Shown here piece after piece: positions 1-44,311 of a stretch of 44,311 nucleotides of DNA. Origin of the DNA: a virus. The translations under genes were made by a program, and so were the position numbers. The notes beneath the pieces are model-generated. The model saw only the letters and a program-made list of their open reading frames with translations, ran no database searches and was not told where the DNA came from. Position 1 is the first letter of the stretch; every line of letters begins with the position of its first letter. The stretch lies in the IMG/VR virus record IMGVR_UViG_3300032116_000407, positions 1 through 44,311 of that record. One strand, 5' to 3'.

Positions 1-227
1 GCTCTACATCGGGCGCACTGGCGCGGGAACGGTTGACGGCATTGTGCTGGACGGTTGTGAGTTCACGGACAACGGCGACAGCGGGCTTGTCGTGGATGGG
101 ACGGGAGTCAAGAACTGGTCCGTAATTGGCGGCCACGCCGGGGGCAACACTGCGTCCGGCATCAGGGCGGCGGCCGGAACAACGGATTGGTCGATTGTCG
201 GCTTCCGTGCCGGCAACATCGCGGGCC
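1..227. repeat. Terminal overlap of the assembly (left copy)
   Basis: Bases 1-227 match 44085-44311 except A at 101 versus C at 44185, which changes Thr to Pro in the tailspike. The repeat lies inside one open reading frame that reads continuously across the junction. It is therefore best explained as the closing overlap of a circular assembly, not as the biological terminal repeat of the virion DNA. Confidence 0.9.
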
Positions 228-601
228 GCGGACCGAATAACAACGGCATCAGCGTGGACGCCGCGTCTTCCAACCGATACAACATCATCGGGTGCAACCT
301 GCGTGGCAACGCTACGGCCGGCTTGGTGGACAGCGGTACGGGCACCGACGTGCAGGTAATAGGGAACCTCGGGTACAACTATGGCGCCCCCCTTGGGGTG
401 GCCTTGACGGGCTCCCCTATGACCATCACCGCGGGCCACACTCCGGAGACGCTCTACTTCTACAACGGAACCATCTCGGATGTGAAGGTCGGAGGCCAAA
501 CCGTCCTAGTTGCGGGTCCGGGCCAGGTGCAGCTTGGTCCCAACGAAGCCGCGGTCATTACGTACACCGGCACTCCGATCATCTCCCGCAAGCGGATGTA
601 A
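2..601 (+). CDS. Tailspike, C-terminal part (gene is split by the window ends)
   Basis: This is the 3' part of the gene that starts at 42784; the frame is open from base 2 and joins the 5' part through the terminal overlap, giving about 633 aa in total. The visible part is rich in Gly, Asn, Val and Ile with short strand-turn repeats, as expected for a right-handed parallel beta-helix, followed by a smaller beta-rich end of about 80 residues. Such a tailspike would bind and probably cleave a surface polysaccharide. The ATG of the next gene overlaps the TAA stop by one base. Enzymatic activity is inferred from fold type; catalytic residues cannot be assigned by eye. Confidence 0.85.
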   Translation, partial: LYIGRTGAGTVDGIVLDGCEFTDNGDSGLVVDGTGVKNWSVIGGHAGGNTASGIRAAAGTTDWSIVGFRAGNIAGRGPNNNGISVDAASSNRYNIIGCNLRGNATAGLVDSGTGTDVQVIGNLGYNYGAPLGVALTGSPMTITAGHTPETLYFYNGTISDVKVGGQTVLVAGPGQVQLGPNEAAVITYTGTPIISRKRM

Positions 602-948
602 TGCGCGAGCCTGTCGAGTCGAGGTTCATGGGGACCGCCTACGCGGTCTCCTTTCCGCCCCTCGTTGCGGGCGGCGATAGGTACGGCGAAACGGACAACG
701 TCAAGCGCATCATCAGTGTCGAGGAGCCGCTGGCCCACGACCTGAAGCGCGAGACGTTGATCCATGAAGTCCTGCACCAACTGATCTACATGACCGGGCT
801 ACCGCTTCCCGCGAAGACCGAAGAGGCCGTCGCTACGGTGCTCGGTCGCTCACTACTCGGCCACATGAGGGACAACCCTGCGCTCTGGCGTTGGGTCCTA
901 CAGCGGCCTCCCAAAGAACAACCTCAAGCCGGCCCTGCGCCGACATAA
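601..948 (+). CDS. Small HExxH metallopeptidase-like protein
   Basis: A 115-aa protein whose ATG overlaps the tailspike TAA by one base. Around residues 58-64 it has HEVLHQL, a classic zinc-binding HExxH motif, preceded by hydrophobic residues (ETLIHEVLHQL) and followed about 17 residues later by TEEA, which could supply the third glutamate ligand of a minimal gluzincin. No signal peptide is evident, and the Pro/Gln-rich C-terminus looks disordered. It sits between the tailspike and the holin candidate, where T7-like phages often carry lysis or host-range genes. It could be a virion-associated or host-directed protease; the substrate is unknown. The motif is seen; activity is inferred. Confidence 0.55.
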   Translation: MREPVESRFMGTAYAVSFPPLVAGGDRYGETDNVKRIISVEEPLAHDLKRETLIHEVLHQLIYMTGLPLPAKTEEAVATVLGRSLLGHMRDNPALWRWVLQRPPKEQPQAGPAPT

Positions 949-950
949 CG

Positions 951-1223
951 ATGACTGACTCAGATTCTCTCCTGGCCCGGATGGCGGCCATAGGCGCGGC
1001 CGTAGGTGTCGCCCAAGTGCTGATGTCGAAGGACCCGGTGACGGTGCGCTCGACAGTCGGCAAGGCGATCGCGAACGCCGTCCTCGCGGTGTCCGCTGCG
1101 GCCACCCTTGCGGTGGTCCCTGGCCTCAACCCATTCGTTCTCACGGGCATCTCGGCGCTCGTCGCCACGCTCGGCACTGAAGGGCTCCAGAAGCTCTTCC
1201 AGAAATACGTCAACAAGGAATAA
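951..1223 (+). CDS. Putative holin (LydA/phage_holin_3-like)
   Basis: A 90-aa hydrophobic protein starting 3 bp after the previous stop. Three hydrophobic stretches are visible, near residues 10-26, 40-58 and 60-76, followed by a basic, amphipathic C-terminus (LQKLFQKYVNKE). Size, segment number and the charged tail fit small phage holins that form inner-membrane lesions to release or activate the endolysin. Position next to the tailspike and upstream of the terminases matches the lysis cassette of many T7-like phages. No endolysin or spanin pair is recognisable beside it. The topology is seen; the holin role is inferred. Confidence 0.55.
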   Translation: MTDSDSLLARMAAIGAAVGVAQVLMSKDPVTVRSTVGKAIANAVLAVSAAATLAVVPGLNPFVLTGISALVATLGTEGLQKLFQKYVNKE

Positions 1224-1225
1224 GC

Positions 1226-1540
1226 ATGCTGCTTGCAAACGAACGCACGACCACCGGCTCTGACGGGTGGATGAAGCAGGACCTCGCGGAGACTGGCGTC
1301 ACCGCGCAGGGCAACACCTCGGCCGGCGCCGGGGCTGTCACGGTGGTCATCGAGGCGTCGGACGACGGCGTCAACGCGCTGGCTACTCCCATCGGGACCA
1401 TCTCGCTCACCCTCGGAACTTCGGCTGTTGCAGACGGGTTCCAGATGAAGGCCCGGTGGAATTTCATTCGGGCTCGCGTAACGGCCATCTCTGGGACGGG
1501 CGCGGTGGTGCGCGTCAACACGGCTCTGAAGGATCGATAG
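1226..1540 (+). CDS. Small beta-rich protein next to fibre genes, unknown function
   Basis: A 104-aa protein with a start just after an AAGGA ribosome site. It has the look of a single beta-sandwich domain: alternating Val/Thr/Ala strands, an SDDGVNA turn near residue 46 and no long helices. Similar small beta proteins accompany the tail fibre or decorate virions in T7-like phages, so a structural or fibre-accessory role is plausible. It is 2 bp downstream of the holin candidate and 1 bp upstream of the next fibre-like gene, so the three are probably co-transcribed. I do not recognise a specific family. Confidence 0.55.
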   Translation: MLLANERTTTGSDGWMKQDLAETGVTAQGNTSAGAGAVTVVIEASDDGVNALATPIGTISLTLGTSAVADGFQMKARWNFIRARVTAISGTGAVVRVNTALKDR

Positions 1541-1541
1541 G

Positions 1542-2330
1542 ATGCCGGCAGTTATCAATCCGAGGATGGCGGGAGTCAGCGGAGACGCTCCGGAGATTCT
1601 CGCTCAATCCGCCATCCCGTTCATCCTCGCGGGCGGCACCGCAGGCGGCGGTCTGAATCAATTCACGGCAGGTGCGGCGGGCGCGATCAGCACGTTGGCA
1701 ACGCTGCCGACCACATACTCGGGCGGTGGGTGGCTGTACCTTCCGGCAGGCACGTACTCTGGACAAGCAAGCGCGGGGTGGTTCTGGTTCGTCGCGTCTA
1801 GCACGACGGCGGGCACGGTCTACAACAACCAGTACACATCGGGCGATCCTCGGTTGGCGGTGCCGACCTCACCTACCGCATTCGGCGCAGGTGTGGGGTT
1901 GGTGACGCAGACGACGGGATCGGACATTACGGCGTTTCAATTCCTTCTTCCCGGCAATTCTTTAGGGCGAAATGGCCGGATGGAATCGTTGTATCGATTT
2001 GAATCAAATTCATCGGCCAACGCAAAAACTTTAAACCTCCTGTTTGGTGGCGCTATCGGATTGGCGGGAGGAACTGGAATAGCGGGAACAATGACATCAG
2101 TTGCTACGGCCGGCGCGGCGCTTGAAATCAGCAACGTCAACTCCACAAGCAGTCAGTCGATTACGCCAAGAAGTTTTTCCACACCTTACGGGCCTTCTGG
2201 AAACGCTGGCATATACGCCAGCTATGACACAACAGCCGATCAGTATTTTGGGTGCAGGTTGCAACTTAGCACCGCATCCGATTATGTGATGCTTGTGTCG
2301 TCTCGTCATTTTCTGATGTACGGAGCCTAA
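1542..2330 (+). CDS. Putative accessory tail fibre or receptor-binding protein
   Basis: A 262-aa protein, Gly/Ser/Thr/Ala-rich throughout and low in charge, as in phage adhesins. The first 125 residues contain Gly-rich loops (ILAGGTAGGGLNQF) and aromatic strands (GGGWLYLPAGTY); the rest is Asn/Ser-rich. The second half of the gene (about 1930-2330) is clearly richer in A and T than the surrounding 60-65% GC DNA, with codons such as TTA, AAA and AAT that the neighbours avoid. That suggests recent exchange of the C-terminal, probably receptor-contacting, part. Function is inferred from composition and its place between the tailspike and a probable fibre-assembly gene. Confidence 0.5.
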   Translation: MPAVINPRMAGVSGDAPEILAQSAIPFILAGGTAGGGLNQFTAGAAGAISTLATLPTTYSGGGWLYLPAGTYSGQASAGWFWFVASSTTAGTVYNNQYTSGDPRLAVPTSPTAFGAGVGLVTQTTGSDITAFQFLLPGNSLGRNGRMESLYRFESNSSANAKTLNLLFGGAIGLAGGTGIAGTMTSVATAGAALEISNVNSTSSQSITPRSFSTPYGPSGNAGIYASYDTTADQYFGCRLQLSTASDYVMLVSSRHFLMYGA

Positions 2331-2332
2331 TC

Positions 2333-2818
2333 ATGGCGCTTAACTACCCAGGCAATTTCGCATGGCCCGACCTCATGGCTCGCCTCGGCGCGTGGGGCGG
2401 GCTAGGCGACCCCAAGCGCGAAGCCGAAGCACAGGCGATCATCAACGCGTACACCGTCGCTGAAGCCAAAGCGTGGCTCAAGCGGCAGGTGGCAGACCGT
2501 GCGCGGCAGCAACAGGATGCATTCCTGCTGTCGGAAAACTACTCGGCTGGAGAAGCATCGACATGGCCTATCAAGCGCTCCGAGGCAAGCCAGAGCAACC
2601 CGAACGCGAGCAATTGCCCTCTGTTGGCAGCAGAGGCGCAGGCAAGCGGACGCCCGCTCGCGAGCGTGGTGGCGCGGGTCAAGCAAAACAGCGATGCGTT
2701 CTCGGCTTACGCCGCGAAGTGCGCGGGCAACCGGGGAAAGCATCAGGACGCTATCGACCAGTTGACCACGTTCGACGAAGTCGCTCGCTACGACTACTCG
2801 ACCGGGTGGCCCGCATAG
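2333..2818 (+). CDS. Tail fibre assembly-like protein (DUF4376-type C-terminus)
   Basis: A 161-aa, helix-rich protein. The C-terminal part (residues 70-161) follows the pattern common in phage fibre-assembly or baseplate-associated proteins: a Trp-containing segment (STWPIKRSEA), an Asn-Pro turn, then a helix pair ending with GNRGKHQDAIDQL and the closing GWP. That resembles the DUF4376 pattern (TW..Q..EA, then GKRQAL, then GWP). It directly follows the putative accessory fibre gene (2 bp gap), as fibre chaperones usually follow the fibre they help to fold. Family assignment is by eye and moderate; the chaperone role is inferred. Confidence 0.5.
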   Translation: MALNYPGNFAWPDLMARLGAWGGLGDPKREAEAQAIINAYTVAEAKAWLKRQVADRARQQQDAFLLSENYSAGEASTWPIKRSEASQSNPNASNCPLLAAEAQASGRPLASVVARVKQNSDAFSAYAAKCAGNRGKHQDAIDQLTTFDEVARYDYSTGWPA

Positions 2819-2820
2819 AA

Positions 2821-3096
2821 ATGGAAGACATCAACAAGCCTCGCGTCCCGACCTCGGACGACATCCGTGACGAACTCGCTACGGTGCTGCACAAGGTCAT
2901 CACCTCGGGCGTCCCAGTGAAGGACGAAGAAACTGGCGAGGTGCACCTCGATCCGCCGCCGGCCGCCTACCTGGCGGTCGCGCGTGCGTACCTGAAGGAT
3001 CACCCTCCGGCCACTCTCCCCGCCGCAGGATCACCCACGGGCCTCCTCAAGAAGCACATGGATGGCCTCCCCTTCGGAGCCAAAGGGAAGCACTAA
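2821..3096 (+). CDS. terS: Terminase small subunit (T7 gp18-like)
   Basis: A 91-aa, soluble protein just upstream of the large terminase and 2 bp after the preceding stop. Size and position match T7 gp18, the DNA-recognition subunit of the packaging motor. An N-terminal helical part with an acidic hairpin (KDEETGEVHLDPP, about residues 38-50) is followed by a helix ending with YLKDHP and a basic C-terminus (LPFGAKGKH) that could contact DNA or the large subunit. Assignment rests mainly on synteny and size. Confidence 0.75.
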   Translation: MEDINKPRVPTSDDIRDELATVLHKVITSGVPVKDEETGEVHLDPPPAAYLAVARAYLKDHPPATLPAAGSPTGLLKKHMDGLPFGAKGKH

Positions 3097-3099
3097 GCC

Positions 3100-5043
3100 T
3101 TGCGCAAAGACCCCCTTGCGGCGGCCGTAGAGTCCGCCGTGAGCGGTGAACCTGCGTCGCCGTCGTGGTACGCCTTCCCCGGCGATCCGATCCGGTCGGA
3201 CTTCCGGAACTACCTGTACCTGGTGTGGGAGCACCTCGGGCTCCCTGACCCAACGAACGCCCAGTACGAGATGGCGTACTTCCTGCAACACGGCTACTTC
3301 GGATTCATCGAACTGCCAAGCGGGAGGATCGTCAAGCGGTACGACGAAGAGTGGGACGATGTGTCGGCCGAAGAGCAGGCGCAGGGCCGGCCTTTGGATG
3401 AGCCGCGGGAGACCTACCGCTCGGACATCCTTGAGGGATTCCGCGGGATCGGCAAGTCGTACATCTCCGCGGCCTTCTGTACCTGGCTCTTCCTGCGGGA
3501 CCCGATCAACGAGAAGATTCTGATCGTCTCGGCGTCGGGACCGAAGGCCAAGGAGTTCGTGGCTCAGGCCAAGTCCCTCATCATGACGATGGACATCCTG
3601 GCCCACCTGAGACCAGGGGCGCCGGGGTGGACCTCCACCTCCCGCGACCAGATCGACCGATTCGACGTGGCCGGCCACTCGATCTCCCAGAGCCCAAGCC
3701 TGAAGGCCGCCGGCATCACGGGCCAGATCACCGGCTCCCGCGCGACTCGCATCTTCCCGGACGACATTGAGATTCCGGACAACTCCAAGACCGAGGAGGC
3801 GCGTGAGTCTCTACTGCGCCTGGTCAACGAGTTCGACGCGATCATCTTGCCAGGGTCCGGGACCCAGATCACCTTCCTAGGGACGCCTCAGACCGAGGAG
3901 TCGATCTACAACCGCCTGATCCGGGAGCGGGGCTTCAACGCCTTCGTGTGGCCGGCGCGGTATCCGAAGATCGACAAGCGGCCGACGTACATCCACACGC
4001 GGGACAGCGGGGATCGTCACGACACCCTCGCGCCGGCCCTACGCGCACTGGACGCCCACCCTGAGTTGTCCATGCGGCCCACCGATCCGATGCGCTTCGG
4101 GGAGGTCCAACTGGCCGCCCGTGAGGCCAAGGGTCGCTCGTGGTTCGCCCTTCAGTACATGCTCGACACGACGCTGTCGGACGCGGAGCGCTACCCGCTC
4201 AAGCAGTTCGACCTCATCGTCATGAGCACGAACTTCATGAAGGCGCCGCTCACCGTTCAGTGGGGCAAGGACTCGGACAAGAAGAACGTCCGCAGCGACA
4301 TCCCTAACGTCGGCTTCAGTGGCGACTACCTGATCGGCCCTCTGTTCGTCGATAAGGAGTGGCGGGAGTACACCGCAAAGACGCTCTTCGTGGACCCTTC
4401 GGGCCGCGGTAAGGACGAGACTGCGTGGGCCGTCGTGGCAGAGCTTCACGGCATGCTGTACGTCCTGAAGGTCGGCGGCCACGCCGGGGACGTGAACACG
4501 GCGATGGAGAAGATCGCTATGGACGCCAAGGCGTACAACGTCAGCAACATTCTGGTCGAGCCCAACTACGGTGGGGTGATCTGGATCAGCGCATTCTCCC
4601 CCGTCCTCGCAAGGGTGGGTAAGGGATGGTCCTGTGCGGTCGATGAGGCCGAGTGGTCCCAGACCCAGAAGGAGGTCCGGATCATCGACACGCTTGAGCC
4701 TGTCATGAATCAGCACCGTCTTGTGGTGGACGAGTCAGTGGCGAAGGATCAGACCTTCATCTACCAACTCACCCACGTCTCCCGCGAGAAGGGCAGCCTG
4801 ACGCACGACGATAGGCTCGACGCAGTGGCCGGCGCAGTGGCAAGCCTGGCGGCCAGCTTGATGATCGACTCCGCGCAATCCCGCAAGGAGAAGCTGGACG
4901 AAGAACTGGACGCGCAACTGGAAGACTTCATCGAGACGTGCCGAATAGCCGGCACTGCGGGAGTCCGTACCGGCCGCGTTCTGAACAACCAAGTTCTCGG
5001 AGGCGAGGACGAGGGACACTACTTTTCAACGAGGTACTCATGA
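3100..5043 (+). CDS. terL: Terminase large subunit (T7 gp19-like)
   Basis: A 647-aa ATPase-nuclease that drives DNA packaging and cuts concatemers. The start is TTG, three bases after the small subunit. Walker A is GFRGIGKS near residue 113; the acidic IFPDDIE near residue 218 fits the Walker B position. The C-terminal nuclease shows LFVDPSGRGKDE near residue 429, carrying the first catalytic Asp, and THDDRLDAVAGA near residue 568, carrying late acidic residues. It is somewhat longer than T7 gp19 (586 aa). Its stop overlaps the next ATG (ATGA). Confidence 0.95.
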   Translation: MRKDPLAAAVESAVSGEPASPSWYAFPGDPIRSDFRNYLYLVWEHLGLPDPTNAQYEMAYFLQHGYFGFIELPSGRIVKRYDEEWDDVSAEEQAQGRPLDEPRETYRSDILEGFRGIGKSYISAAFCTWLFLRDPINEKILIVSASGPKAKEFVAQAKSLIMTMDILAHLRPGAPGWTSTSRDQIDRFDVAGHSISQSPSLKAAGITGQITGSRATRIFPDDIEIPDNSKTEEARESLLRLVNEFDAIILPGSGTQITFLGTPQTEESIYNRLIRERGFNAFVWPARYPKIDKRPTYIHTRDSGDRHDTLAPALRALDAHPELSMRPTDPMRFGEVQLAAREAKGRSWFALQYMLDTTLSDAERYPLKQFDLIVMSTNFMKAPLTVQWGKDSDKKNVRSDIPNVGFSGDYLIGPLFVDKEWREYTAKTLFVDPSGRGKDETAWAVVAELHGMLYVLKVGGHAGDVNTAMEKIAMDAKAYNVSNILVEPNYGGVIWISAFSPVLARVGKGWSCAVDEAEWSQTQKEVRIIDTLEPVMNQHRLVVDESVAKDQTFIYQLTHVSREKGSLTHDDRLDAVAGAVASLAASLMIDSAQSRKEKLDEELDAQLEDFIETCRIAGTAGVRTGRVLNNQVLGGEDEGHYFSTRYS

Positions 5044-5477
5044 GCAACAGCAACCAGAAGGCCGGCACCAAGCCGGCGAAAGATCAACCCAAGGCCGGCC
5101 CTCAGGAGGCCGTAACGCGGGTCGTAGCGCAAGGCCCTGGCGGCGCCAAGGTCACTGAAGTGGTCAAACCCGGCGCCACCTGGACCCCGGATCGCAAGCT
5201 CCCTGCCGAGTCGTTGGTCGGGAAGACGTGGGTCGTGGTCGAAGGCTACACCACCGTCCAGATGGACGGCTCCTTCCCGCGGATCAACCCAGACCGCATC
5301 GCTCGGGACCTCGGTCTGGACAGGGCGTCGTGTCTGCTCCTCGGGATCAAGGATCAGGACAAGCTCAAGGAAGCCCTGGCGGCCGGCCTGAAGTTCGTCG
5401 GAGTGGAGCACTGGGACCGCATGCGGAAGGGTGAAGACCCTGGCCTGGTGGCGGCCGAGAAGGTGGACGGCCAGTAA
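5040..5477 (+). CDS. Unknown protein, last gene of the late operon
   Basis: A 145-aa protein coupled to the terminase by an ATGA overlap. The first 50 residues are Lys/Pro/Gly-rich and probably disordered; the rest forms a compact alpha/beta region with TWVVVEGYTTVQMDG and two helices around DRIARDLGL and DQDKLKEALAAG. No family is recognised. It lies where T7 has the small gene 19.5, but there is no visible similarity. A GC-rich hairpin follows at 5491-5513. Confidence 0.5.
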   Translation: MSNSNQKAGTKPAKDQPKAGPQEAVTRVVAQGPGGAKVTEVVKPGATWTPDRKLPAESLVGKTWVVVEGYTTVQMDGSFPRINPDRIARDLGLDRASCLLLGIKDQDKLKEALAAGLKFVGVEHWDRMRKGEDPGLVAAEKVDGQ

Positions 5478-5490
5478 GGCGGAGGGAAGG

Positions 5491-5513
5491 CCCCTGCGGA
5501 CCGCGCCGCGGGG
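5491..5513 (+). terminator. Hairpin after the terminase operon (weak terminator candidate)
   Basis: CCCC-t-GCGG (5491-5499) pairs with CCGC-GGGG (5506-5513) around a 6-nt loop. The stem is strong but no U-tract follows, so intrinsic termination is uncertain. It could equally be part of the structured genome-end region. Confidence 0.3.
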
Positions 5514-5705
5514 GCGCCAAGGCACGCGGAGGGTTGGCTAAGGGGTGAGCCTAGGGATGGACCGTTCGTCGATCCTAGGGCGTTTAAAAGCCTCGGATGA
5601 AAAATACGGGATTTTCCGTGTGGCTATATTACCGCCCGCCCGACCGCGAATCCCCCCGCACGGCCACCGCAGGGCCGGCGAATCGCGCCCTGCCCGAGGT
5701 GCGCC

Positions 5706-5905
5706 ACGAGGGGCCGAGGGCGTGCGCCAGGGTGGCCGAGGTGGCACACCGGGGCGGCACACTAGGCGGACGAGGGGCGCAACCCTTTGATTGTCTAGGG
5801 GTTCGGCCGAGGGGCGCACGGATTGACTATCCGACCTGCCAGGACGAGGGGCCGAGGGTGTGCGCCAGGATGGCGGACGAGGGGCCGAGGGTGTGCGCCA
5901 GGATG
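5706..5905 (+). repeat. GC-rich tandem and dispersed repeats
   Basis: Two identical 30-bp units occupy 5843-5872 and 5876-5905 (33-bp period, core ACGAGGGGCCGAGGGTGTGC). A third, near-identical copy is at 5706-5734, and shorter fragments with GAGGGGCGCA lie near 5771 and 5814. Short repeat arrays near genome ends are known in T7, where they flank the terminal repeat. Confidence 0.8.
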
Positions 5906-6202
5906 TGGTGCGCGCACCTTCGTGCGCCCCTGTTTTTTGCCTTTGTCGGATGGCTTTACACTGCCAAGTACAGTAACTCATTGATTCGTAACACTATCAC
6001 GACCTGAGCCCTGAATGTGTAAGGTTTGCCGACAGGCCCACATTACGCGCAACCCATTGATTTACATAGAGTTCACCTTTGCGCCCTGTCGGATAGTTTT
6101 ACACTGCCAGGAAGGGCGCTCGGACTGTGCCAGAGTGGGCGAAGGGGCGCGCACTGGGCTAACTCATTGTTTCGCCTAGGGTTTCGTCTGTACAGTGACA
6201 TT

Positions 6203-6242
6203 GTGTCAAAGAGTTGGCACACAGGATGCTATAGGATAGACA
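6203..6242 (+). promoter_or_regulatory. Candidate host sigma70-type early promoter
   Basis: Two overlapping readings are possible: TTGGCA (6214-6219), a 17-bp spacer and TAGACA (6237-6242); or GTGTCA (6203-6208), an 18-bp spacer and TGCTAT (6227-6232). It lies 37-75 bp ahead of the first early gene. Neither version is a consensus promoter, so this is a position-based proposal. Confidence 0.4.
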
Positions 6243-6278
6243 TACGGCAAGCATGCCGGAAGACTGGGAGATGTGAAG

Positions 6279-6710
6279 ATGCCTGTTCGTGAATACACCC
6301 TAATGCGCAATGGCGTTAAGTGGTCCGTACAAGTCGAGGGACTAGCCCATGCACTACCTGAGGTAGGCACGCCTATCCTTTCGCAGGTCGATCACATTGC
6401 GGCGCTCGTGGCGAAGCGTGAAGAGATCGAAAAGGAGATCGACAAAGCGCGGGCGGCCCTGTGGGACGATGTTACCGAACTGTGGGAGATCGAAGAGATC
6501 GACAGCGCAGCGCGAAGGGTTACGGGAAGCATGGGACGTATCGTGGCCGATGATAAGGCGCTTGCCGCAGCGCTTCGGGCAATTGAGACACTACGCTCCT
6601 ACTGCCCTTCTGACGCAAGGATAGAAAGCATGCCGAAGGGCGCACGTGAAGCGCTTCACTTCGCATTGGCAGACATTGAGACGGCACGTAAAGGGGTGGT
6701 GCCAGCATGA
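6279..6710 (+). CDS. First early gene, coiled-coil protein of unknown function
   Basis: A 143-aa protein. ATG at 6279 is chosen because GGGAG at 6266-6270 is 8 bases upstream; an in-frame GTG at 6273 is too close. After a short beta N-terminus, residues 38-75 form a charged helix rich in Glu/Lys (AKREEIEKEIDKARAALWD) with coiled-coil periodicity, and the C-terminal half is also helical. First early genes of T7-like phages often encode small antihost proteins, but nothing here identifies a target. Its stop overlaps the next start (ATGA). Confidence 0.6.
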   Translation: MPVREYTLMRNGVKWSVQVEGLAHALPEVGTPILSQVDHIAALVAKREEIEKEIDKARAALWDDVTELWEIEEIDSAARRVTGSMGRIVADDKALAAALRAIETLRSYCPSDARIESMPKGAREALHFALADIETARKGVVPA

Positions 6711-6973
6711 ATTTCGAGCACAGAGATTTTGATGTGTCTACAGATTACCTGTCCGGCCTCATCAATGGGGATGTGTCCGGCCTTGACGACGACGAAGCGC
6801 TTAACCTAGAAGAGTTTGAACAGTGGGCGCAAGGACAGGCCCCAGAAGGTTTCAGGTTCTCGCACTGGGCCGACATGGGCGAAGACACGAAGGATTTCCG
6901 AATCTGCGAGGTGTGCGGACTCTTGGCCGAGACGGAGACTGTACGCGCAATGTATGCCGAGGTGACGCCGTGA
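6707..6973 (+). CDS. Small acidic early protein, unknown
   Basis: An 88-aa, strongly acidic protein (runs of Asp/Glu around residues 25-45, such as GLDDDEALNLEEFEQW) with one CxxC (CEVC, near residue 68). It is coupled to the previous gene by ATGA. Very acidic early phage proteins can be DNA mimics or inhibitors of host enzymes, but that is only a possibility here. The GTG of a following micro-ORF overlaps its stop. Confidence 0.55.
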   Translation: MNFEHRDFDVSTDYLSGLINGDVSGLDDDEALNLEEFEQWAQGQAPEGFRFSHWADMGEDTKDFRICEVCGLLAETETVRAMYAEVTP

Positions 6974-7050
6974 CTATCGTAATCATTGTCCTGTGCATCC
7001 CTCCTGCAATCCTCATCCATCGGGTTTGTTTTGCCCGATTTGTACAGTGA
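6970..7050 (+). CDS. Single-span membrane micropeptide
   Basis: A 26-aa reading frame starting at GTG, overlapping the previous stop as GTGA. Almost the whole peptide is one hydrophobic segment (TIVIIVLCIPPAILI) followed by an Arg. The translational coupling and membrane character suggest it is expressed, but the length alone is not proof. Its 3' end overlaps a copy of the repeated CAGTGACAAC element. Confidence 0.35.
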   Translation: MTIVIIVLCIPPAILIHRVCFARFVQ

Positions 7051-7059
7051 CAACCTAAC
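7043..7059 (+). promoter_or_regulatory. Repeated early-region element (CAGTGACAAC type)
   Basis: TACAGTGACAACCTAAC belongs to a family sharing CAGTRACAACGTAAC, found also at 8044, 14542, 15592 and 18081, with a partial copy at 6191 and a diverged copy at 14396. All lie at gene boundaries, usually just after a stop codon. Function is unknown; an RNA-processing site, regulator site or promoter part is possible. Confidence 0.5.
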
Positions 7060-7069
7060 AGGGAACATC

Positions 7070-7273
7070 ATGAAACGATATCAAATAGTCGTCGGAAACG
7101 TTGGACATGTGTGTGAGACGAACAACGGCTTCGAAGCGTGGCGCGAATATCGTCGCGCCATCGGAGACAGCAAAGCACCACACGGAAGGGCGTCTGGCGA
7201 GCCTGTAACGATGTTCAAGGACGGGGACATCCGCGCGGAATACTTCGGCCGAATCGAGCAAGCCACCGATTGA
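7070..7273 (+). CDS. Small early protein, unknown
   Basis: A 67-aa protein starting at ATG 7070, behind an AGGGA ribosome site. It shows a beta strand (KRYQIVVGNVG), a helix with EAWREYRRAIGDSK, and a second strand near FKDGDIRAEYF. This pattern suggests a small alpha/beta fold. No family is recognised. The gene lies alone between two non-coding spacers: the repeated CAGTGACAAC element upstream and a hairpin at 7287-7309 downstream. Confidence 0.5.
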   Translation: MKRYQIVVGNVGHVCETNNGFEAWREYRRAIGDSKAPHGRASGEPVTMFKDGDIRAEYFGRIEQATD

Positions 7274-7286
7274 CAGTCTAACGGCC

Positions 7287-7309
7287 TGCGCCCTGGTCAA
7301 CGGGGCGCA
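7287..7309 (+). other. Hairpin in the early transcript
   Basis: TGCGCCC (7287-7293) and GGGCGCA (7303-7309) form a perfect 7-bp stem with a 9-nt loop, just after a CAGTCTAAC sequence related to the repeated element. There is no U-tract, so RNA processing or stabilisation is more likely than termination. Confidence 0.4.
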
Positions 7310-7351
7310 CCTCGGTGGATTGTCCGCCTTCACTCGAAAGGAAACAACGAA

Positions 7352-8023
7352 ATGCACAACACCCAGAATTTGCCCTTTGTCGCCTCTGACTCTAACGCCC
7401 TGGTCCGCGAAATGTGGACTAGGGGTTATCGGTCCGGACAGCGCGACGCACAGAAGGAACAGAAGGAGCGCGAGAGCTACAACGGATGGACGAACTACGC
7501 CACATGGGTTGTCAACCTCTGGATTGATAACGATGAAGGCGCACAAGAGCATTGGCGCGAACGTGCGGAAGACTTGCTCAAGGATGAACTAGCGGACGGT
7601 AACAGCGCAGACGATGCGCGCGAAGAGGCTGCGCGAAACCTCGCGGACGAGATGCGCGAAGAGTTTGAACAGGGCGCAGAGGATGCGACAGGGATTAGTG
7701 GTGCACTGTCGGACCTGCTTACGCATGCCCTGGAGAAGGTCCAGTGGCAGGAGATAGCTGAGCACTACACAAACGACATTGAGCTATATGCGGCGGGATG
7801 GAATATGCCCGGATACATGCCGGACAGTGAACCTGCGTTTTTCACCAGTGACGAAGACGCACGGCAATACATCCTGGACGAACTGGAAAGCATGGCGGAC
7901 AGGGCCGAGACTGAAGACGAGGCGGAAAACTTCACGGCCCTTGCTGAAGATATCAACCTGGTACGCCACACCTTCACGGCGGGGCCAGTCGCGGGTTATG
8001 TCTACTGGGTCAACAAAGCCTAA
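7352..8023 (+). CDS. DUF7249-type protein with YNGWTNYATW motif
   Basis: A 223-aa acidic protein with an AAAGGAAAC ribosome site. Residues 45-65 carry YNGWTNYATWVVNLWIDN, close to a signature (YNGWxNYxTWxVxLW) found in many phage and plasmid proteins of unknown biochemical role. The middle is a long Glu/Ala-rich helical region and the C-terminus contains YVYWVNKA. Proteins of this type are common in early or accessory regions and are suspected of countering host functions; that is inference. It is the largest gene of the early block. Confidence 0.65.
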   Translation: MHNTQNLPFVASDSNALVREMWTRGYRSGQRDAQKEQKERESYNGWTNYATWVVNLWIDNDEGAQEHWRERAEDLLKDELADGNSADDAREEAARNLADEMREEFEQGAEDATGISGALSDLLTHALEKVQWQEIAEHYTNDIELYAAGWNMPGYMPDSEPAFFTSDEDARQYILDELESMADRAETEDEAENFTALAEDINLVRHTFTAGPVAGYVYWVNKA

Positions 8024-8043
8024 GGGGATTCGCTCGCCTTGAA

Positions 8044-8089
8044 TATCCAGTGACAACGCAACACAAAGGCCATGTTACGGCGTGGCCTT
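8044..8089 (+). promoter_or_regulatory. CAGTGACAAC element followed by a hairpin
   Basis: The repeated element (8044-8062) is followed 3 bases later by a perfect 7-bp stem, AAGGCCA (8066-8072) with TGGCCTT (8083-8089). The pair sits between two genes and may be an RNA-processing or regulatory module of the early transcript. Confidence 0.45.
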
Positions 8090-8125
8090 GATGGTGCACT
8101 GTCGCACTGAACTGGAGTAGCCACC

Positions 8126-8371
8126 ATGCCAATGAGCAAAAAGCACTTTGAAGCCTTCGCGCAACAAATGCGCAACGACGTGTCGAAAGCGCGGGAAGAC
8201 CACGCAGAGGCGATGCGAGCAAGTCCGAGGAACACGGACGCAGCTATTCGGACCCTCGGGCAGATCGACGCCTACAAAGACGCGGCGGAAAACTTCGCCA
8301 GTGTGGCGAGCGCGGATAACTCGCGCTTTCAATGGTCGCGCTTTATGCGTGCCTGCGGATTTGAGGTGTGA
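8126..8371 (+). CDS. Small helical phage protein (MSKKHFEA type), unknown
   Basis: An 81-aa helical protein with a GGAG ribosome site about 8 bases upstream. The N-terminal MSKKHFEAFAQQMRND and the C-terminal FNWxRF-like end (SRFQWSRFMRACGF) fit a family of small conserved proteins often seen in phages of Gram-negative bacteria. No function is established to my knowledge. It is followed 1 base later by the next gene. Confidence 0.55.
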   Translation: MPMSKKHFEAFAQQMRNDVSKAREDHAEAMRASPRNTDAAIRTLGQIDAYKDAAENFASVASADNSRFQWSRFMRACGFEV

Positions 8372-8372
8372 C

Positions 8373-8897
8373 ATGGAACGCCACGACACGATAACGGTAA
8401 ATGGTCTGGACTTCGCGGTCTATCTCGAACAGGACACGGACGCGGGTACGGGCGCACCTTGGGACAACGAAGACGGCCACGGACCAGTTCGCGAAGGATC
8501 GCGCCACGCGTACGGCGTGACGGACAAACGCCCTGGTGAACGCCCTTTGAATCAGGCCGGACGGCGCGATACCCAGTTCTTCTATGACTGGCAGGAAGCT
8601 ATGCGGATTGCCAAGCGTGACGGATGGGATGCGCCACCCTACAAGACTGGCACGAAGGGCGAGCAAGCGGCACGCGCTGTCCTCGCGGACTTCAATCACC
8701 TTCGCGGATTCGTTAACGGCGACTGGGTGTATGTCGGCGTGCGGGTTGTCCGCCTTGACGGGGACGGCGAAGAGACGGACGAATCGGATTCTCTCTGGGG
8801 AGTCGAGTCCGGCGGAGATTACTGGCGCGAGGTTGCCGAGGAACTGGCGGACGGTATCGCACAGACCTACTGGGCCGCACAAGGGGAAGCGGCATGA
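8373..8897 (+). CDS. Conserved phage protein with ENEDGHGP-like motif, unknown
   Basis: A 174-aa protein. It contains APWDNEDGHGPVRE near residue 28, KRPGERPL near residue 52, an aromatic helix (FYDWQEAMRIAKRDGW) and a C-terminal helix with YWREVAEELADGIA. The order of these motifs matches conserved hypothetical proteins I recall from phages of Pseudomonas and Burkholderia. No catalytic motif is evident. It is coupled to the next gene by ATGA. Confidence 0.6.
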   Translation: MERHDTITVNGLDFAVYLEQDTDAGTGAPWDNEDGHGPVREGSRHAYGVTDKRPGERPLNQAGRRDTQFFYDWQEAMRIAKRDGWDAPPYKTGTKGEQAARAVLADFNHLRGFVNGDWVYVGVRVVRLDGDGEETDESDSLWGVESGGDYWREVAEELADGIAQTYWAAQGEAA

Positions 8898-9106
8898 GCA
8901 CACAACTCGGGATCGCAGCCCTTGAGGCCGCACTACTCCGGGCCGCTGCAAAGCCTAAGGCGATTGATCGCTATGTGTACGTCGAAACGGGCCGCTATAA
9001 GCCGTGGGGGATCGCAGTAATCGCGGCCGCGAAACGGCGCGGCTACGGCGTCACAAAGCACGGCCGGGGGGTTTACTACGTCTATCCGCGAGGGGAAGCA
9101 ACATGA
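8894..9106 (+). CDS. Small basic early protein, unknown
   Basis: A 70-aa basic protein, ATGA-coupled to the gene before and to the gene after. An Ala/Leu-rich N-terminal helix is followed by RYVYVETGRYKP and a Lys/Arg/Gly/Tyr-rich end (KRRGYGVTKHGRGVYYVYP). The charge suggests nucleic-acid binding, but no family is recognised. Confidence 0.5.
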   Translation: MSTQLGIAALEAALLRAAAKPKAIDRYVYVETGRYKPWGIAVIAAAKRRGYGVTKHGRGVYYVYPRGEAT

Positions 9107-9471
9107 GCTACCACAAATTTTCGGAGGGCTTCAGCATCCGGGGCGCACACATGGGCCGGCCGGAGTATCGCAACGGCCCGGACGGACAGGTCACGGATGC
9201 ACCTCTGTTTCGCCTTCAGCGTGTCGCCCTGGACAGCGGCGGGTATGACAACGGGGGCGCCTATTGGGGGACTGGGGCGCCGCTTTATGTGGCCTTCTCT
9301 GGGGAGAGTCCGGAAGACTCGGAGTCGCATGTCGCCTATGTGCGGGTGGAACAGCGTCACATCCATTCACTCGCGCCGATTGCTGGCGCCTTCCGCGCCC
9401 GAGACACTCTGCGCCTAGCTGCGAAGGTCGCGGTTCTCGAACGCTACAAGAACGCGAGGTTCACACGATGA
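9103..9471 (+). CDS. Conserved phage protein (YDNGGAYWG motif), unknown
   Basis: A 122-aa protein, ATGA-coupled on both sides. The central GGYDNGGAYWGTGAPLYVA (about residues 46-64) is a recurrent signature in small conserved phage proteins. The rest is alpha/beta with a C-terminal helix. Its role is unknown; it is probably co-translated with neighbours as part of the early operon. Confidence 0.6.
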   Translation: MSYHKFSEGFSIRGAHMGRPEYRNGPDGQVTDAPLFRLQRVALDSGGYDNGGAYWGTGAPLYVAFSGESPEDSESHVAYVRVEQRHIHSLAPIAGAFRARDTLRLAAKVAVLERYKNARFTR

Positions 9472-9719
9472 TTACCAAAATTCAAGGCTTCAATCAGGCT
9501 GGTTACGTGGAGTGGGAAGCAACAGGGAAGCGTGTCACGGTTTACCGAGCCGCTCCGGACCTCCTGGCGGCCCTCATTGAGCTTGAGCGTGTGGAATCGT
9601 CCCCGCATAGCGAAACGGTGCGATTCCTGGCCCGAGAACAGGCGCGGGAAGCAATCAAACTGGCGACGGGCGCACACCCTGAGCCACCCCTAAGCCACAC
9701 TCAAGCCGCCCCGAAGTGA
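9468..9719 (+). CDS. Last early gene before the lysogeny module, unknown
   Basis: An 83-aa protein with an ATGA overlap to the previous gene. It has a beta N-terminus (ITKIQGFNQAGYVEWE), a helix (APDLLAALIELERVE) and a second helix with LAREQAREAI, then a Pro/His/Thr-rich tail. The helix pattern DLLAALIELER resembles short domains in many phage hypothetical proteins. The non-coding regulatory stretch begins immediately afterwards. Confidence 0.5.
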   Translation: MITKIQGFNQAGYVEWEATGKRVTVYRAAPDLLAALIELERVESSPHSETVRFLAREQAREAIKLATGAHPEPPLSHTQAAPK

Positions 9720-9771
9720 GCACCGAAACGCCCACTCCTCGCAAAACTCGTGGTCCTTACAAATCAAGGAC

Positions 9772-9796
9772 TTAGGAAAATGTTCCGCTATAACAA
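9772..9796 (+). promoter_or_regulatory. Candidate phage RNA polymerase promoter 1
   Basis: This 25-bp element is identical to one at 26886-26910 except for one base, and related to 18106-18130; the shared core is GAAAATGTTCCSCTATAA. CTATA sits where T7 promoters have it, directly before the start point, and the length (about 17 bp upstream plus start) fits a T7-type promoter. It stands at the head of the lysogeny module. Confidence 0.55.
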
Positions 9797-9834
9797 GGGA
9801 TGAAGATTAGTCCTACTATAAGTTGTACTTAGTG

Positions 9835-9864
9835 TTGTCAATGGGTAGTCGTATTGTCTAACTA
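9835..9864 (+). promoter_or_regulatory. Candidate host-type promoter upstream of the regulator
   Basis: TTGTCA (9835-9840) and TAACTA (9859-9864) are separated by 18 bp in an AT-rich stretch ahead of the HTH regulator. A host promoter here would allow expression in a lysogen, when the phage polymerase is silent. The match is moderate only. Confidence 0.35.
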
Positions 9865-9992
9865 TGTGTCTCAACATAGTGGTGTTCCGTAAGGGGAAGG
9901 GAACCGATTCCGAAGGAATCCCTTCCAACCCTAAGGCCCAACGATACGCCCTCCCAGTGCCAACCCTACGACATCTATCCGATGTCACTGGG
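9861..9992 (+). ncRNA. Structured leader or small RNA candidate
   Basis: Three consecutive perfect stems are visible. ACTATGT/ACATAGT is at 9861-9880. A stacked stem has GGAAGG (9895-9900) with CCTTCC (9921-9926) enclosing GATTCC/GGAATC (9906-9920). CCCAGTG (9953-9959) pairs with CACTGGG (9986-9992), enclosing GACATC/GATGTC. No reading frame explains the stretch. It may be a regulatory leader of the integrase operon or an independent small RNA. Confidence 0.45.
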
Positions 9993-10038
9993 CCACCGTA
10001 TCTGTAACCCGTATAGCACCAAGATGAGGCAAAACAGT

Positions 10039-10122
10039 ATGCGATACTTGATCCTGTCACTTGTTGTTCTGATCCTTGTGGTGCTGGTCGTAGTCGCACT
10101 CATACTGGACAGGAACCAATGA
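10039..10122 (+). CDS. Single-span membrane micropeptide upstream of the regulator
   Basis: A 27-aa reading frame: a short polar start, one continuous hydrophobic stretch of Leu/Val/Ile (LILSLVVLILVVLVVVALIL) and a DRNQ end. Its TGA overlaps an ATG (10119) that opens the frame of the downstream regulator, so translational coupling is possible. A GATGAGG sequence lies about 9 bases upstream. It is likely a real micropeptide, possibly a toxin-like or membrane-signalling peptide; function unknown. Confidence 0.4.
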   Translation: MRYLILSLVVLILVVLVVVALILDRNQ

Positions 10123-10170
10123 GACATCTCCACGTCAACCCAAAAGGGAACCTCACGGTCCCTGCTTTTT

Positions 10171-10201
10171 GGCCGACTCACGGTTGTTCCCTCAGTCGGC
10201 C
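10171..10201 (+). promoter_or_regulatory. Dyad next to the regulator start (operator or RNA hairpin)
   Basis: GGCCGACT (10171-10178) is repeated inverted as AGTCGGCC (10194-10201) and ends just before the GGAGG ribosome site of the HTH gene. As DNA it could be an operator for autoregulation; as RNA, a hairpin controlling ribosome access. Confidence 0.4.
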
Positions 10202-10214
10202 GGAGGATGCACGC

Positions 10215-10535
10215 ATGGCTTATGCCGAATATTCGAACCAAGGAGCGAAGGCGAAGGAGCTCCGCAAGAAGGCGGGGCGCTACATCCGCTCCTTGCGTGA
10301 GGCCGCAGGGCTCACACAGAACGATCTGTCGAAAGCTCTGGGCCTGGACTACTACACCTTCATCTCCCAAGTGGAAACGGGCATGACCCGCGTTCCGCCG
10401 GACAAGTACCGCCTCTGGGCTACCGCCCTGAAGGTGGAAGTCGAAGAGTTCACACGGACACTCCTGTCCTTCTACGATCCGTTTACCTACGATGCGCTGT
10501 TCACCAAGAAAAAGGAGAAACGAGATGTCGAATGA
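10215..10535 (+). CDS. XRE-family HTH regulator (putative lysogeny regulator)
   Basis: A 106-aa protein. ATG 10215 has GGAGG 8 bases upstream; an in-frame ATG at 10119, coupled to a micropeptide stop, would add 32 residues and is less likely. Residues 25-80 form a typical XRE helix-turn-helix: IRSLREAAGLTQNDLSKAL, then DYYTFISQVETG, with the characteristic LTQ and Q/ETG positions. XRE proteins bind operators and include phage repressors. There is no peptidase or dimerisation domain of the CI type, only a charged tail (KKKEKRDVE). It heads an operon with an unknown gene and the integrase, so a role in the lysis-lysogeny choice or integrase control is inferred. Confidence 0.75.
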   Translation: MAYAEYSNQGAKAKELRKKAGRYIRSLREAAGLTQNDLSKALGLDYYTFISQVETGMTRVPPDKYRLWATALKVEVEEFTRTLLSFYDPFTYDALFTKKKEKRDVE

Positions 10536-10902
10536 TCTTTCCATGCACGGCTCCTCCCTGGCATGGTCAACCGCCGAAGTGGCGCTGCTCGAAGTGTCGA
10601 AGTCCCTGCTCACGTCGATTGTCCGGCCCACCGAGGGGACCTTCTATGCGACGGACGACGGGACGCCTATGGTCTCCCTTCACCCGGCCGATGGGGGCGA
10701 CGCCTGGTACACCTTCTGGAAGACCGAGGCGGGCATCTATTGCCGCAACGAGGCCCTCACGGTGACACTCAAGGCCACCCTCAGGGACCACATCACGGCC
10801 ATCATTACGGCCACCGATGGGAGCCGCGCTGCGCCCCGCCCTTGGGACCAACACGCGGCCGTCGAGACGTGCTCCTTCGTCGTCCCCAAGGTGGCCTCAT
10901 GA
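10525..10902 (+). CDS. Unknown protein between regulator and integrase
   Basis: A 125-aa protein starting inside the end of the regulator gene, with an AAGGAG ribosome site at good distance. It is alpha/beta, with a helix (STAEVALLEVSKSLL), several strands and a Trp/Tyr/Phe cluster (DAWYTFWKTEAGIYC). It is coupled to the integrase by ATGA. The position suggests a lysogeny accessory role such as excisionase or immunity modulator, but no winged-helix signature is visible and I cannot assign a family. Confidence 0.5.
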   Translation: MSNDLSMHGSSLAWSTAEVALLEVSKSLLTSIVRPTEGTFYATDDGTPMVSLHPADGGDAWYTFWKTEAGIYCRNEALTVTLKATLRDHITAIITATDGSRAAPRPWDQHAAVETCSFVVPKVAS

Positions 10903-12092
10903 GCCTCTACAAGCGCCCCAATTCGCCCTTCTGGTACTACCGCTTCACGGTGGGCGGAAAGGAGTACCGCGGGAGCACCTCCACGGCCAACAAGGCGGAC
11001 GCCCTGGCCGTGGAGGTGGGCGAACGCCGGAAGGTCAAGGAGAACGTGACGGCGGACCCTGAGGCCACCCTGATGGACCTCGGGGAGGTGTGGTATCTCC
11101 GGGAAGGATCGAAGTCACGGGACGCCCGCAACAATCGGTCCCGCCTGGACAAGCTCTTCGGTTATCCCGACGAGACCGATACGCAGCACCGTTACGGGCT
11201 TTCGCTCGACCTCAAAGTCCATGAGCTTTGTGACAAGCACCTCGCTTCACTGGTGGACGCGCGGGAGCGGGAGGGGAACGCCCCTGGCACGATCAACCGG
11301 GAGTTGTCCCTGATCCAGACGCTCCTCCGGGAGGGTCGTCGGCCGGGACGGAAGGTCCGCCTTCCGGTGGGCCTTCATGTTGGGGACCACAAGCTCCCTG
11401 AGGCGGGCGCACGGCTCCGGTGGTACACGGTGGAGGAAGAGAAGGCCCTCCTGGCTCAACTGGACCCGGATCGGCCCGTCAAGGGCCTCCCTGAGCCGTC
11501 CAAGCGATCCGCCCATCTGAAGCTCGCCATGATCGATCAAAGGGACCTTACGGTCGTAATGCTCGATACCGGCGCACGGTACTCCGAAGCGGCCGGCCTT
11601 CCGTGGGACGCGGTGGACTGCGTCAACGGGACGGTCAACCTGTACCGCTCGAAGGTCGGCAATGAGGGGACCCTGCGGATGACGGAGCGCCTCAAGAAGG
11701 TGCTTTGTGGTCGGCTCGAAGCGCGGCGCCCCGGCGAGCTTTACGTCTTCCCTGCGGGGGTCACTGGGCCGGACGGGGCGGATGTCTCTGGGCCGCGTGG
11801 GTATGCCGTGAAGGGCATCGCAGCGGCCATCGAACGGGCCAAGCTCAACGCGCCGCACCTGGTTGAGCGGTACGGTTTCGCCACGCCGGCCCACACGTTC
11901 AGGCACACGTTCGCTACGCGCCTATTGCAGGCCGGTGTTCCGATCTACACGGTGTCCAAGCTCTTGGGGCACGCCTCGGTGAAGACGACGGAGAAGCACT
12001 ACGGCCACCTGGTCGTGGACAAGTCGAGCGCCGAGGCGATGAAGCACCTCGATGCTTTGCATGCCGGTGTTGTACAGCAACAACACGTTTAG
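10899..12092 (+). CDS. int: Tyrosine integrase
   Basis: A 397-aa tyrosine recombinase expected to catalyse site-specific integration and excision at attP/attB. The N-terminus has an arm-binding-like beta region (YKRPNSPFWYYRFTVGGKEY), followed by a SAM-like core-binding domain (about residues 55-170). The catalytic domain shows Arg227 in DTGARYSEAAGLPW, the beta-hairpin Lys near YRSKVGNEG, HTFRH at 332-336, LGHAS near 356 and the nucleophile Tyr368 in EKHYGH. All required residues are present, so it should be active. ATG overlaps the preceding stop (ATGA). Integrases are known in some T7-like phages of cyanobacteria and marine bacteria but are absent from T7 itself. Confidence 0.95.
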   Translation: MSLYKRPNSPFWYYRFTVGGKEYRGSTSTANKADALAVEVGERRKVKENVTADPEATLMDLGEVWYLREGSKSRDARNNRSRLDKLFGYPDETDTQHRYGLSLDLKVHELCDKHLASLVDAREREGNAPGTINRELSLIQTLLREGRRPGRKVRLPVGLHVGDHKLPEAGARLRWYTVEEEKALLAQLDPDRPVKGLPEPSKRSAHLKLAMIDQRDLTVVMLDTGARYSEAAGLPWDAVDCVNGTVNLYRSKVGNEGTLRMTERLKKVLCGRLEARRPGELYVFPAGVTGPDGADVSGPRGYAVKGIAAAIERAKLNAPHLVERYGFATPAHTFRHTFATRLLQAGVPIYTVSKLLGHASVKTTEKHYGHLVVDKSSAEAMKHLDALHAGVVQQQHV

Positions 12093-12110
12093 CATCCGCT
12101 ATTACAGAAG
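12086..12110 (+). promoter_or_regulatory. Weak copy of the promoter-like element
   Basis: The stretch ATCCGCTATTACA resembles the 3' half of the element at 9772 (TTCCGCTATAACA), overlapping the end of the integrase gene. The upstream half is not conserved, so it could be a chance match. Confidence 0.25.
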
Positions 12111-12165
12111 CCGGCAACGTGGCGACTGAACTCCTTTCCTCCTCACTGAACAACCGGAGACCCCG

Positions 12166-12276
12166 GTGCTCAACACGAAGTTCCCTCGCTACGACCACGC
12201 CGATCCGGATGCTGTCCGCCGGCTCTACGCATGGCGTCACTCCTACGACCACCGCCTCGCAGACTGGTTCTTCTGA
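12166..12276 (+). CDS. Small aromatic protein, unknown
   Basis: A 36-aa reading frame from GTG with a GGAGA ribosome site 6 bases upstream. It is rich in Arg, His, Asp and Tyr, with RLYAWRHSYDHRLADWFF near the end. It stops 1 base before the next ATG. Plausible as a translated micro-gene from spacing and ribosome site; function unknown. Confidence 0.35.
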   Translation: MLNTKFPRYDHADPDAVRRLYAWRHSYDHRLADWFF

Positions 12277-12277
12277 C

Positions 12278-12478
12278 ATGAAGGACCTTCTCGGCAGGGT
12301 GAAGGTGTGGATTCACGTCCACGCCTCGCCCCGCTTCCTCCACTCAGGTCACAAGTGGACCCACATGGCGTACTTCGGACTGGTGTGCGTTGAATCGCAC
12401 GGCCTCTACGGGTACGCGGCGGGCGCCCTCTTTGTCCTGACCCTGTTCGACACGTTCGGGAGCGGAGGGGGACACTGA
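12278..12478 (+). CDS. Small membrane protein, unknown
   Basis: A 66-aa protein with a basic N-terminal half and one hydrophobic stretch (residues 30-58; LYGYAAGALFVLTLFDTFG), ending Gly-rich. It begins 1 base after the preceding micro-gene, suggesting coupled translation. The N-in topology is inferred from charges. It is one of a series of small membrane proteins around the integrase. Confidence 0.45.
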   Translation: MKDLLGRVKVWIHVHASPRFLHSGHKWTHMAYFGLVCVESHGLYGYAAGALFVLTLFDTFGSGGGH

Positions 12479-12479
12479 G

Positions 12480-12647
12480 ATGCACGTCTCGAAGCACAAC
12501 AAGCACCGCATAGCGATCACCCTAGGGATCGCCCTTGCGACTGCATTCGCCGCGAGTGAGGAGACCCTCCGAGCACACGGCATCTGGGGCCTCGCGCATG
12601 CTGCGGGCCTCGTCACGAACCTCCTCTGGATATGGGGTGAAGCATGA
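12480..12647 (+). CDS. Small hydrophobic protein, unknown
   Basis: A 55-aa protein starting 1 base after the previous stop. A basic N-terminus (KHNKHR) is followed by a hydrophobic helix (IAITLGIALATAFAA), an amphipathic middle and a second hydrophobic helix ending LLWIWGEA. Two short membrane spans are plausible. Its stop overlaps the next ATG (ATGA). Confidence 0.45.
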   Translation: MHVSKHNKHRIAITLGIALATAFAASEETLRAHGIWGLAHAAGLVTNLLWIWGEA

Positions 12648-13048
12648 AAACCTTTGACGGACCTCTCGATCTCACGCAGGCGCAGTTCATCAAGCGTGCC
12701 GAACGTGTGTTGAGTCGCGTCAGCTTTCCGATGTTCGCCATCGAGGTGCGCGAGGGACACGGCGGGGTCTACCTGGTCGGGTCCTTCTACGCCCCTGACA
12801 ACACGGCCAAGCCGGCCGGCGGCGCGATGTTCAAGCAGACCACCCGCAAGTGGCTCCTGAGCCCGTTCATGACGGACTCGGAGATCGTCCAGACCGCGTT
12901 CAAGATGATCCTGACAGCACAGGAGCACGAGACGCGCGAGAAGTTTTTGTATGAGGGCGTGCCGGTCTACGGGCCGCACTTTGATGTAAACGACCTCGTA
13001 GGGTTGGCGAAAAGCCGGCACTCCGAGGGCGCCCGCAGTTCCCAGTAG
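12644..13048 (+). CDS. Conserved phage hypothetical protein
   Basis: A 134-aa alpha/beta protein. The segments VYLVGSFYAPD, TTRKWLLSPFMTDSEIVQTA, AFKMILTAQEHETREKF and GVPVYGPHFDVNDL recall a small conserved family seen in several phage genomes, probably of one compact domain. No catalytic signature is visible to me. It lies between small membrane-protein genes downstream of the integrase and is translated by ATGA coupling. Confidence 0.6.
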   Translation: MKTFDGPLDLTQAQFIKRAERVLSRVSFPMFAIEVREGHGGVYLVGSFYAPDNTAKPAGGAMFKQTTRKWLLSPFMTDSEIVQTAFKMILTAQEHETREKFLYEGVPVYGPHFDVNDLVGLAKSRHSEGARSSQ

Positions 13049-13095
13049 TTCAACGTAGCACCTTAATGGCGCAGGGCGCCTAGGAGAGAAACACC

Positions 13096-13533
13096 ATGCG
13101 TACCCTCAAGACTTCCGCCTACTACATCAACCTCGGCGCCGCCGCAATGTTGCTCGGCGGTCTCCCGCAAGCCCAAGCAGCGCGGTTCGTCACCGTCGCC
13201 CTCGTCACGGACATGCTGATCGAGCGCGGCTACGCCAGCACCACGGAGGCGGCCTTCCTGGTCATGAATCCCGCCGCACCTCCGGACGCTGTTGCTGCCT
13301 TCGCGGAGTTGCTCGACGCGGTGGAGTCACTGCTCCCCGTTCTGGAAATCCTCGGCAAGGCGGCGCCTGAAGACGCCAGCCGCGATGCCGCCATGAACGA
13401 GCGCGGCAACGACGCCGTAGCCAAGATTGTCGAGCGCATCGGCTCCACGCAGGGCCAGGAGCAGGGCGCCGGCACCCAAGCCAGCACCGAGCCCCGCCGC
13501 CGTTGCGGCCAGCAAGACGTTCTGCCCGCGTAG
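13096..13533 (+). CDS. Unknown alanine-rich protein
   Basis: A 145-aa protein with a good ribosome site (GGAGAG, 8 bases upstream). The N-terminal part is hydrophobic and helical (INLGAAAMLLGGLP), the middle is Ala-rich (AAFAELLDAVESLLPVLEIL), and the last 40 residues are Gln/Gly/Thr/Arg-rich, probably disordered. The final 200 bases overlap a possible gene on the opposite strand (13327-13599). No family is recognised. Confidence 0.5.
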   Translation: MRTLKTSAYYINLGAAAMLLGGLPQAQAARFVTVALVTDMLIERGYASTTEAAFLVMNPAAPPDAVAAFAELLDAVESLLPVLEILGKAAPEDASRDAAMNERGNDAVAKIVERIGSTQGQEQGAGTQASTEPRRRCGQQDVLPA

Positions 13534-13599
13534 TAACCAGGCGAGGACCCCGGCGAGCACTGCGCTCACGGGGTCCAGTAGCTTCACAATAAGCAGCAT
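13327..13599 (-). CDS. Possible antisense gene for a membrane protein
   Basis: A 90-aa reading frame on the minus strand. ATG at 13599 is preceded by GGAGG with 5-base spacing, an excellent ribosome site. The product is strongly hydrophobic, with segments LLDPVSAVLAGVLAWLL, NVLLAATAAGLGAGLGAGAL and GVVAALVHGGIAAGVF, then a charged tail (RRRLAEDFQNGEQ), consistent with two or three membrane spans. It overlaps the 3' part of 13096-13533. GC-rich antisense frames can look hydrophobic by chance; the ribosome site is the main support. If real, it would be the only leftward gene and might be expressed in lysogens. Confidence 0.35.
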   Translation of the reverse strand: MLLIVKLLDPVSAVLAGVLAWLLRGQNVLLAATAAGLGAGLGAGALLLALRGADALDNLGYGVVAALVHGGIAAGVFRRRLAEDFQNGEQ

Positions 13600-13651
13600 C
13601 ACAACCTCCAACTCAACACGATCCGAGATCGTAACTCAACGGAGAACTCCT

Positions 13652-13942
13652 GTGGCTAAGATCAAAGGCTTCCTGAACGTCTACCGTTCGGGCCACTTTC
13701 ACCGGGCCGAGAAGCCCACCGCATTCAACCGGCACGCGGGCGACTTCTACGCCACCTTCGAGGACGCCTTCGCGGACATCGATCCGGTCTCCCACTACAT
13801 CGACACTGTGGCCGTCGAATGGGAGGACGAAGAGGGCCTGTGCGCCAACTGTCAGTCCTCCATCCCCGTCCCGCTCGGAACCGAGGGCGTGGACAAGTTC
13901 GGCCCGCACGGCTACCTTCCCCGCGAGGTGCTCCATGCTTGA
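13652..13942 (+). CDS. Small conserved protein with one CxxC, unknown
   Basis: A 96-aa protein starting at GTG with GGAG about 8 bases upstream. It begins with KIKGFLNVYRSGHFHRAEKP, a beta-rich pattern seen in small phage proteins, and carries CANC near residue 65. The acidic middle (AVEWEDEEGLC) and a single Cys pair could bind a metal only as a dimer. Its stop overlaps the next gene. Function unknown. Confidence 0.5.
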   Translation: MAKIKGFLNVYRSGHFHRAEKPTAFNRHAGDFYATFEDAFADIDPVSHYIDTVAVEWEDEEGLCANCQSSIPVPLGTEGVDKFGPHGYLPREVLHA

Positions 13943-14381
13943 GCAACTCCTTGCACTTGCGGCCGGCGGACTGGGGTCCGCGTCGGCGGGGCTGTTCGTC
14001 AACCGGGTGGGCGTGGGCCTGTTCTACGCGATCCGCGGGTGGCAGAAGGTCACGTCGGAGAAGCGCCGCGCCGGCCTGCGGACCACACTGGTGGAGGACG
14101 GTGTCCCGTTCCCCGACTTCAACAAGTGGTGGGTCCCTGCGAACCAGGCGTTGTTCGGCACGATGCTCGTGCTCGGACTCTGGAGCGCCTTCGCTGCGGC
14201 CGTGCTCGCCATCGTGACTGTGGTCGCCATCGTGGTCGATGGGTGGGATCGCGTGAAGCGCCGCAACCCCGTCACACCGGGCGACTGGGTGGCCTGTGCG
14301 ATCTACCTCGGAGAGACGCTGTTGCTGTTCCCTCTCGCGGTCGTCATGCTCGCCGGCCCTGGATCGTGGGCCTTGAACTAG
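13935..14381 (+). CDS. DoxX-like integral membrane protein
   Basis: A 148-aa membrane protein with four hydrophobic spans (about residues 15-35, 68-85, 86-103 and 120-143). GLFYAIRGWQKV, then DGVPFPDFNKWWVPANQALFGTMLVLGL follows the DoxX/DoxD-like pattern (G-x-x-K, a polar loop, then a Gly-rich span). Phage copies have no established role; with its place directly beside attP it might act in the lysogen, for example in the cell envelope. It starts 8 bases before the end of the previous gene. Confidence 0.55.
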   Translation: MLEQLLALAAGGLGSASAGLFVNRVGVGLFYAIRGWQKVTSEKRRAGLRTTLVEDGVPFPDFNKWWVPANQALFGTMLVLGLWSAFAAAVLAIVTVVAIVVDGWDRVKRRNPVTPGDWVACAIYLGETLLLFPLAVVMLAGPGSWALN

Positions 14382-14412
14382 GCACACTTTCCGGCACATC
14401 CAGTGTGACGCT

Positions 14413-14516
14413 AACTTACGACCTTCCGGTGCTGCTCTCTGTGAATTTGGCTCCCCGACCTGGGCTCGAACCAGGGACCTGCGGATTAACAGAGCGCGAC
14501 CGGGGGTTCGTAAGTC
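14413..14516. other. Inverted-repeat arms around the attP core
   Basis: AACTTACGACCTTCCGGT at 14413-14430 is matched in inverted orientation by 14499-14516 (14 of 18 positions, core ACTTACGA). The arms flank the tRNA-derived core almost symmetrically, about 18 bp to the left and 7 bp to the right. Integrase or excisionase binding sites would have this layout. Confidence 0.45.
14448..14492 (-). other. attP: attP core candidate: 3' half of a tRNA-Asn gene
   Basis: Read on the minus strand, 14492 to 14448 is the 3' half of a tRNA-Asn: anticodon loop CTGTTAA (anticodon GTT), the 3' anticodon strand, a variable loop, a perfect T arm (CCTGG TTCGAGC CCAGG), acceptor strand TCGGGGA, discriminator G and CCA. 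There is no D arm or 5' acceptor strand upstream, and the 5' anticodon strand mispairs, so this is not a working tRNA. Tyrosine integrases commonly recombine within tRNA 3' halves, carrying the identity segment on attP to restore the host tRNA. A tyrosine integrase lies 2.4 kb away. Confidence 0.8.
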
Positions 14517-14541
14517 ACTGTACTGCTTTGTTTTTTCAGCG

Positions 14542-14560
14542 TATCCAGTAACAACGTAAC
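14542..14560 (+). promoter_or_regulatory. CAGTAACAACGTAAC element ahead of the polymerase N-domain gene
   Basis: One of the best copies of the repeated element, between attP and the start of the RNA polymerase N-terminal gene (14576). Copies at 15592 and 18081 likewise sit at boundaries of the polymerase gene region. Its role is unknown. Confidence 0.5.
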
Positions 14561-14575
14561 CCGGAGTCCCATCGG

Positions 14576-15493
14576 ATGAAAGACTTACAGTCGGCACAGT
14601 TCTCGGCACACACCGGGTACACCCCGGAGGAAATCGAGGAGATTGAGTGGGAGCGTGGGGCCGTTACGCGCGGCATCGCCCGCTACCGATCCTCGTTGTA
14701 CTCCGTGAACGACGACGGGACCACCGAGATGCGGGACCTTGGCGACCTCGAACCGGGGGTCCAAATGCTCCGCGAACTGGTGTCGAACGTCGAGCCCGCC
14801 GTCATCAACGCCGTAGCCGAGGCCAAGCAGAAGCTCTCCGACCACAAGTCGGGGCGGTGGGAAAACTGGTGGTTCCCGCTTCTGAGTCTTGAGCCCAAGG
14901 CGTGGGTCATCGTGGCCGGCAAGGCGGTCCTGGCCCAGTCGGGGCAGAACGGCCAGTTCTCGCGCAGCGTCCGCTCCATCGCCTTGGAGATCGGCCGCAA
15001 CGGCAAGCTGGAGGTGGAGTTCCGGGAGTGGAAGCGCTCCCAGAACGAGAAGGCGAGGACCACCGGGGCGCCGAACTGGTGGAAGCTCATGCAGTCGCGC
15101 TCTCCGGAGATCGATGAGCGGGCCTTCAAGAAGTTCAAGGCGAAGTCGAAGGAACTCGACAAAGTGGAGTGGTCGCGGGAGATGCGTCTCGCCATCGGGA
15201 CGAAGCTCCTGACCATCCTGGTCGAGCACGGAGGGGGGTGGTTCCAGTTCGCCCTCAAACGCAAGCCGGACGGGCGCGGGTTCTTCAAGGAGAACGTGAT
15301 TGAACTCACCCCGCTGGCGCAAAGCTGGATCAAGGGACGGCACCGCGGCAACGAATTGTCCCGCCCGTGGCTCGTCCCGATGTTGACCGAACCGAAACCC
15401 TGGACCAGAGAGGTCCGACCAGACAAGGAGACGGAGCATGAGCCGAGTGAATATCAAGACGAGCGCGGGGACGATGTTGGCGGAGGTCCCTGA
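14576..15493 (+). CDS. T7-like RNA polymerase, N-terminal (promoter) subunit
   Basis: A 305-aa protein colinear with residues 1 to about 279 of T7 RNA polymerase (RPOL_N domain). The helix WERGAVTRGIARYRS corresponds to T7 LEHESYEMGEARFRK; EPKAWVIVAGKAVL to PEAVAYITIKTTL; KLLTILVEHGGGWFQF to EMLIESTGMVSL; and VIELTP then LTEPKPWT at residues 270-277 match T7 IELAP and VPPKPWT. T7 W278 falls at W276 here. The gene then ends with a charged, probably flexible 28-residue tail (REVRPDKETEHEP...) instead of continuing into the thumb. This domain binds promoter DNA and the early transcript in T7. ATG 14576 has GGAG about 9 bases upstream. The catalytic half is encoded separately at 16384-18081. Confidence 0.9.
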   Translation: MKDLQSAQFSAHTGYTPEEIEEIEWERGAVTRGIARYRSSLYSVNDDGTTEMRDLGDLEPGVQMLRELVSNVEPAVINAVAEAKQKLSDHKSGRWENWWFPLLSLEPKAWVIVAGKAVLAQSGQNGQFSRSVRSIALEIGRNGKLEVEFREWKRSQNEKARTTGAPNWWKLMQSRSPEIDERAFKKFKAKSKELDKVEWSREMRLAIGTKLLTILVEHGGGWFQFALKRKPDGRGFFKENVIELTPLAQSWIKGRHRGNELSRPWLVPMLTEPKPWTREVRPDKETEHEPSEYQDERGDDVGGGP

Positions 15494-15593
15494 CCAGTAC
15501 GCGGACGCTGTCCGCGAGGACCCGGAGCGCTTCCGGTGGTTGTGGGCAGAGCAGTACGCCGCGTTCGCTCGGCGGGTTTCGCACGCCCTGTAA
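15438..15593 (+). CDS. Small protein in the polymerase gap, unknown
   Basis: A 51-aa protein overlapping the last 56 bases of the polymerase N-domain gene in another frame, with AAGGAGACGGAGC directly upstream of ATG. The second half is a charged aromatic helix (EDPERFRWLWAEQYAAFARR). The good ribosome site and codon use support a real gene; its overlap shows that the polymerase stop at 15493 is part of the natural layout. Confidence 0.5.
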   Translation: MSRVNIKTSAGTMLAEVPDQYADAVREDPERFRWLWAEQYAAFARRVSHAL

Positions 15594-15611
15594 ATCCAGT
15601 AACACCCATAC
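15592..15611 (+). promoter_or_regulatory. CAGTAACA element in the polymerase gap
   Basis: AAATCCAGTAACACCCATAC is a shortened copy of the repeated early-region element, directly after the stop of the 51-aa gene and just before an AAGGAGAG ribosome site. Confidence 0.4.
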
Positions 15612-15623
15612 AAGGAGAGAAGC

Positions 15624-15956
15624 ATGCACATCAACGCACGCCACGAAGCTCGACGGCAAGCCCGACGTGAAGGCGCCCTCATGACCTACCGTGCCGCCGT
15701 CCTTCGTGAGCAGGGCCGGCGCATAGGCCAGGCCGAGGACGACTCTCAGTACGGCTTCGAGGCCCTCACCAAGCCCTTCCCTGCGGCCACCGCCACGCGC
15801 CGCACTGTGACCCACGGCTCGGTCATCGGCACGGAGACCCGCCGCGACGGCCCCGTCGTCGTGTTCAGTCGCAACGTGCTCGTGCCGATGTACGTCGTGC
15901 CGTTGCCTACGTCGAAGTACCGTCCCAACGAGGAGCAGGCGCGTGGAAAACGGTGA
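15624..15956 (+). CDS. Basic protein in the polymerase gap, unknown
   Basis: A 110-aa basic protein with an AAGGAGAG ribosome site. The N-terminal 40 residues are Arg-rich and helical (HEARRQARREGALMTYRAA), while the C-terminal part is beta-rich (PVVVFSRNVLVPMYVVPLP). It might bind nucleic acid. It overlaps the following gene by 14 bases. No family is recognised; its position between the two polymerase genes makes it a candidate accessory factor, which is speculation. Confidence 0.5.
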   Translation: MHINARHEARRQARREGALMTYRAAVLREQGRRIGQAEDDSQYGFEALTKPFPAATATRRTVTHGSVIGTETRRDGPVVVFSRNVLVPMYVVPLPTSKYRPNEEQARGKR

Positions 15957-16110
15957 CGACGGGTTTGTCTCAGTCTGCGATCAGTGCGCCACTGAACTCC
16001 GCGAAGGTGAAGAGCACCAGATCGACTGCGGCGAGTGGGCCGGGACGGTTCTATGTGAGGGTTGCGCGGACCAGTCGGCAATGGAATGTGACGAGGAGGA
16101 CGACCTGTGA
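15943..16110 (+). CDS. Small zinc-ribbon-like protein
   Basis: A 55-aa acidic protein from GTG, with AGGAG upstream. Two Cys pairs, CDQC and CEGC, about 25 residues apart, with one further Cys between them, fit a small zinc ribbon or treble-clef knuckle. The C-terminus is a run of Asp/Glu. Zinc-ribbon micro-proteins can modulate polymerases, and this one lies between the two polymerase subunit genes, but function is unproven. The next GTG overlaps its stop. Confidence 0.5.
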   Translation: MENGDDGFVSVCDQCATELREGEEHQIDCGEWAGTVLCEGCADQSAMECDEEDDL

Positions 16111-16310
16111 CTGAAGACGAAACCAACGCGCTCCTCCGCGAGGTCGAGCAGATGTCCTACGAAGAGATGGCCCGCAAGTGGCGCTGCGCCCCTCTCGGCG
16201 GCTCCCCGTACTTCCAGACAGGTCCCGTCTACGATGCCTTCGCGGCCCGCTTCGCTTCCTTCGGAGGGTGGACCCCGGTGATCTCGAAACGAATCGGATG
16301 GGGCTGCTAA
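16107..16310 (+). CDS. Small protein in the polymerase gap, unknown
   Basis: A 67-aa protein starting with GTG that overlaps the previous stop (GTGA). It has a helix (NALLREVEQMSYEEMARKW) followed by a Gly/aromatic-rich end (FASFGGWTPVISKRIGW). Translational coupling on both sides argues that it is expressed. No family is recognised. Confidence 0.45.
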   Translation: MTEDETNALLREVEQMSYEEMARKWRCAPLGGSPYFQTGPVYDAFAARFASFGGWTPVISKRIGWGC

Positions 16311-16375
16311 TGAAGGACTACGGCTTCCTCTACTTCGTGGTGGTCCTCACCATCCTCTACTTCGCTCTCACGTAG
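16310..16375 (+). CDS. Membrane micropeptide in the polymerase gap
   Basis: A 21-aa reading frame whose ATG shares one base with the preceding TAA. After MKDYG comes one hydrophobic segment (FLYFVVVLTILYFALT). It is followed 8 bases later by the polymerase C-domain gene, whose ribosome site (AGGAG) overlaps its stop. The tight packing supports expression; function unknown. Confidence 0.35.
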   Translation: MKDYGFLYFVVVLTILYFALT

Positions 16376-16383
16376 GAGTCCTC

Positions 16384-18081
16384 ATGTCACACGTCACGTA
16401 CCGCGGCGGCTATCTGTCGCTCCCCCTGAAGCTCGTCAAGACCTCCATGCACGGCCACACGGCCGACCTCGACGACCCCATATCGGACACCGTATTGGCC
16501 GCCGTCAACGCCGTTCAGGCGACCCGATGGCGCATCAATCCGTTCGTCTCTCGGGTCATGTGGGAGGCATACGAGCGGGGAATGCAGATGCCGGGGTTCC
16601 CGTCCTTCGACGACGAGCCCATGCCGCCGGACGTGGCGGCCGACGTGTGGTCTGCGATGACCCCGGAGGAGCGGTCGGACGTGAAGATGGCGCGGGCGGA
16701 GGTGCACGGCCGCAACGCCAAGGCGCAGGGCAAGCGTGAGTCCCTGAAGCGCAAGCTCGACATGGCCCTCGAACTCCAGAGCCGGCCGGCCATCTGGTTC
16801 CCACATGCCGTGGACTTCCGGGGCCGCATCTACCCCACGCCGCAGGACCTCAACCCGCAGGGGGACGACGTAGCCAAGGGCCTGCTCCAGTTTGCAGACG
16901 GCAAGGGTCCCGGCGAGACCGGCCTCTACTGGCTCAAGGTCGCAGTGGCGAACGCCGCCGGCCAGGACAAGCTCACGCTCGACGAGCGCGTGGCGTGGAC
17001 GGACGCCAATGTCGAAGAGGTACGGGCCACTGCCCGCTCCCCGCTGGCCTTCGGCCGCAAGTGGCTCGAACTGGACGACCGCGGCGAGCCTGTCTACGAC
17101 GCCCCGTGGGTCTTCCTCGCCCTCGCCAAGGACCTCGACGACGTGCTCACCTTCGGGGTGGACCATCCGATCCACACTCCGATCAACATCGACGCAACCT
17201 GCTCGGGCATCCAGCACTTGTCCGCCCTCGGGCTCGACCCTGCGGGCGCCCGCGCGACCAACCTCATGAACACCGGAAAGCGGGAAGACCTGTACTCCGA
17301 GGTGGCCGCGCACGTCAAGCAGGCCGTTGCGGACGACGCAGCGCGGGGCGTAGCGGAGGCCCATGCGTGGGTCGGGAATGTCTCGCGGTCCACCGTGAAG
17401 CGGGCCGTCATGACCACGCCCTACGGCGTCACTGAGCGGGGCATTCGGGACCAACTGGTGGCGGACGGACACACGCGTCACCTGGACGGACGGCCGTACC
17501 AGAACGCCGAGTACCTGAAGAACAAGATCGTGGACGCAATGGCCGCCACTGTGGTGTCCGCAAGGCAGATCATGGGGTACTTCCAAGGCGTCGCCCGTGC
17601 GCTCGCCAAGGAGGGGCTTCCGCTGATCTGGCACAACCCGGCCGGCATGCTGATCCAGCAAGCCTACTGGAACATGGCGGAGACGCGGGTCCGGACGCTT
17701 CAGGGGGCACTCTCGTTCTCCTTCTGGGACTCCAACAAGGACCTTGGGCTGGACGTGGTGAAGCAAGCGCAGAGCGCCGCGCCCAACGTCATCCACTCGT
17801 TCGACGCCGGCCATCTGTGCCTGGCCGTGAACGCTGCGTACAAGGAAGGCATCCGCCACTTCTCCCTGGTGCACGACTCATACGGGTGTCACGCGGCGGA
17901 CATTCCCCTGCTCCAGCACTGCATCAAGAACACCTTCATCTCGATCTACTCGACGGATCGACTGGAGCGCTTCGAGAAGGACGTGCGCCGGTACGCACCG
18001 GACGTGGAGCTTCCGCCGCGGCCGGAGAAGGGTGGCTTTGACATCACCGAAGTCTGGGACAGCCCTTACTTTTTCTCGTGA
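16384..18081 (+). CDS. T7-like RNA polymerase, C-terminal catalytic subunit
   Basis: A 565-aa protein that begins at the T7 position of about residue 280: GGYLSLPLKLVK near residue 9 corresponds to T7 GGYWANGRRPLALVR. All catalytic residues are in place: DFRGRIY at 144-150 (T7 421-427), Asp270 in NIDATCSGIQHL (T7 Asp537), Lys339 and Tyr347 in STVKRAVMTTPYG (T7 Lys631 and Tyr639), and His497-Asp498 in LVHDSYG (T7 His811-Asp812). The specificity-loop region lies around IWHNPAGMLIQQAY. It ends YFFS where T7 ends FAFA. ATG 16384 has AGGAG upstream and no in-frame extension reaches the N-domain gene. It lacks a promoter-binding domain, so it should need the 14576-15493 product. Confidence 0.95.
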   Translation: MSHVTYRGGYLSLPLKLVKTSMHGHTADLDDPISDTVLAAVNAVQATRWRINPFVSRVMWEAYERGMQMPGFPSFDDEPMPPDVAADVWSAMTPEERSDVKMARAEVHGRNAKAQGKRESLKRKLDMALELQSRPAIWFPHAVDFRGRIYPTPQDLNPQGDDVAKGLLQFADGKGPGETGLYWLKVAVANAAGQDKLTLDERVAWTDANVEEVRATARSPLAFGRKWLELDDRGEPVYDAPWVFLALAKDLDDVLTFGVDHPIHTPINIDATCSGIQHLSALGLDPAGARATNLMNTGKREDLYSEVAAHVKQAVADDAARGVAEAHAWVGNVSRSTVKRAVMTTPYGVTERGIRDQLVADGHTRHLDGRPYQNAEYLKNKIVDAMAATVVSARQIMGYFQGVARALAKEGLPLIWHNPAGMLIQQAYWNMAETRVRTLQGALSFSFWDSNKDLGLDVVKQAQSAAPNVIHSFDAGHLCLAVNAAYKEGIRHFSLVHDSYGCHAADIPLLQHCIKNTFISIYSTDRLERFEKDVRRYAPDVELPPRPEKGGFDITEVWDSPYFFS

Positions 18082-18100
18082 AATACAGTGACAACGTAAC
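18081..18100 (+). promoter_or_regulatory. CAGTGACAACGTAAC element after the polymerase gene
   Basis: A full copy of the repeated element, overlapping the last base of the polymerase stop codon and 6 bases before a promoter-like element. The two elements therefore occur together here. Confidence 0.5.
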
Positions 18101-18105
18101 TAGCG

Positions 18106-18130
18106 GGGAGAAAACATTCCCCTAATACAA
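18106..18130 (+). promoter_or_regulatory. Candidate phage RNA polymerase promoter 2
   Basis: GAAAACATTCCCCTAATA is a variant of the element at 9772 and 26886 (shared GRAAAAYRTTCCSCTA then ACAA). It heads the replication gene block. A 5-bp hairpin CCGCC/GGCGG with loop ACTTC follows within the leader. This copy has no ATG, which favours the promoter reading over a shared coding start. Confidence 0.45.
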
Positions 18131-18175
18131 GAGACCGCCACTTCGGCGGAATCCACCAACTATCACAGGACCATC

Positions 18176-18775
18176 ATGGCCGAGAAGACCACCGGGAAGA
18201 AGCAGAAATTCCCAACTGAACTCTCACCTGTCGGGATCGCGGGGTTCTCACACCTCGACAAGCCGGACACCGAGGGCAAGTACGCTGACAACAAGTTCAA
18301 GATCACCCTCTACCTCGACAAGGCGAAGCCCGAGAACATCGAGTGGGCGAAGAAGGTGAACGCCGCCAACGAGGAGCAGGGCGGGGAGAACATCGTTGCG
18401 AAGGACGGCGACGAGGAGAACAAACGCCGCATCAAGAAGAAGAAGGAGCCGCGGGAGAACTACGTCGGCAAGCTCGTCGTCACGTTCAAGTCGAGGTACG
18501 CCCCCGACCTGGTCTCGACCAAGCGCGACCCGGCGACTGGCAAGGCGGCCAAGCTGCCCGAGGGCGAGGCGCCGCGCGGTGGCGACACGGTCAAGGTGGC
18601 ATACGCCTCGATCCCCTACGAGGCCGGCGAGAACACGGGCGTGAGCCTACAACTCCGGGCCGTCCAGCTTGTCGAGAAGCGTCCGCGTGGCAGCTACGGC
18701 GATGCGTTCGACGCTGACGACGATGGCGAAGACGCCGCCGAAGGCGAAGACGGGGCGGGCTCTGGCGACTTCTAG
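18176..18775 (+). CDS. Single-stranded DNA-binding protein (T7 gp2.5-like, DUF2815)
   Basis: A 199-aa protein expected to coat single-stranded DNA and coordinate polymerase and helicase. The N-terminal OB-fold region includes GIAGFSHLDKPD and FKITLYLDK, with a basic middle (KRRIKKKKEPREN). The C-terminus is an acidic tail of about 25 residues ending in phenylalanine (GSGDF), as in T7 gp2.5, where the acidic tail and terminal Phe contact partner proteins. It follows the polymerase gene and a promoter-like element, and precedes a RusA-like gene, as the first gene of the DNA metabolism block. Confidence 0.9.
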   Translation: MAEKTTGKKQKFPTELSPVGIAGFSHLDKPDTEGKYADNKFKITLYLDKAKPENIEWAKKVNAANEEQGGENIVAKDGDEENKRRIKKKKEPRENYVGKLVVTFKSRYAPDLVSTKRDPATGKAAKLPEGEAPRGGDTVKVAYASIPYEAGENTGVSLQLRAVQLVEKRPRGSYGDAFDADDDGEDAAEGEDGAGSGDF

Positions 18776-18782
18776 TCGCCGG

Positions 18783-19172
18783 GTGGAGCAGTGGGAGATA
18801 CCGGGACAGCCGGTCCCCGCTGCTCGCCCCCGCGTGTCCAAGTGGGGGACCTACTACCCGAAGACCTACTCCAACTGGCTGAAGCTGGCGAAGGAGAAGA
18901 TCGCGCTTCTAGCCGCGCAGCGGACGGAGTGGGCGGGTCCTTGGTCCACGCCGGTCGAGGTCCATATCGTGGCCGTCATCGAGAAGGCCAAGACCTCCAA
19001 ACTCACTGTCCCGATTGGGGATGTGGACAACTACGCCAAGGCCGCTCTCGATGTCATGACCCACAACAAAGTGTGGCCCGACGACAAGCTCGTCACCAAG
19101 CTCTACGCCGAGAAGCGATTCGCTGAACCAGGTGAGGCACCTCGCGTGTCCGTCACCATCCATCCAGCATAG
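18783..19172 (+). CDS. RusA-like Holliday junction resolvase
   Basis: A 129-aa endonuclease. WEIPGQPVPAARPRV at the start and GDVDNYAKAALDVMTHNKVWPDD (central Asp residues) are the hallmarks of RusA: the first forms part of the DNA site, and the spaced aspartates bind metal. GTG 18783 is chosen because family members begin right before the PGxPVP segment; an ATG at 18723 would add 20 residues overlapping the previous gene. It takes the place of T7 endonuclease I (gp3) in the gene order, so it likely resolves branched replication DNA before packaging. Confidence 0.85.
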   Translation: MEQWEIPGQPVPAARPRVSKWGTYYPKTYSNWLKLAKEKIALLAAQRTEWAGPWSTPVEVHIVAVIEKAKTSKLTVPIGDVDNYAKAALDVMTHNKVWPDDKLVTKLYAEKRFAEPGEAPRVSVTIHPA

Positions 19173-19180
19173 GAACCGAC

Positions 19181-19486
19181 ATGAAACTGCAACCCCAAGA
19201 GATGCTCGTGCTGCGACATCTCGCCTCCACCGGGAGCATCTCCTCCGTGGAAGCGAACGCGGTACACAAGGTGCGCTCGTTGAGCCGGCGCATCACTTCG
19301 ATCAACGACGCGCTCGACTACTACGTCAATGAGCAGGGCTCAGGTGTTCCGCCGAACGACAACGGAACCGTGCCGCAGATTCGCAAGGAGTACAAGCGGG
19401 ACGCCACGGGCCAGCGGTACGTCCGCTACCACCTGGACAAGGACGTGGCGCAGAAGCTCCTCGACCGCCTGTCGGAGGCCGCATGA
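19181..19486 (+). CDS. Helix-turn-helix protein (HTH_39-like)
   Basis: A 101-aa protein with AGGA upstream of ATG. Residues 5-45 (QEMLVLRHLASTGSISSVEA, then VRSLSRRITSINDA) form a three-helix winged-helix-like pattern seen in small phage DNA-binding proteins. The C-terminal half is beta/helical with basic patches (IRKEYKRDATG). It may be a DNA-binding regulator or replication accessory. ATGA links it to the next small gene. Confidence 0.55.
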   Translation: MKLQPQEMLVLRHLASTGSISSVEANAVHKVRSLSRRITSINDALDYYVNEQGSGVPPNDNGTVPQIRKEYKRDATGQRYVRYHLDKDVAQKLLDRLSEAA

Positions 19487-19650
19487 CGAACAAGGTCACG
19501 ATCACCGTCACGACACTCGAAGGCATCCGTATCGTCCACGTAAAGGACGACAAGTGGGTTGCACTGGATCGCAAGGGCAACCGTGTCCCGCAACCCAAAG
19601 GGTTCTGGGAACGTCATCGCTCGCGGGGCCGCCCTGTTGGAAAGCGATAG
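19483..19650 (+). CDS. Small basic protein overlapping the primase start, unknown
   Basis: A 55-aa basic protein, ATGA-coupled to the HTH gene. It begins with beta strands (KVTITVTTLEGIRIVHVKDD) and ends with a Pro/Arg-rich tail (WERHRSRGRPVGKR). Its last 14 bases overlap the inferred start of the primase-helicase. No family is recognised; the strong coupling supports translation. Confidence 0.5.
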   Translation: MTNKVTITVTTLEGIRIVHVKDDKWVALDRKGNRVPQPKGFWERHRSRGRPVGKR

Positions 19651-21247
19651 CGAACTGATCGAGAAGCGCGCGTGTCTGTCCTGCCCGTCGTCCGATGCGA
19701 TGGCGGTGTACTCGGACGGACACGCCCACTGCTTCTCGTGCGGGGCGCACTTCAACAACGTCGAGGACCCAGTATCGGTCCCCGTCAAAGCACGGAGGAA
19801 AGAAGGTCTGATCGACGGACAATTCATGGCCCTCCCCAAGCGGGGCCTCAACCTCGACACGGTCAAGAAGTTCGGATACCGCGTCGGGGAGTACAAGGGG
19901 AAGGCGGTTCAGATCGCCCCCTATCACAACGCCGAGGGAGATGAGGTAGCCCAGAAGCTACGCTTCCCCGACAAAGACTTCACGGTTCTTGGAGACCTGA
20001 AGTCCGCAGGACTGTTCGGCCAACAACTCGCTCGCACAGGCGGCCGGCGCATCGTCATCACCGAAGGTGAGATCGACGCCATGTCCGTTGCGCAGGCGCT
20101 CGGTCTGACGTGGCCCGCCGTCTCCGTCCCTAACGGGGCGCAAGGCGCCGCCAAGGCGATACGTGCGCAGCTTGAGTGGCTTGAGTCCTACGACGAGGTG
20201 GTGTTCTGGTTCGACAACGACGAGCCAGGCATAGCGGCGGCAGCGGAATGCGCCGCCCTCATCTCCCCCGGCAAAGCAAAGATCGTTCGCGTCAACGGGT
20301 ACAAGGACGCCAACGAGATGCTTCAGGCGGGCAAGGTCCGCGACATCGTCTCCGCCACATGGGAGGCCAGGACCTACCGCCCGGACGGCATCATCTCCGG
20401 CGAAGAGATCACCGCGGAGAACCTGTTCGAGCAGCGTGTGACTGGCTACTCGATCCCCTATCCGCTGCTCGACGAGATGCTCCGCGGCCTCCGCAAGCGG
20501 GAGTTGATCCTGTTCGCCGCCGGCACGGGGGTTGGAAAGTCCACCCTCGTGCGTGAGCTAGGCTACCACCTCAACACCGCGCACACCTTGAGTACCGGGA
20601 ACGTGTGGCTCGAAGAGTCGTACCAGAAGACCGCGCAGGGATACGTCGCCATCGACCACAACATCCCCCTCGGCCGACTCCGCGCCAACCCCACGGTCCT
20701 CACGCCGGACCAGGTGAACGCCTCGCTCGACAAGGTCGTGCGCAACGGACGGACCCACTTCTACAACCACTTCGGGTCCCTCGAATCGGACAACCTGTTG
20801 TCGAAGCTCCGGTACATGGCGGTCTCTCTGAAGGTGGACTTCATCCTGCTCGACCACATCTCCATCGTGGTGTCGGGAATGGAGTCGTCCCGCGAGGGAG
20901 AGCGCAAGGACATCGACCGCTTGATGACCAAGCTCCGATCTCTGATCGAGGAGACGGGGGTCGGGGTGCTGGCGATCTGCCACCTGAGCAAGCCCGAAGG
21001 GAAGAGCCATGAGGAGGGCGGAAGGGTGAGCCTTGACGACCTCCGCGGTTCGGGGACGTTGAAGCAAATCCCCGACACCATCATCGCGCTGGAGCGGGAC
21101 CAACAAGGGGACAACCCCAACGAGGCCAACCTGCGGGTCTTGAAGAACCGCGAGTGGGGCGACCTTGGCCTGGCCGACACGCTCGTCTACAACAAGGAAA
21201 CAGGCAGACTTCTTGCCGAAGAAATCGACCACACGGCCGGCTTCTAA
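19637..21247 (+). CDS. Primase-helicase (T7 gp4-like)
   Basis: A 536-aa replicative enzyme. The N-terminal zinc ribbon (CLSC and CFSC around SDGHAH) recognises primer sites; the TOPRIM primase core shows VITEGEIDAMS and FWFDNDEPG; the RecA-like helicase has Walker A AAGTGVGKS and Walker B-like ILLDHISIV. The start is uncertain: TTG 19637 (or CTG 19634) lies ten residues before the zinc ribbon, as in T7 gp4A; the frame stays open back to 19559 without a better site. It is slightly shorter than T7 gp4 (566 aa). It unwinds DNA and makes primers for the polymerase encoded at 22172. Confidence 0.95.
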   Translation: MESDSELIEKRACLSCPSSDAMAVYSDGHAHCFSCGAHFNNVEDPVSVPVKARRKEGLIDGQFMALPKRGLNLDTVKKFGYRVGEYKGKAVQIAPYHNAEGDEVAQKLRFPDKDFTVLGDLKSAGLFGQQLARTGGRRIVITEGEIDAMSVAQALGLTWPAVSVPNGAQGAAKAIRAQLEWLESYDEVVFWFDNDEPGIAAAAECAALISPGKAKIVRVNGYKDANEMLQAGKVRDIVSATWEARTYRPDGIISGEEITAENLFEQRVTGYSIPYPLLDEMLRGLRKRELILFAAGTGVGKSTLVRELGYHLNTAHTLSTGNVWLEESYQKTAQGYVAIDHNIPLGRLRANPTVLTPDQVNASLDKVVRNGRTHFYNHFGSLESDNLLSKLRYMAVSLKVDFILLDHISIVVSGMESSREGERKDIDRLMTKLRSLIEETGVGVLAICHLSKPEGKSHEEGGRVSLDDLRGSGTLKQIPDTIIALERDQQGDNPNEANLRVLKNREWGDLGLADTLVYNKETGRLLAEEIDHTAGF

Positions 21248-21569
21248 GTCGCCGTCCAAGACCGCCGCCGGGAACCTCCTGCGGTGGTCGAGATACCGGG
21301 CCAAGAAAGCGGGCATACCGTTCGACATCACGGTGGATGACATCCACGTTCCGAAGTGGTGTCCGGCTCTGGGCCTCAAGCTCGGGCCAAATCCACACGG
21401 GCCGTGGCCCCACAAGGCCAGCGCTTCGCTGGATCGCATCGACCCCAAGAAGGGGTACGTGAAGGGCAACGTCATCGTCCTTTCGCACCTCGCCAACAAC
21501 ATCAAGAGCACCGCCACGCCGGACCAATTGGAGGCCGTAGCGGCGTTCGTGCGTCAACTCAGGAAGTGA
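21213..21569 (+). CDS. HNH-like endonuclease-type protein
   Basis: A protein of about 118 aa overlapping the end of the primase; TTG 21213 is the most likely start but uncertain. Conserved-looking core: WCPALGLKL, then SLDRIDPKKGYVKGNVIVLSHLANNIKS. The pattern LDRIDP-x-GYVxGNV-x-N-x-K is typical of a phage family related to HNH/His-Me nucleases, with the final Asn as the HNH asparagine. It may be a recombination or homing-type nuclease; a single Cys makes a full zinc finger unlikely. Activity is inferred. Confidence 0.6.
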   Translation: MPKKSTTRPASKSPSKTAAGNLLRWSRYRAKKAGIPFDITVDDIHVPKWCPALGLKLGPNPHGPWPHKASASLDRIDPKKGYVKGNVIVLSHLANNIKSTATPDQLEAVAAFVRQLRK

Positions 21570-21570
21570 C

Positions 21571-21726
21571 ATGGGCCTCGGCCTGCTTGCTGTATCCATT
21601 CTGCTTTACGTCGGGGTGGCCGCTGACTACGCCCTGAAGGGCAACGTCGGTATGGCCGTCTCATTCGCGGGCTACGCCATCGGCAACGCTGGCATCGCCT
21701 ACGCCACACACAGAGGACTCGTATGA
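21571..21726 (+). CDS. Small two-span membrane protein
   Basis: A 51-aa protein starting 1 base after the HNH-like gene. Two hydrophobic helices (LGLLAVSILLYVGVA and VGMAVSFAGYAIGNAGIAY) are joined by a short ADYALKGN loop. It is ATGA-coupled to a lipoprotein gene, so the two are probably made together and may work together in the envelope. Function unknown. Confidence 0.55.
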   Translation: MGLGLLAVSILLYVGVAADYALKGNVGMAVSFAGYAIGNAGIAYATHRGLV

Positions 21727-21914
21727 AACGACTCATTGCTGCCGTACTGTTTGCCACCACGCTTCCCGCGTGTGTGAACCTCGGAGAAGTCCGCGAGACG
21801 CAGGACAACCTCAACGCCTGCGTAGGCGCCTACCAACAACTCGGCCAGATCGCGCAGGCGTTGATGCTGCAAGCACAGCAAGCCAAAGAGCCGGCCGAAT
21901 GCAAGGGGGTCTGA
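21723..21914 (+). CDS. Small lipoprotein
   Basis: A 63-aa protein with a lipoprotein signal: MKRLIAAVLFATTLPAC, the lipobox being LPAC with the modified Cys at position 17. The mature part is about 47 residues, helical and Gln/Ala-rich (QQLGQIAQALMLQAQQAK), with two further Cys. There is no Asp at +2, so outer-membrane sorting is expected. Small phage lipoproteins can be Rz1-type spanins or superinfection-exclusion factors. It is not nested in an Rz-like gene and not near the holin, so exclusion or envelope modification seems more likely; this is inference. Confidence 0.6.
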   Translation: MKRLIAAVLFATTLPACVNLGEVRETQDNLNACVGAYQQLGQIAQALMLQAQQAKEPAECKGV

Positions 21915-21915
21915 C

Positions 21916-22167
21916 ATGAAGCTGTTGAAGAAGAACGGGAAGTTCCGAAAAGGGGTGACTCAGCGTCTCACCTCCGACTCGATGGCAGAGGTTTCGCTGG
22001 CTCTCGAAGGAGACGAGGTTCGCCTATCCATCGGGTATGCGTCAGCGCGTCAAGTCGAGGAAGGCTTGGAGAGTTCGCAGGTGTTCACCGCGATTGACCT
22101 CCGCGAGTTTGCGCGTGAACTGCTTCGCGCTGCCGAAGCGCTAGACGACATCCGTTCGAAAGGTTGA
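21916..22167 (+). CDS. Unknown protein upstream of DNA polymerase
   Basis: An 83-aa alpha/beta protein 1 base after the lipoprotein gene. It has a basic start (KLLKKNGKFRKG), strands around EVSLALEGDEVRLSIGY and an acidic C-terminal helix (LREFARELLRAAEALDD). It ends 4 bases before the inferred CTG start of DNA polymerase, with the polymerase ribosome site inside its last codons. No family is recognised. Confidence 0.5.
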   Translation: MKLLKKNGKFRKGVTQRLTSDSMAEVSLALEGDEVRLSIGYASARQVEEGLESSQVFTAIDLREFARELLRAAEALDDIRSKG

Positions 22168-22171
22168 TCCG

Positions 22172-23977
22172 CTGCAAGCACTGGTCTATGACGTGGAGAC
22201 TGACGGTCTCCTCGATACGGTGTCGGTCATCTGGTGCTTGCTGATCGGAGACCCCGACACCGGGGAAGTCAAACGCTATTCCGACCACGGACTCGATGTC
22301 CGCAAGCCGGACGGCACTCTCGCTGAAGGTGTCCAGCGGTTACTCTCGGCCGACACCGTCGCGCACAACGGCATCGGCTACGACCGACAAGCCATCAAGA
22401 AGATCACCGGAGTGGAACTCTCCCTGGACCGCTCGTGGGACACGATGGTCATCGGCCGTCTGTTCAACCCGGAGCGGGGCGAACACAGTCTGGAGTCCTA
22501 CGGCCGCGAGTTCAAGATGCCGAAAGGCGAATACTCCGACTGGTCCCAGTGGACCCTTCCGATGGAGGACTACTGCGAGCAGGACGTTCGCATCACCATG
22601 CGCCTCTGGCGGCAACAGGCCGCGGAGATTCCGGCGTGGGGCCGTAGCGTCCGCCTTGAGCACAACGTTGCGGAGATCATCCGGCTCCAGATGGAGAACG
22701 GCTTCACGCTCGACGTGAAGAAGGCCCAGATGTTGGCCGCCGAGTTCCTCGAAGAGAAGACCAAGCTGGAGCGTGAGCTTCAAGTTCTGCTCCCGCCGCG
22801 CTACGTCGCCACGGAAGTCTTCATCCCGAAGAAGGACAACGCCAAGTCCGGCTACCTGAAGGGCACGCCGCTCACAAAGGTGGAGCTTCAGGAGTTCAAC
22901 CCTGGCTCGCCCAAGCAGCGCGGCATGCGTCTGAAGCAGAAGTACAAGTGGAGGCCCCGCAAGTTCACGGACGGCGGCGACCCTGCCACGGACGAAGACG
23001 TGCTCAAGGAACTGCCGTACCCTGAGGCCGCGCTGCTCGCCAAGTGGATGCGAGCCGACAAGCAGTGGAAGCAGGTAGCGTCCAAGCCCAAGGCCGATGG
23101 AAGCGGGGGAGGGTGGCTACACCACGTCCGCGCAGACGGCCGGGTCCACGGCTACGTCAACAGCAACGGCGCCGTCACGGGCCGCATGACGCACAGCAAG
23201 CCCAACACCGCGAACATCGACAAGAAGGACGTTCGGATGCGCGAGGTGTGGATACCCGCCGCCGGAAAGAAGCTCGTCGGGTGTGACGCTGAAGGTCTGG
23301 AGCTACGCATGCTCGCCCACTACCTGACTCCCTACGACGGAGGAGCTTACACACGCGCTCTGCTCGAAGGGAAGAAGGAAGACGAGACCGATGTCCACTC
23401 CATGACACGCAAGATCGTCGGGCTCCACAAGCGGGACAACGCCAAGCGTGTCATCTACGCCATGATCTACGGCGCAGGCGACCCAAAGATCGGCGCGATC
23501 ATCGCTGAAGACGCCATCGAAGGTGGCACCGCTCCGCCGAAGAACAAGGCCGCCGCTGGCAAGGCCGCGCGTGAGGCGCTCGAAGCTGGCATCGTCGGTC
23601 TGGCGCAGATCAAGACGCAGATCAGCAAGCGGGTCAAACGGCCTGGCTACCTGGTCGGGCTCGACGGCCGGCGCCTCCACATCCGCTCGGAACACTCCGC
23701 ACTCAACACGCTGCTTCAAGGCGCAGGCGCCATTGTAATGAAGGAGGCCCTCGTCTTGCACTTTCGCCGTGCCGGGGAACTGTGGAAGTGGGGGATCGAT
23801 TTTGGTTACTGCGCCAACGTCCATGACGAGGTCCAGTCAGAGGTCGATCCGGCCATCGCAGGGCCATATGGAATGCTATTCGCTGACGCAATCCGTGACG
23901 CCGGCATCTCGCTCGGCGTGCGCTGTCCACTGGCCGGGTCCTACGACATCGGCAACAACTGGGGTGAAACCCACTGA
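22172..23977 (+). CDS. DNA polymerase (family A, T7 gp5-like), probable CTG start
   Basis: A 601-aa replicative polymerase with 3'-5' exonuclease. The polymerase motifs are CDAEGLELRML (A), KRVIYAMIYGAG (B) and NVHDEV (C). The exonuclease motif I is VYDVETDG (Asp-x-Glu, as in T7 SDIEAN). The first ATG/GTG/TTG in frame is GTG 22193, which would delete the catalytic Asp. CTG 22172 has AAGG 8 bases upstream and keeps the motif, so it is preferred. An in-frame TAG at 22142 limits further extension. It is shorter than T7 gp5 (704 aa), mainly in the exonuclease and thumb-insert parts, so a thioredoxin-binding loop may be reduced. Confidence 0.93.
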   Translation: MQALVYDVETDGLLDTVSVIWCLLIGDPDTGEVKRYSDHGLDVRKPDGTLAEGVQRLLSADTVAHNGIGYDRQAIKKITGVELSLDRSWDTMVIGRLFNPERGEHSLESYGREFKMPKGEYSDWSQWTLPMEDYCEQDVRITMRLWRQQAAEIPAWGRSVRLEHNVAEIIRLQMENGFTLDVKKAQMLAAEFLEEKTKLERELQVLLPPRYVATEVFIPKKDNAKSGYLKGTPLTKVELQEFNPGSPKQRGMRLKQKYKWRPRKFTDGGDPATDEDVLKELPYPEAALLAKWMRADKQWKQVASKPKADGSGGGWLHHVRADGRVHGYVNSNGAVTGRMTHSKPNTANIDKKDVRMREVWIPAAGKKLVGCDAEGLELRMLAHYLTPYDGGAYTRALLEGKKEDETDVHSMTRKIVGLHKRDNAKRVIYAMIYGAGDPKIGAIIAEDAIEGGTAPPKNKAAAGKAAREALEAGIVGLAQIKTQISKRVKRPGYLVGLDGRRLHIRSEHSALNTLLQGAGAIVMKEALVLHFRRAGELWKWGIDFGYCANVHDEVQSEVDPAIAGPYGMLFADAIRDAGISLGVRCPLAGSYDIGNNWGETH

Positions 23978-23984
23978 GGAAACC

Positions 23985-24314
23985 ATGAAGATCAATCTCT
24001 TCCGTCCACGCTCCGTGGACAGCATCATCGACGTGTTCGCGCGGATGGAGGCCGACCTCGAAAAGGCCCGCGCCTTCCACGACTCGCAGACCGAAGTGGT
24101 GCGCGAAAAGGCGGACGACACGCTTCGCCTCTACGACGCCTTCGTCAATCGCTTCTACGACTTTCTGGTCAAGGTCCAGGAGTGGGCCGACCGCCGAGTC
24201 TCGGCCCGCGTGGAAGCGCTGGACCAGATGTCCAACGAGCACTTCCAAGAGGCCATCCGTGCGAACGACACGAAGGGCCGCATTCAGGCCCTCCTCGGAA
24301 AGCGCGATGACTGA
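23985..24314 (+). CDS. Helical protein, unknown
   Basis: A 109-aa, almost entirely helical protein with GAGGA upstream. Charged helices around EADLEKARAFHDSQTEVVRE and FYDFLVKVQEWADRRVSARV suggest a coiled coil. The next gene starts inside its last codons. No family is recognised; its place between polymerase and exonuclease suggests an accessory replication role, without proof. Confidence 0.5.
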   Translation: MKINLFRPRSVDSIIDVFARMEADLEKARAFHDSQTEVVREKADDTLRLYDAFVNRFYDFLVKVQEWADRRVSARVEALDQMSNEHFQEAIRANDTKGRIQALLGKRDD

Positions 24315-24432
24315 CAAGGAGTACATCGCGGCGATCAAGCGTGAAGATCGCAAGGCGTTCATCGGCCTCACGTTGACGTGGGTCGGGCTCGGCCTTCTCG
24401 TCATCTCAGCGAGCGCCTTCTTTGCCCGCTAA
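24307..24432 (+). CDS. Single-span membrane protein
   Basis: A 41-aa protein overlapping the previous gene by 8 bases. Charged N-terminus (DKEYIAAIKREDRKAF) and one hydrophobic span (LTLTWVGLGLLVISASAFF). Its end overlaps the exonuclease start by 11 bases. Similar single-span micro-proteins recur along this genome. Confidence 0.45.
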   Translation: MTDKEYIAAIKREDRKAFIGLTLTWVGLGLLVISASAFFAR

Positions 24433-25228
24433 GACCCGACGCGCTCTGATAGACGGCGATGAGTTGGCCTTCAAGGCCGCCGTCATCAAGCCCGAAGCGG
24501 AGATCGACTGGGGCGGCGGACTGACCTCCGAGAAGGAAGACAGCGCGGAGGCCCACACGCGGGTCGCCGTGTCAATGCTCAGGACGTGGACCGAGAAAGT
24601 GGCGGCCGACGAGATAACCCTGTGCTTCTCACCGGACGACCGCTCTAAGTTGTTCCGCAGGGACATCTTCGTGGAGTACAAGAACGGGCGCACCGACAAG
24701 CCGCCGTTCTTCTGGGACGTGGTGCGCTTCCTGAAGGCCCGCTATGAGTCGGTCCAGATCGACGGCTTCGAGGCTGACGATGTCATGGGCGTGCACTCGG
24801 CCGAGACGGAAGACGAGAAGCGCATCGTCGTGTCCTCCGACAAGGACCTCCGAACCGTCCCCTGCACTCTGTACGACCCGTACCACGACAAGATTACGAC
24901 CATCCGCCGCGTGGAAGCTGACCGCTTCTGGATGTACCAGACCCTAGCGGGCGACCCTACGGACGGCTTCTCGGGCTGCCCTGGTGTCGGCAAAGTGGGC
25001 GCCGAAGCGGTGCTCAAGGGCCACACCCTCATTGGCCCCATGTGGGCCGCGGTCGTCCAGAAGTACCTCGACAAGAAGTCCACCAAGGCGGAAGCCTTCA
25101 AGCAGGCGACGCTCGCCCGCATCCTCCGCCCATCCGACTGGGACCCCACAACGCGCACCATTGAGTGGCGCCTTGGGGACCTGACTCGCCGTATCCAACT
25201 CAAGGGAGAGACCCCTGACGCAGCTTGA
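24422..25228 (+). CDS. 5'-3' exonuclease (T7 gp6-like)
   Basis: A 268-aa FEN/PIN-type exonuclease, start TTG. Metal-binding acidic motifs appear in order: LIDGDELAF near residue 9, GFEADDVMG near 118, VVSSDKDLRT near 137 and GDPTDGFSGCPGVGKVGA near 178 (a helix-hairpin-helix DNA-binding site). T7 gp6 (300 aa) removes RNA primers and degrades host DNA to nucleotides for reuse. It follows DNA polymerase by two small genes. Its end overlaps the inferred CTG start of the next gene. Confidence 0.9.
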   Translation: MPAKTRRALIDGDELAFKAAVIKPEAEIDWGGGLTSEKEDSAEAHTRVAVSMLRTWTEKVAADEITLCFSPDDRSKLFRRDIFVEYKNGRTDKPPFFWDVVRFLKARYESVQIDGFEADDVMGVHSAETEDEKRIVVSSDKDLRTVPCTLYDPYHDKITTIRRVEADRFWMYQTLAGDPTDGFSGCPGVGKVGAEAVLKGHTLIGPMWAAVVQKYLDKKSTKAEAFKQATLARILRPSDWDPTTRTIEWRLGDLTRRIQLKGETPDAA

Positions 25229-25841
25229 ACTGTTCGAGGCGCCAGACGCCGCGGACTACCGCTCGACCATCGTTACCGCCCTCGGGCGGGAGATCAACTT
25301 CCTCGACCCGGACCCCCGCGAGATCACCATGAGTGACATCGCTACGGGCCTCTCTCGGGAGAATCGCTTCGCCGGCCAAACGACCCGCGACCGCGAGGGA
25401 TACAAGGTCGCCATGCACTCCCTCCTCGTGGCCGCCCTCGTGCGCCAAGAGTTCGGTCGCCCCGATCTGGTGGGCCAGGCGCTCCTGCATGACGCCACTG
25501 AAGCCTACATGAAGGACATCCCTTCGCCCCTCAAACGGCTCATCCCGAAGTACAAGGAGATCGAGTCCGTTCTGCTCGGGACGATCCTCCGCAAGTTCGG
25601 CCAGGCGGACGACCTCAACCCCGTGGTGCACGAGGCCGACTGGATGGCGTACTGCATCGAGCGCGAGGTTCTCATGCCCTACCACTCGACGGAGGTGGAC
25701 ACCCGTTCCCGCCGTGAGACGACGCTCCCGGAGAACCGGGCGTACTGGTTCGGGATGGTCTCCACGGCCGGCGAAGTGAAGGCCCGCGAGTCGTACTTGA
25801 CGGCGGTCTCTGGGTGGAACGCAGGGTGGCTGTCGAAATGA
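25215..25841 (+). CDS. HD-domain phosphohydrolase (YfbR/DatZ-like), probable CTG start
   Basis: A 208-aa HD-superfamily enzyme. The N-terminal segment INFLDPDPREITMSDIATGL and RFAGQT are typical of phage HD nucleotidases; metal ligands are His in AMHSLLVA, His-Asp in LLHDATEAYMKDIP and Asp in HEADWMAY. The first ATG (25329) would delete the conserved LDPDP segment, so CTG 25215 with GGGAG six bases upstream is preferred. Related enzymes dephosphorylate dNMPs (YfbR) or dATP (DatZ of Z-genome phages). With the next gene it forms a nucleotide-pool pair. No PurZ-like gene is present. Confidence 0.8.
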   Translation: MTQLELFEAPDAADYRSTIVTALGREINFLDPDPREITMSDIATGLSRENRFAGQTTRDREGYKVAMHSLLVAALVRQEFGRPDLVGQALLHDATEAYMKDIPSPLKRLIPKYKEIESVLLGTILRKFGQADDLNPVVHEADWMAYCIEREVLMPYHSTEVDTRSRRETTLPENRAYWFGMVSTAGEVKARESYLTAVSGWNAGWLSK

Positions 25842-26563
25842 GTCTCGCGGACGGAACAGCAGTCGAGCGGGACCCGTCTTGGTCCACCAAACCGACCAAC
25901 CCAAAGGACCTCCTTGGGGTCCGCAAGGCGCCCATGTCCGCGGTCCCCGCCAACGTGCTCGCTGAGTTGGGCGTAGCGATGCTCGAAGGCGCCGCGAAGT
26001 ACGGCCGCCACAACTACCGCGCGGTCGGCGTCCGGGCCTCGGTCTACTACGACGCTGCGCTCCGCCACCTGTTCGCGTGGTGGGAGGGCGAGGACATCGA
26101 CCCGGACAGCGGGGTGAGCCACATCACCAAGATGCTGTCCACGCTCGTGGTGCTGCGCGACGCCATGCTCAACGGCAAGCTGGAGGACGACCGTCCGCCG
26201 GTCCCTGCGGCGTTCTATCCGGAACTCAACGCCCGCGCTGCGGCAATCCTGGACGTGCCGCGTGAGGCCCCGCACCACTACACCGAAAGGAACATCCATG
26301 AAAACACCCGTGCTGGTGACAGCGGCGGCGATCCTCGCGGCCCTTGGCTTGGTATGGTGGATGGCTCCGCAGTCGAACTCACCGTCCCGCTCGCCGTCTG
26401 TGCAGGAGGCTACGTCGGCTGTACCGTCTGTTCCAAAGGTGGAGATCACCCCGCCGAAGGTGAAGGTCTACGCCAAGCCCGCCGCGAAGAAGTTGGGGGT
26501 CGAGCAAGCTCTCCAGCCTTCGGAATCGGTGCTGTCCGCTTCGAGGATTCAAGCGGACGATGA
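25838..26563 (+). CDS. dATP/dGTP diphosphohydrolase-type protein
   Basis: ATG 25838 overlaps the preceding stop (ATGA). Residues about 12-120 match the phage dATP/dGTP diphosphohydrolase N-domain (DUF5664): NPKDLLGVRKAPMSAVP, LEGAAKYGRHNYR, YYDAALRHLFAWWEGEDIDP and SGVSHITKMLSTLVVLRDA. The Glu/His/Asp pattern is that of all-alpha NTP pyrophosphatases acting on purine dNTPs. After about residue 155 the frame stays open for 88 more codons, but these overlap the membrane-protein gene at 26298 and read like non-coding translation. The natural end may be nearer 26300 if a stop has been lost, so the C-terminus is doubtful. Confidence 0.8.
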   Translation: MSLADGTAVERDPSWSTKPTNPKDLLGVRKAPMSAVPANVLAELGVAMLEGAAKYGRHNYRAVGVRASVYYDAALRHLFAWWEGEDIDPDSGVSHITKMLSTLVVLRDAMLNGKLEDDRPPVPAAFYPELNARAAAILDVPREAPHHYTERNIHENTRAGDSGGDPRGPWLGMVDGSAVELTVPLAVCAGGYVGCTVCSKGGDHPAEGEGLRQARREEVGGRASSPAFGIGAVRFEDSSGR

Positions 26564-26843
26564 CCGACCCAAGACCGTCATCACCCTCATCGACGAGTCC
26601 ACCGGAGAGTCCCGCACCCTCGTCAAAACCGAACCCGCCCCCTGGCTCGCCCCAGACACCCGCGGCGGAATCCGGCTCGACTACGGCTTCGCTTTCCAGA
26701 ATACGCTCACTCCCCGCCCTGTCACGCGCCTGACCGTGAGGCAGGACTTCGTGCGGGTGAAGGACTTCCATGCGGGGGTCGTAGGGAGCATCGATACGGC
26801 CGGCAACAAGTTCGTCGGGGTGGGTGTTGAGTACCGGTGGTGA
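26298..26843 (+). CDS. Membrane-anchored periplasmic protein, unknown
   Basis: A 181-aa protein with GGAAC upstream of ATG. The N-terminus is a signal anchor (VLVTAAAILAALGLVWWMA), followed by a Ser/Pro/Val linker (VPKVEITPPKVKVYAKP) and a beta-rich C-terminal domain of about 70 residues ending FVGVGVEYRW, reminiscent of outer-membrane-like strands. It could span part of the periplasm. It overlaps the previous gene by 266 bases in another frame. A spanin-like or envelope role is possible but unproven. Confidence 0.6.
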   Translation: MKTPVLVTAAAILAALGLVWWMAPQSNSPSRSPSVQEATSAVPSVPKVEITPPKVKVYAKPAAKKLGVEQALQPSESVLSASRIQADDDRPKTVITLIDESTGESRTLVKTEPAPWLAPDTRGGIRLDYGFAFQNTLTPRPVTRLTVRQDFVRVKDFHAGVVGSIDTAGNKFVGVGVEYRW

Positions 26844-26885
26844 GCAACTTGAAGGGCCTGGTAAAAGATCAACCAAATCAATAGG

Positions 26886-26910
26886 TTAGGAAAATGTTCC
26901 CCTATAACAA
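26886..26910 (+). promoter_or_regulatory. Candidate phage RNA polymerase promoter 3
   Basis: Identical to the 9772 element at 24 of 25 positions (core GAAAATGTTCCCCTATAA). It lies directly ahead of the morphogenesis genes. The ATG inside it (26894) coincides with the apparent start of the next gene, so either the gene start overlaps the promoter or the real start is downstream. Confidence 0.55.
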
Positions 26911-27220
26911 CGCGCCCAGTGTCCAGGAGTTCCCCGGCACGACCGGGGCCTTCCTGAAGACCCTCCAAGAGATGACCTCTCGGATGGACCTTTCGCGCAC
27001 CCTACGCACCCAACTCGACAACCCCACGACACCCCACGACATCCTCGTGGCGCTTCACAGGGTTGACGCCGTCAAGGAGTTCGTAGATGACCTCGTCCAC
27101 GAATACGAGCAGCAGCAGGCCGACATCCGGTCTCTCAGTTCGGAAAATCCCGGCGGCCGATTTGGCGAAAGCGCTGATGGAATGGAGCTATCCGTTCGAG
27201 TGGTCAGCGGAGATTCTTGA
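26894..27220 (+). CDS. Unknown protein at the head of the morphogenesis block
   Basis: A 108-aa protein if ATG 26894 is used; ATG 26972 (TSRMDLSRTL) would avoid overlap with the promoter-like element. The well-behaved part is helical: FLKTLQEMTSRMDLSRTLRT and HDILVALHRVDAVKEFVDDL. The last 30 residues overlap the next reading frame and look irregular. It occupies the place of T7 gene 6.7/7-type small virion or assembly genes, but no similarity is visible. Confidence 0.5.
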   Translation: MFPYNNAPSVQEFPGTTGAFLKTLQEMTSRMDLSRTLRTQLDNPTTPHDILVALHRVDAVKEFVDDLVHEYEQQQADIRSLSSENPGGRFGESADGMELSVRVVSGDS

Positions 27221-27512
27221 CCGCTGCGTCATCTGGGAGGTGGGGCGTGAGGGCCGGCCTTACGCCGCCTTCTGGGCGCACTACGCCGGCTCTGCGCTGG
27301 CCGCTGAGTTCCACATAGCGTCGGACCCTTCGGCCCCGCGCACTGTCGCGCGCACCGTTGTCCGAAGTCTGTACACCTTTTTCCGACACCTCGCTGATTG
27401 CGGGGTGAGAGCCGTGTTCGCCCGTCCCACGACGGCCGGCCACGCCGATCAACTCCGCCGCCTCGGGTTCACCCACGCCGGCCCTTTCATGTACATGGAG
27501 ATCGCCTCTTGA
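27087..27512 (+). CDS. GNAT-like acetyltransferase fold protein
   Basis: Up to 141 aa; the start is uncertain (ATG 27087, TTG 27162 or ATG 27177), because the first 30 residues are Ser/Thr-rich and overlap the previous gene. The body follows a GNAT-like course: LSVRKIPAADLAKAL, WEVGREGRPYAAFWAHY, a helix TVARTVVRSLYTFFRHLAD, then VFARPTTAGHADQLRRLGF, where the terminal RRLGF corresponds to the common GNAT end. Small GNAT proteins occur at this place in several T7-like phages. The acetyl-CoA P-loop is not clear, so activity is uncertain. Confidence 0.5.
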   Translation: MTSSTNTSSSRPTSGLSVRKIPAADLAKALMEWSYPFEWSAEILDRCVIWEVGREGRPYAAFWAHYAGSALAAEFHIASDPSAPRTVARTVVRSLYTFFRHLADCGVRAVFARPTTAGHADQLRRLGFTHAGPFMYMEIAS

Positions 27513-27745
27513 GTTCTCTCGTCAGCAGCTTCTTCGGAGGCGGCGCGACTCCGGCCCCACAACCTGTGACGCCGGCCCCGGTCATCGACACAAAGTCCAC
27601 CCCTCCGGTGGACGCAAACGCGGCCGACTACGCCAAGCAGAAGTTGGAGCAACTGAAGGCCCGCCAAGGCCGTAGCGCTCTGAAGGTCGATCCCGACACC
27701 GGGACCCAGACCTCGGGCGCCTCCACCGGGCTCGCCATTCCCTAA
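27509..27745 (+). CDS. T7 gp7.3-like tail/virion assembly protein
   Basis: A 78-aa protein from TTG, overlapping the previous stop, with GGAG eight bases upstream. The start SSLVSSFFGGG, a Pro/Thr-rich middle (PAPQPVTPAPVIDTKSTPP) and the end with KARQGRSALKV and SGASTGLAIP fit the small proteins located just before the portal gene in T7-like phages (gp7.3 class, virion or tail-assembly proteins). Assignment is by position and style rather than strong similarity. TAATG joins it to the portal. Confidence 0.6.
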   Translation: MSSLVSSFFGGGATPAPQPVTPAPVIDTKSTPPVDANAADYAKQKLEQLKARQGRSALKVDPDTGTQTSGASTGLAIP

Positions 27746-29268
27746 TGGCTACCGCGCTCAAGACTCAGTACGAGGCGGAGTTTCCGAAGCGCGAACCGTT
27801 CCTCCGCAGGGCCAGGCAGTACGCGGAACTCACCGTTCCGTCGCTGCTTCCACCTATGGGGCACAACTTCACCTCGGACCTTCCTGAGCCCTACAACGAG
27901 TTCGGCGGAGACGCCGTACCGTATCTGGCCTCGAAATTCCTGCTCGCGCTCCTTCCGCCTAATGAACTGGCGGCCAGGCTCGAAGTGAGCAACGAAGTCT
28001 TGCTGGCTTCCGGCAAGACCGAGACCCCTCCCGACGTGGAGAGCGGTCTCGCAAAATCTGAACTCCTGATTCGCAAGGAGGTCGAGCGCCTTCACTGGCG
28101 CGAGGCGACCTACCTCACGATTCAACTCCTGCTCGTCACCGGCTCCGCTTGCGAGGTCATGACGCCTGACGCCCTCATCAAGGTATTCAGGCTCGACCAG
28201 TTCGTAACCGTCCGCGACGCGGTGGGTAAGATGGTCAAGACCATCACGCTCGAAGAGATGCACCCTTCGACCGTCCCTGAAGAACTCCAGTGGATGATCG
28301 ATCCGGCCGTAGCCAAGGACCCGAACGGGACCGTCGAGCTTTACACCGGATGGTTCCGCCAACCGGACGGGCGCTACAAGACCTACCAGGAACTCAACGG
28401 CAAGCGCGTCCCCAAGTCGCTCGGCTACTACGATGAGGACACCCTCAACGTGTGGTGTCCGCGGTGGGCCGCCGTCCCGAAGGAGAACTACGGCCGCTCG
28501 AAGATCGAGGAGCACATCGGCGCCTTCCGCACCCTTGAGAACGCCTCAAGGTCGGTCGTAGAGGGCATCGCTATGGCGTCCCGGCACATCACTCTGGTGA
28601 GCCCGAACGCCGCTGGCGGAAACCTTCGCGCCCGCATCGCCAAGGCGAACAACGGGGCCGTGCTCTCCGGACGCGAAGAAGACGTGAAGATGTTGAAGTT
28701 CGAGAACATCAACGGCGTCGAGCTTGCGGATCAAACCGTCGTGCGAGTCACGCAGAAGTTGGCCGCCGCGTTCCTCAAATCAGGAGACATGCGCCGGGAT
28801 GCGGAGCGTGTCACCGCAGAGGAAATTCGCATGCTGGCCCAAGAGATCGAATCCGGTCTCGGCGGCGCCTACACGCTGCTCGCCTCTAACCTCATGGCAC
28901 CCCGCTTCAACCGCCTCATCTACCTGATGAAGAAGTCGAAGCGTCTCCCTGACTGGCCGAAGAAGACCATCAACGTCACCCTCACCACCGGCATCGCCGC
29001 TCTGGGTCGGGCGGCCGACGCGCAGAAGTACGCTGAAGCGCTCGGCGTGGTGGTCAAGCTCCCGGAGCAGTATCAGGCGCGGGTCAAGGACGGCGACCTC
29101 CTCAAAGGATGGTTCACCGCTCGTGGGCTCCCGGCAATGGTCAAGACCGACGCCGAGATGCAACAAGAGATGCAGCAGCGCATGGCGATGGAGGCCGCCC
29201 AAGCAGGGGCGACCGCTGGCGCCGAGGCCGTAGGCACTTCCGCGGCCCAACCCCAACCTACTGAGTAA
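27745..29268 (+). CDS. Portal (head-tail connector, T7 gp8-like)
   Basis: A 507-aa portal subunit, forming the dodecameric vertex for DNA entry and tail attachment. The start has the typical FPKREPFLRRARQYAELTVPS, followed by LLPPNELAARLEV and a stem/wing region (NYGRSKIEEHIGAFRTLENAS, then ERVTAEEIRMLAQEIE, a conserved T7-portal stretch). The C-terminus is Gln/Ala/Met-rich. Length is close to T7 gp8 (536 aa). The TAATG start and stop overlaps link it to the small upstream gene and the scaffold gene. Confidence 0.95.
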   Translation: MATALKTQYEAEFPKREPFLRRARQYAELTVPSLLPPMGHNFTSDLPEPYNEFGGDAVPYLASKFLLALLPPNELAARLEVSNEVLLASGKTETPPDVESGLAKSELLIRKEVERLHWREATYLTIQLLLVTGSACEVMTPDALIKVFRLDQFVTVRDAVGKMVKTITLEEMHPSTVPEELQWMIDPAVAKDPNGTVELYTGWFRQPDGRYKTYQELNGKRVPKSLGYYDEDTLNVWCPRWAAVPKENYGRSKIEEHIGAFRTLENASRSVVEGIAMASRHITLVSPNAAGGNLRARIAKANNGAVLSGREEDVKMLKFENINGVELADQTVVRVTQKLAAAFLKSGDMRRDAERVTAEEIRMLAQEIESGLGGAYTLLASNLMAPRFNRLIYLMKKSKRLPDWPKKTINVTLTTGIAALGRAADAQKYAEALGVVVKLPEQYQARVKDGDLLKGWFTARGLPAMVKTDAEMQQEMQQRMAMEAAQAGATAGAEAVGTSAAQPQPTE

Positions 29269-30086
29269 TGCCAGACCAAACCCAAACGCAAGACACCAAG
29301 CAGTCGCCCGCCCCCGGTTCCGACGAATATAAGGCCCAAATGGCGGCCCTGTACGACAACCAGGGTGGCACCAAGGACACCTCCGCGCAGGCCCAAGACT
29401 TCAAGCCCCAACGCCCCGAGTGGGTGGAGGAGCAGTTCTGGGACGCGGAGAAGGGGCAAGTCAACACCGAGGCGCTCGCTAAGAGCTACAAGGAGTTGCG
29501 CACCAAGATGTCCTCAGGCGGCGCCAAAGAGGGCGGCCAGCAGGCGGCCCAGAGCGGGGACGGAAAGCCCCAATCCGGGGCCGAACAAGCCGTCGCCGCA
29601 GCGGGTCTCGACTTCAACCAACTAGGTACGAAGATCAGTTCCGCAGGGGACATCGAAGAGACCGACTATGCGGCCCTCGAAAAGGTCGGCATCCCGCGCG
29701 GCGAAGTGCAGAACTACGTCCGGCTCATCAAGGCCGAGGCGGAGCGCGTGAAGCAGGACGCCTACAAGGAAGTGGGCGGCCAGCAAAACTTCGACGCCAT
29801 CATGGCGAAGGCGAAGGCCGAACTCTCGCCCGACGAGAAGACAGCCCTGAACACCCTCCTCGCGGGTGAAGGCACGAGGAAGGCCGCGTTGCAGACACTC
29901 AAGCAGCGCTTCATGCCGGACGATGGTGAGCCTCAAGGCCAACTTGACGGCGGCTCTCCGGCCGGCGGAGCGGGCGGCTATCCGTCCCTCGCGCAGCAGA
30001 CCGCAGCGATCAACGATCCGCGGTACAAAACAGACCCGGCTTACCGGGCGCAAGTGCGTCAACGAATCGCCCTCTCCCGGTTCTAA
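29268..30086 (+). CDS. Capsid assembly scaffold (T7 gp9-like)
   Basis: A 272-aa acidic, Gln/Ala/Gly-rich protein that guides procapsid assembly and is absent from mature virions. Motifs include RPEWVEEQFWD near residue 48, AKSYKELR, and the C-terminal DPRYKTDPAYRAQVRQRI, which resembles the T7 gp9 end that binds the capsid shell. Its one-base overlap with the portal gene and its size fit the family. It is followed by an unusually long non-coding region before the capsid gene. Confidence 0.92.
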   Translation: MPDQTQTQDTKQSPAPGSDEYKAQMAALYDNQGGTKDTSAQAQDFKPQRPEWVEEQFWDAEKGQVNTEALAKSYKELRTKMSSGGAKEGGQQAAQSGDGKPQSGAEQAVAAAGLDFNQLGTKISSAGDIEETDYAALEKVGIPRGEVQNYVRLIKAEAERVKQDAYKEVGGQQNFDAIMAKAKAELSPDEKTALNTLLAGEGTRKAALQTLKQRFMPDDGEPQGQLDGGSPAGGAGGYPSLAQQTAAINDPRYKTDPAYRAQVRQRIALSRF

Positions 30087-30793
30087 GCCGCGGACACCTC
30101 AGAAGGGTGTCCCAGTGCGCACCCCAGTGCTCATCTCCCGATCCTAGCGCGTCTCATCAACGGCAGGGGATCAATGAGGACACCTCAGGTGATTCCTGAG
30201 GCTCGTTACTGCTCCATCCCGGCATGGCCGGAGCCAGGCGCGTATCGACGGGCGGCAAGAGACGCCCCACTGGGACACCCTTCTGAACAATGGGCCGTAT
30301 CGTCTAACTCTAAAGAACGCCGACTATCGGCAGTGATGAAGGTGAGAATCCTTCTGCGGCTCCCAGTATTCGCTGGATCATCTAAGCAAGACCCGTCGTG
30401 AATAACGGACGGGAATCCGGGACGATCCCGGTCCGGCGTCCTGGCGTGTGCCGGTAGGGGCCTCGTACCTACCAACATTCTTTACCGCAGGGGTCCTCCC
30501 TGCGCCCACGTTACGCCGTCCTGGCGTCAACGCATATCTCCCCTTTGCAGTTCCGCGTGTTGCCCGCTACGGCCGCACGCAATAGGCGTCACACGACGAA
30601 AGCGACGTAGCGGTTGCTTCGGTCGTTTGATCCCTAGACCACGCAGGTAGCTCTTGGCCCGTTCTCGGACGGACAACCCTGAGCGAGCGCTCAAGTCGAA
30701 GCCCTCCGTGGCGCACCCGCGCAAGCCTTCCCCGGCGAGCCGTGCGCTGTCTCTACCTGTTTTGCCTCCTGCAACGGGAGGTATGGAAATCAA
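30087..30793 (+). ncRNA. Large structured non-coding RNA candidate between scaffold and capsid genes
   Basis: No plausible gene is found in 707 bases of an otherwise packed genome. A perfect 19-bp inverted repeat (30099-30117 with 30268-30286) closes a multibranch domain holding hairpins 30183-30201 (CCTCAGG/CCTGAGG), 30211-30234 and 30250-30267. Downstream are perfect stems at 30319-30331, 30338-30354, 30363-30376, 30392-30413, 30417-30431, 30433-30454, 30453-30473, 30487-30503, 30513-30527 and 30564-30613. Three hairpins share the loop sequence GTCCT. GGTGTCC at 30106-30112 can alternatively pair with GGACACC at 30092-30098, giving two exclusive folds. It may be an independent large RNA or a long capsid-mRNA leader. 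Confidence 0.6.
30765..30781 (+). promoter_or_regulatory. Hairpin masking the capsid ribosome site
   Basis: CCTCC (30765-30769) pairs with GGAGG (30777-30781), the Shine-Dalgarno of the capsid gene, 12 bases before its ATG. This could tune capsid translation or couple it to folding of the upstream RNA. Confidence 0.45.
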
Positions 30794-31780
30794 ATGGCAT
30801 TCTCAGCAGTCGCCTCGGCTCCGGCCAGGTTTGGTGACGGCCAAGGCGCACTCGATTCGCGGAACCTTTTCCTAAAGGTCTTCGGCGGTGAAGTCTTCGC
30901 GGCCTTCAGCGAAGCTGTCCTGACGCTCGACAAGCACAACATTCGCACCCTGAACTCGGGCAAGTCGGCCCAGTTCCCGAAGACCTGGAAAGCGATCTCC
31001 GAGTACCACCTCGCGGGTCAAGAGATGATCGGCAACGACATCGACACGACCGAAGTCACCATCACGGTGGACGGTCTGCTCGTGGCGCACGTCGGCATCT
31101 ACGACTTCGACGAACTGATGTCGCACTTCGAAGTCTCCTCGCAGTACAGCAAGGAACTCGGCCTGGCCCTCGCCAAGACCTTCGACAGGAACGTCTTCCG
31201 CACGATCATCCGCGCTGCGCGTACCGCCGCTGACGGTCCCTTCCCCGGCGGCAACGTCGTGACCGACGCTGCGCTCACCGCGACCGGCACCATCGACGGC
31301 AAGGCTTGGATCGATGCGATCCGCACCGCGAACATCGCCCTGTTCAACAAGGATGTCCCCGAGGACATGCCGCGTTACATGGCCGTGAACGCCAACGTGT
31401 TCGATGCGATCAAGTACGCGAAGGACGCGAACGGCCGGTATCTGGCGCTCCAGAAGGAACTCAATGTCACCGGCAACGGCGGCATCGACAAGCGCGTGCA
31501 GAGCCTTGAGATCGAGGGCGTGGAAATCTATCGCTCGCGTCTCCTGCCGAACACCAACGAGACTTCGGACACCACGGTGTACACGAAGTACCGCGCCAAC
31601 TACGCGACCACGACCGGCGTCCTCTGGACCCCGATGTCTGTCGGTACGGTGAAGCTCCGCGACATCACGATGGAATCCTTCCGCGACGTTCGTCGTCAGG
31701 AAGACTTCATGGTGGCCTCGATGGCTTCCGGTTCGGACCCGCTCCGTTCCGAGTGCGCAGTGGAGTTCAAGACCTCGTAA
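30794..31780 (+). CDS. Major capsid protein (T7 gp10-like)
   Basis: A 328-aa HK97-fold shell protein. The N-arm and first domain carry LFLKVFGGEVFAAFSEA and SGKSAQFPKTW, nearly the same as the T7 gp10 stretch LFLKVFGGEVLTAFART and SGKSAQFP; then TVDGLLVAHVGIYDFDELM. Length is close to gp10A (345 aa). The gene is preceded by the structured non-coding region and followed by the strongest terminator of the window, consistent with very high expression. There is no evident gp10B-type frameshift extension. Confidence 0.97.
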   Translation: MAFSAVASAPARFGDGQGALDSRNLFLKVFGGEVFAAFSEAVLTLDKHNIRTLNSGKSAQFPKTWKAISEYHLAGQEMIGNDIDTTEVTITVDGLLVAHVGIYDFDELMSHFEVSSQYSKELGLALAKTFDRNVFRTIIRAARTAADGPFPGGNVVTDAALTATGTIDGKAWIDAIRTANIALFNKDVPEDMPRYMAVNANVFDAIKYAKDANGRYLALQKELNVTGNGGIDKRVQSLEIEGVEIYRSRLLPNTNETSDTTVYTKYRANYATTTGVLWTPMSVGTVKLRDITMESFRDVRRQEDFMVASMASGSDPLRSECAVEFKTS

Positions 31781-31800
31781 TCGAGGCACCGCAGTACCCC

Positions 31801-31838
31801 AAGAGCCTGGCCGAGTCGTATCGGTCGGGCTCTTTTTT
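31801..31838 (+). terminator. Strong intrinsic terminator after the capsid gene
   Basis: AGAGCCTGGCCGA pairs with TCGGTCGGGCTCT over 13 bp, including two G-U wobbles, with loop GTCGTA, followed directly by six T. The place is equivalent to T7 Tphi, which also follows the capsid gene and partly terminates phage polymerase. Confidence 0.9.
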
Positions 31839-31854
31839 CTTCTCAGGAACCATC

Positions 31855-32172
31855 ATGGCATTCCCCCACATTCGCAAGTTTCTGTACCAGAACCCTACCT
31901 CTGGCAACTACTACGAGGTGTCTCTGGAGCAACAAGCGTCGGGCGCGGTCAACGGCAAGGGCCTCCGGCTCGGCACGAACAAGATCAACTCCGACCCGGA
32001 TCACGACAACACCAAGATCAGCTTCGTCGTCCTCACCGCAAACCTGGCCGCAGTGATGGGTGTCGAGGACGCGGAGACCTGGCGCAACGCAACCTTCTTG
32101 TCCACCGCCGCGATCTACAACGCATCCAACCCGGCTGGCGCGGGCGCACTTCTGTCCACCCTTCTGACCTAA
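31855..32172 (+). CDS. Unknown small structural-type protein after the capsid gene
   Basis: A 105-aa protein starting at ATG 31855 in the context AGGAACCATC; longer in-frame extensions upstream run through the terminator. It has beta-rich parts (NYYEVSLEQQASG), an ISFVVLTANLAAV strand and an Ala-rich C-terminus. Genes at this place in T7-like phages often encode minor capsid, decoration or head-completion proteins; the assignment is positional only. Confidence 0.55.
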   Translation: MAFPHIRKFLYQNPTSGNYYEVSLEQQASGAVNGKGLRLGTNKINSDPDHDNTKISFVVLTANLAAVMGVEDAETWRNATFLSTAAIYNASNPAGAGALLSTLLT

Positions 32173-32175
32173 CGC

Positions 32176-32778
32176 ATGGCCGCCCTTCCGAAGCTCGATG
32201 CGGTCAACATCGTGCTCGGCGCGGGGACCGGCGAAAGCCCGGTCTCTACGCTGAGTTCTGGACTGGGCGATGCCGAACTGGCGGAGCGCGTCCTAGATGA
32301 AGTGGACCGCGATGTGCAAGCCATCGGCTTTCACTGCAACACCGAGTTCAGCGTCACGTTGACGCGCGACTCCGTCACCAACACTATTTCGGTCCCCGCC
32401 AACACCTTGAGCGTGGACCCTGCCGAGGACACAGAGTTCGAGGACCTGAACATCACGCAACGTGGTGGCACCCTCTACGACCTCGACAACCACACCAACG
32501 TGTTCACCCAGAACATCCAGGTGGACATCGTCTACAAGCTGGACTTCGAGGACCTCCCGTACCACATCGCGTACTACATCGCGCAGCGGGCCGCTCGGAC
32601 CTACCAGCAGCGCAACCTCGGGTCGCAAGTTCTGGACGCCGCAGAGACCCGCGAAGAGCAGGCCGCAAGGGAGCGCATGGAGGAGAAGGAAGAGCAGCTT
32701 GACGACTACAACGTCCTGCGTGACTCCCGCTCCGTCGCCCTGGTCTCGTACCGCAAGAACCGTTACGTAGGAAGGTAA
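32176..32778 (+). CDS. Tail tubular protein A (T7 gp11-like)
   Basis: A 200-aa adaptor that links the portal to the nozzle. Typical features: LDAVNIVLGAGTGESPVSTL near the start, a LAERVLDEVDRDVQAIGFHCNTE helix and strand, the region YDLDNHTNVF, and a C-terminal helix with QRNLGSQVLDAAETREEQ and EKEEQLDDYNVL. T7 gp11 is 196 aa. It is followed directly by the gp12-like gene with no spacer. Confidence 0.95.
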   Translation: MAALPKLDAVNIVLGAGTGESPVSTLSSGLGDAELAERVLDEVDRDVQAIGFHCNTEFSVTLTRDSVTNTISVPANTLSVDPAEDTEFEDLNITQRGGTLYDLDNHTNVFTQNIQVDIVYKLDFEDLPYHIAYYIAQRAARTYQQRNLGSQVLDAAETREEQAARERMEEKEEQLDDYNVLRDSRSVALVSYRKNRYVGR

Positions 32779-34845
32779 ATGGGAAAGCTCGTCGAACAAC
32801 CGCTGAAGACGTTCTTCAACGGTGTGTCGCGGCAACCGGCAAACGTGCGCCTCGCCAATCAGCTTGAGGAGGCGGACAACGTCATGCCGTCCGTCGTCTC
32901 AGGCGGATTCGAGAAGCGGCCGGCTACGCAGCACATCCGGACGCTCTCAGAGTTGTCGGCGGCCAACAACACCTTCGCGCACTTCATCAATCGGGACGCG
33001 AACGAGCAGTACCTCGTGACGATAACGTCTGGAGTGCTGCGAGTATTCAGGTTGACCGATGGCGTCGCACAGACGGTGAACGCACCCGCGGCCGACGCTA
33101 CAACCTACATTACGTCCGCCACTCCGGACACCGTGTTCCGCGCCACCACCGTGGCCGACAACACGATCATCACCAACACCGCCAAGGTGACGGCCCTCGC
33201 GGCGGCCGGAAGCGGGACGATCACCGGCACTCGGCAGACGTTCGCCGCCCTGCCGGCGGCATCCGGCTCCACCGGGCAGATTTGGAAGGTGAGCGGGGAC
33301 CAAGGGTCGGACTTCTCGGCCTACTTCGTGCAGTCGGACGGAAGTGTCTGGAACGAGGTGGCTGCCCCGAACGCGGCCAACGCCTTCGACAAGACCTCGC
33401 TCCCATACCGCCTGGTGCGGAACTCCGGCGGCGACTGGACCCTGGCGCAGGCCCCCTGGACCGACCGTTCGGCCGGCGATGCGACCTCCGTTCCGCCGCC
33501 GCTGTTCATTGGCAAGACGATTGCGGACGCGACCTACTTCCGCGGCCGTGTCGGGCTCCTCGGGGACGAGTACGTCTACTTCTCCCAAGCCGGCGACGCC
33601 TTCAATCTGTGGCCGGAGCACGCCTACACGAACATCGCTTCGGACCCCATAGAGCTATCCGCAGGGAACACCTCGGTGAACTTGCTCAAGTGGGCCGTTC
33701 CGTTCCGCAAGGCGCTCTTCCTCACGTCCGACAATGCGCAGTTCGAAGTGGGCGGCGAAGGGAAGCTCACGCCGGACACGGCGACGATGGACGAGACCAC
33801 GCGCTACCAGATCGATGCCGGCGCCAGGCCCGCCCTGATGGGCGATCAGCTTTACTTCGTCGGCAAGGCGCAAGGACGCGCCGCGGTCTACGAGTATTAC
33901 TACAACGGCGACTCGTTCTCCAACGTGGCCGCTGAGGTGTCCAAGCACGTCGAAGGCTACATCCCCGGAGACATGGTGCGCATCTCCGCGTCCACCCTCG
34001 GCAACCGTGTGTTCTTCCTGTCGAACCAGGAGCGCAACAACCTGTACGTCTACACGTCGTACTGGAACGGGACCGAGAAGGTTCAGAGCGCGTGGAGCCG
34101 GTATCAACTCGGGACCTCTACGGGCGTCGCCTCCATCGTGGCCGCCCAAGTGATTGGCGACTACGTGTACGCGCTCGTCAAGCGGAACAACGTCGAGATG
34201 GCGCTGGAGCGCTTCCCGGTGTCCACCGAAGTGGCCCCCGCAGGGCTCGGCTTCGCACCTCTCCTGGACCGCCGCTTCGTCGCCACCGGGGTCTACGACG
34301 CCGTCAACGACTGGACCACCTGGACCGTCCCGTACACCCACGCGAACGACGTTCAGATCGTCCTTGGGACCGCCTTCACGGGCAAGGTTGGGAAGCGCTT
34401 GTCTAATCTCACCTACCCCACCACGACCTCCGTCCGCGTCTCTGGGGACTACTCGGCGGGCAGTGCGTATCTCGGAACGCCATACACGATGTCGGCCGAA
34501 CTGTCGGCACAGTACGTGCGAAACCAAGAGACCGGCGCTGCGTCCACCGAAGGGGTCTGCATCATGCGGACCATGACGATCAACTTCAAGGACTCCGGCT
34601 ACATCCAGGCGACGGTGACTCCCAAGGCCCGCGCTGCGAAGACCTTCAAGATGTCCGGAAAGGTGCTCGGGGACGCCCTCGTTGTCGGCGCCGCCGGCAT
34701 CGTGGAGCGCGGCTCCTTCCGGTTCCGCGTGGACTCCCGCTCGGACACCGCTCAGATCGTCATCTCGAACGACACGCCGTACCCCTCCGTCATCACAAGC
34801 GGGCACTGGGTCGGGTTCTACAACAACATTCCCAAGCAAGGGTAG
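32779..34845 (+). CDS. Tail tubular protein B / nozzle (T7 gp12-like)
   Basis: A 688-aa beta-rich nozzle protein. The N-terminus KTFFNGVSRQPANVRLANQL with VSGGFEKRPATQHI is the hallmark of gp12-type proteins; YFRGRVGLLGDEYVYFS and NLLKWAVPFRKALFLTSD follow, with a Thr/Gly-rich beta C-terminus. The size is a little under T7 gp12 (794 aa). It closes the tail and carries fibre attachment sites. It starts immediately after the gp11-like stop. Confidence 0.95.
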   Translation: MGKLVEQPLKTFFNGVSRQPANVRLANQLEEADNVMPSVVSGGFEKRPATQHIRTLSELSAANNTFAHFINRDANEQYLVTITSGVLRVFRLTDGVAQTVNAPAADATTYITSATPDTVFRATTVADNTIITNTAKVTALAAAGSGTITGTRQTFAALPAASGSTGQIWKVSGDQGSDFSAYFVQSDGSVWNEVAAPNAANAFDKTSLPYRLVRNSGGDWTLAQAPWTDRSAGDATSVPPPLFIGKTIADATYFRGRVGLLGDEYVYFSQAGDAFNLWPEHAYTNIASDPIELSAGNTSVNLLKWAVPFRKALFLTSDNAQFEVGGEGKLTPDTATMDETTRYQIDAGARPALMGDQLYFVGKAQGRAAVYEYYYNGDSFSNVAAEVSKHVEGYIPGDMVRISASTLGNRVFFLSNQERNNLYVYTSYWNGTEKVQSAWSRYQLGTSTGVASIVAAQVIGDYVYALVKRNNVEMALERFPVSTEVAPAGLGFAPLLDRRFVATGVYDAVNDWTTWTVPYTHANDVQIVLGTAFTGKVGKRLSNLTYPTTTSVRVSGDYSAGSAYLGTPYTMSAELSAQYVRNQETGAASTEGVCIMRTMTINFKDSGYIQATVTPKARAAKTFKMSGKVLGDALVVGAAGIVERGSFRFRVDSRSDTAQIVISNDTPYPSVITSGHWVGFYNNIPKQG

Positions 34846-34847
34846 TC

Positions 34848-35402
34848 ATGAGCTTTGCAGCCATCGCCACGGCCTTCCAGGTCGTGTCGTCGCTCGCGCA
34901 GGCGAGCATGAAGCAGGACGCCTACGCCGCGGAAAGCCAACGGATCGCGCAGAACAACGCGAACGCGCAGGCGGAGTACACGCGGCAGCAGCAAGCCTCC
35001 GCGGACGCCGCTGCTCAGGAGCGGTCCGACCGCATGCGGGAGGCCGAGAAGGAACTCGGTCTCGCCCGCGTGGCGGCGGCGGAAGGGGCGGGGACCATCT
35101 CGATGGCCGCCTACAAGGACCTCGCCTACACGGCCGGCCTCGATCTGTCGCGGATCAACTCGAACCTCAAGGGTCGGGTGGACTCGATACAGGCGTCGAA
35201 GACTGCCGCCGCGCAGAGCGCCTCGGACCAGATCGCGTCCAACGCAAGGGCCTCCGAAGCGGCCGGCATGGGGGGCATCCTCGGGGCTGTCGGCGCGGGA
35301 GCCAACTACCTCGCCAAGGGCGAAGCCCGCACGGCCGCCGAGAACGCGGCCAAGAACAAAACCTCAGTCACGGGCGGTCTCGACTTCCTGTCCATCGGAT
35401 AA
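34848..35402 (+). CDS. Internal virion protein (T7 gp14-like)
   Basis: A 184-aa Ala/Gln-rich protein with a hydrophobic start (FAAIATAFQVVSSLAQA) and a long helical stretch (AEYTRQQQASADAAAQERSD). In T7 gp14 is ejected into the outer membrane as part of the DNA-translocating channel. It is placed as expected between the nozzle and the gp15-like gene. Similarity is in pattern and synteny. Confidence 0.85.
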   Translation: MSFAAIATAFQVVSSLAQASMKQDAYAAESQRIAQNNANAQAEYTRQQQASADAAAQERSDRMREAEKELGLARVAAAEGAGTISMAAYKDLAYTAGLDLSRINSNLKGRVDSIQASKTAAAQSASDQIASNARASEAAGMGGILGAVGAGANYLAKGEARTAAENAAKNKTSVTGGLDFLSIG

Positions 35403-35411
35403 CGGAGCAGC

Positions 35412-37775
35412 ATGAAAGAGCAACAGTTCGGCCGCACGCGGGCCGCCCCGGCGCCGGACTCGCGCCCGCGTGAGCGTGTTCAGGTCTTCGAGAACCGCCC
35501 CGTCCAGTACGAGAACACTTCGCGGCAACAACTTGGTGAGCTTCAGGCTTCCCTAGGGGGCTTCTTTGAGTCCCTCGCTCGGGCCGGCGATACGCTCGAC
35601 CAGGCGAACCACATGGTCCGCATGGAGGAGATCAAGCGCGAGAACGAGCAGCAGAAGGCGCAGGCCACGGCCGACGCCCTCGCGGGCAACGAGCGTGCGA
35701 TCCCGGACGATCTGGACTACACCCGCGCCTACGACCAGGTGGCGGCCAAGAAGCACGCCAACAAGCTGTACCAGGACTACGCCACCCGCGCGGCTCAACT
35801 GTCCGGCGACACGGACATCGAGGCGTGGACCAAGGAGTTCATGAATCAGGAGATCGGCCGCGGCACCGGCAACCCGGTGTTCGACGCCCACCTCCTGGCT
35901 GACTTCAGTTCCAAGGCCGAGACGCTTCAGTACCAGTTCAAGCAGAACCACATCAAGCAGGTGCTCCTCAAGGGGCAGGACAACCTCCGTGAGGCCGTGG
36001 TCGGAGACATCTCCAACTCCCCGGACCAGATCAACACCGGATGGCTCACGCGCCGCGCCAATGAGGCGGAGCGCCTGTTCCCTGGTGAGGAGTCCAAGGC
36101 CAAGGGCTTCATCATGAAGGCCCTCGTAGGGTCGGCCACTACGCCGGCCGCGTGGAAGCGCGTGTCGTCCCTCATCAACGAACCGGGCTACGGCCCGAAC
36201 GGTGAGTCCTACGCCAAGCTGTTCCCTGAGGCCGCGTCCGACATCGAGAATGCGATGATCGACAAGTGGTCGAAGCACATCACCACGACCGGCTTCGAGG
36301 CGTATCGCGGTATCGAGGACAAGCTCCTGGACGCCAAGATCAATCAGGACCCGGTGGCGATGGTCGGCCTTCTGTCCGGCCTTGAGGAGACCCTAAGCAA
36401 ACATGGCGGGCTCCCGCAGTACAACTCGCTGAAGGGCAAGATCGTCGCCCAAGTGCAGAAGCTCGCTGAAGAGATCGCGGGCGTGAACTGGGTGGGCGCC
36501 GTTGCGACCGGCCAGATCAAGGACTTCGACCAGGCCAAGATCAACAAGTACCAGCAGAAGTACCTGTCTGCGAACGGGATCGACCCCACGGCCAACGAAG
36601 AGTCGGCTGTTCGAGCCGCCCAAGTGGTGGCCCGCACGGGCGCCATTGCGGACGACCTCAAGGGGCTCATGTCCTCAATGATGTCGAACCCGAACGATCC
36701 TGCCACGCAGGTTCGGGCCTACCGCTTCTACAAGGCTCTGGACGACTCAGGGCGCATCGACATCTCCACCATGATGTCGAAGGATGCGCGCGAGAAGTAC
36801 CAGGCAGGGGAGCGCCTCATGGCCGTCGCAGGGGGCAACCCTACGACTGCCTTCTCGATGCTCGCTGCGGACAAGTCGCTCGCCAACCTGCCGGCCAACT
36901 CTTCGGAGTTCAAGTGGAACGACCTCATGGGCGTCCCCTCGAAGCCGAACGCCGAGGCCATGCTCACCGCGCAGGAGGGCGTGAAGGACAAGGTGGCCGA
37001 ACTGTTCGGTCTTCCGGGCCGGCTCTGGGGCACCTCTTCGCGCAAGCTGGAGTTTCACGGCGTAGCCGCGGACGAGATCATGGCCCAGTACGGCGCCACG
37101 CTCCTCCGCTACCGTAATGCCGGCGTTCCGGACTACCAGAAGGCCGCCACTGAGGACATCGCCAAGAACATCCAGAAGGACTACATGGCGATCCCTTCGG
37201 CGGACGGCAAGTACGTCATCCAGAAGTCGGTGCTGCCCACGCAGGCCAACGGCAAGCCGGTCTATCGTCCGGGCCTCATCACCAACCCGGCGACGGGCGA
37301 AGTGGAGGACTCGACGAAGACCTTCAAGGCCGACATGAAGTCGCTTGGGGTCGCCCTTCCGGGCATCTTCCAGGGAGACCTCTACGTCACCAACGACTCC
37401 GTCAAGACGATGGCGTCAGGTGCGTTCCCGATCATGCGTGACCGAGAGCCGGTGTTCCTCGAACCAGGCAAGGAGTACGCCTCGTGGAACAAGGCCAAGG
37501 AGGGCGCCATCGGCGGCGACGAGCACAAGCCCATGAAGCTACCTGCGGACCCCGCAGCGGCGGCCGAGATGCTGTCCAAGCGTCTGCCCGACTACATCGC
37601 CATCGACCCGTGGACGGTCGGCGGGAAGACCACCTTCCGCCTCATGTACCGCTTCCACCCGGCGCCTGTGAAGTCTGTCGCCAAGCGGGCGATGGAGTTC
37701 GACGTGAAGCAGCGCACCACCTCCCCTGGCCCCACTGGGACCTCGGATCAACTGGGGAACATCTATGGCCCGTAA
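35412..37775 (+). CDS. Internal virion protein (T7 gp15-like)
   Basis: A 787-aa, mostly helical protein close in size to T7 gp15 (747 aa), a core protein ejected to form the periplasmic tunnel. The N-terminal region is Gln/Arg-rich (QLGELQASLGGFFESLARAG, as in gp15/gp14 core proteins), followed by many amphipathic helices; the C-terminal 200 residues are more globular, with YRPGLITNPATGEVED and FRLMYRFHP. It overlaps the lysozyme-like gene by 11 bases. Confidence 0.9.
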   Translation: MKEQQFGRTRAAPAPDSRPRERVQVFENRPVQYENTSRQQLGELQASLGGFFESLARAGDTLDQANHMVRMEEIKRENEQQKAQATADALAGNERAIPDDLDYTRAYDQVAAKKHANKLYQDYATRAAQLSGDTDIEAWTKEFMNQEIGRGTGNPVFDAHLLADFSSKAETLQYQFKQNHIKQVLLKGQDNLREAVVGDISNSPDQINTGWLTRRANEAERLFPGEESKAKGFIMKALVGSATTPAAWKRVSSLINEPGYGPNGESYAKLFPEAASDIENAMIDKWSKHITTTGFEAYRGIEDKLLDAKINQDPVAMVGLLSGLEETLSKHGGLPQYNSLKGKIVAQVQKLAEEIAGVNWVGAVATGQIKDFDQAKINKYQQKYLSANGIDPTANEESAVRAAQVVARTGAIADDLKGLMSSMMSNPNDPATQVRAYRFYKALDDSGRIDISTMMSKDAREKYQAGERLMAVAGGNPTTAFSMLAADKSLANLPANSSEFKWNDLMGVPSKPNAEAMLTAQEGVKDKVAELFGLPGRLWGTSSRKLEFHGVAADEIMAQYGATLLRYRNAGVPDYQKAATEDIAKNIQKDYMAIPSADGKYVIQKSVLPTQANGKPVYRPGLITNPATGEVEDSTKTFKADMKSLGVALPGIFQGDLYVTNDSVKTMASGAFPIMRDREPVFLEPGKEYASWNKAKEGAIGGDEHKPMKLPADPAAAAEMLSKRLPDYIAIDPWTVGGKTTFRLMYRFHPAPVKSVAKRAMEFDVKQRTTSPGPTGTSDQLGNIYGP

Positions 37776-38640
37776 CGGGATCAGTACGTCTTGGGACCCG
37801 GCCCAAGTGACCCGCGATATGTTCGCGGCCTACCTGCAATCGTCCGCCGGGTCCGGACGGTTCCCCATGCAGGACTCCGTAGCGCCCATCCCTCAGATCA
37901 ACTCTGCGGAAGAGGGCGCCGCGCACCTGTCGTCTCTCACTCAACGCCGCGTGCAACAGCGCGGGGGATTTGCATTCGATATGTACAACACACCTGTGGG
38001 TGAAGGCTACGCGCAGAAGCGCTACGACTTCCTGGTCGGGGCGGAAGCCTCGCGCGAGTACGCCTACGACGATGCCACTGGCAAGACCGTGACGGACGGT
38101 GTCCCCAAGAAGGGGAAGATCACTGTCGGGATCGGGTTCAACATGGACCGCAAGGACGGGCGCCAGGTGTTCAAGAACGCGCTCGATCTCACGGACGCGG
38201 ACTTCGACGCCGTCTACGCCGGCAAGCAGAAGCTCACGCCGGTTCAGATTCGCCGGCTGTTCGACTACAACGCCGACGAGGCGGAGAACGTGGTCAAGAG
38301 CCGTCTGGGCGACGCACCGCTCACGGAGCACCAACGCCTGGCCCTCGTGTCGATGGCGTTCAACGGCCCCTCCCTGATCGGCCCGAAGATCACCGCGGCC
38401 ACCAAGGCGGGCAACACTGCGGCGGCGCTCGAAGAAATCCTGAACAACTCCAACGCCAAGAACATCGGCGGGCTCTGGGGCCGGCGCTACAAGGAAGCCG
38501 TCATGTTCGCAGGCGGCGCCTCGAACCTGGCTGAACTGGGCGTCCCGGATTACAAGACCTACGTCGGCCTCAAGCGCGGCACGATGGTAGCCAGCGGGCC
38601 TCCGCGTACAGGCACCATCACGTCCGGCGCACGGGCATAA
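37765..38640 (+). CDS. Virion-associated lysozyme (GH24/T4-lysozyme type)
   Basis: A 291-aa protein with a phage lysozyme core at residues 85-235. The catalytic Glu lies in LVGAEASREYAYDD, with the Asp shortly after, and GKITVGIGFNMDRKD carries the Thr-Val-Gly-Ile-Gly segment typical of GH24 enzymes (Glu-Asp-Thr triad). Then TEHQRLALVSMAFNGPSLIG and a LWGRRYKEAVMF end complete the fold. About 85 residues precede and 50 disordered residues follow the domain. In T7 the peptidoglycan-cleaving activity is part of gp16; here it is a separate gene between gp15-like and gp16-like genes. It may also have to serve as endolysin, since no other is recognised. Confidence 0.8.
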   Translation: MARNGISTSWDPAQVTRDMFAAYLQSSAGSGRFPMQDSVAPIPQINSAEEGAAHLSSLTQRRVQQRGGFAFDMYNTPVGEGYAQKRYDFLVGAEASREYAYDDATGKTVTDGVPKKGKITVGIGFNMDRKDGRQVFKNALDLTDADFDAVYAGKQKLTPVQIRRLFDYNADEAENVVKSRLGDAPLTEHQRLALVSMAFNGPSLIGPKITAATKAGNTAAALEEILNNSNAKNIGGLWGRRYKEAVMFAGGASNLAELGVPDYKTYVGLKRGTMVASGPPRTGTITSGARA

Positions 38641-38649
38641 CGAAAGCAC

Positions 38650-41600
38650 ATGGCAGACATCCTCCAGTTTGATCCCGTAAAGGCCGACCTTCAGGCCACC
38701 TCACGGGACTTCGTTCAGAACCCCTCGGAGGTTCCCGCATCGACGACGGACCGCGTCATCGAAGCGCAGAACCGCCCTGGCGCTCTGGACACCGCGATCT
38801 CCCTGTGGAGGCGCGAGACCGTCCTCGGGGCCGCCCTTGAGCGGATCGGGGTCAACACCGGAGGGGACGCCACGGAGTCCGGCTTCAATCCTTACCGCTA
38901 CTTCGCGGAGAAGGAAAAGGAGTATCAGGACCTCGCGCCCTACGTGAACAAGGGCCTCCTGGACAACGTCCGCTCGGAGGCCGAGTTCCTTGCCAAGGCC
39001 ACTCAGCTTCGGCAGGAACGCTTCAACATCCAGACCGCGGAAGCGGGGACTGGACTCGGCGTGGCGCTTGGGATGGGCTTGAGCCTGCTCGACGTGACCA
39101 CGCTCATCCCATTCGCAGGCCCCGCCGACAAGGCGCGGCGCGGCTTCAACGTCGGCCGCATGGCCGCCGGAGGGGCGACCTTCATGGGCGGCCAAGAGCT
39201 TGCCCTTCAGCAACTCCAAGAACTCCGCACCAAGGAGGAGTCGTTCCTGAACATCGGGATCGGCGCCGCCCTCGGCGGAGGTATCGGCCTGTTCGCGCCG
39301 GTCACGCACCCGGCCCTGAAGTCTCGTATTGCGGCGGCCGTTGACGCCACCCTTGAGCACCCCCCTGCGGTGCTCCGTCCGGGCGACCCTGCGTCGTCCG
39401 CTGAGACGGTCGGAGGGTCTGCCGGTGCGGCGGCCCGTGGCGCGATCATCGCTGAGGACTCCAAGCTGGCCGGCGGGGAATCCCTTCTGGCCCGCATGAC
39501 GCGGCCGATCCGCGGCGCGACGCCGATCCAGCGCTCCTTCGAGTGGACCTCCAACACCGCCCGAGACGTGTTCCACGGGATGGTCGATCTGGGCGGGACG
39601 TTCACCAAGGGTGCGCAGGAAGGCAAGGCCGTAGCCGCGTCGGTCGAGGACCTGGTCCGGGACAACATGATCCCGTTCGAGTCCTCGGTCCAGTACACCC
39701 ACGACGCCCTGGTCGAACTGAACAAGGAGCTGGGGAAGCAGTCTTCAAGCCTGGCGCAGTCGGTCAAGAGTGACGTGTCCCTGCTCACGGGCGGGCGCAT
39801 GCAACTCAACCCGATGGAGGCCCACCAGTTCAACCAGATCGTCCGGCGCATGCTGACCAACGATCTGTGGCAAGCCGGCGGCTCGCTGTCGGACGTGGAC
39901 CTGGTGGCCGTGCGCAAGCTCATGGAAGAGCGCGGGATCACCGAGCCGGCCGCCCAAGAGACCGTCCTGAAGTGGGCCGATAAGGCGGCCAAGAAGTGGC
40001 TCAAGACCTCGCTCGACATGGAAGAGCGAATGGTCAAGTTCGGCCTCATCACCGAGGACCAGAAGCTCGGCGCCCAGTACGGCCACGCCCAACTGTGGCA
40101 CCGGGAGAACATCCTGATGAACCGGGCGGACACCGAGAACTTCTTCCTTGAGGTGTTCTCCAAGCGGCCCGATGTGTCCTGGCTCATGGACAACCACGGG
40201 CTCACCCTGAACGACTTCGAGAAGCTGCCTGTGGGGGACACCCGCCGGCTCCAGATTCTCCAGGAGTGGTCGGGCGATCTGGCGGACATCACCAAGCGCC
40301 AGGCCGCGGTGCGCTTCGAGGCGGCGCAAGCCCAGTACGACAACGCACTGAACGAACTCGACATCATCGAGCGCGGCATGACCGCGGTGCGGGGCGAGAT
40401 CAAGGCCGCGTCCTTCGCGGAGATTCGAGCCAAGGCCCGGAACTCCGAGATCGCCCTGTTCGCCAAGAAGCTCGGCCGCATCGACGCCAAGCTCACCAAA
40501 GCTGAATCGACAATTGCGGCGATTAAGCGCGATTATCCCGATCTTCTCGACTTTGCTGACGACATAGAGACGACCCGCCAAGGGGCCGGCACTGCGCTGG
40601 ACCAGGTGGGCGCCGCTCTGGGTGTCCGCAACGCCGACGTTACGTCCGCCAAAGAGGGCGTCCTGTCGGCCCGCACGCTCCGCAACAACGCCAACCCCGA
40701 GGCCCTCGCCACGGCACGCAAGGCGTACCAGGACGCCGTGGCCGCCCGTAAGGAAGCCATAGCGGCCCGTAATGAGGCCCGCGCTGCGTTCTCCGAAGCG
40801 GCCAAGACCTACCGGGTCTCGCAGCGCTGGATCGATGCAGCGGCCCGCAAAGCCGACGATCTGGCCCGCGCGGAGCGCAACGCTCTGGACGCCCCCGGCA
40901 TTGACACCGCGATCACCGAACTGGAGGCCGTAGCGGTCAAGCGTCGCGCCAAGTTCGAGAAGGCGCAAGCTGCTCGGGAAGCGCTCCAGCAGGAGCGGGT
41001 GGAGATTCAGGCCGGCTTGAGGTTGTCCAAGGAGGACTTCAAGGCCGCCCGGAAGGAACTCTCCGCCGCACGCAGGGGCGCCAAGAAGGCCGACAAGATC
41101 GTGCCAATGCTGGATGTCATCGACGACATCATCAACGGCATCACGGACGCGGGACGCGCTCCGATGGGCATCCTTCAGAACACCGTAGGGGAGTCCGGTC
41201 GGGTCAAGGATCGGCGCATCATCCTGACCACCGCAGAGCGCCGCCAGGCCGAAGAGATGGGCATGCTGCACACAGACCTTCTCCACGTCATGGGGCGCCA
41301 GTGGGACGACCTCGCGCCGAAGCTCGCCTTCATGGAGCGCTTCGGTGAGTACGACCTCAAGGTCCACGTTCAGGAGATCGAGAAGGAATACGCCAAGTTG
41401 ATCCAGATGGCCCCCAACGCCAAGGTGAAGGAGAAGCTCCAAGCCGAACTCGTCAACGTCCTGGAGGACGTGGTGGTGGCGCGGGACCGTCTGCTCAATC
41501 GCTCACGCATACCGGATGATCCGGAGTCGTGGGTGACGTGGGGTCTCGGGAAGCTCCGGCAACTCAACTACCTCCGCTTCGCGGCGGGGTTCCCGATCTC

Positions 41601-42744
41601 CTCGTTCACCGATCTGGCGGCTCACCACCTCCACGTTGGGTTCGGGGCCGAGTCGCACAAGTTCGCCATGAAGGCGTTCGATGTGCTGCGAGAGTCTGCG
41701 ATCAACCCCAAGAGCCCTGAGCTACTCACGCTCGCGCGTGCGGCCGAGATGGTCATGAGCCACTCGACCACCGCAAGGCTCCACGTTCTGGACGACCTTC
41801 AGCACGTCGGAGGGGTCGGCCCTCGGGGCTCTCTGAAGCAGCGCGTTACGTCCGCCGTTGACCGCGTCACGAACACCCTGACGCAGCGCATGAACGTGTA
41901 CTCGGGCATGTACGCCTGGAACACGATGGGCAAGACCACCGCGGCCATCGCCGCGATGTCGAAGCTCCGCGACATGCTTCCCAACTACGCCGGCCTCAAA
42001 GCCGGCCAGAAGGCGGAGCTTGCCGTCCTCGGTATTGGGGAGACGGAAGCCAAGACCCTGGCGAAGTTCTTCGGGAAGCACGGCAAGGATGTCGACGGGG
42101 TGTTCGATCCGAACGCTCACCTGTGGCACCAAGAGGCCGGCGGAGCGGATGCGCACAAGCAGTTGCGCATCGCCGTTCGCCGCATCATGGATCGCGCTCA
42201 GATGAGCCCCGGCGTCGGCGATTTGCCGAACCTCATGGGGACCACTCTGGGCAAGCTCATGCTTCAGTTCGGCAGCTTCGGGTTTGCCTCGATCAACCGC
42301 TTCCTCGTGCCTGCGACGCAACGCCTGATGCTCAATGGCGATGCCCAGGCGGCCCAGTCGTTCGCGATCCTGTTCGGGATGGCGAGCTTCGTCTCCACCA
42401 TCCGCGCCTACATGAACGGCAAGGACCCCGCGAAGTATTCCGCGGAGCAGTGGACCAAGGAGGTGCTCGATCGCTCGGGCGTCTTCGCGTACCTGTCCCC
42501 GTACATCGACGCCGGCATGAAGCTCTCGGGCTATTCGCCGGACGGTGTGTCGTCGCGCTACCGCAACAACGCGTGGTGGGAGTCCCTCATGGGACCGTGG
42601 GCGGGAACGCTCGCGACCATCGGGCAGTCGGCCAACGCCGTCGCCGAGGGCGACATCGAGAAGTTCAAGAAGAAGGCGTTTCTTTTGGCGCCGTTCAATC
42701 AGTGGTTCCGGATCGCGAAAGCGTTCGTAGAGCCCCCGCAATAA
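38650..42744 (+). CDS. Large internal virion protein (T7 gp16-like, without lysozyme domain)
   Basis: A 1364-aa core protein similar in length to T7 gp16 (1318 aa). The N-terminal 450 residues include hydrophobic Gly-rich patches (GTGLGVALGMGLSLLD); the middle, about 540-850, is a long charged helical region, likely coiled coil (QAQYDNALNELDIIERGMTA); the C-terminal 400 residues have amphipathic and hydrophobic helices (GKLMLQFGSFGFASINRFLV). T7 gp16 carries an N-terminal transglycosylase; that domain is not visible here and the preceding gene supplies a lysozyme instead. It is ejected with the genome to form the translocation channel. Confidence 0.9.
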   Translation: MADILQFDPVKADLQATSRDFVQNPSEVPASTTDRVIEAQNRPGALDTAISLWRRETVLGAALERIGVNTGGDATESGFNPYRYFAEKEKEYQDLAPYVNKGLLDNVRSEAEFLAKATQLRQERFNIQTAEAGTGLGVALGMGLSLLDVTTLIPFAGPADKARRGFNVGRMAAGGATFMGGQELALQQLQELRTKEESFLNIGIGAALGGGIGLFAPVTHPALKSRIAAAVDATLEHPPAVLRPGDPASSAETVGGSAGAAARGAIIAEDSKLAGGESLLARMTRPIRGATPIQRSFEWTSNTARDVFHGMVDLGGTFTKGAQEGKAVAASVEDLVRDNMIPFESSVQYTHDALVELNKELGKQSSSLAQSVKSDVSLLTGGRMQLNPMEAHQFNQIVRRMLTNDLWQAGGSLSDVDLVAVRKLMEERGITEPAAQETVLKWADKAAKKWLKTSLDMEERMVKFGLITEDQKLGAQYGHAQLWHRENILMNRADTENFFLEVFSKRPDVSWLMDNHGLTLNDFEKLPVGDTRRLQILQEWSGDLADITKRQAAVRFEAAQAQYDNALNELDIIERGMTAVRGEIKAASFAEIRAKARNSEIALFAKKLGRIDAKLTKAESTIAAIKRDYPDLLDFADDIETTRQGAGTALDQVGAALGVRNADVTSAKEGVLSARTLRNNANPEALATARKAYQDAVAARKEAIAARNEARAAFSEAAKTYRVSQRWIDAAARKADDLARAERNALDAPGIDTAITELEAVAVKRRAKFEKAQAAREALQQERVEIQAGLRLSKEDFKAARKELSAARRGAKKADKIVPMLDVIDDIINGITDAGRAPMGILQNTVGESGRVKDRRIILTTAERRQAEEMGMLHTDLLHVMGRQWDDLAPKLAFMERFGEYDLKVHVQEIEKEYAKLIQMAPNAKVKEKLQAELVNVLEDVVVARDRLLNRSRIPDDPESWVTWGLGKLRQLNYLRFAAGFPISSFTDLAAHHLHVGFGAESHKFAMKAFDVLRESAINPKSPELLTLARAAEMVMSHSTTARLHVLDDLQHVGGVGPRGSLKQRVTSAVDRVTNTLTQRMNVYSGMYAWNTMGKTTAAIAAMSKLRDMLPNYAGLKAGQKAELAVLGIGETEAKTLAKFFGKHGKDVDGVFDPNAHLWHQEAGGADAHKQLRIAVRRIMDRAQMSPGVGDLPNLMGTTLGKLMLQFGSFGFASINRFLVPATQRLMLNGDAQAAQSFAILFGMASFVSTIRAYMNGKDPAKYSAEQWTKEVLDRSGVFAYLSPYIDAGMKLSGYSPDGVSSRYRNNAWWESLMGPWAGTLATIGQSANAVAEGDIEKFKKKAFLLAPFNQWFRIAKAFVEPPQ

Positions 42745-42770
42745 CCCGAGGGCGTCATGCTCTCGGGGTT
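42743..42770 (+). terminator. Hairpin between gp16-like and tailspike genes
   Basis: CCCGAG (42745-42750) pairs with CTCGGG (42762-42767), extendable by an A-T pair either side of a mismatch. No U-tract follows; partial termination or RNA processing before the tailspike gene is possible. Confidence 0.35.
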
Positions 42771-42783
42771 CCCCTGAGAAGAC

Positions 42784-44311
42784 ATGGCACTCTCCCGCAC
42801 GACCCTCACCGGCGACGGCGTTACGAACCAGTACGCCGTCCCCTTTCCGTACATCAAGAAGTCGCACGTCAACGTCGAAGTTGACGGTGTCACGGCCCCG
42901 TTCACTTGGGTGAACCCGGCCCTCATTCAGATCACGAGCACGCCGGCCGCGCTCAGTACGATCCTCATCTACCGCAACAGTTCCAAGACCGCCCGCCTGG
43001 TCGACTACACGGCGGGGCCGCTCGACGAAGAGACGCTCGACGCGGATTCGCAGCAAGCGTTCTACCTCGCGCAGGAGTCCATCGATCGTGCGGAGCTTGC
43101 CATGGGGACCACCTTTGGCGGCGTTGCGTGGGACGCATTGGCAAAGCGGATCACCAACTCAGCGACGCCCGCGCTCGCGAACGACGTAGCCACAAAGGAC
43201 TACGTCGACACGCGCAGCGGGACCGGAAGCGGTAGCTGGACCCAGGACGGCACCGGCGCGGCTACCATCTCCGTGGTCGCCGATCTAAAGCGCACTGTTC
43301 GCGTGAGTCAGTTCACCGGAGTCGACCCGACAGGTGTGGCCGACTCCACGACAGGCATTCAGAACGCCCTCAACTCCCTGCCGTTCGGCGGGACCGTCAT
43401 GCTCGGGCGCGGAACATTCAAAGTGACCGGACTCACGATCCCTGCGGGGGTTGTGCTGGAGGGCGAGACGCCGTACCAGTCCGTCCTGATCACTTCGTCC
43501 ACGAACGCGACCGTGGCGTACATGAACACGTCGGCGGCCCTTCGCCGCATCAAGATCGACTCGTCTGTCGCACGGACCGCCAGCTTCTTCGTCGACGTCC
43601 AGGGCAACGGGGTGGTGCTCGACGAGCTTGAGTTGTCGAACTACTTCATCGGCATCTCGATCGGGACGCTCGGGTCTCCAGTCATCGTAGGGACGCGAAT
43701 CATCAACCCGGTTCTTCGCAACCCGTCAATCCTGGCCGGAACAGGCGGAATCCAGGCGCTGAATTTCAGCAACACACTCATCGTCGACGGGATCGTGACC
43801 GGGCCAAACACGGGCGATCAGCCTGGGTTCGGCATTCGCTTCCAGAACGGCGACACAGCGTTCATCTCAGGGACCAACGTAACGAAGCACGGGAAAGGCC
43901 TCTGGGTTGATACCCCTGCGCCATACAACTGCTACGCCCTGACGATCGACGGAAGCCTGTTCGACTCGGCGGGGACGATCAACGGCGGGACCACGGTGGC
44001 GTCGGGAAGCATCGCGCCAGCGGGCGGCGTGTACAACACGCGCATCTCGAATACGTGGTTCGGGCTGTCTACTGCACAGCAAGGGCTCTACATCGGGCGC
44101 ACTGGCGCGGGAACGGTTGACGGCATTGTGCTGGACGGTTGTGAGTTCACGGACAACGGCGACAGCGGGCTTGTCGTGGATGGGCCGGGAGTCAAGAACT
44201 GGTCCGTAATTGGCGGCCACGCCGGGGGCAACACTGCGTCCGGCATCAGGGCGGCGGCCGGAACAACGGATTGGTCGATTGTCGGCTTCCGTGCCGGCAA
44301 CATCGCGGGCC
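42784..44311 (+). CDS. Tailspike, N-terminal part (T7-fibre anchor plus beta-helix)
   Basis: ATG 42784; the reading frame runs off the window end and continues at base 228 of the left end, for about 633 aa in all. Residues 1-130 match the T7 gp17 N-terminal virion-binding domain: LTGDGVTNQYAVPFPYIKK, VEVDGVTAPFTW, LIYRNSSKT and DADSQQAFYLAQESIDRAE. From about residue 180 a pectate-lyase-type beta-helix begins with FTGVDPTGVADSTTGIQNAL, then GRGTFKVTGLTIPAGVVLEG. This combination is typical of capsule- or O-antigen-depolymerising tailspikes of podoviruses. Enzyme activity is an inference. Base 44185 (C) differs from the matching base 101 (A). Confidence 0.92.
   Translation, partial: MALSRTTLTGDGVTNQYAVPFPYIKKSHVNVEVDGVTAPFTWVNPALIQITSTPAALSTILIYRNSSKTARLVDYTAGPLDEETLDADSQQAFYLAQESIDRAELAMGTTFGGVAWDALAKRITNSATPALANDVATKDYVDTRSGTGSGSWTQDGTGAATISVVADLKRTVRVSQFTGVDPTGVADSTTGIQNALNSLPFGGTVMLGRGTFKVTGLTIPAGVVLEGETPYQSVLITSSTNATVAYMNTSAALRRIKIDSSVARTASFFVDVQGNGVVLDELELSNYFIGISIGTLGSPVIVGTRIINPVLRNPSILAGTGGIQALNFSNTLIVDGIVTGPNTGDQPGFGIRFQNGDTAFISGTNVTKHGKGLWVDTPAPYNCYALTIDGSLFDSAGTINGGTTVASGSIAPAGGVYNTRISNTWFGLSTAQQGLYIGRTGAGTVDGIVLDGCEFTDNGDSGLVVDGPGVKNWSVIGGHAGGNTASGIRAAAGTTDWSIVGFRAGNIAG
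44085..44311. repeat. Terminal overlap of the assembly (right copy)
   Basis: Second copy of bases 1-227, with a single mismatch at 44185. It marks the point where the circular or permuted assembly was opened, inside the beta-helix coding region of the tailspike. Confidence 0.9.

Follow-up and report, generated by a model that had tools for sequence, protein, structure and literature searches.

In the probably temperate T7-like phage represented by the 44,311-nt viral record analysed here (IMGVR_UViG_3300032116_000407, hereafter the window), neither the DNA polymerase gene (pol) nor the HD phosphatase gene has a usual start codon (ATG, GTG or TTG) where its protein must begin, and coding signal or conserved N-terminal residues extend upstream of the first usual start. 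We estimate a probability of roughly 80% that the two genes are intact, with translation starting at near-cognate CTG codons (22172 in pol and 25215 in the HD phosphatase gene) read as fMet. The whole start-codon case is built on computational analysis of the sequence. Profile matches in the window include a T7-type RNA polymerase, pol, a primase-helicase and a tyrosine integrase; this gene set points to an Autographiviridae-like phage, and the integrase suggests that it is temperate. No match was obtained in an Rfam search of the window, which therefore contains no known intron class. Pattern scans of IMG/VR with the start codon left free yielded no second copy of this virus, a single-protein scan with the HD phosphatase yielded no close relative, and a distant DNA search among phages returned gene-internal pieces only, among the ten matches listed. 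The features discussed below are listed in Table 1.

Table 1. Coordinates of features at and around the two start regions, and of the integrase gene, in the window.
Feature	Position	Strand	Remarks
Tyrosine integrase	10563..12092	+	start 10563 or 10899 (uncertain); phrog_1 1.8e-47, PF00589 6.2e-21
83-aa ORF upstream of pol	21916..22167	+	strong Shine-Dalgarno, -11.3 kcal/mol
Weak Shine-Dalgarno-like AAAGG	22159..22163	+	8 nt before CTG 22172; -3.8 kcal/mol
Proposed pol start codon CTG	22172..22174	+	6 codons before exonuclease Asp; alignment of relatives, coding scan, start contexts
Family A (T7-type) DNA polymerase (pol)	22172..23977	+	601 aa from proposed CTG; phrog_17 5e-117, PF00476
5'-3' exonuclease (FEN type)	24422..25228	+	TTG start without good Shine-Dalgarno; PF02739, phrog_107; N-termini of relatives
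Shine-Dalgarno AAGGGAG	25202..25208	+	6 nt before CTG 25215; -8.4 kcal/mol, best 6% of random positions
Proposed HD start codon CTG	25215..25217	+	maximal coding segment begins there (codon-usage scan)
HD phosphohydrolase (deoxyribonucleoside 5' monophosphate phosphatase family)	25215..25841	+	208 aa from proposed CTG; phrog_318 1.9e-48; PDB 2gz4 from residue 33

Start regions of the two genes

The pol frame opens at 22145, directly after a stop codon at 22142-22144, and reads ACG ACA TCC GTT CGA AAG GTT GAT CCG CTG CAA GCA CTG GTC TAT GAC GTG. The last of these codons, GTG 22193, is the first ATG, GTG or TTG of the frame and directly follows the catalytic Asp of the YDVETDG motif, so that a protein of 594 aa begun there would lose this residue, as the original prediction had stated. 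The DxE of exonuclease motif I, aligned to that of T7 gp5, and the polymerase domain are present, and Asp16 and Glu18 are invariant across 11 aligned pol sequences. Among relatives, 208 distinct pol start contexts were compared, and 203 of them have a usual start 2-12 codons before the exonuclease Asp. CTG 22172 is aligned with the ATG of the pol genes of L004, L008, L011 and LUZ100 (4 of the 10 aligned relatives); the ATG starts of the relatives checked lie 4-9 codons before the Asp, and none of these relatives begins after it. The maximal coding segment in a codon-usage scan begins exactly at 22172, as another does at 25215 in the HD phosphatase frame; CTG is a favoured leucine codon in the window (log score +0.9), and this draws the start of such a segment towards it. 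A second CTG occurs in frame at 22181.

The frame of the HD phosphatase gene opens at 25185, and its first usual start, ATG 25329, lies downstream of the LDPDP segment, again as predicted, and would give a protein of 170 aa. The coding signal upstream of this ATG amounts to 17-19 log units; no other gene in the window would lose as much. A usual start precedes the anchor Asp by 22-37 codons in 65 of the 66 contexts from relatives (the 66th is mis-anchored), whereas ATG 25329 precedes it by only 2 codons, a place matched by the start of no relative. CTG 25215 corresponds to residue 11 and the relatives begin at about residues 14-29, so that the CTG-started protein would be a few residues longer. 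An alignment of eight HD proteins contains 25 invariant columns, of which only T31 lies upstream of M49; H78, H102, D103 and D152 are invariant, and we take this H/HD/D pattern to be the metal motif of HD phosphatases, which the short form would keep. The Pfam YfbR-like match to this protein falls below the cut-off. Relatives starting downstream, named beforehand as the finding that would count against the CTG starts, were looked for among the relatives of both proteins, and none was found. The two cases had also been regarded as independent, which is a fair description, except that both share one genome.

Ribosome-binding sites, upstream genes and alternative readings

Shine-Dalgarno duplex energies were compared with those at 3,000 random positions of the window. 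The expected AAGG is indeed present upstream of CTG 22172, ending 8 nt before it (22160-22163), and this codon retains the catalytic Asp, but the site is weak and its energy undistinguished (49% of random positions reach -3.5 and 42% reach -4 kcal/mol). The GGGAG recognized six bases before CTG 25215 proved to be part of a longer AAGGGAG, a good Shine-Dalgarno match. The ribosome-binding sites of GTG 22193 and ATG 25329 are poor (-2.7 and -3.2). The TGA of the 83-aa ORF, for which family profile searches gave no match, occupies 22165-22167 and ends 4 nt before CTG 22172, so translational coupling is possible; the 3' end of the exonuclease gene overlaps the HD phosphatase gene by 14 nt. Because each CTG thus lies where translation of the preceding gene ends, ribosomes finishing that gene would probably re-initiate there, aided at CTG 25215 by the strong Shine-Dalgarno sequence, with the initiator tRNA pairing with the near-cognate codon and inserting fMet. 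The expected outcome would be lower, coupled expression of the polymerase and the phosphatase, and low expression may be the purpose of the arrangement.

We infer from these data that CTG is the codon used in both genes; in pol, the second CTG and the weak ribosome-binding site count against this reading. Use of another non-cognate codon, namely CTG 22181 or ACG 22145 in pol and CTG 25230 or ATC 25269 in the HD phosphatase gene, is improbable. These codons are present in frame, and the ribosome-binding site of pol fails to single out 22172; however, CTG 22181 lies three codons before the Asp, nearer than the ATGs of relatives, and 17 nt from AAGG, which ACG 22145 precedes. In the HD phosphatase gene, CTG 25230 is too distant from AAGGGAG, and both it and ATC 25269 have weak Shine-Dalgarno matches (-2.7 and -3.2).

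Base-call errors that turned usual starts into CTG are conceivable in a metagenomic record available without reads, in which the two copies of the 227-bp end repeat of the contig differ by one mismatch. Such errors must have struck twice, each time exactly at a start codon in an otherwise open frame, and the contig of an isolate genome (Methylovorus NZ_LXUF01000001.1) and several further contigs contain similar cases, which makes this explanation very improbable. In the other frames around both starts, TTG 22164, which touches AAGG, ATG 22188, which sits within the exonuclease motif, and TTG 25225 are the only usual starts, and none could be used via a simple indel. It is slightly less probable still that +1 ribosomal frameshifting joins each of the two proteins to the product of its upstream gene. 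Both downstream frames are +1 relative to the upstream genes, which end within or beside them, yet the upstream genes end in GGT TGA T and GCT TGA A, which appear to allow no good P-site re-pairing; moreover, no fusion is needed where a usual start exists, as in 203 of the pol contexts, and four relatives have ATG in the very place of CTG 22172. We consider it just as improbable that the short proteins from GTG 22193 and ATG 25329 are real and that the phage has lost polymerase proofreading. The HD metal motif would survive in the short form, but the invariance of Asp16 and Glu18, the coding signal or conserved residues upstream of the usual starts in both genes, and the poor ribosome-binding sites of both codons speak against truncation. 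Translation of both genes from CTG is therefore the reading that we prefer.

Near-cognate starts in related phages

Four further pol lineages have no plausible usual start and carry CTG, ATC, ATA or ATT close to the corresponding alignment position, which suggests that unusual starts arose several times in such phages. The provirus of Methylovorus sp. MM2 (G001) is likewise of the T7 type with an integrase, and its pol, 35-39% identical, has CTG at the same alignment column, behind AAAGGA; its sole in-frame usual start, a GTG, lies within a terminator hairpin. It differs from the window in having four such genes (pol, exonuclease, internal virion protein and terminase, with CTG, ATA, ATC and ATA, respectively). 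The ATT of its tail-fibre gene was rejected as a start because ATG 30965 has AAAGGA, and the SSB-like gene of the window (18104-18775, flagged at ATT 18116) was set aside because ATG 18176 has AGGA and because its leader carries a TAATAC stretch that may be promoter-like. Two other pol genes were left out of the near-cognate lineages, one with an ATG 18-19 codons upstream behind GGAGG (L245) and the other with a TTG three codons before the Asp and a CTG at 10 (L115).

In a census in which genes were flagged automatically by lost coding signal, 5 genomes picked for their pol were compared with 25 controls. With a lost signal of at least 3, 5 of 137 and 4 of 882 genes were flagged, respectively; raising the threshold to 5 left 3 in each group. 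When sham codon sets were substituted, 1 and 3 of the 137 genes and 2 and 3 of the 882 were flagged; what the census picks up is therefore the lack of a usual start and not the codon used in its place. The difference had a p value of 0.003 with the SSB and tail-fibre calls and 0.054 without them; genome-wise clustering of near-cognate genes is not established by the census. No match was found in G002, G003 and G004 under the census rule. Inspection by eye under a looser rule pointed to two genes with ATT, a radical-SAM gene in G004 and an endonuclease gene in G002 whose Shine-Dalgarno sequence is poor; both are leads only.

Among records of at least 15 kb, an integrase is present in all three lineages with a near-cognate pol start (the window, G001, and G004 with G005) and in 13 of 71 other records (Fisher 0.009), the records being non-independent and chosen from long contigs; when the short records G002, G003 and G006 are added, the counts become 3/5 and 13/72 (p 0.058). 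A link between near-cognate pol starts and integrase-bearing T7-like phages is thus possible, though still weak. In a more far-reaching and unlikely scenario, such phages would have repeatedly swapped the starts of replication and packaging genes for CTG, ATA, ATC or ATT, often behind a strong Shine-Dalgarno sequence, as a translational brake dependent on re-initiation or IF3 levels that keeps leaky transcription of lytic genes from harming the lysogen.

Implications and comparison with known near-cognate starts

Gene finders restricted to ATG, GTG and TTG lose the catalytic Asp of pol and 38 residues of the phosphatase, and the polymerase could therefore be wrongly called proofreading-deficient. 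The interest lies in the recurrence among relatives and in the possible integrase link, both still weak. If temperate T7-like phages really do use near-cognate starts repeatedly in their replication genes, rare starts in phages are under-counted and overlooked by standard annotation, and the strength of the start codon would be a testable layer of lysis-lysogeny control.

The infC and pcnB genes of Escherichia coli have AUU starts, and their near-cognate start limits expression, as proposed here for the window genes; they differ in being host genes under IF3 discrimination. CTG starts are rare, as originally assumed, with a frequency of 0.024% of ~85,000 genes quoted in the available text of PMC11983097. 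According to the same text, the rep gene of IncFIB plasmids starts at a CTG and was mis-annotated as starting at a GTG 14 codons downstream; the CTG is backed by N-terminal analysis and a CTG-to-CTC mutation, and its authors argue that it sets low expression (PMC11983097). In the portions available, CTG-start ORFs are also assigned in phage annotations, namely ORF10 of phiB124-14 (PMC3338817), two ORFs of Pantoea phage Nifs112 and one of Nafs113 (PMC9915841); these are annotators' assignments, among which those portions name no core replication enzyme. CTG starts are thus already known, and pol and the HD phosphatase gene add a further instance. IncFIB rep resembles pol in that it serves replication, begins at CTG and is generally annotated at a downstream GTG, as far as described in PMC11983097; its ribosome-binding site is good, like that of the HD phosphatase gene, and that of pol is weak. 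It differs in being a plasmid initiator with experimental support, whereas the window case is a phage polymerase identified computationally.

Probable CTG starts of the DNA polymerase and HD phosphatase genes

Both the family A DNA polymerase and the HD phosphatase genes lack ATG, GTG, or TTG (usual starts) where one is needed, as the original prediction had correctly read, and their interpretation as CTG-initiated genes is very probably correct. In the polymerase frame, none of the 15 sense codons between the stop at 22142–22144 and the exonuclease Asp (22190) is a usual start. The first one, GTG 22193, lies one codon past this residue, and its use would cost the protein its catalytic Asp, as had been claimed. 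Across 11 aligned sequences, Asp16 and Glu18 of the frame do not vary; in T7 gp5 they correspond to the DIE motif, with the catalytic D5 and E7. Among 303 relative loci, the motif was aligned in 297, giving 208 distinct start contexts, and a usual start was found 2–12 codons before the Asp in 203 of them (ATG, 184; TTG, 11; GTG, 8); one of the other five was cut by a contig end. CTG 22172, 6 codons before the Asp, falls within the range of the relatives' observed ATG starts (4–9 codons) and shares an alignment column with the ATG of LUZ100 and three other relatives (L004, L008, and L011), so the proposed check against ATG-using relatives favours it. A model of codon usage, trained on long genes of the window, places the beginning of the coding segment exactly at 22172, although CTG itself scores well in this model. 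The preceding AAGG counts against CTG 22172, being no better than nearly half of random positions.

The phosphatase frame matches phrog_318 and, from residue 33 onward, PDB 2gz4. Its first usual start, ATG 25329 (residue 49), is only 2 codons before the anchor Asp from which start distances were measured, whereas 65 of 66 contexts (from the 83 of 88 relative loci that passed the motif check) have a usual start 20–45 codons before it (observed, 22–37). The single exception, L090, was mis-anchored; it is annotated as starting at an ordinary ATG. Initiation at ATG 25329 would forfeit 17–19 log units of coding signal. The coding segment begins at 25215, and AAGGGAG precedes this CTG with 6-nt spacing (−8.4 kcal/mol, best 6% of random positions). 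The predicted restoration of both N-termini by CTG is supported, and the lateness of the first phosphatase ATG is upheld.

An 83-aa ORF upstream of the polymerase ends with a TGA 4 nt before CTG 22172; 14 nt are shared by the exonuclease and phosphatase genes. Such arrangements favour re-initiation, and both genes may be translationally coupled to their upstream neighbours. Higher IF3 is described as reducing re-initiation without a Shine–Dalgarno sequence and initiation at non-canonical codons (PMC2268962).

The phage genome

A 227-bp direct repeat inside a tail-fibre gene is common to both window ends with one mismatch; the 44,311-nt IMG/VR virus record is therefore probably complete, although listed without end repeats. 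Family profile matches identified a T7-type RNA polymerase, SSB, RusA, primase-helicase, family A DNA polymerase, FEN exonuclease, and HD phosphatase, which, together with T7-type structural genes and a tyrosine integrase, indicate a probably temperate T7-like phage. The DNA polymerase shares at most 46% identity with its aligned relatives, the nearest being that of Mycobacterium phage jiawei. The RNA polymerase is encoded by two genes, corresponding to positions 7–247 and 249–816 of phrog_414 and separated by ~890 nt with small ORFs; no Rfam intron was found in the window. Two-part RNA polymerases also occur in N4-like phages. GGGGAGAAAACATTCCCC and TAATAC occur in the leader of the SSB-like gene and might represent a phage promoter. 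LUZ100 is described as a T7-like phage with temperate features (PMC10134795).

Features and candidate near-cognate starts in the window and in related loci
Feature	Source	Position	Candidate start
End repeats	window	1–227; 44085–44311	
Tyrosine integrase	window	10563–12092	
RNA polymerase, first gene	window	14576–15493	
RNA polymerase, second gene	window	16384–18081	
SSB-like gene leader	window	18080–18176	
HD phosphatase frame	window	25185–25841	CTG 25215
Exonuclease	Methylovorus provirus		AAGGAGAAAGC-ATA
Internal virion protein	Methylovorus provirus		AAGGAGAACAGC-ATC
Large terminase	Methylovorus provirus		AAAGGATTAGAA-ATA
RusA-like gene	L284	7755–8129	TTAAGGAGGAAGCA-ATC
Radical-SAM gene	L401 (G004)	2257–2760, minus strand	AAAGGAAGTTTT-ATT
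Endonuclease gene	L403 (G002)	588–1175	ATT 801
647-codon gene	L420 (G013)	2705–4648 (G013 22705–24648)	ATC

Candidate near-cognate starts in related phages

Two further polymerase lineages in the start survey have no serviceable usual start. In L006, L007, and L013, the sequence reads TAG CCA ATC GCT TTA ATA TTT GAC, which leaves ATC and ATA as the only options. In L010, part of an integrated provirus of Methylovorus sp. MM2 (NZ_LXUF01000001.1) whose right end carries an integrase, a CTG preceded by TAAAGGA lies 6 codons before the Asp, and the sole in-frame usual start, a GTG 17 codons before it, lies within a 14-bp terminator-like hairpin. L248 (ATA 6 codons before the Asp, after TGGAGA) and L238 (ATT 4 codons before, after AAAGGGGG) were counted among the 203 contexts with a usual start, their only one being a GTG 2 codons before the Asp, closer than any ATG start seen. 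On a 49-row tree, the window and these lineages do not cluster together (five changes needed, at least two forced by well-supported branches), and L005, the sister of L010, starts with ATG, which suggests several origins of the near-cognate starts.

The provirus holds four near-cognate candidates, in the polymerase (CTG), exonuclease, internal virion protein, and large terminase genes. The exonuclease gene lacks a usual start ahead of ATG 12917; initiation at that codon would lose 31–34 log units of coding signal. Compared by hand, its candidate start is within 2 residues of the annotated starts in Limnohabitans phage YIMV22061 and Rhizobium phage Pasto, and that of the internal virion protein within 2 residues of those in two Salmonella phages; the terminase candidate agrees with one of three relatives, the other two beginning 9 and 16 residues earlier.

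Candidates were also seen in other genes. The RusA-like gene has no usual start at its beginning. The radical-SAM gene, which matches an anaerobic ribonucleotide reductase small-subunit profile and resides in the same phage as an ATC polymerase, has its first ATG close to the gene end. The endonuclease gene, in the same phage as an ATA polymerase, has its first usual start inside the domain, and the listed ATT is close to the family's start. The 647-codon gene, without a PHROGs match, loses 19 log units before its first usual start, and its ATC immediately follows a TGA.

This recurrence generalises weakly. An automatic census gave no proof that near-cognate genes cluster by genome, sham codons performing similarly. 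All three near-cognate-polymerase lineages carried an integrase, compared with 13 of 71 other records (p = 0.009); with short records added, the counts were 3/5 versus 13/72 (p = 0.058). The records are related to one another and were hand-picked.

Comparison with known CTG starts

CTG is the annotated start of 0.024% of nearly 85,000 bacterial genes, and that of the IncFIB rep gene is known from N-terminal analysis and mutation (PMC11983097); AUG-to-CUG switches number 2/61,358 (PMC5622118). Annotators have assigned CTG starts in phages (PMC3338817, PMC9915841), and one phage paper that permitted CTG assigned it to no gene (PMC9503643). Searches of open-licence papers, in as much of their text as was available, turned up no account of near-cognate starts in T7-like polymerases. 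CTG starts are already known, and the two genes of the window are a new instance, useful for annotation; of wider interest is that polymerase genes with candidate near-cognate starts recur among unrelated T7-like phages.

Follow-up and report, generated by a model that had tools for sequence, protein, structure and literature searches.

The capsid mRNA usually ranks among a phage's most abundant messages. To our knowledge, its leader has rarely been studied outside T7. The described system closest to the locus reported here is that of LUZ100, an integrase-carrying T7-like phage with a mapped phage promoter (phi7) that lies about 560 nt ahead of the capsid start and gives a capsid leader of that length (PMC10134795). 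Two further kinds of RNA are relevant for comparison. GOLLD and ROOL are large, densely structured and phage-associated. The abiF RNA (RF03085) is the antitoxin RNA of AbiF, and AbiF of C. difficile is neutralised by such an RNA (PMC12373285).

The window analysed here is the whole stretch of 44,311 bases of record IMGVR_UViG_3300032116_000407, which ends in direct terminal repeats of 227 bases. The phage is T7-like (Autographiviridae-like), with a gene set of that type (RNA polymerase, primase-helicase, DNA polymerase, portal, scaffold, capsid and tail) and also an integrase. The features around the capsid gene are as follows.

26874 to 26910, + strand: probable phage RNA polymerase promoter, a 37-mer forming a near-identical pair with 9760-9796
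29268 to 30086, + strand: scaffold gene (phrog_1052 match, PHROG)
30087 to 30793, + strand: non-coding capsid leader, the gap between scaffold and major capsid genes; no coding signal, strongest folder of 31 segments, longest of 53 leaders
30794 to 31780, + strand: major capsid gene (phrog_267, major head, match, PHROG)
31801 to 31838, + strand: intrinsic-terminator-like hairpin and T run after the capsid gene, from reading of the sequence

Positions 30087-30793 occupy the scaffold-capsid gap, are non-coding and lie on the same strand as the capsid gene. They are read here, with moderate confidence, as an extended structured capsid leader, in which a conserved cis-acting hairpin is combined with a lineage-specific RNA domain upstream.

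The preliminary description of this region had listed 707 bases without a credible gene, and this is borne out. G+C content by codon position is flat in the gap (0.62/0.64/0.59), whereas the genes of this phage have 0.80-0.88 at position 3. None of the ORFs in the gap matched Pfam or PHROG at E≤1, and tblastn searches with two of them against 50,697 phage records gave no matches. A protein encoded in the gap is ruled out by the flat codon-position G+C together with the absent Pfam, PHROG and tblastn support. A conserved reading frame running through the region had been named in advance as one sign that would speak against an RNA; coding signal was sought there and was absent.

Related loci were collected by capsid searches of IMG/VR, which gave 45 and then 80 loci, overlapping in part. 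The nearest capsid proteins in IMG/VR are 60-70% identical. A closer phage was sought via portal, capsid and tail; the best matches were 60-70% for the capsid and 33-37% for the portal, with none for the tail. The genome collection held one capsid relative, which is distant. In every locus in which the scaffold gene adjoins the capsid gene the gap is at least 115 nt, and in some an ORF fills part of it. As judged from these sequence comparisons, the scaffold-capsid gap in the window follows the family plan of an untranslated leader. At 707 nt it is the longest among 53 non-redundant leaders (median 231 nt), a count that leaves out loci whose gaps hold other genes, and it illustrates how large and structured a capsid leader can become. 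Loci of the closest group (L067-L079) have a small ORF of about 126-165 aa between the capsid leader and the capsid gene, and in most of them the hairpin described below lies upstream of this ORF. A Group I intron (RF00028, 54.3 bits) was observed at L076:4391-4947, apparently within the capsid gene.

The leaders of the relatives share a hairpin, consisting of a C, a 4-bp stem, a YNMG-type loop, ANAAY and an outer helix. It precedes the capsid gene or operon, in most cases at a distance of 60-110 nt from the first codon. Of 62 non-redundant leaders, 55 contain the strict pattern, whereas the mean count in shuffles is 0.125. This pattern demands the inner pairs, so that inner pairing is no independent evidence; it leaves the outer helix unrequired, and the outer helix and the diversity of pair types therefore do count as independent evidence. 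Among 37 sequences, the window not included, double changes occur at 8/8 pairs, and the covariation score is 0.562, compared with 0.223 in shuffles and at most 0.128 with slid partners. The covariation analysis proposed in the preliminary description thus found compensatory changes throughout the relatives' hairpin, while domain I of the window (see below) has no detectable homologues to align.

A covariance model (R1) was built from the same 37 sequences. In whole-record searches its best match immediately precedes the capsid gene or operon in 13 of 15 IMG/VR records (the majority had contributed to the model), and likewise in HTVC105P, CRP-118, BB8 and jiawei, none of which was used for training. 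The match positions were verified against annotation. The motif is present by pattern in RHEph01 and P-SCSP1d, occurs in LUZ100 at most as an enlarged version recognised by eye, and was not found in S2B, YIMV22061, ctgrD200 and the T7-type phage JeanTinguely. No Rfam family matched it in the loci scanned, and no description of it was found in the open-access literature searched, a scope that excludes subscription papers and preprints. The motif-bearing phages have capsid proteins down to about 30% identity; a covarying hairpin that is unmatched in Rfam 15 and spans capsids so far apart is a directly testable candidate for a regulatory element.

The window carries a candidate copy of this hairpin.

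30647 to 30688, + strand: capsid-leader hairpin copy GGC-CCGUU-CUCG-GACGG-ACAACC (R1 11.4 bits; strict pattern; identity with BB8)

It comprises the C, a stem of 4-5 bp, a YNNG loop and ANAAY, and lies upstream of the capsid start (30794) on the same strand, with the flanks, the stem and the ACAACC strand in the expected order. In the R1 search of the window it was the third best match (11.4 bits, E 1.2), which is not significant for the whole record; by our own scaling to the last 220 nt of the + strand, E is about 0.003. The chance of finding the strict pattern in those 220 nt is 0.0005. The copy has CTTGGCCCG...CGGACAACCCTG in common with Bordetella phage BB8. It departs from the motif of the relatives in having a five-pair stem or a six-base loop, a weak score and a distance of 130 nt from the start codon. 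The R1 score is low because stem and loop differ. Position, strict pattern and BB8 identity make homology likely, and 30647-30688 is probably a diverged copy of the family-wide hairpin. Two R1 matches that outscore it, at 8734-8773 (- strand) and 4511-4550 (+ strand), are located in coding sequence and were taken as chance. At 30562-30573, GCCCGCTACGGC repeats 12 bases of the L001/L013 hairpin without its 3' half; it was rejected as a second copy of the motif for want of the ACAAY half, and is maybe a decayed one.

The + strand of 30087-30793 folds with a minimum free energy of -312.9 kcal/mol, compared with a shuffle mean of -267.5 kcal/mol (z -7.9); other shuffle sets gave z -5.1 to -5.9. 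The minus strand deviates less (z -3.0). Among 31 same-length segments of this genome the region ranks first in folding, with a gain over shuffles of -48.9 kcal/mol, compared with a mean of -11.0 (sd 10.1, best -32.3) for the 30 others. Windows of 200 nt inside the region are no outliers against the GC-rich genome background, and the excess is therefore due to long-range helices, above all 30099-30286. The earlier impression of complementarity far above chance accordingly stands for the region as a whole and not for its local windows. The perfect 19-bp inverted repeat with arms about 150 bases apart was found exactly as first described (30099-30117 / 30268-30286, arms 150 nt apart), and the longest perfect inverted repeat across 300 dinucleotide shuffles was 14 bp. 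The predicted architecture is as follows.

30087 to 30445, + strand: 5' domain I, closed by 30087-30098 / 30435-30445 and the 19-bp helix (P 0.92-0.99)
30099 to 30117, + strand: left arm of the perfect 19-bp helix, from the inverted-repeat search
30268 to 30286, + strand: right arm of the perfect 19-bp helix (pair probability 0.99)
30446 to 30532, + strand: linker with three hairpins, two with a GUCCU loop (30486-30504, 30509-30532); z -2.2
30533 to 30785, + strand: 3' domain III, closed by 30533-30550 / 30769-30785 (P 0.96-0.98; z -4.2)
30777 to 30782, + strand: capsid Shine-Dalgarno GGAGGT, predicted to pair with 30533-30542 (P 1.00)

These folds are energy-model predictions for one genome. 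The inner part of domain I (30099-30286) has z -7.0. Domain I alone has z -5.6 on the + strand, with 0/100 shuffles equally stable, and a close value of -4.9 on the minus strand. Many further stems of the leader have a predicted pairing probability >0.9, in agreement with the local stems noted before, and two of them have the GTCCT loop.

Inverted repeats can be DNA sites, and the phage encodes an integrase; the region might thus be an attachment site, a transposon remnant or a replication element and not act as RNA. Such a DNA-level feature is very improbable, given that the + strand outfolds the minus strand over the region (z -7.9 vs -3.0), although in domain I the difference is small, that the integrase is 18 kb off, that no target duplication was seen by eye, and that the covariation in related leaders is of the RNA type.

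The capsid Shine-Dalgarno sits in the 3' arm of the closing helix of domain III (30769-30785). Pairing at P≥0.99 was reached by 0.5% of shuffles, while the energy of the duplex alone is not unusual compared with them. Sequestration is also predicted in LUZ100 (0.99) and CRP-118 (0.98), but most relatives are without it, and as a family mechanism it was discarded as not general. The pairing is a weak clue, because the duplex energy is ordinary and most relatives lack it. From the modelled fold one may propose a translational switch, in which 30533-30542 would block the capsid ribosome-binding site until cleavage of the leader, protein binding or refolding sets it free. The far partner predicted at P 1.0, a probability so rarely approached by shuffles, and the like predictions in LUZ100 and CRP-118 favour such a switch; with a duplex no stronger than in shuffles and most relatives showing nothing of the kind, we consider it quite unlikely.

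The Rfam covariance-model search proposed at the outset was run and gave no match for the region at the gathering score or at E≤10, in keeping with the first impression that no known class is recognisable. Together with the coding and folding tests, the region is well described as a large, structured, non-coding RNA region. ARAGORN detected no tRNA or tmRNA in the leader, and abiF RNA (RF03085) was not detected by Rfam in the window. A rearranged abiF RNA suspected by eye at 30689-30730 was dropped because its closing helix is missing. Homologues of the 707 nt were found neither in phages, plasmids and 33 relative records, where hits were short and at chance level, nor in IMG/VR by exact 19-mer. 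Domain I is unmatched in all relatives' leaders compared, and is best read, on this comparison, as a lineage-specific extension of the leader.

The preliminary description had likened the region in style to GOLLD and ROOL, and in size, richness of structure and association with a phage it does resemble those large ornate RNAs, which form RNA-only complexes. Membership of that kind is nevertheless highly unlikely: the GOLLD and ROOL models of Rfam are unmatched even at E≤10, conserved homologues were not found, and the place of the region directly before the capsid gene is explained by the shared leader architecture.

Other RNAs do occupy the same gap in some relatives. ARAGORN found a tRNA in 4 of 112 gaps scanned, namely tRNA-Asn in L001, LUZ100 and RHEph01 and tRNA-Glu in L045. 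In two capsid leaders (L081:4609-4663 and L084:3377-3436) the scaffold-capsid gap contains an abiF RNA slightly above the gathering score, and both loci also have the capsid-leader hairpin. The capsid leader of LUZ100 (L119:2010-2085) contains an abiF-like AAGCCTCT...GCTCAAATCG, seen by eye and not called by cmscan. No Abi_2 gene was found in LUZ100 (complete genome) or in the L081 and L084 records (fragments). Orphan abiF RNAs at this place would point to phages using their capsid leaders as carriers of RNA that weakens the toxin defences of the host.

Domain I could correspondingly be an independent cargo RNA, an antitoxin or decoy against host defence or an RNA for host takeover, made in bulk through its place ahead of the capsid gene and freed by processing. 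It folds by itself (z -5.6), and the tRNAs and toxin-less abiF RNAs of relatives provide parallels; yet the window has no homologue, Rfam, tRNA or abiF match, and no terminator that would release domain I. This reading is on the unlikely side. A more general form takes the whole gap as a bay for trans-acting RNAs, exemplified by the tRNAs and by the abiF antitoxin RNAs without toxin, which would be produced in quantity along with the capsid message and split off at the conserved hairpin, domain I being an unknown cargo RNA, possibly an anti-defence one. We regard this broader proposal as unlikely.

The transcription signals bear on the preferred reading, that of an extended structured capsid leader. 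Probable phage RNA polymerase promoters are located at 9760-9796 and 26874-26910, with a weaker one at 18094-18130 (consensus TTAGGAAAATGTTCCSCTATAACAA). No promoter resembling the 37-mer was found within or just before the leader, which counts against the preferred reading, as do the weak score and the distance of the hairpin copy and the lack of Shine-Dalgarno sequestration as a family trait. The leader holds no + strand terminator that would cut the region off from the capsid gene. The window shares with LUZ100 the T7-like gene set with integrase, an untranslated capsid leader and a terminator-like hairpin after the capsid gene; it differs in its length of 707 nt, the lack of a recognised local promoter and of a tRNA, and its sequence. 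The absence of a terminator in the leader, the terminator-like hairpin after the capsid gene and the LUZ100 precedent make it most likely that leader and capsid gene are transcribed as one unit, perhaps through read-through starting at 26874. Of the two possibilities raised in the preliminary description, a long mRNA leader is favoured over an RNA with its own function in capsid assembly or packaging because of the leaders of the relatives, the conserved 3' motif, the missing terminator and the LUZ100 precedent; a role in packaging or capsid assembly found no support.

In the mechanism proposed for this leader, leader and capsid gene would be transcribed jointly on the + strand. The hairpin at 30647-30688 would most likely either define a 5' portion, stable or processed, of the strongly expressed capsid mRNA or be a protein-binding site that tunes capsid translation. 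By prediction, the enclosing domain III also sequesters the capsid Shine-Dalgarno. Domain I would probably serve as a cargo RNA like those in the gaps of relatives or as a 5' protective structure. Elsewhere in the window, a 39-base repeat is present in four imperfect copies at 5706-6147.
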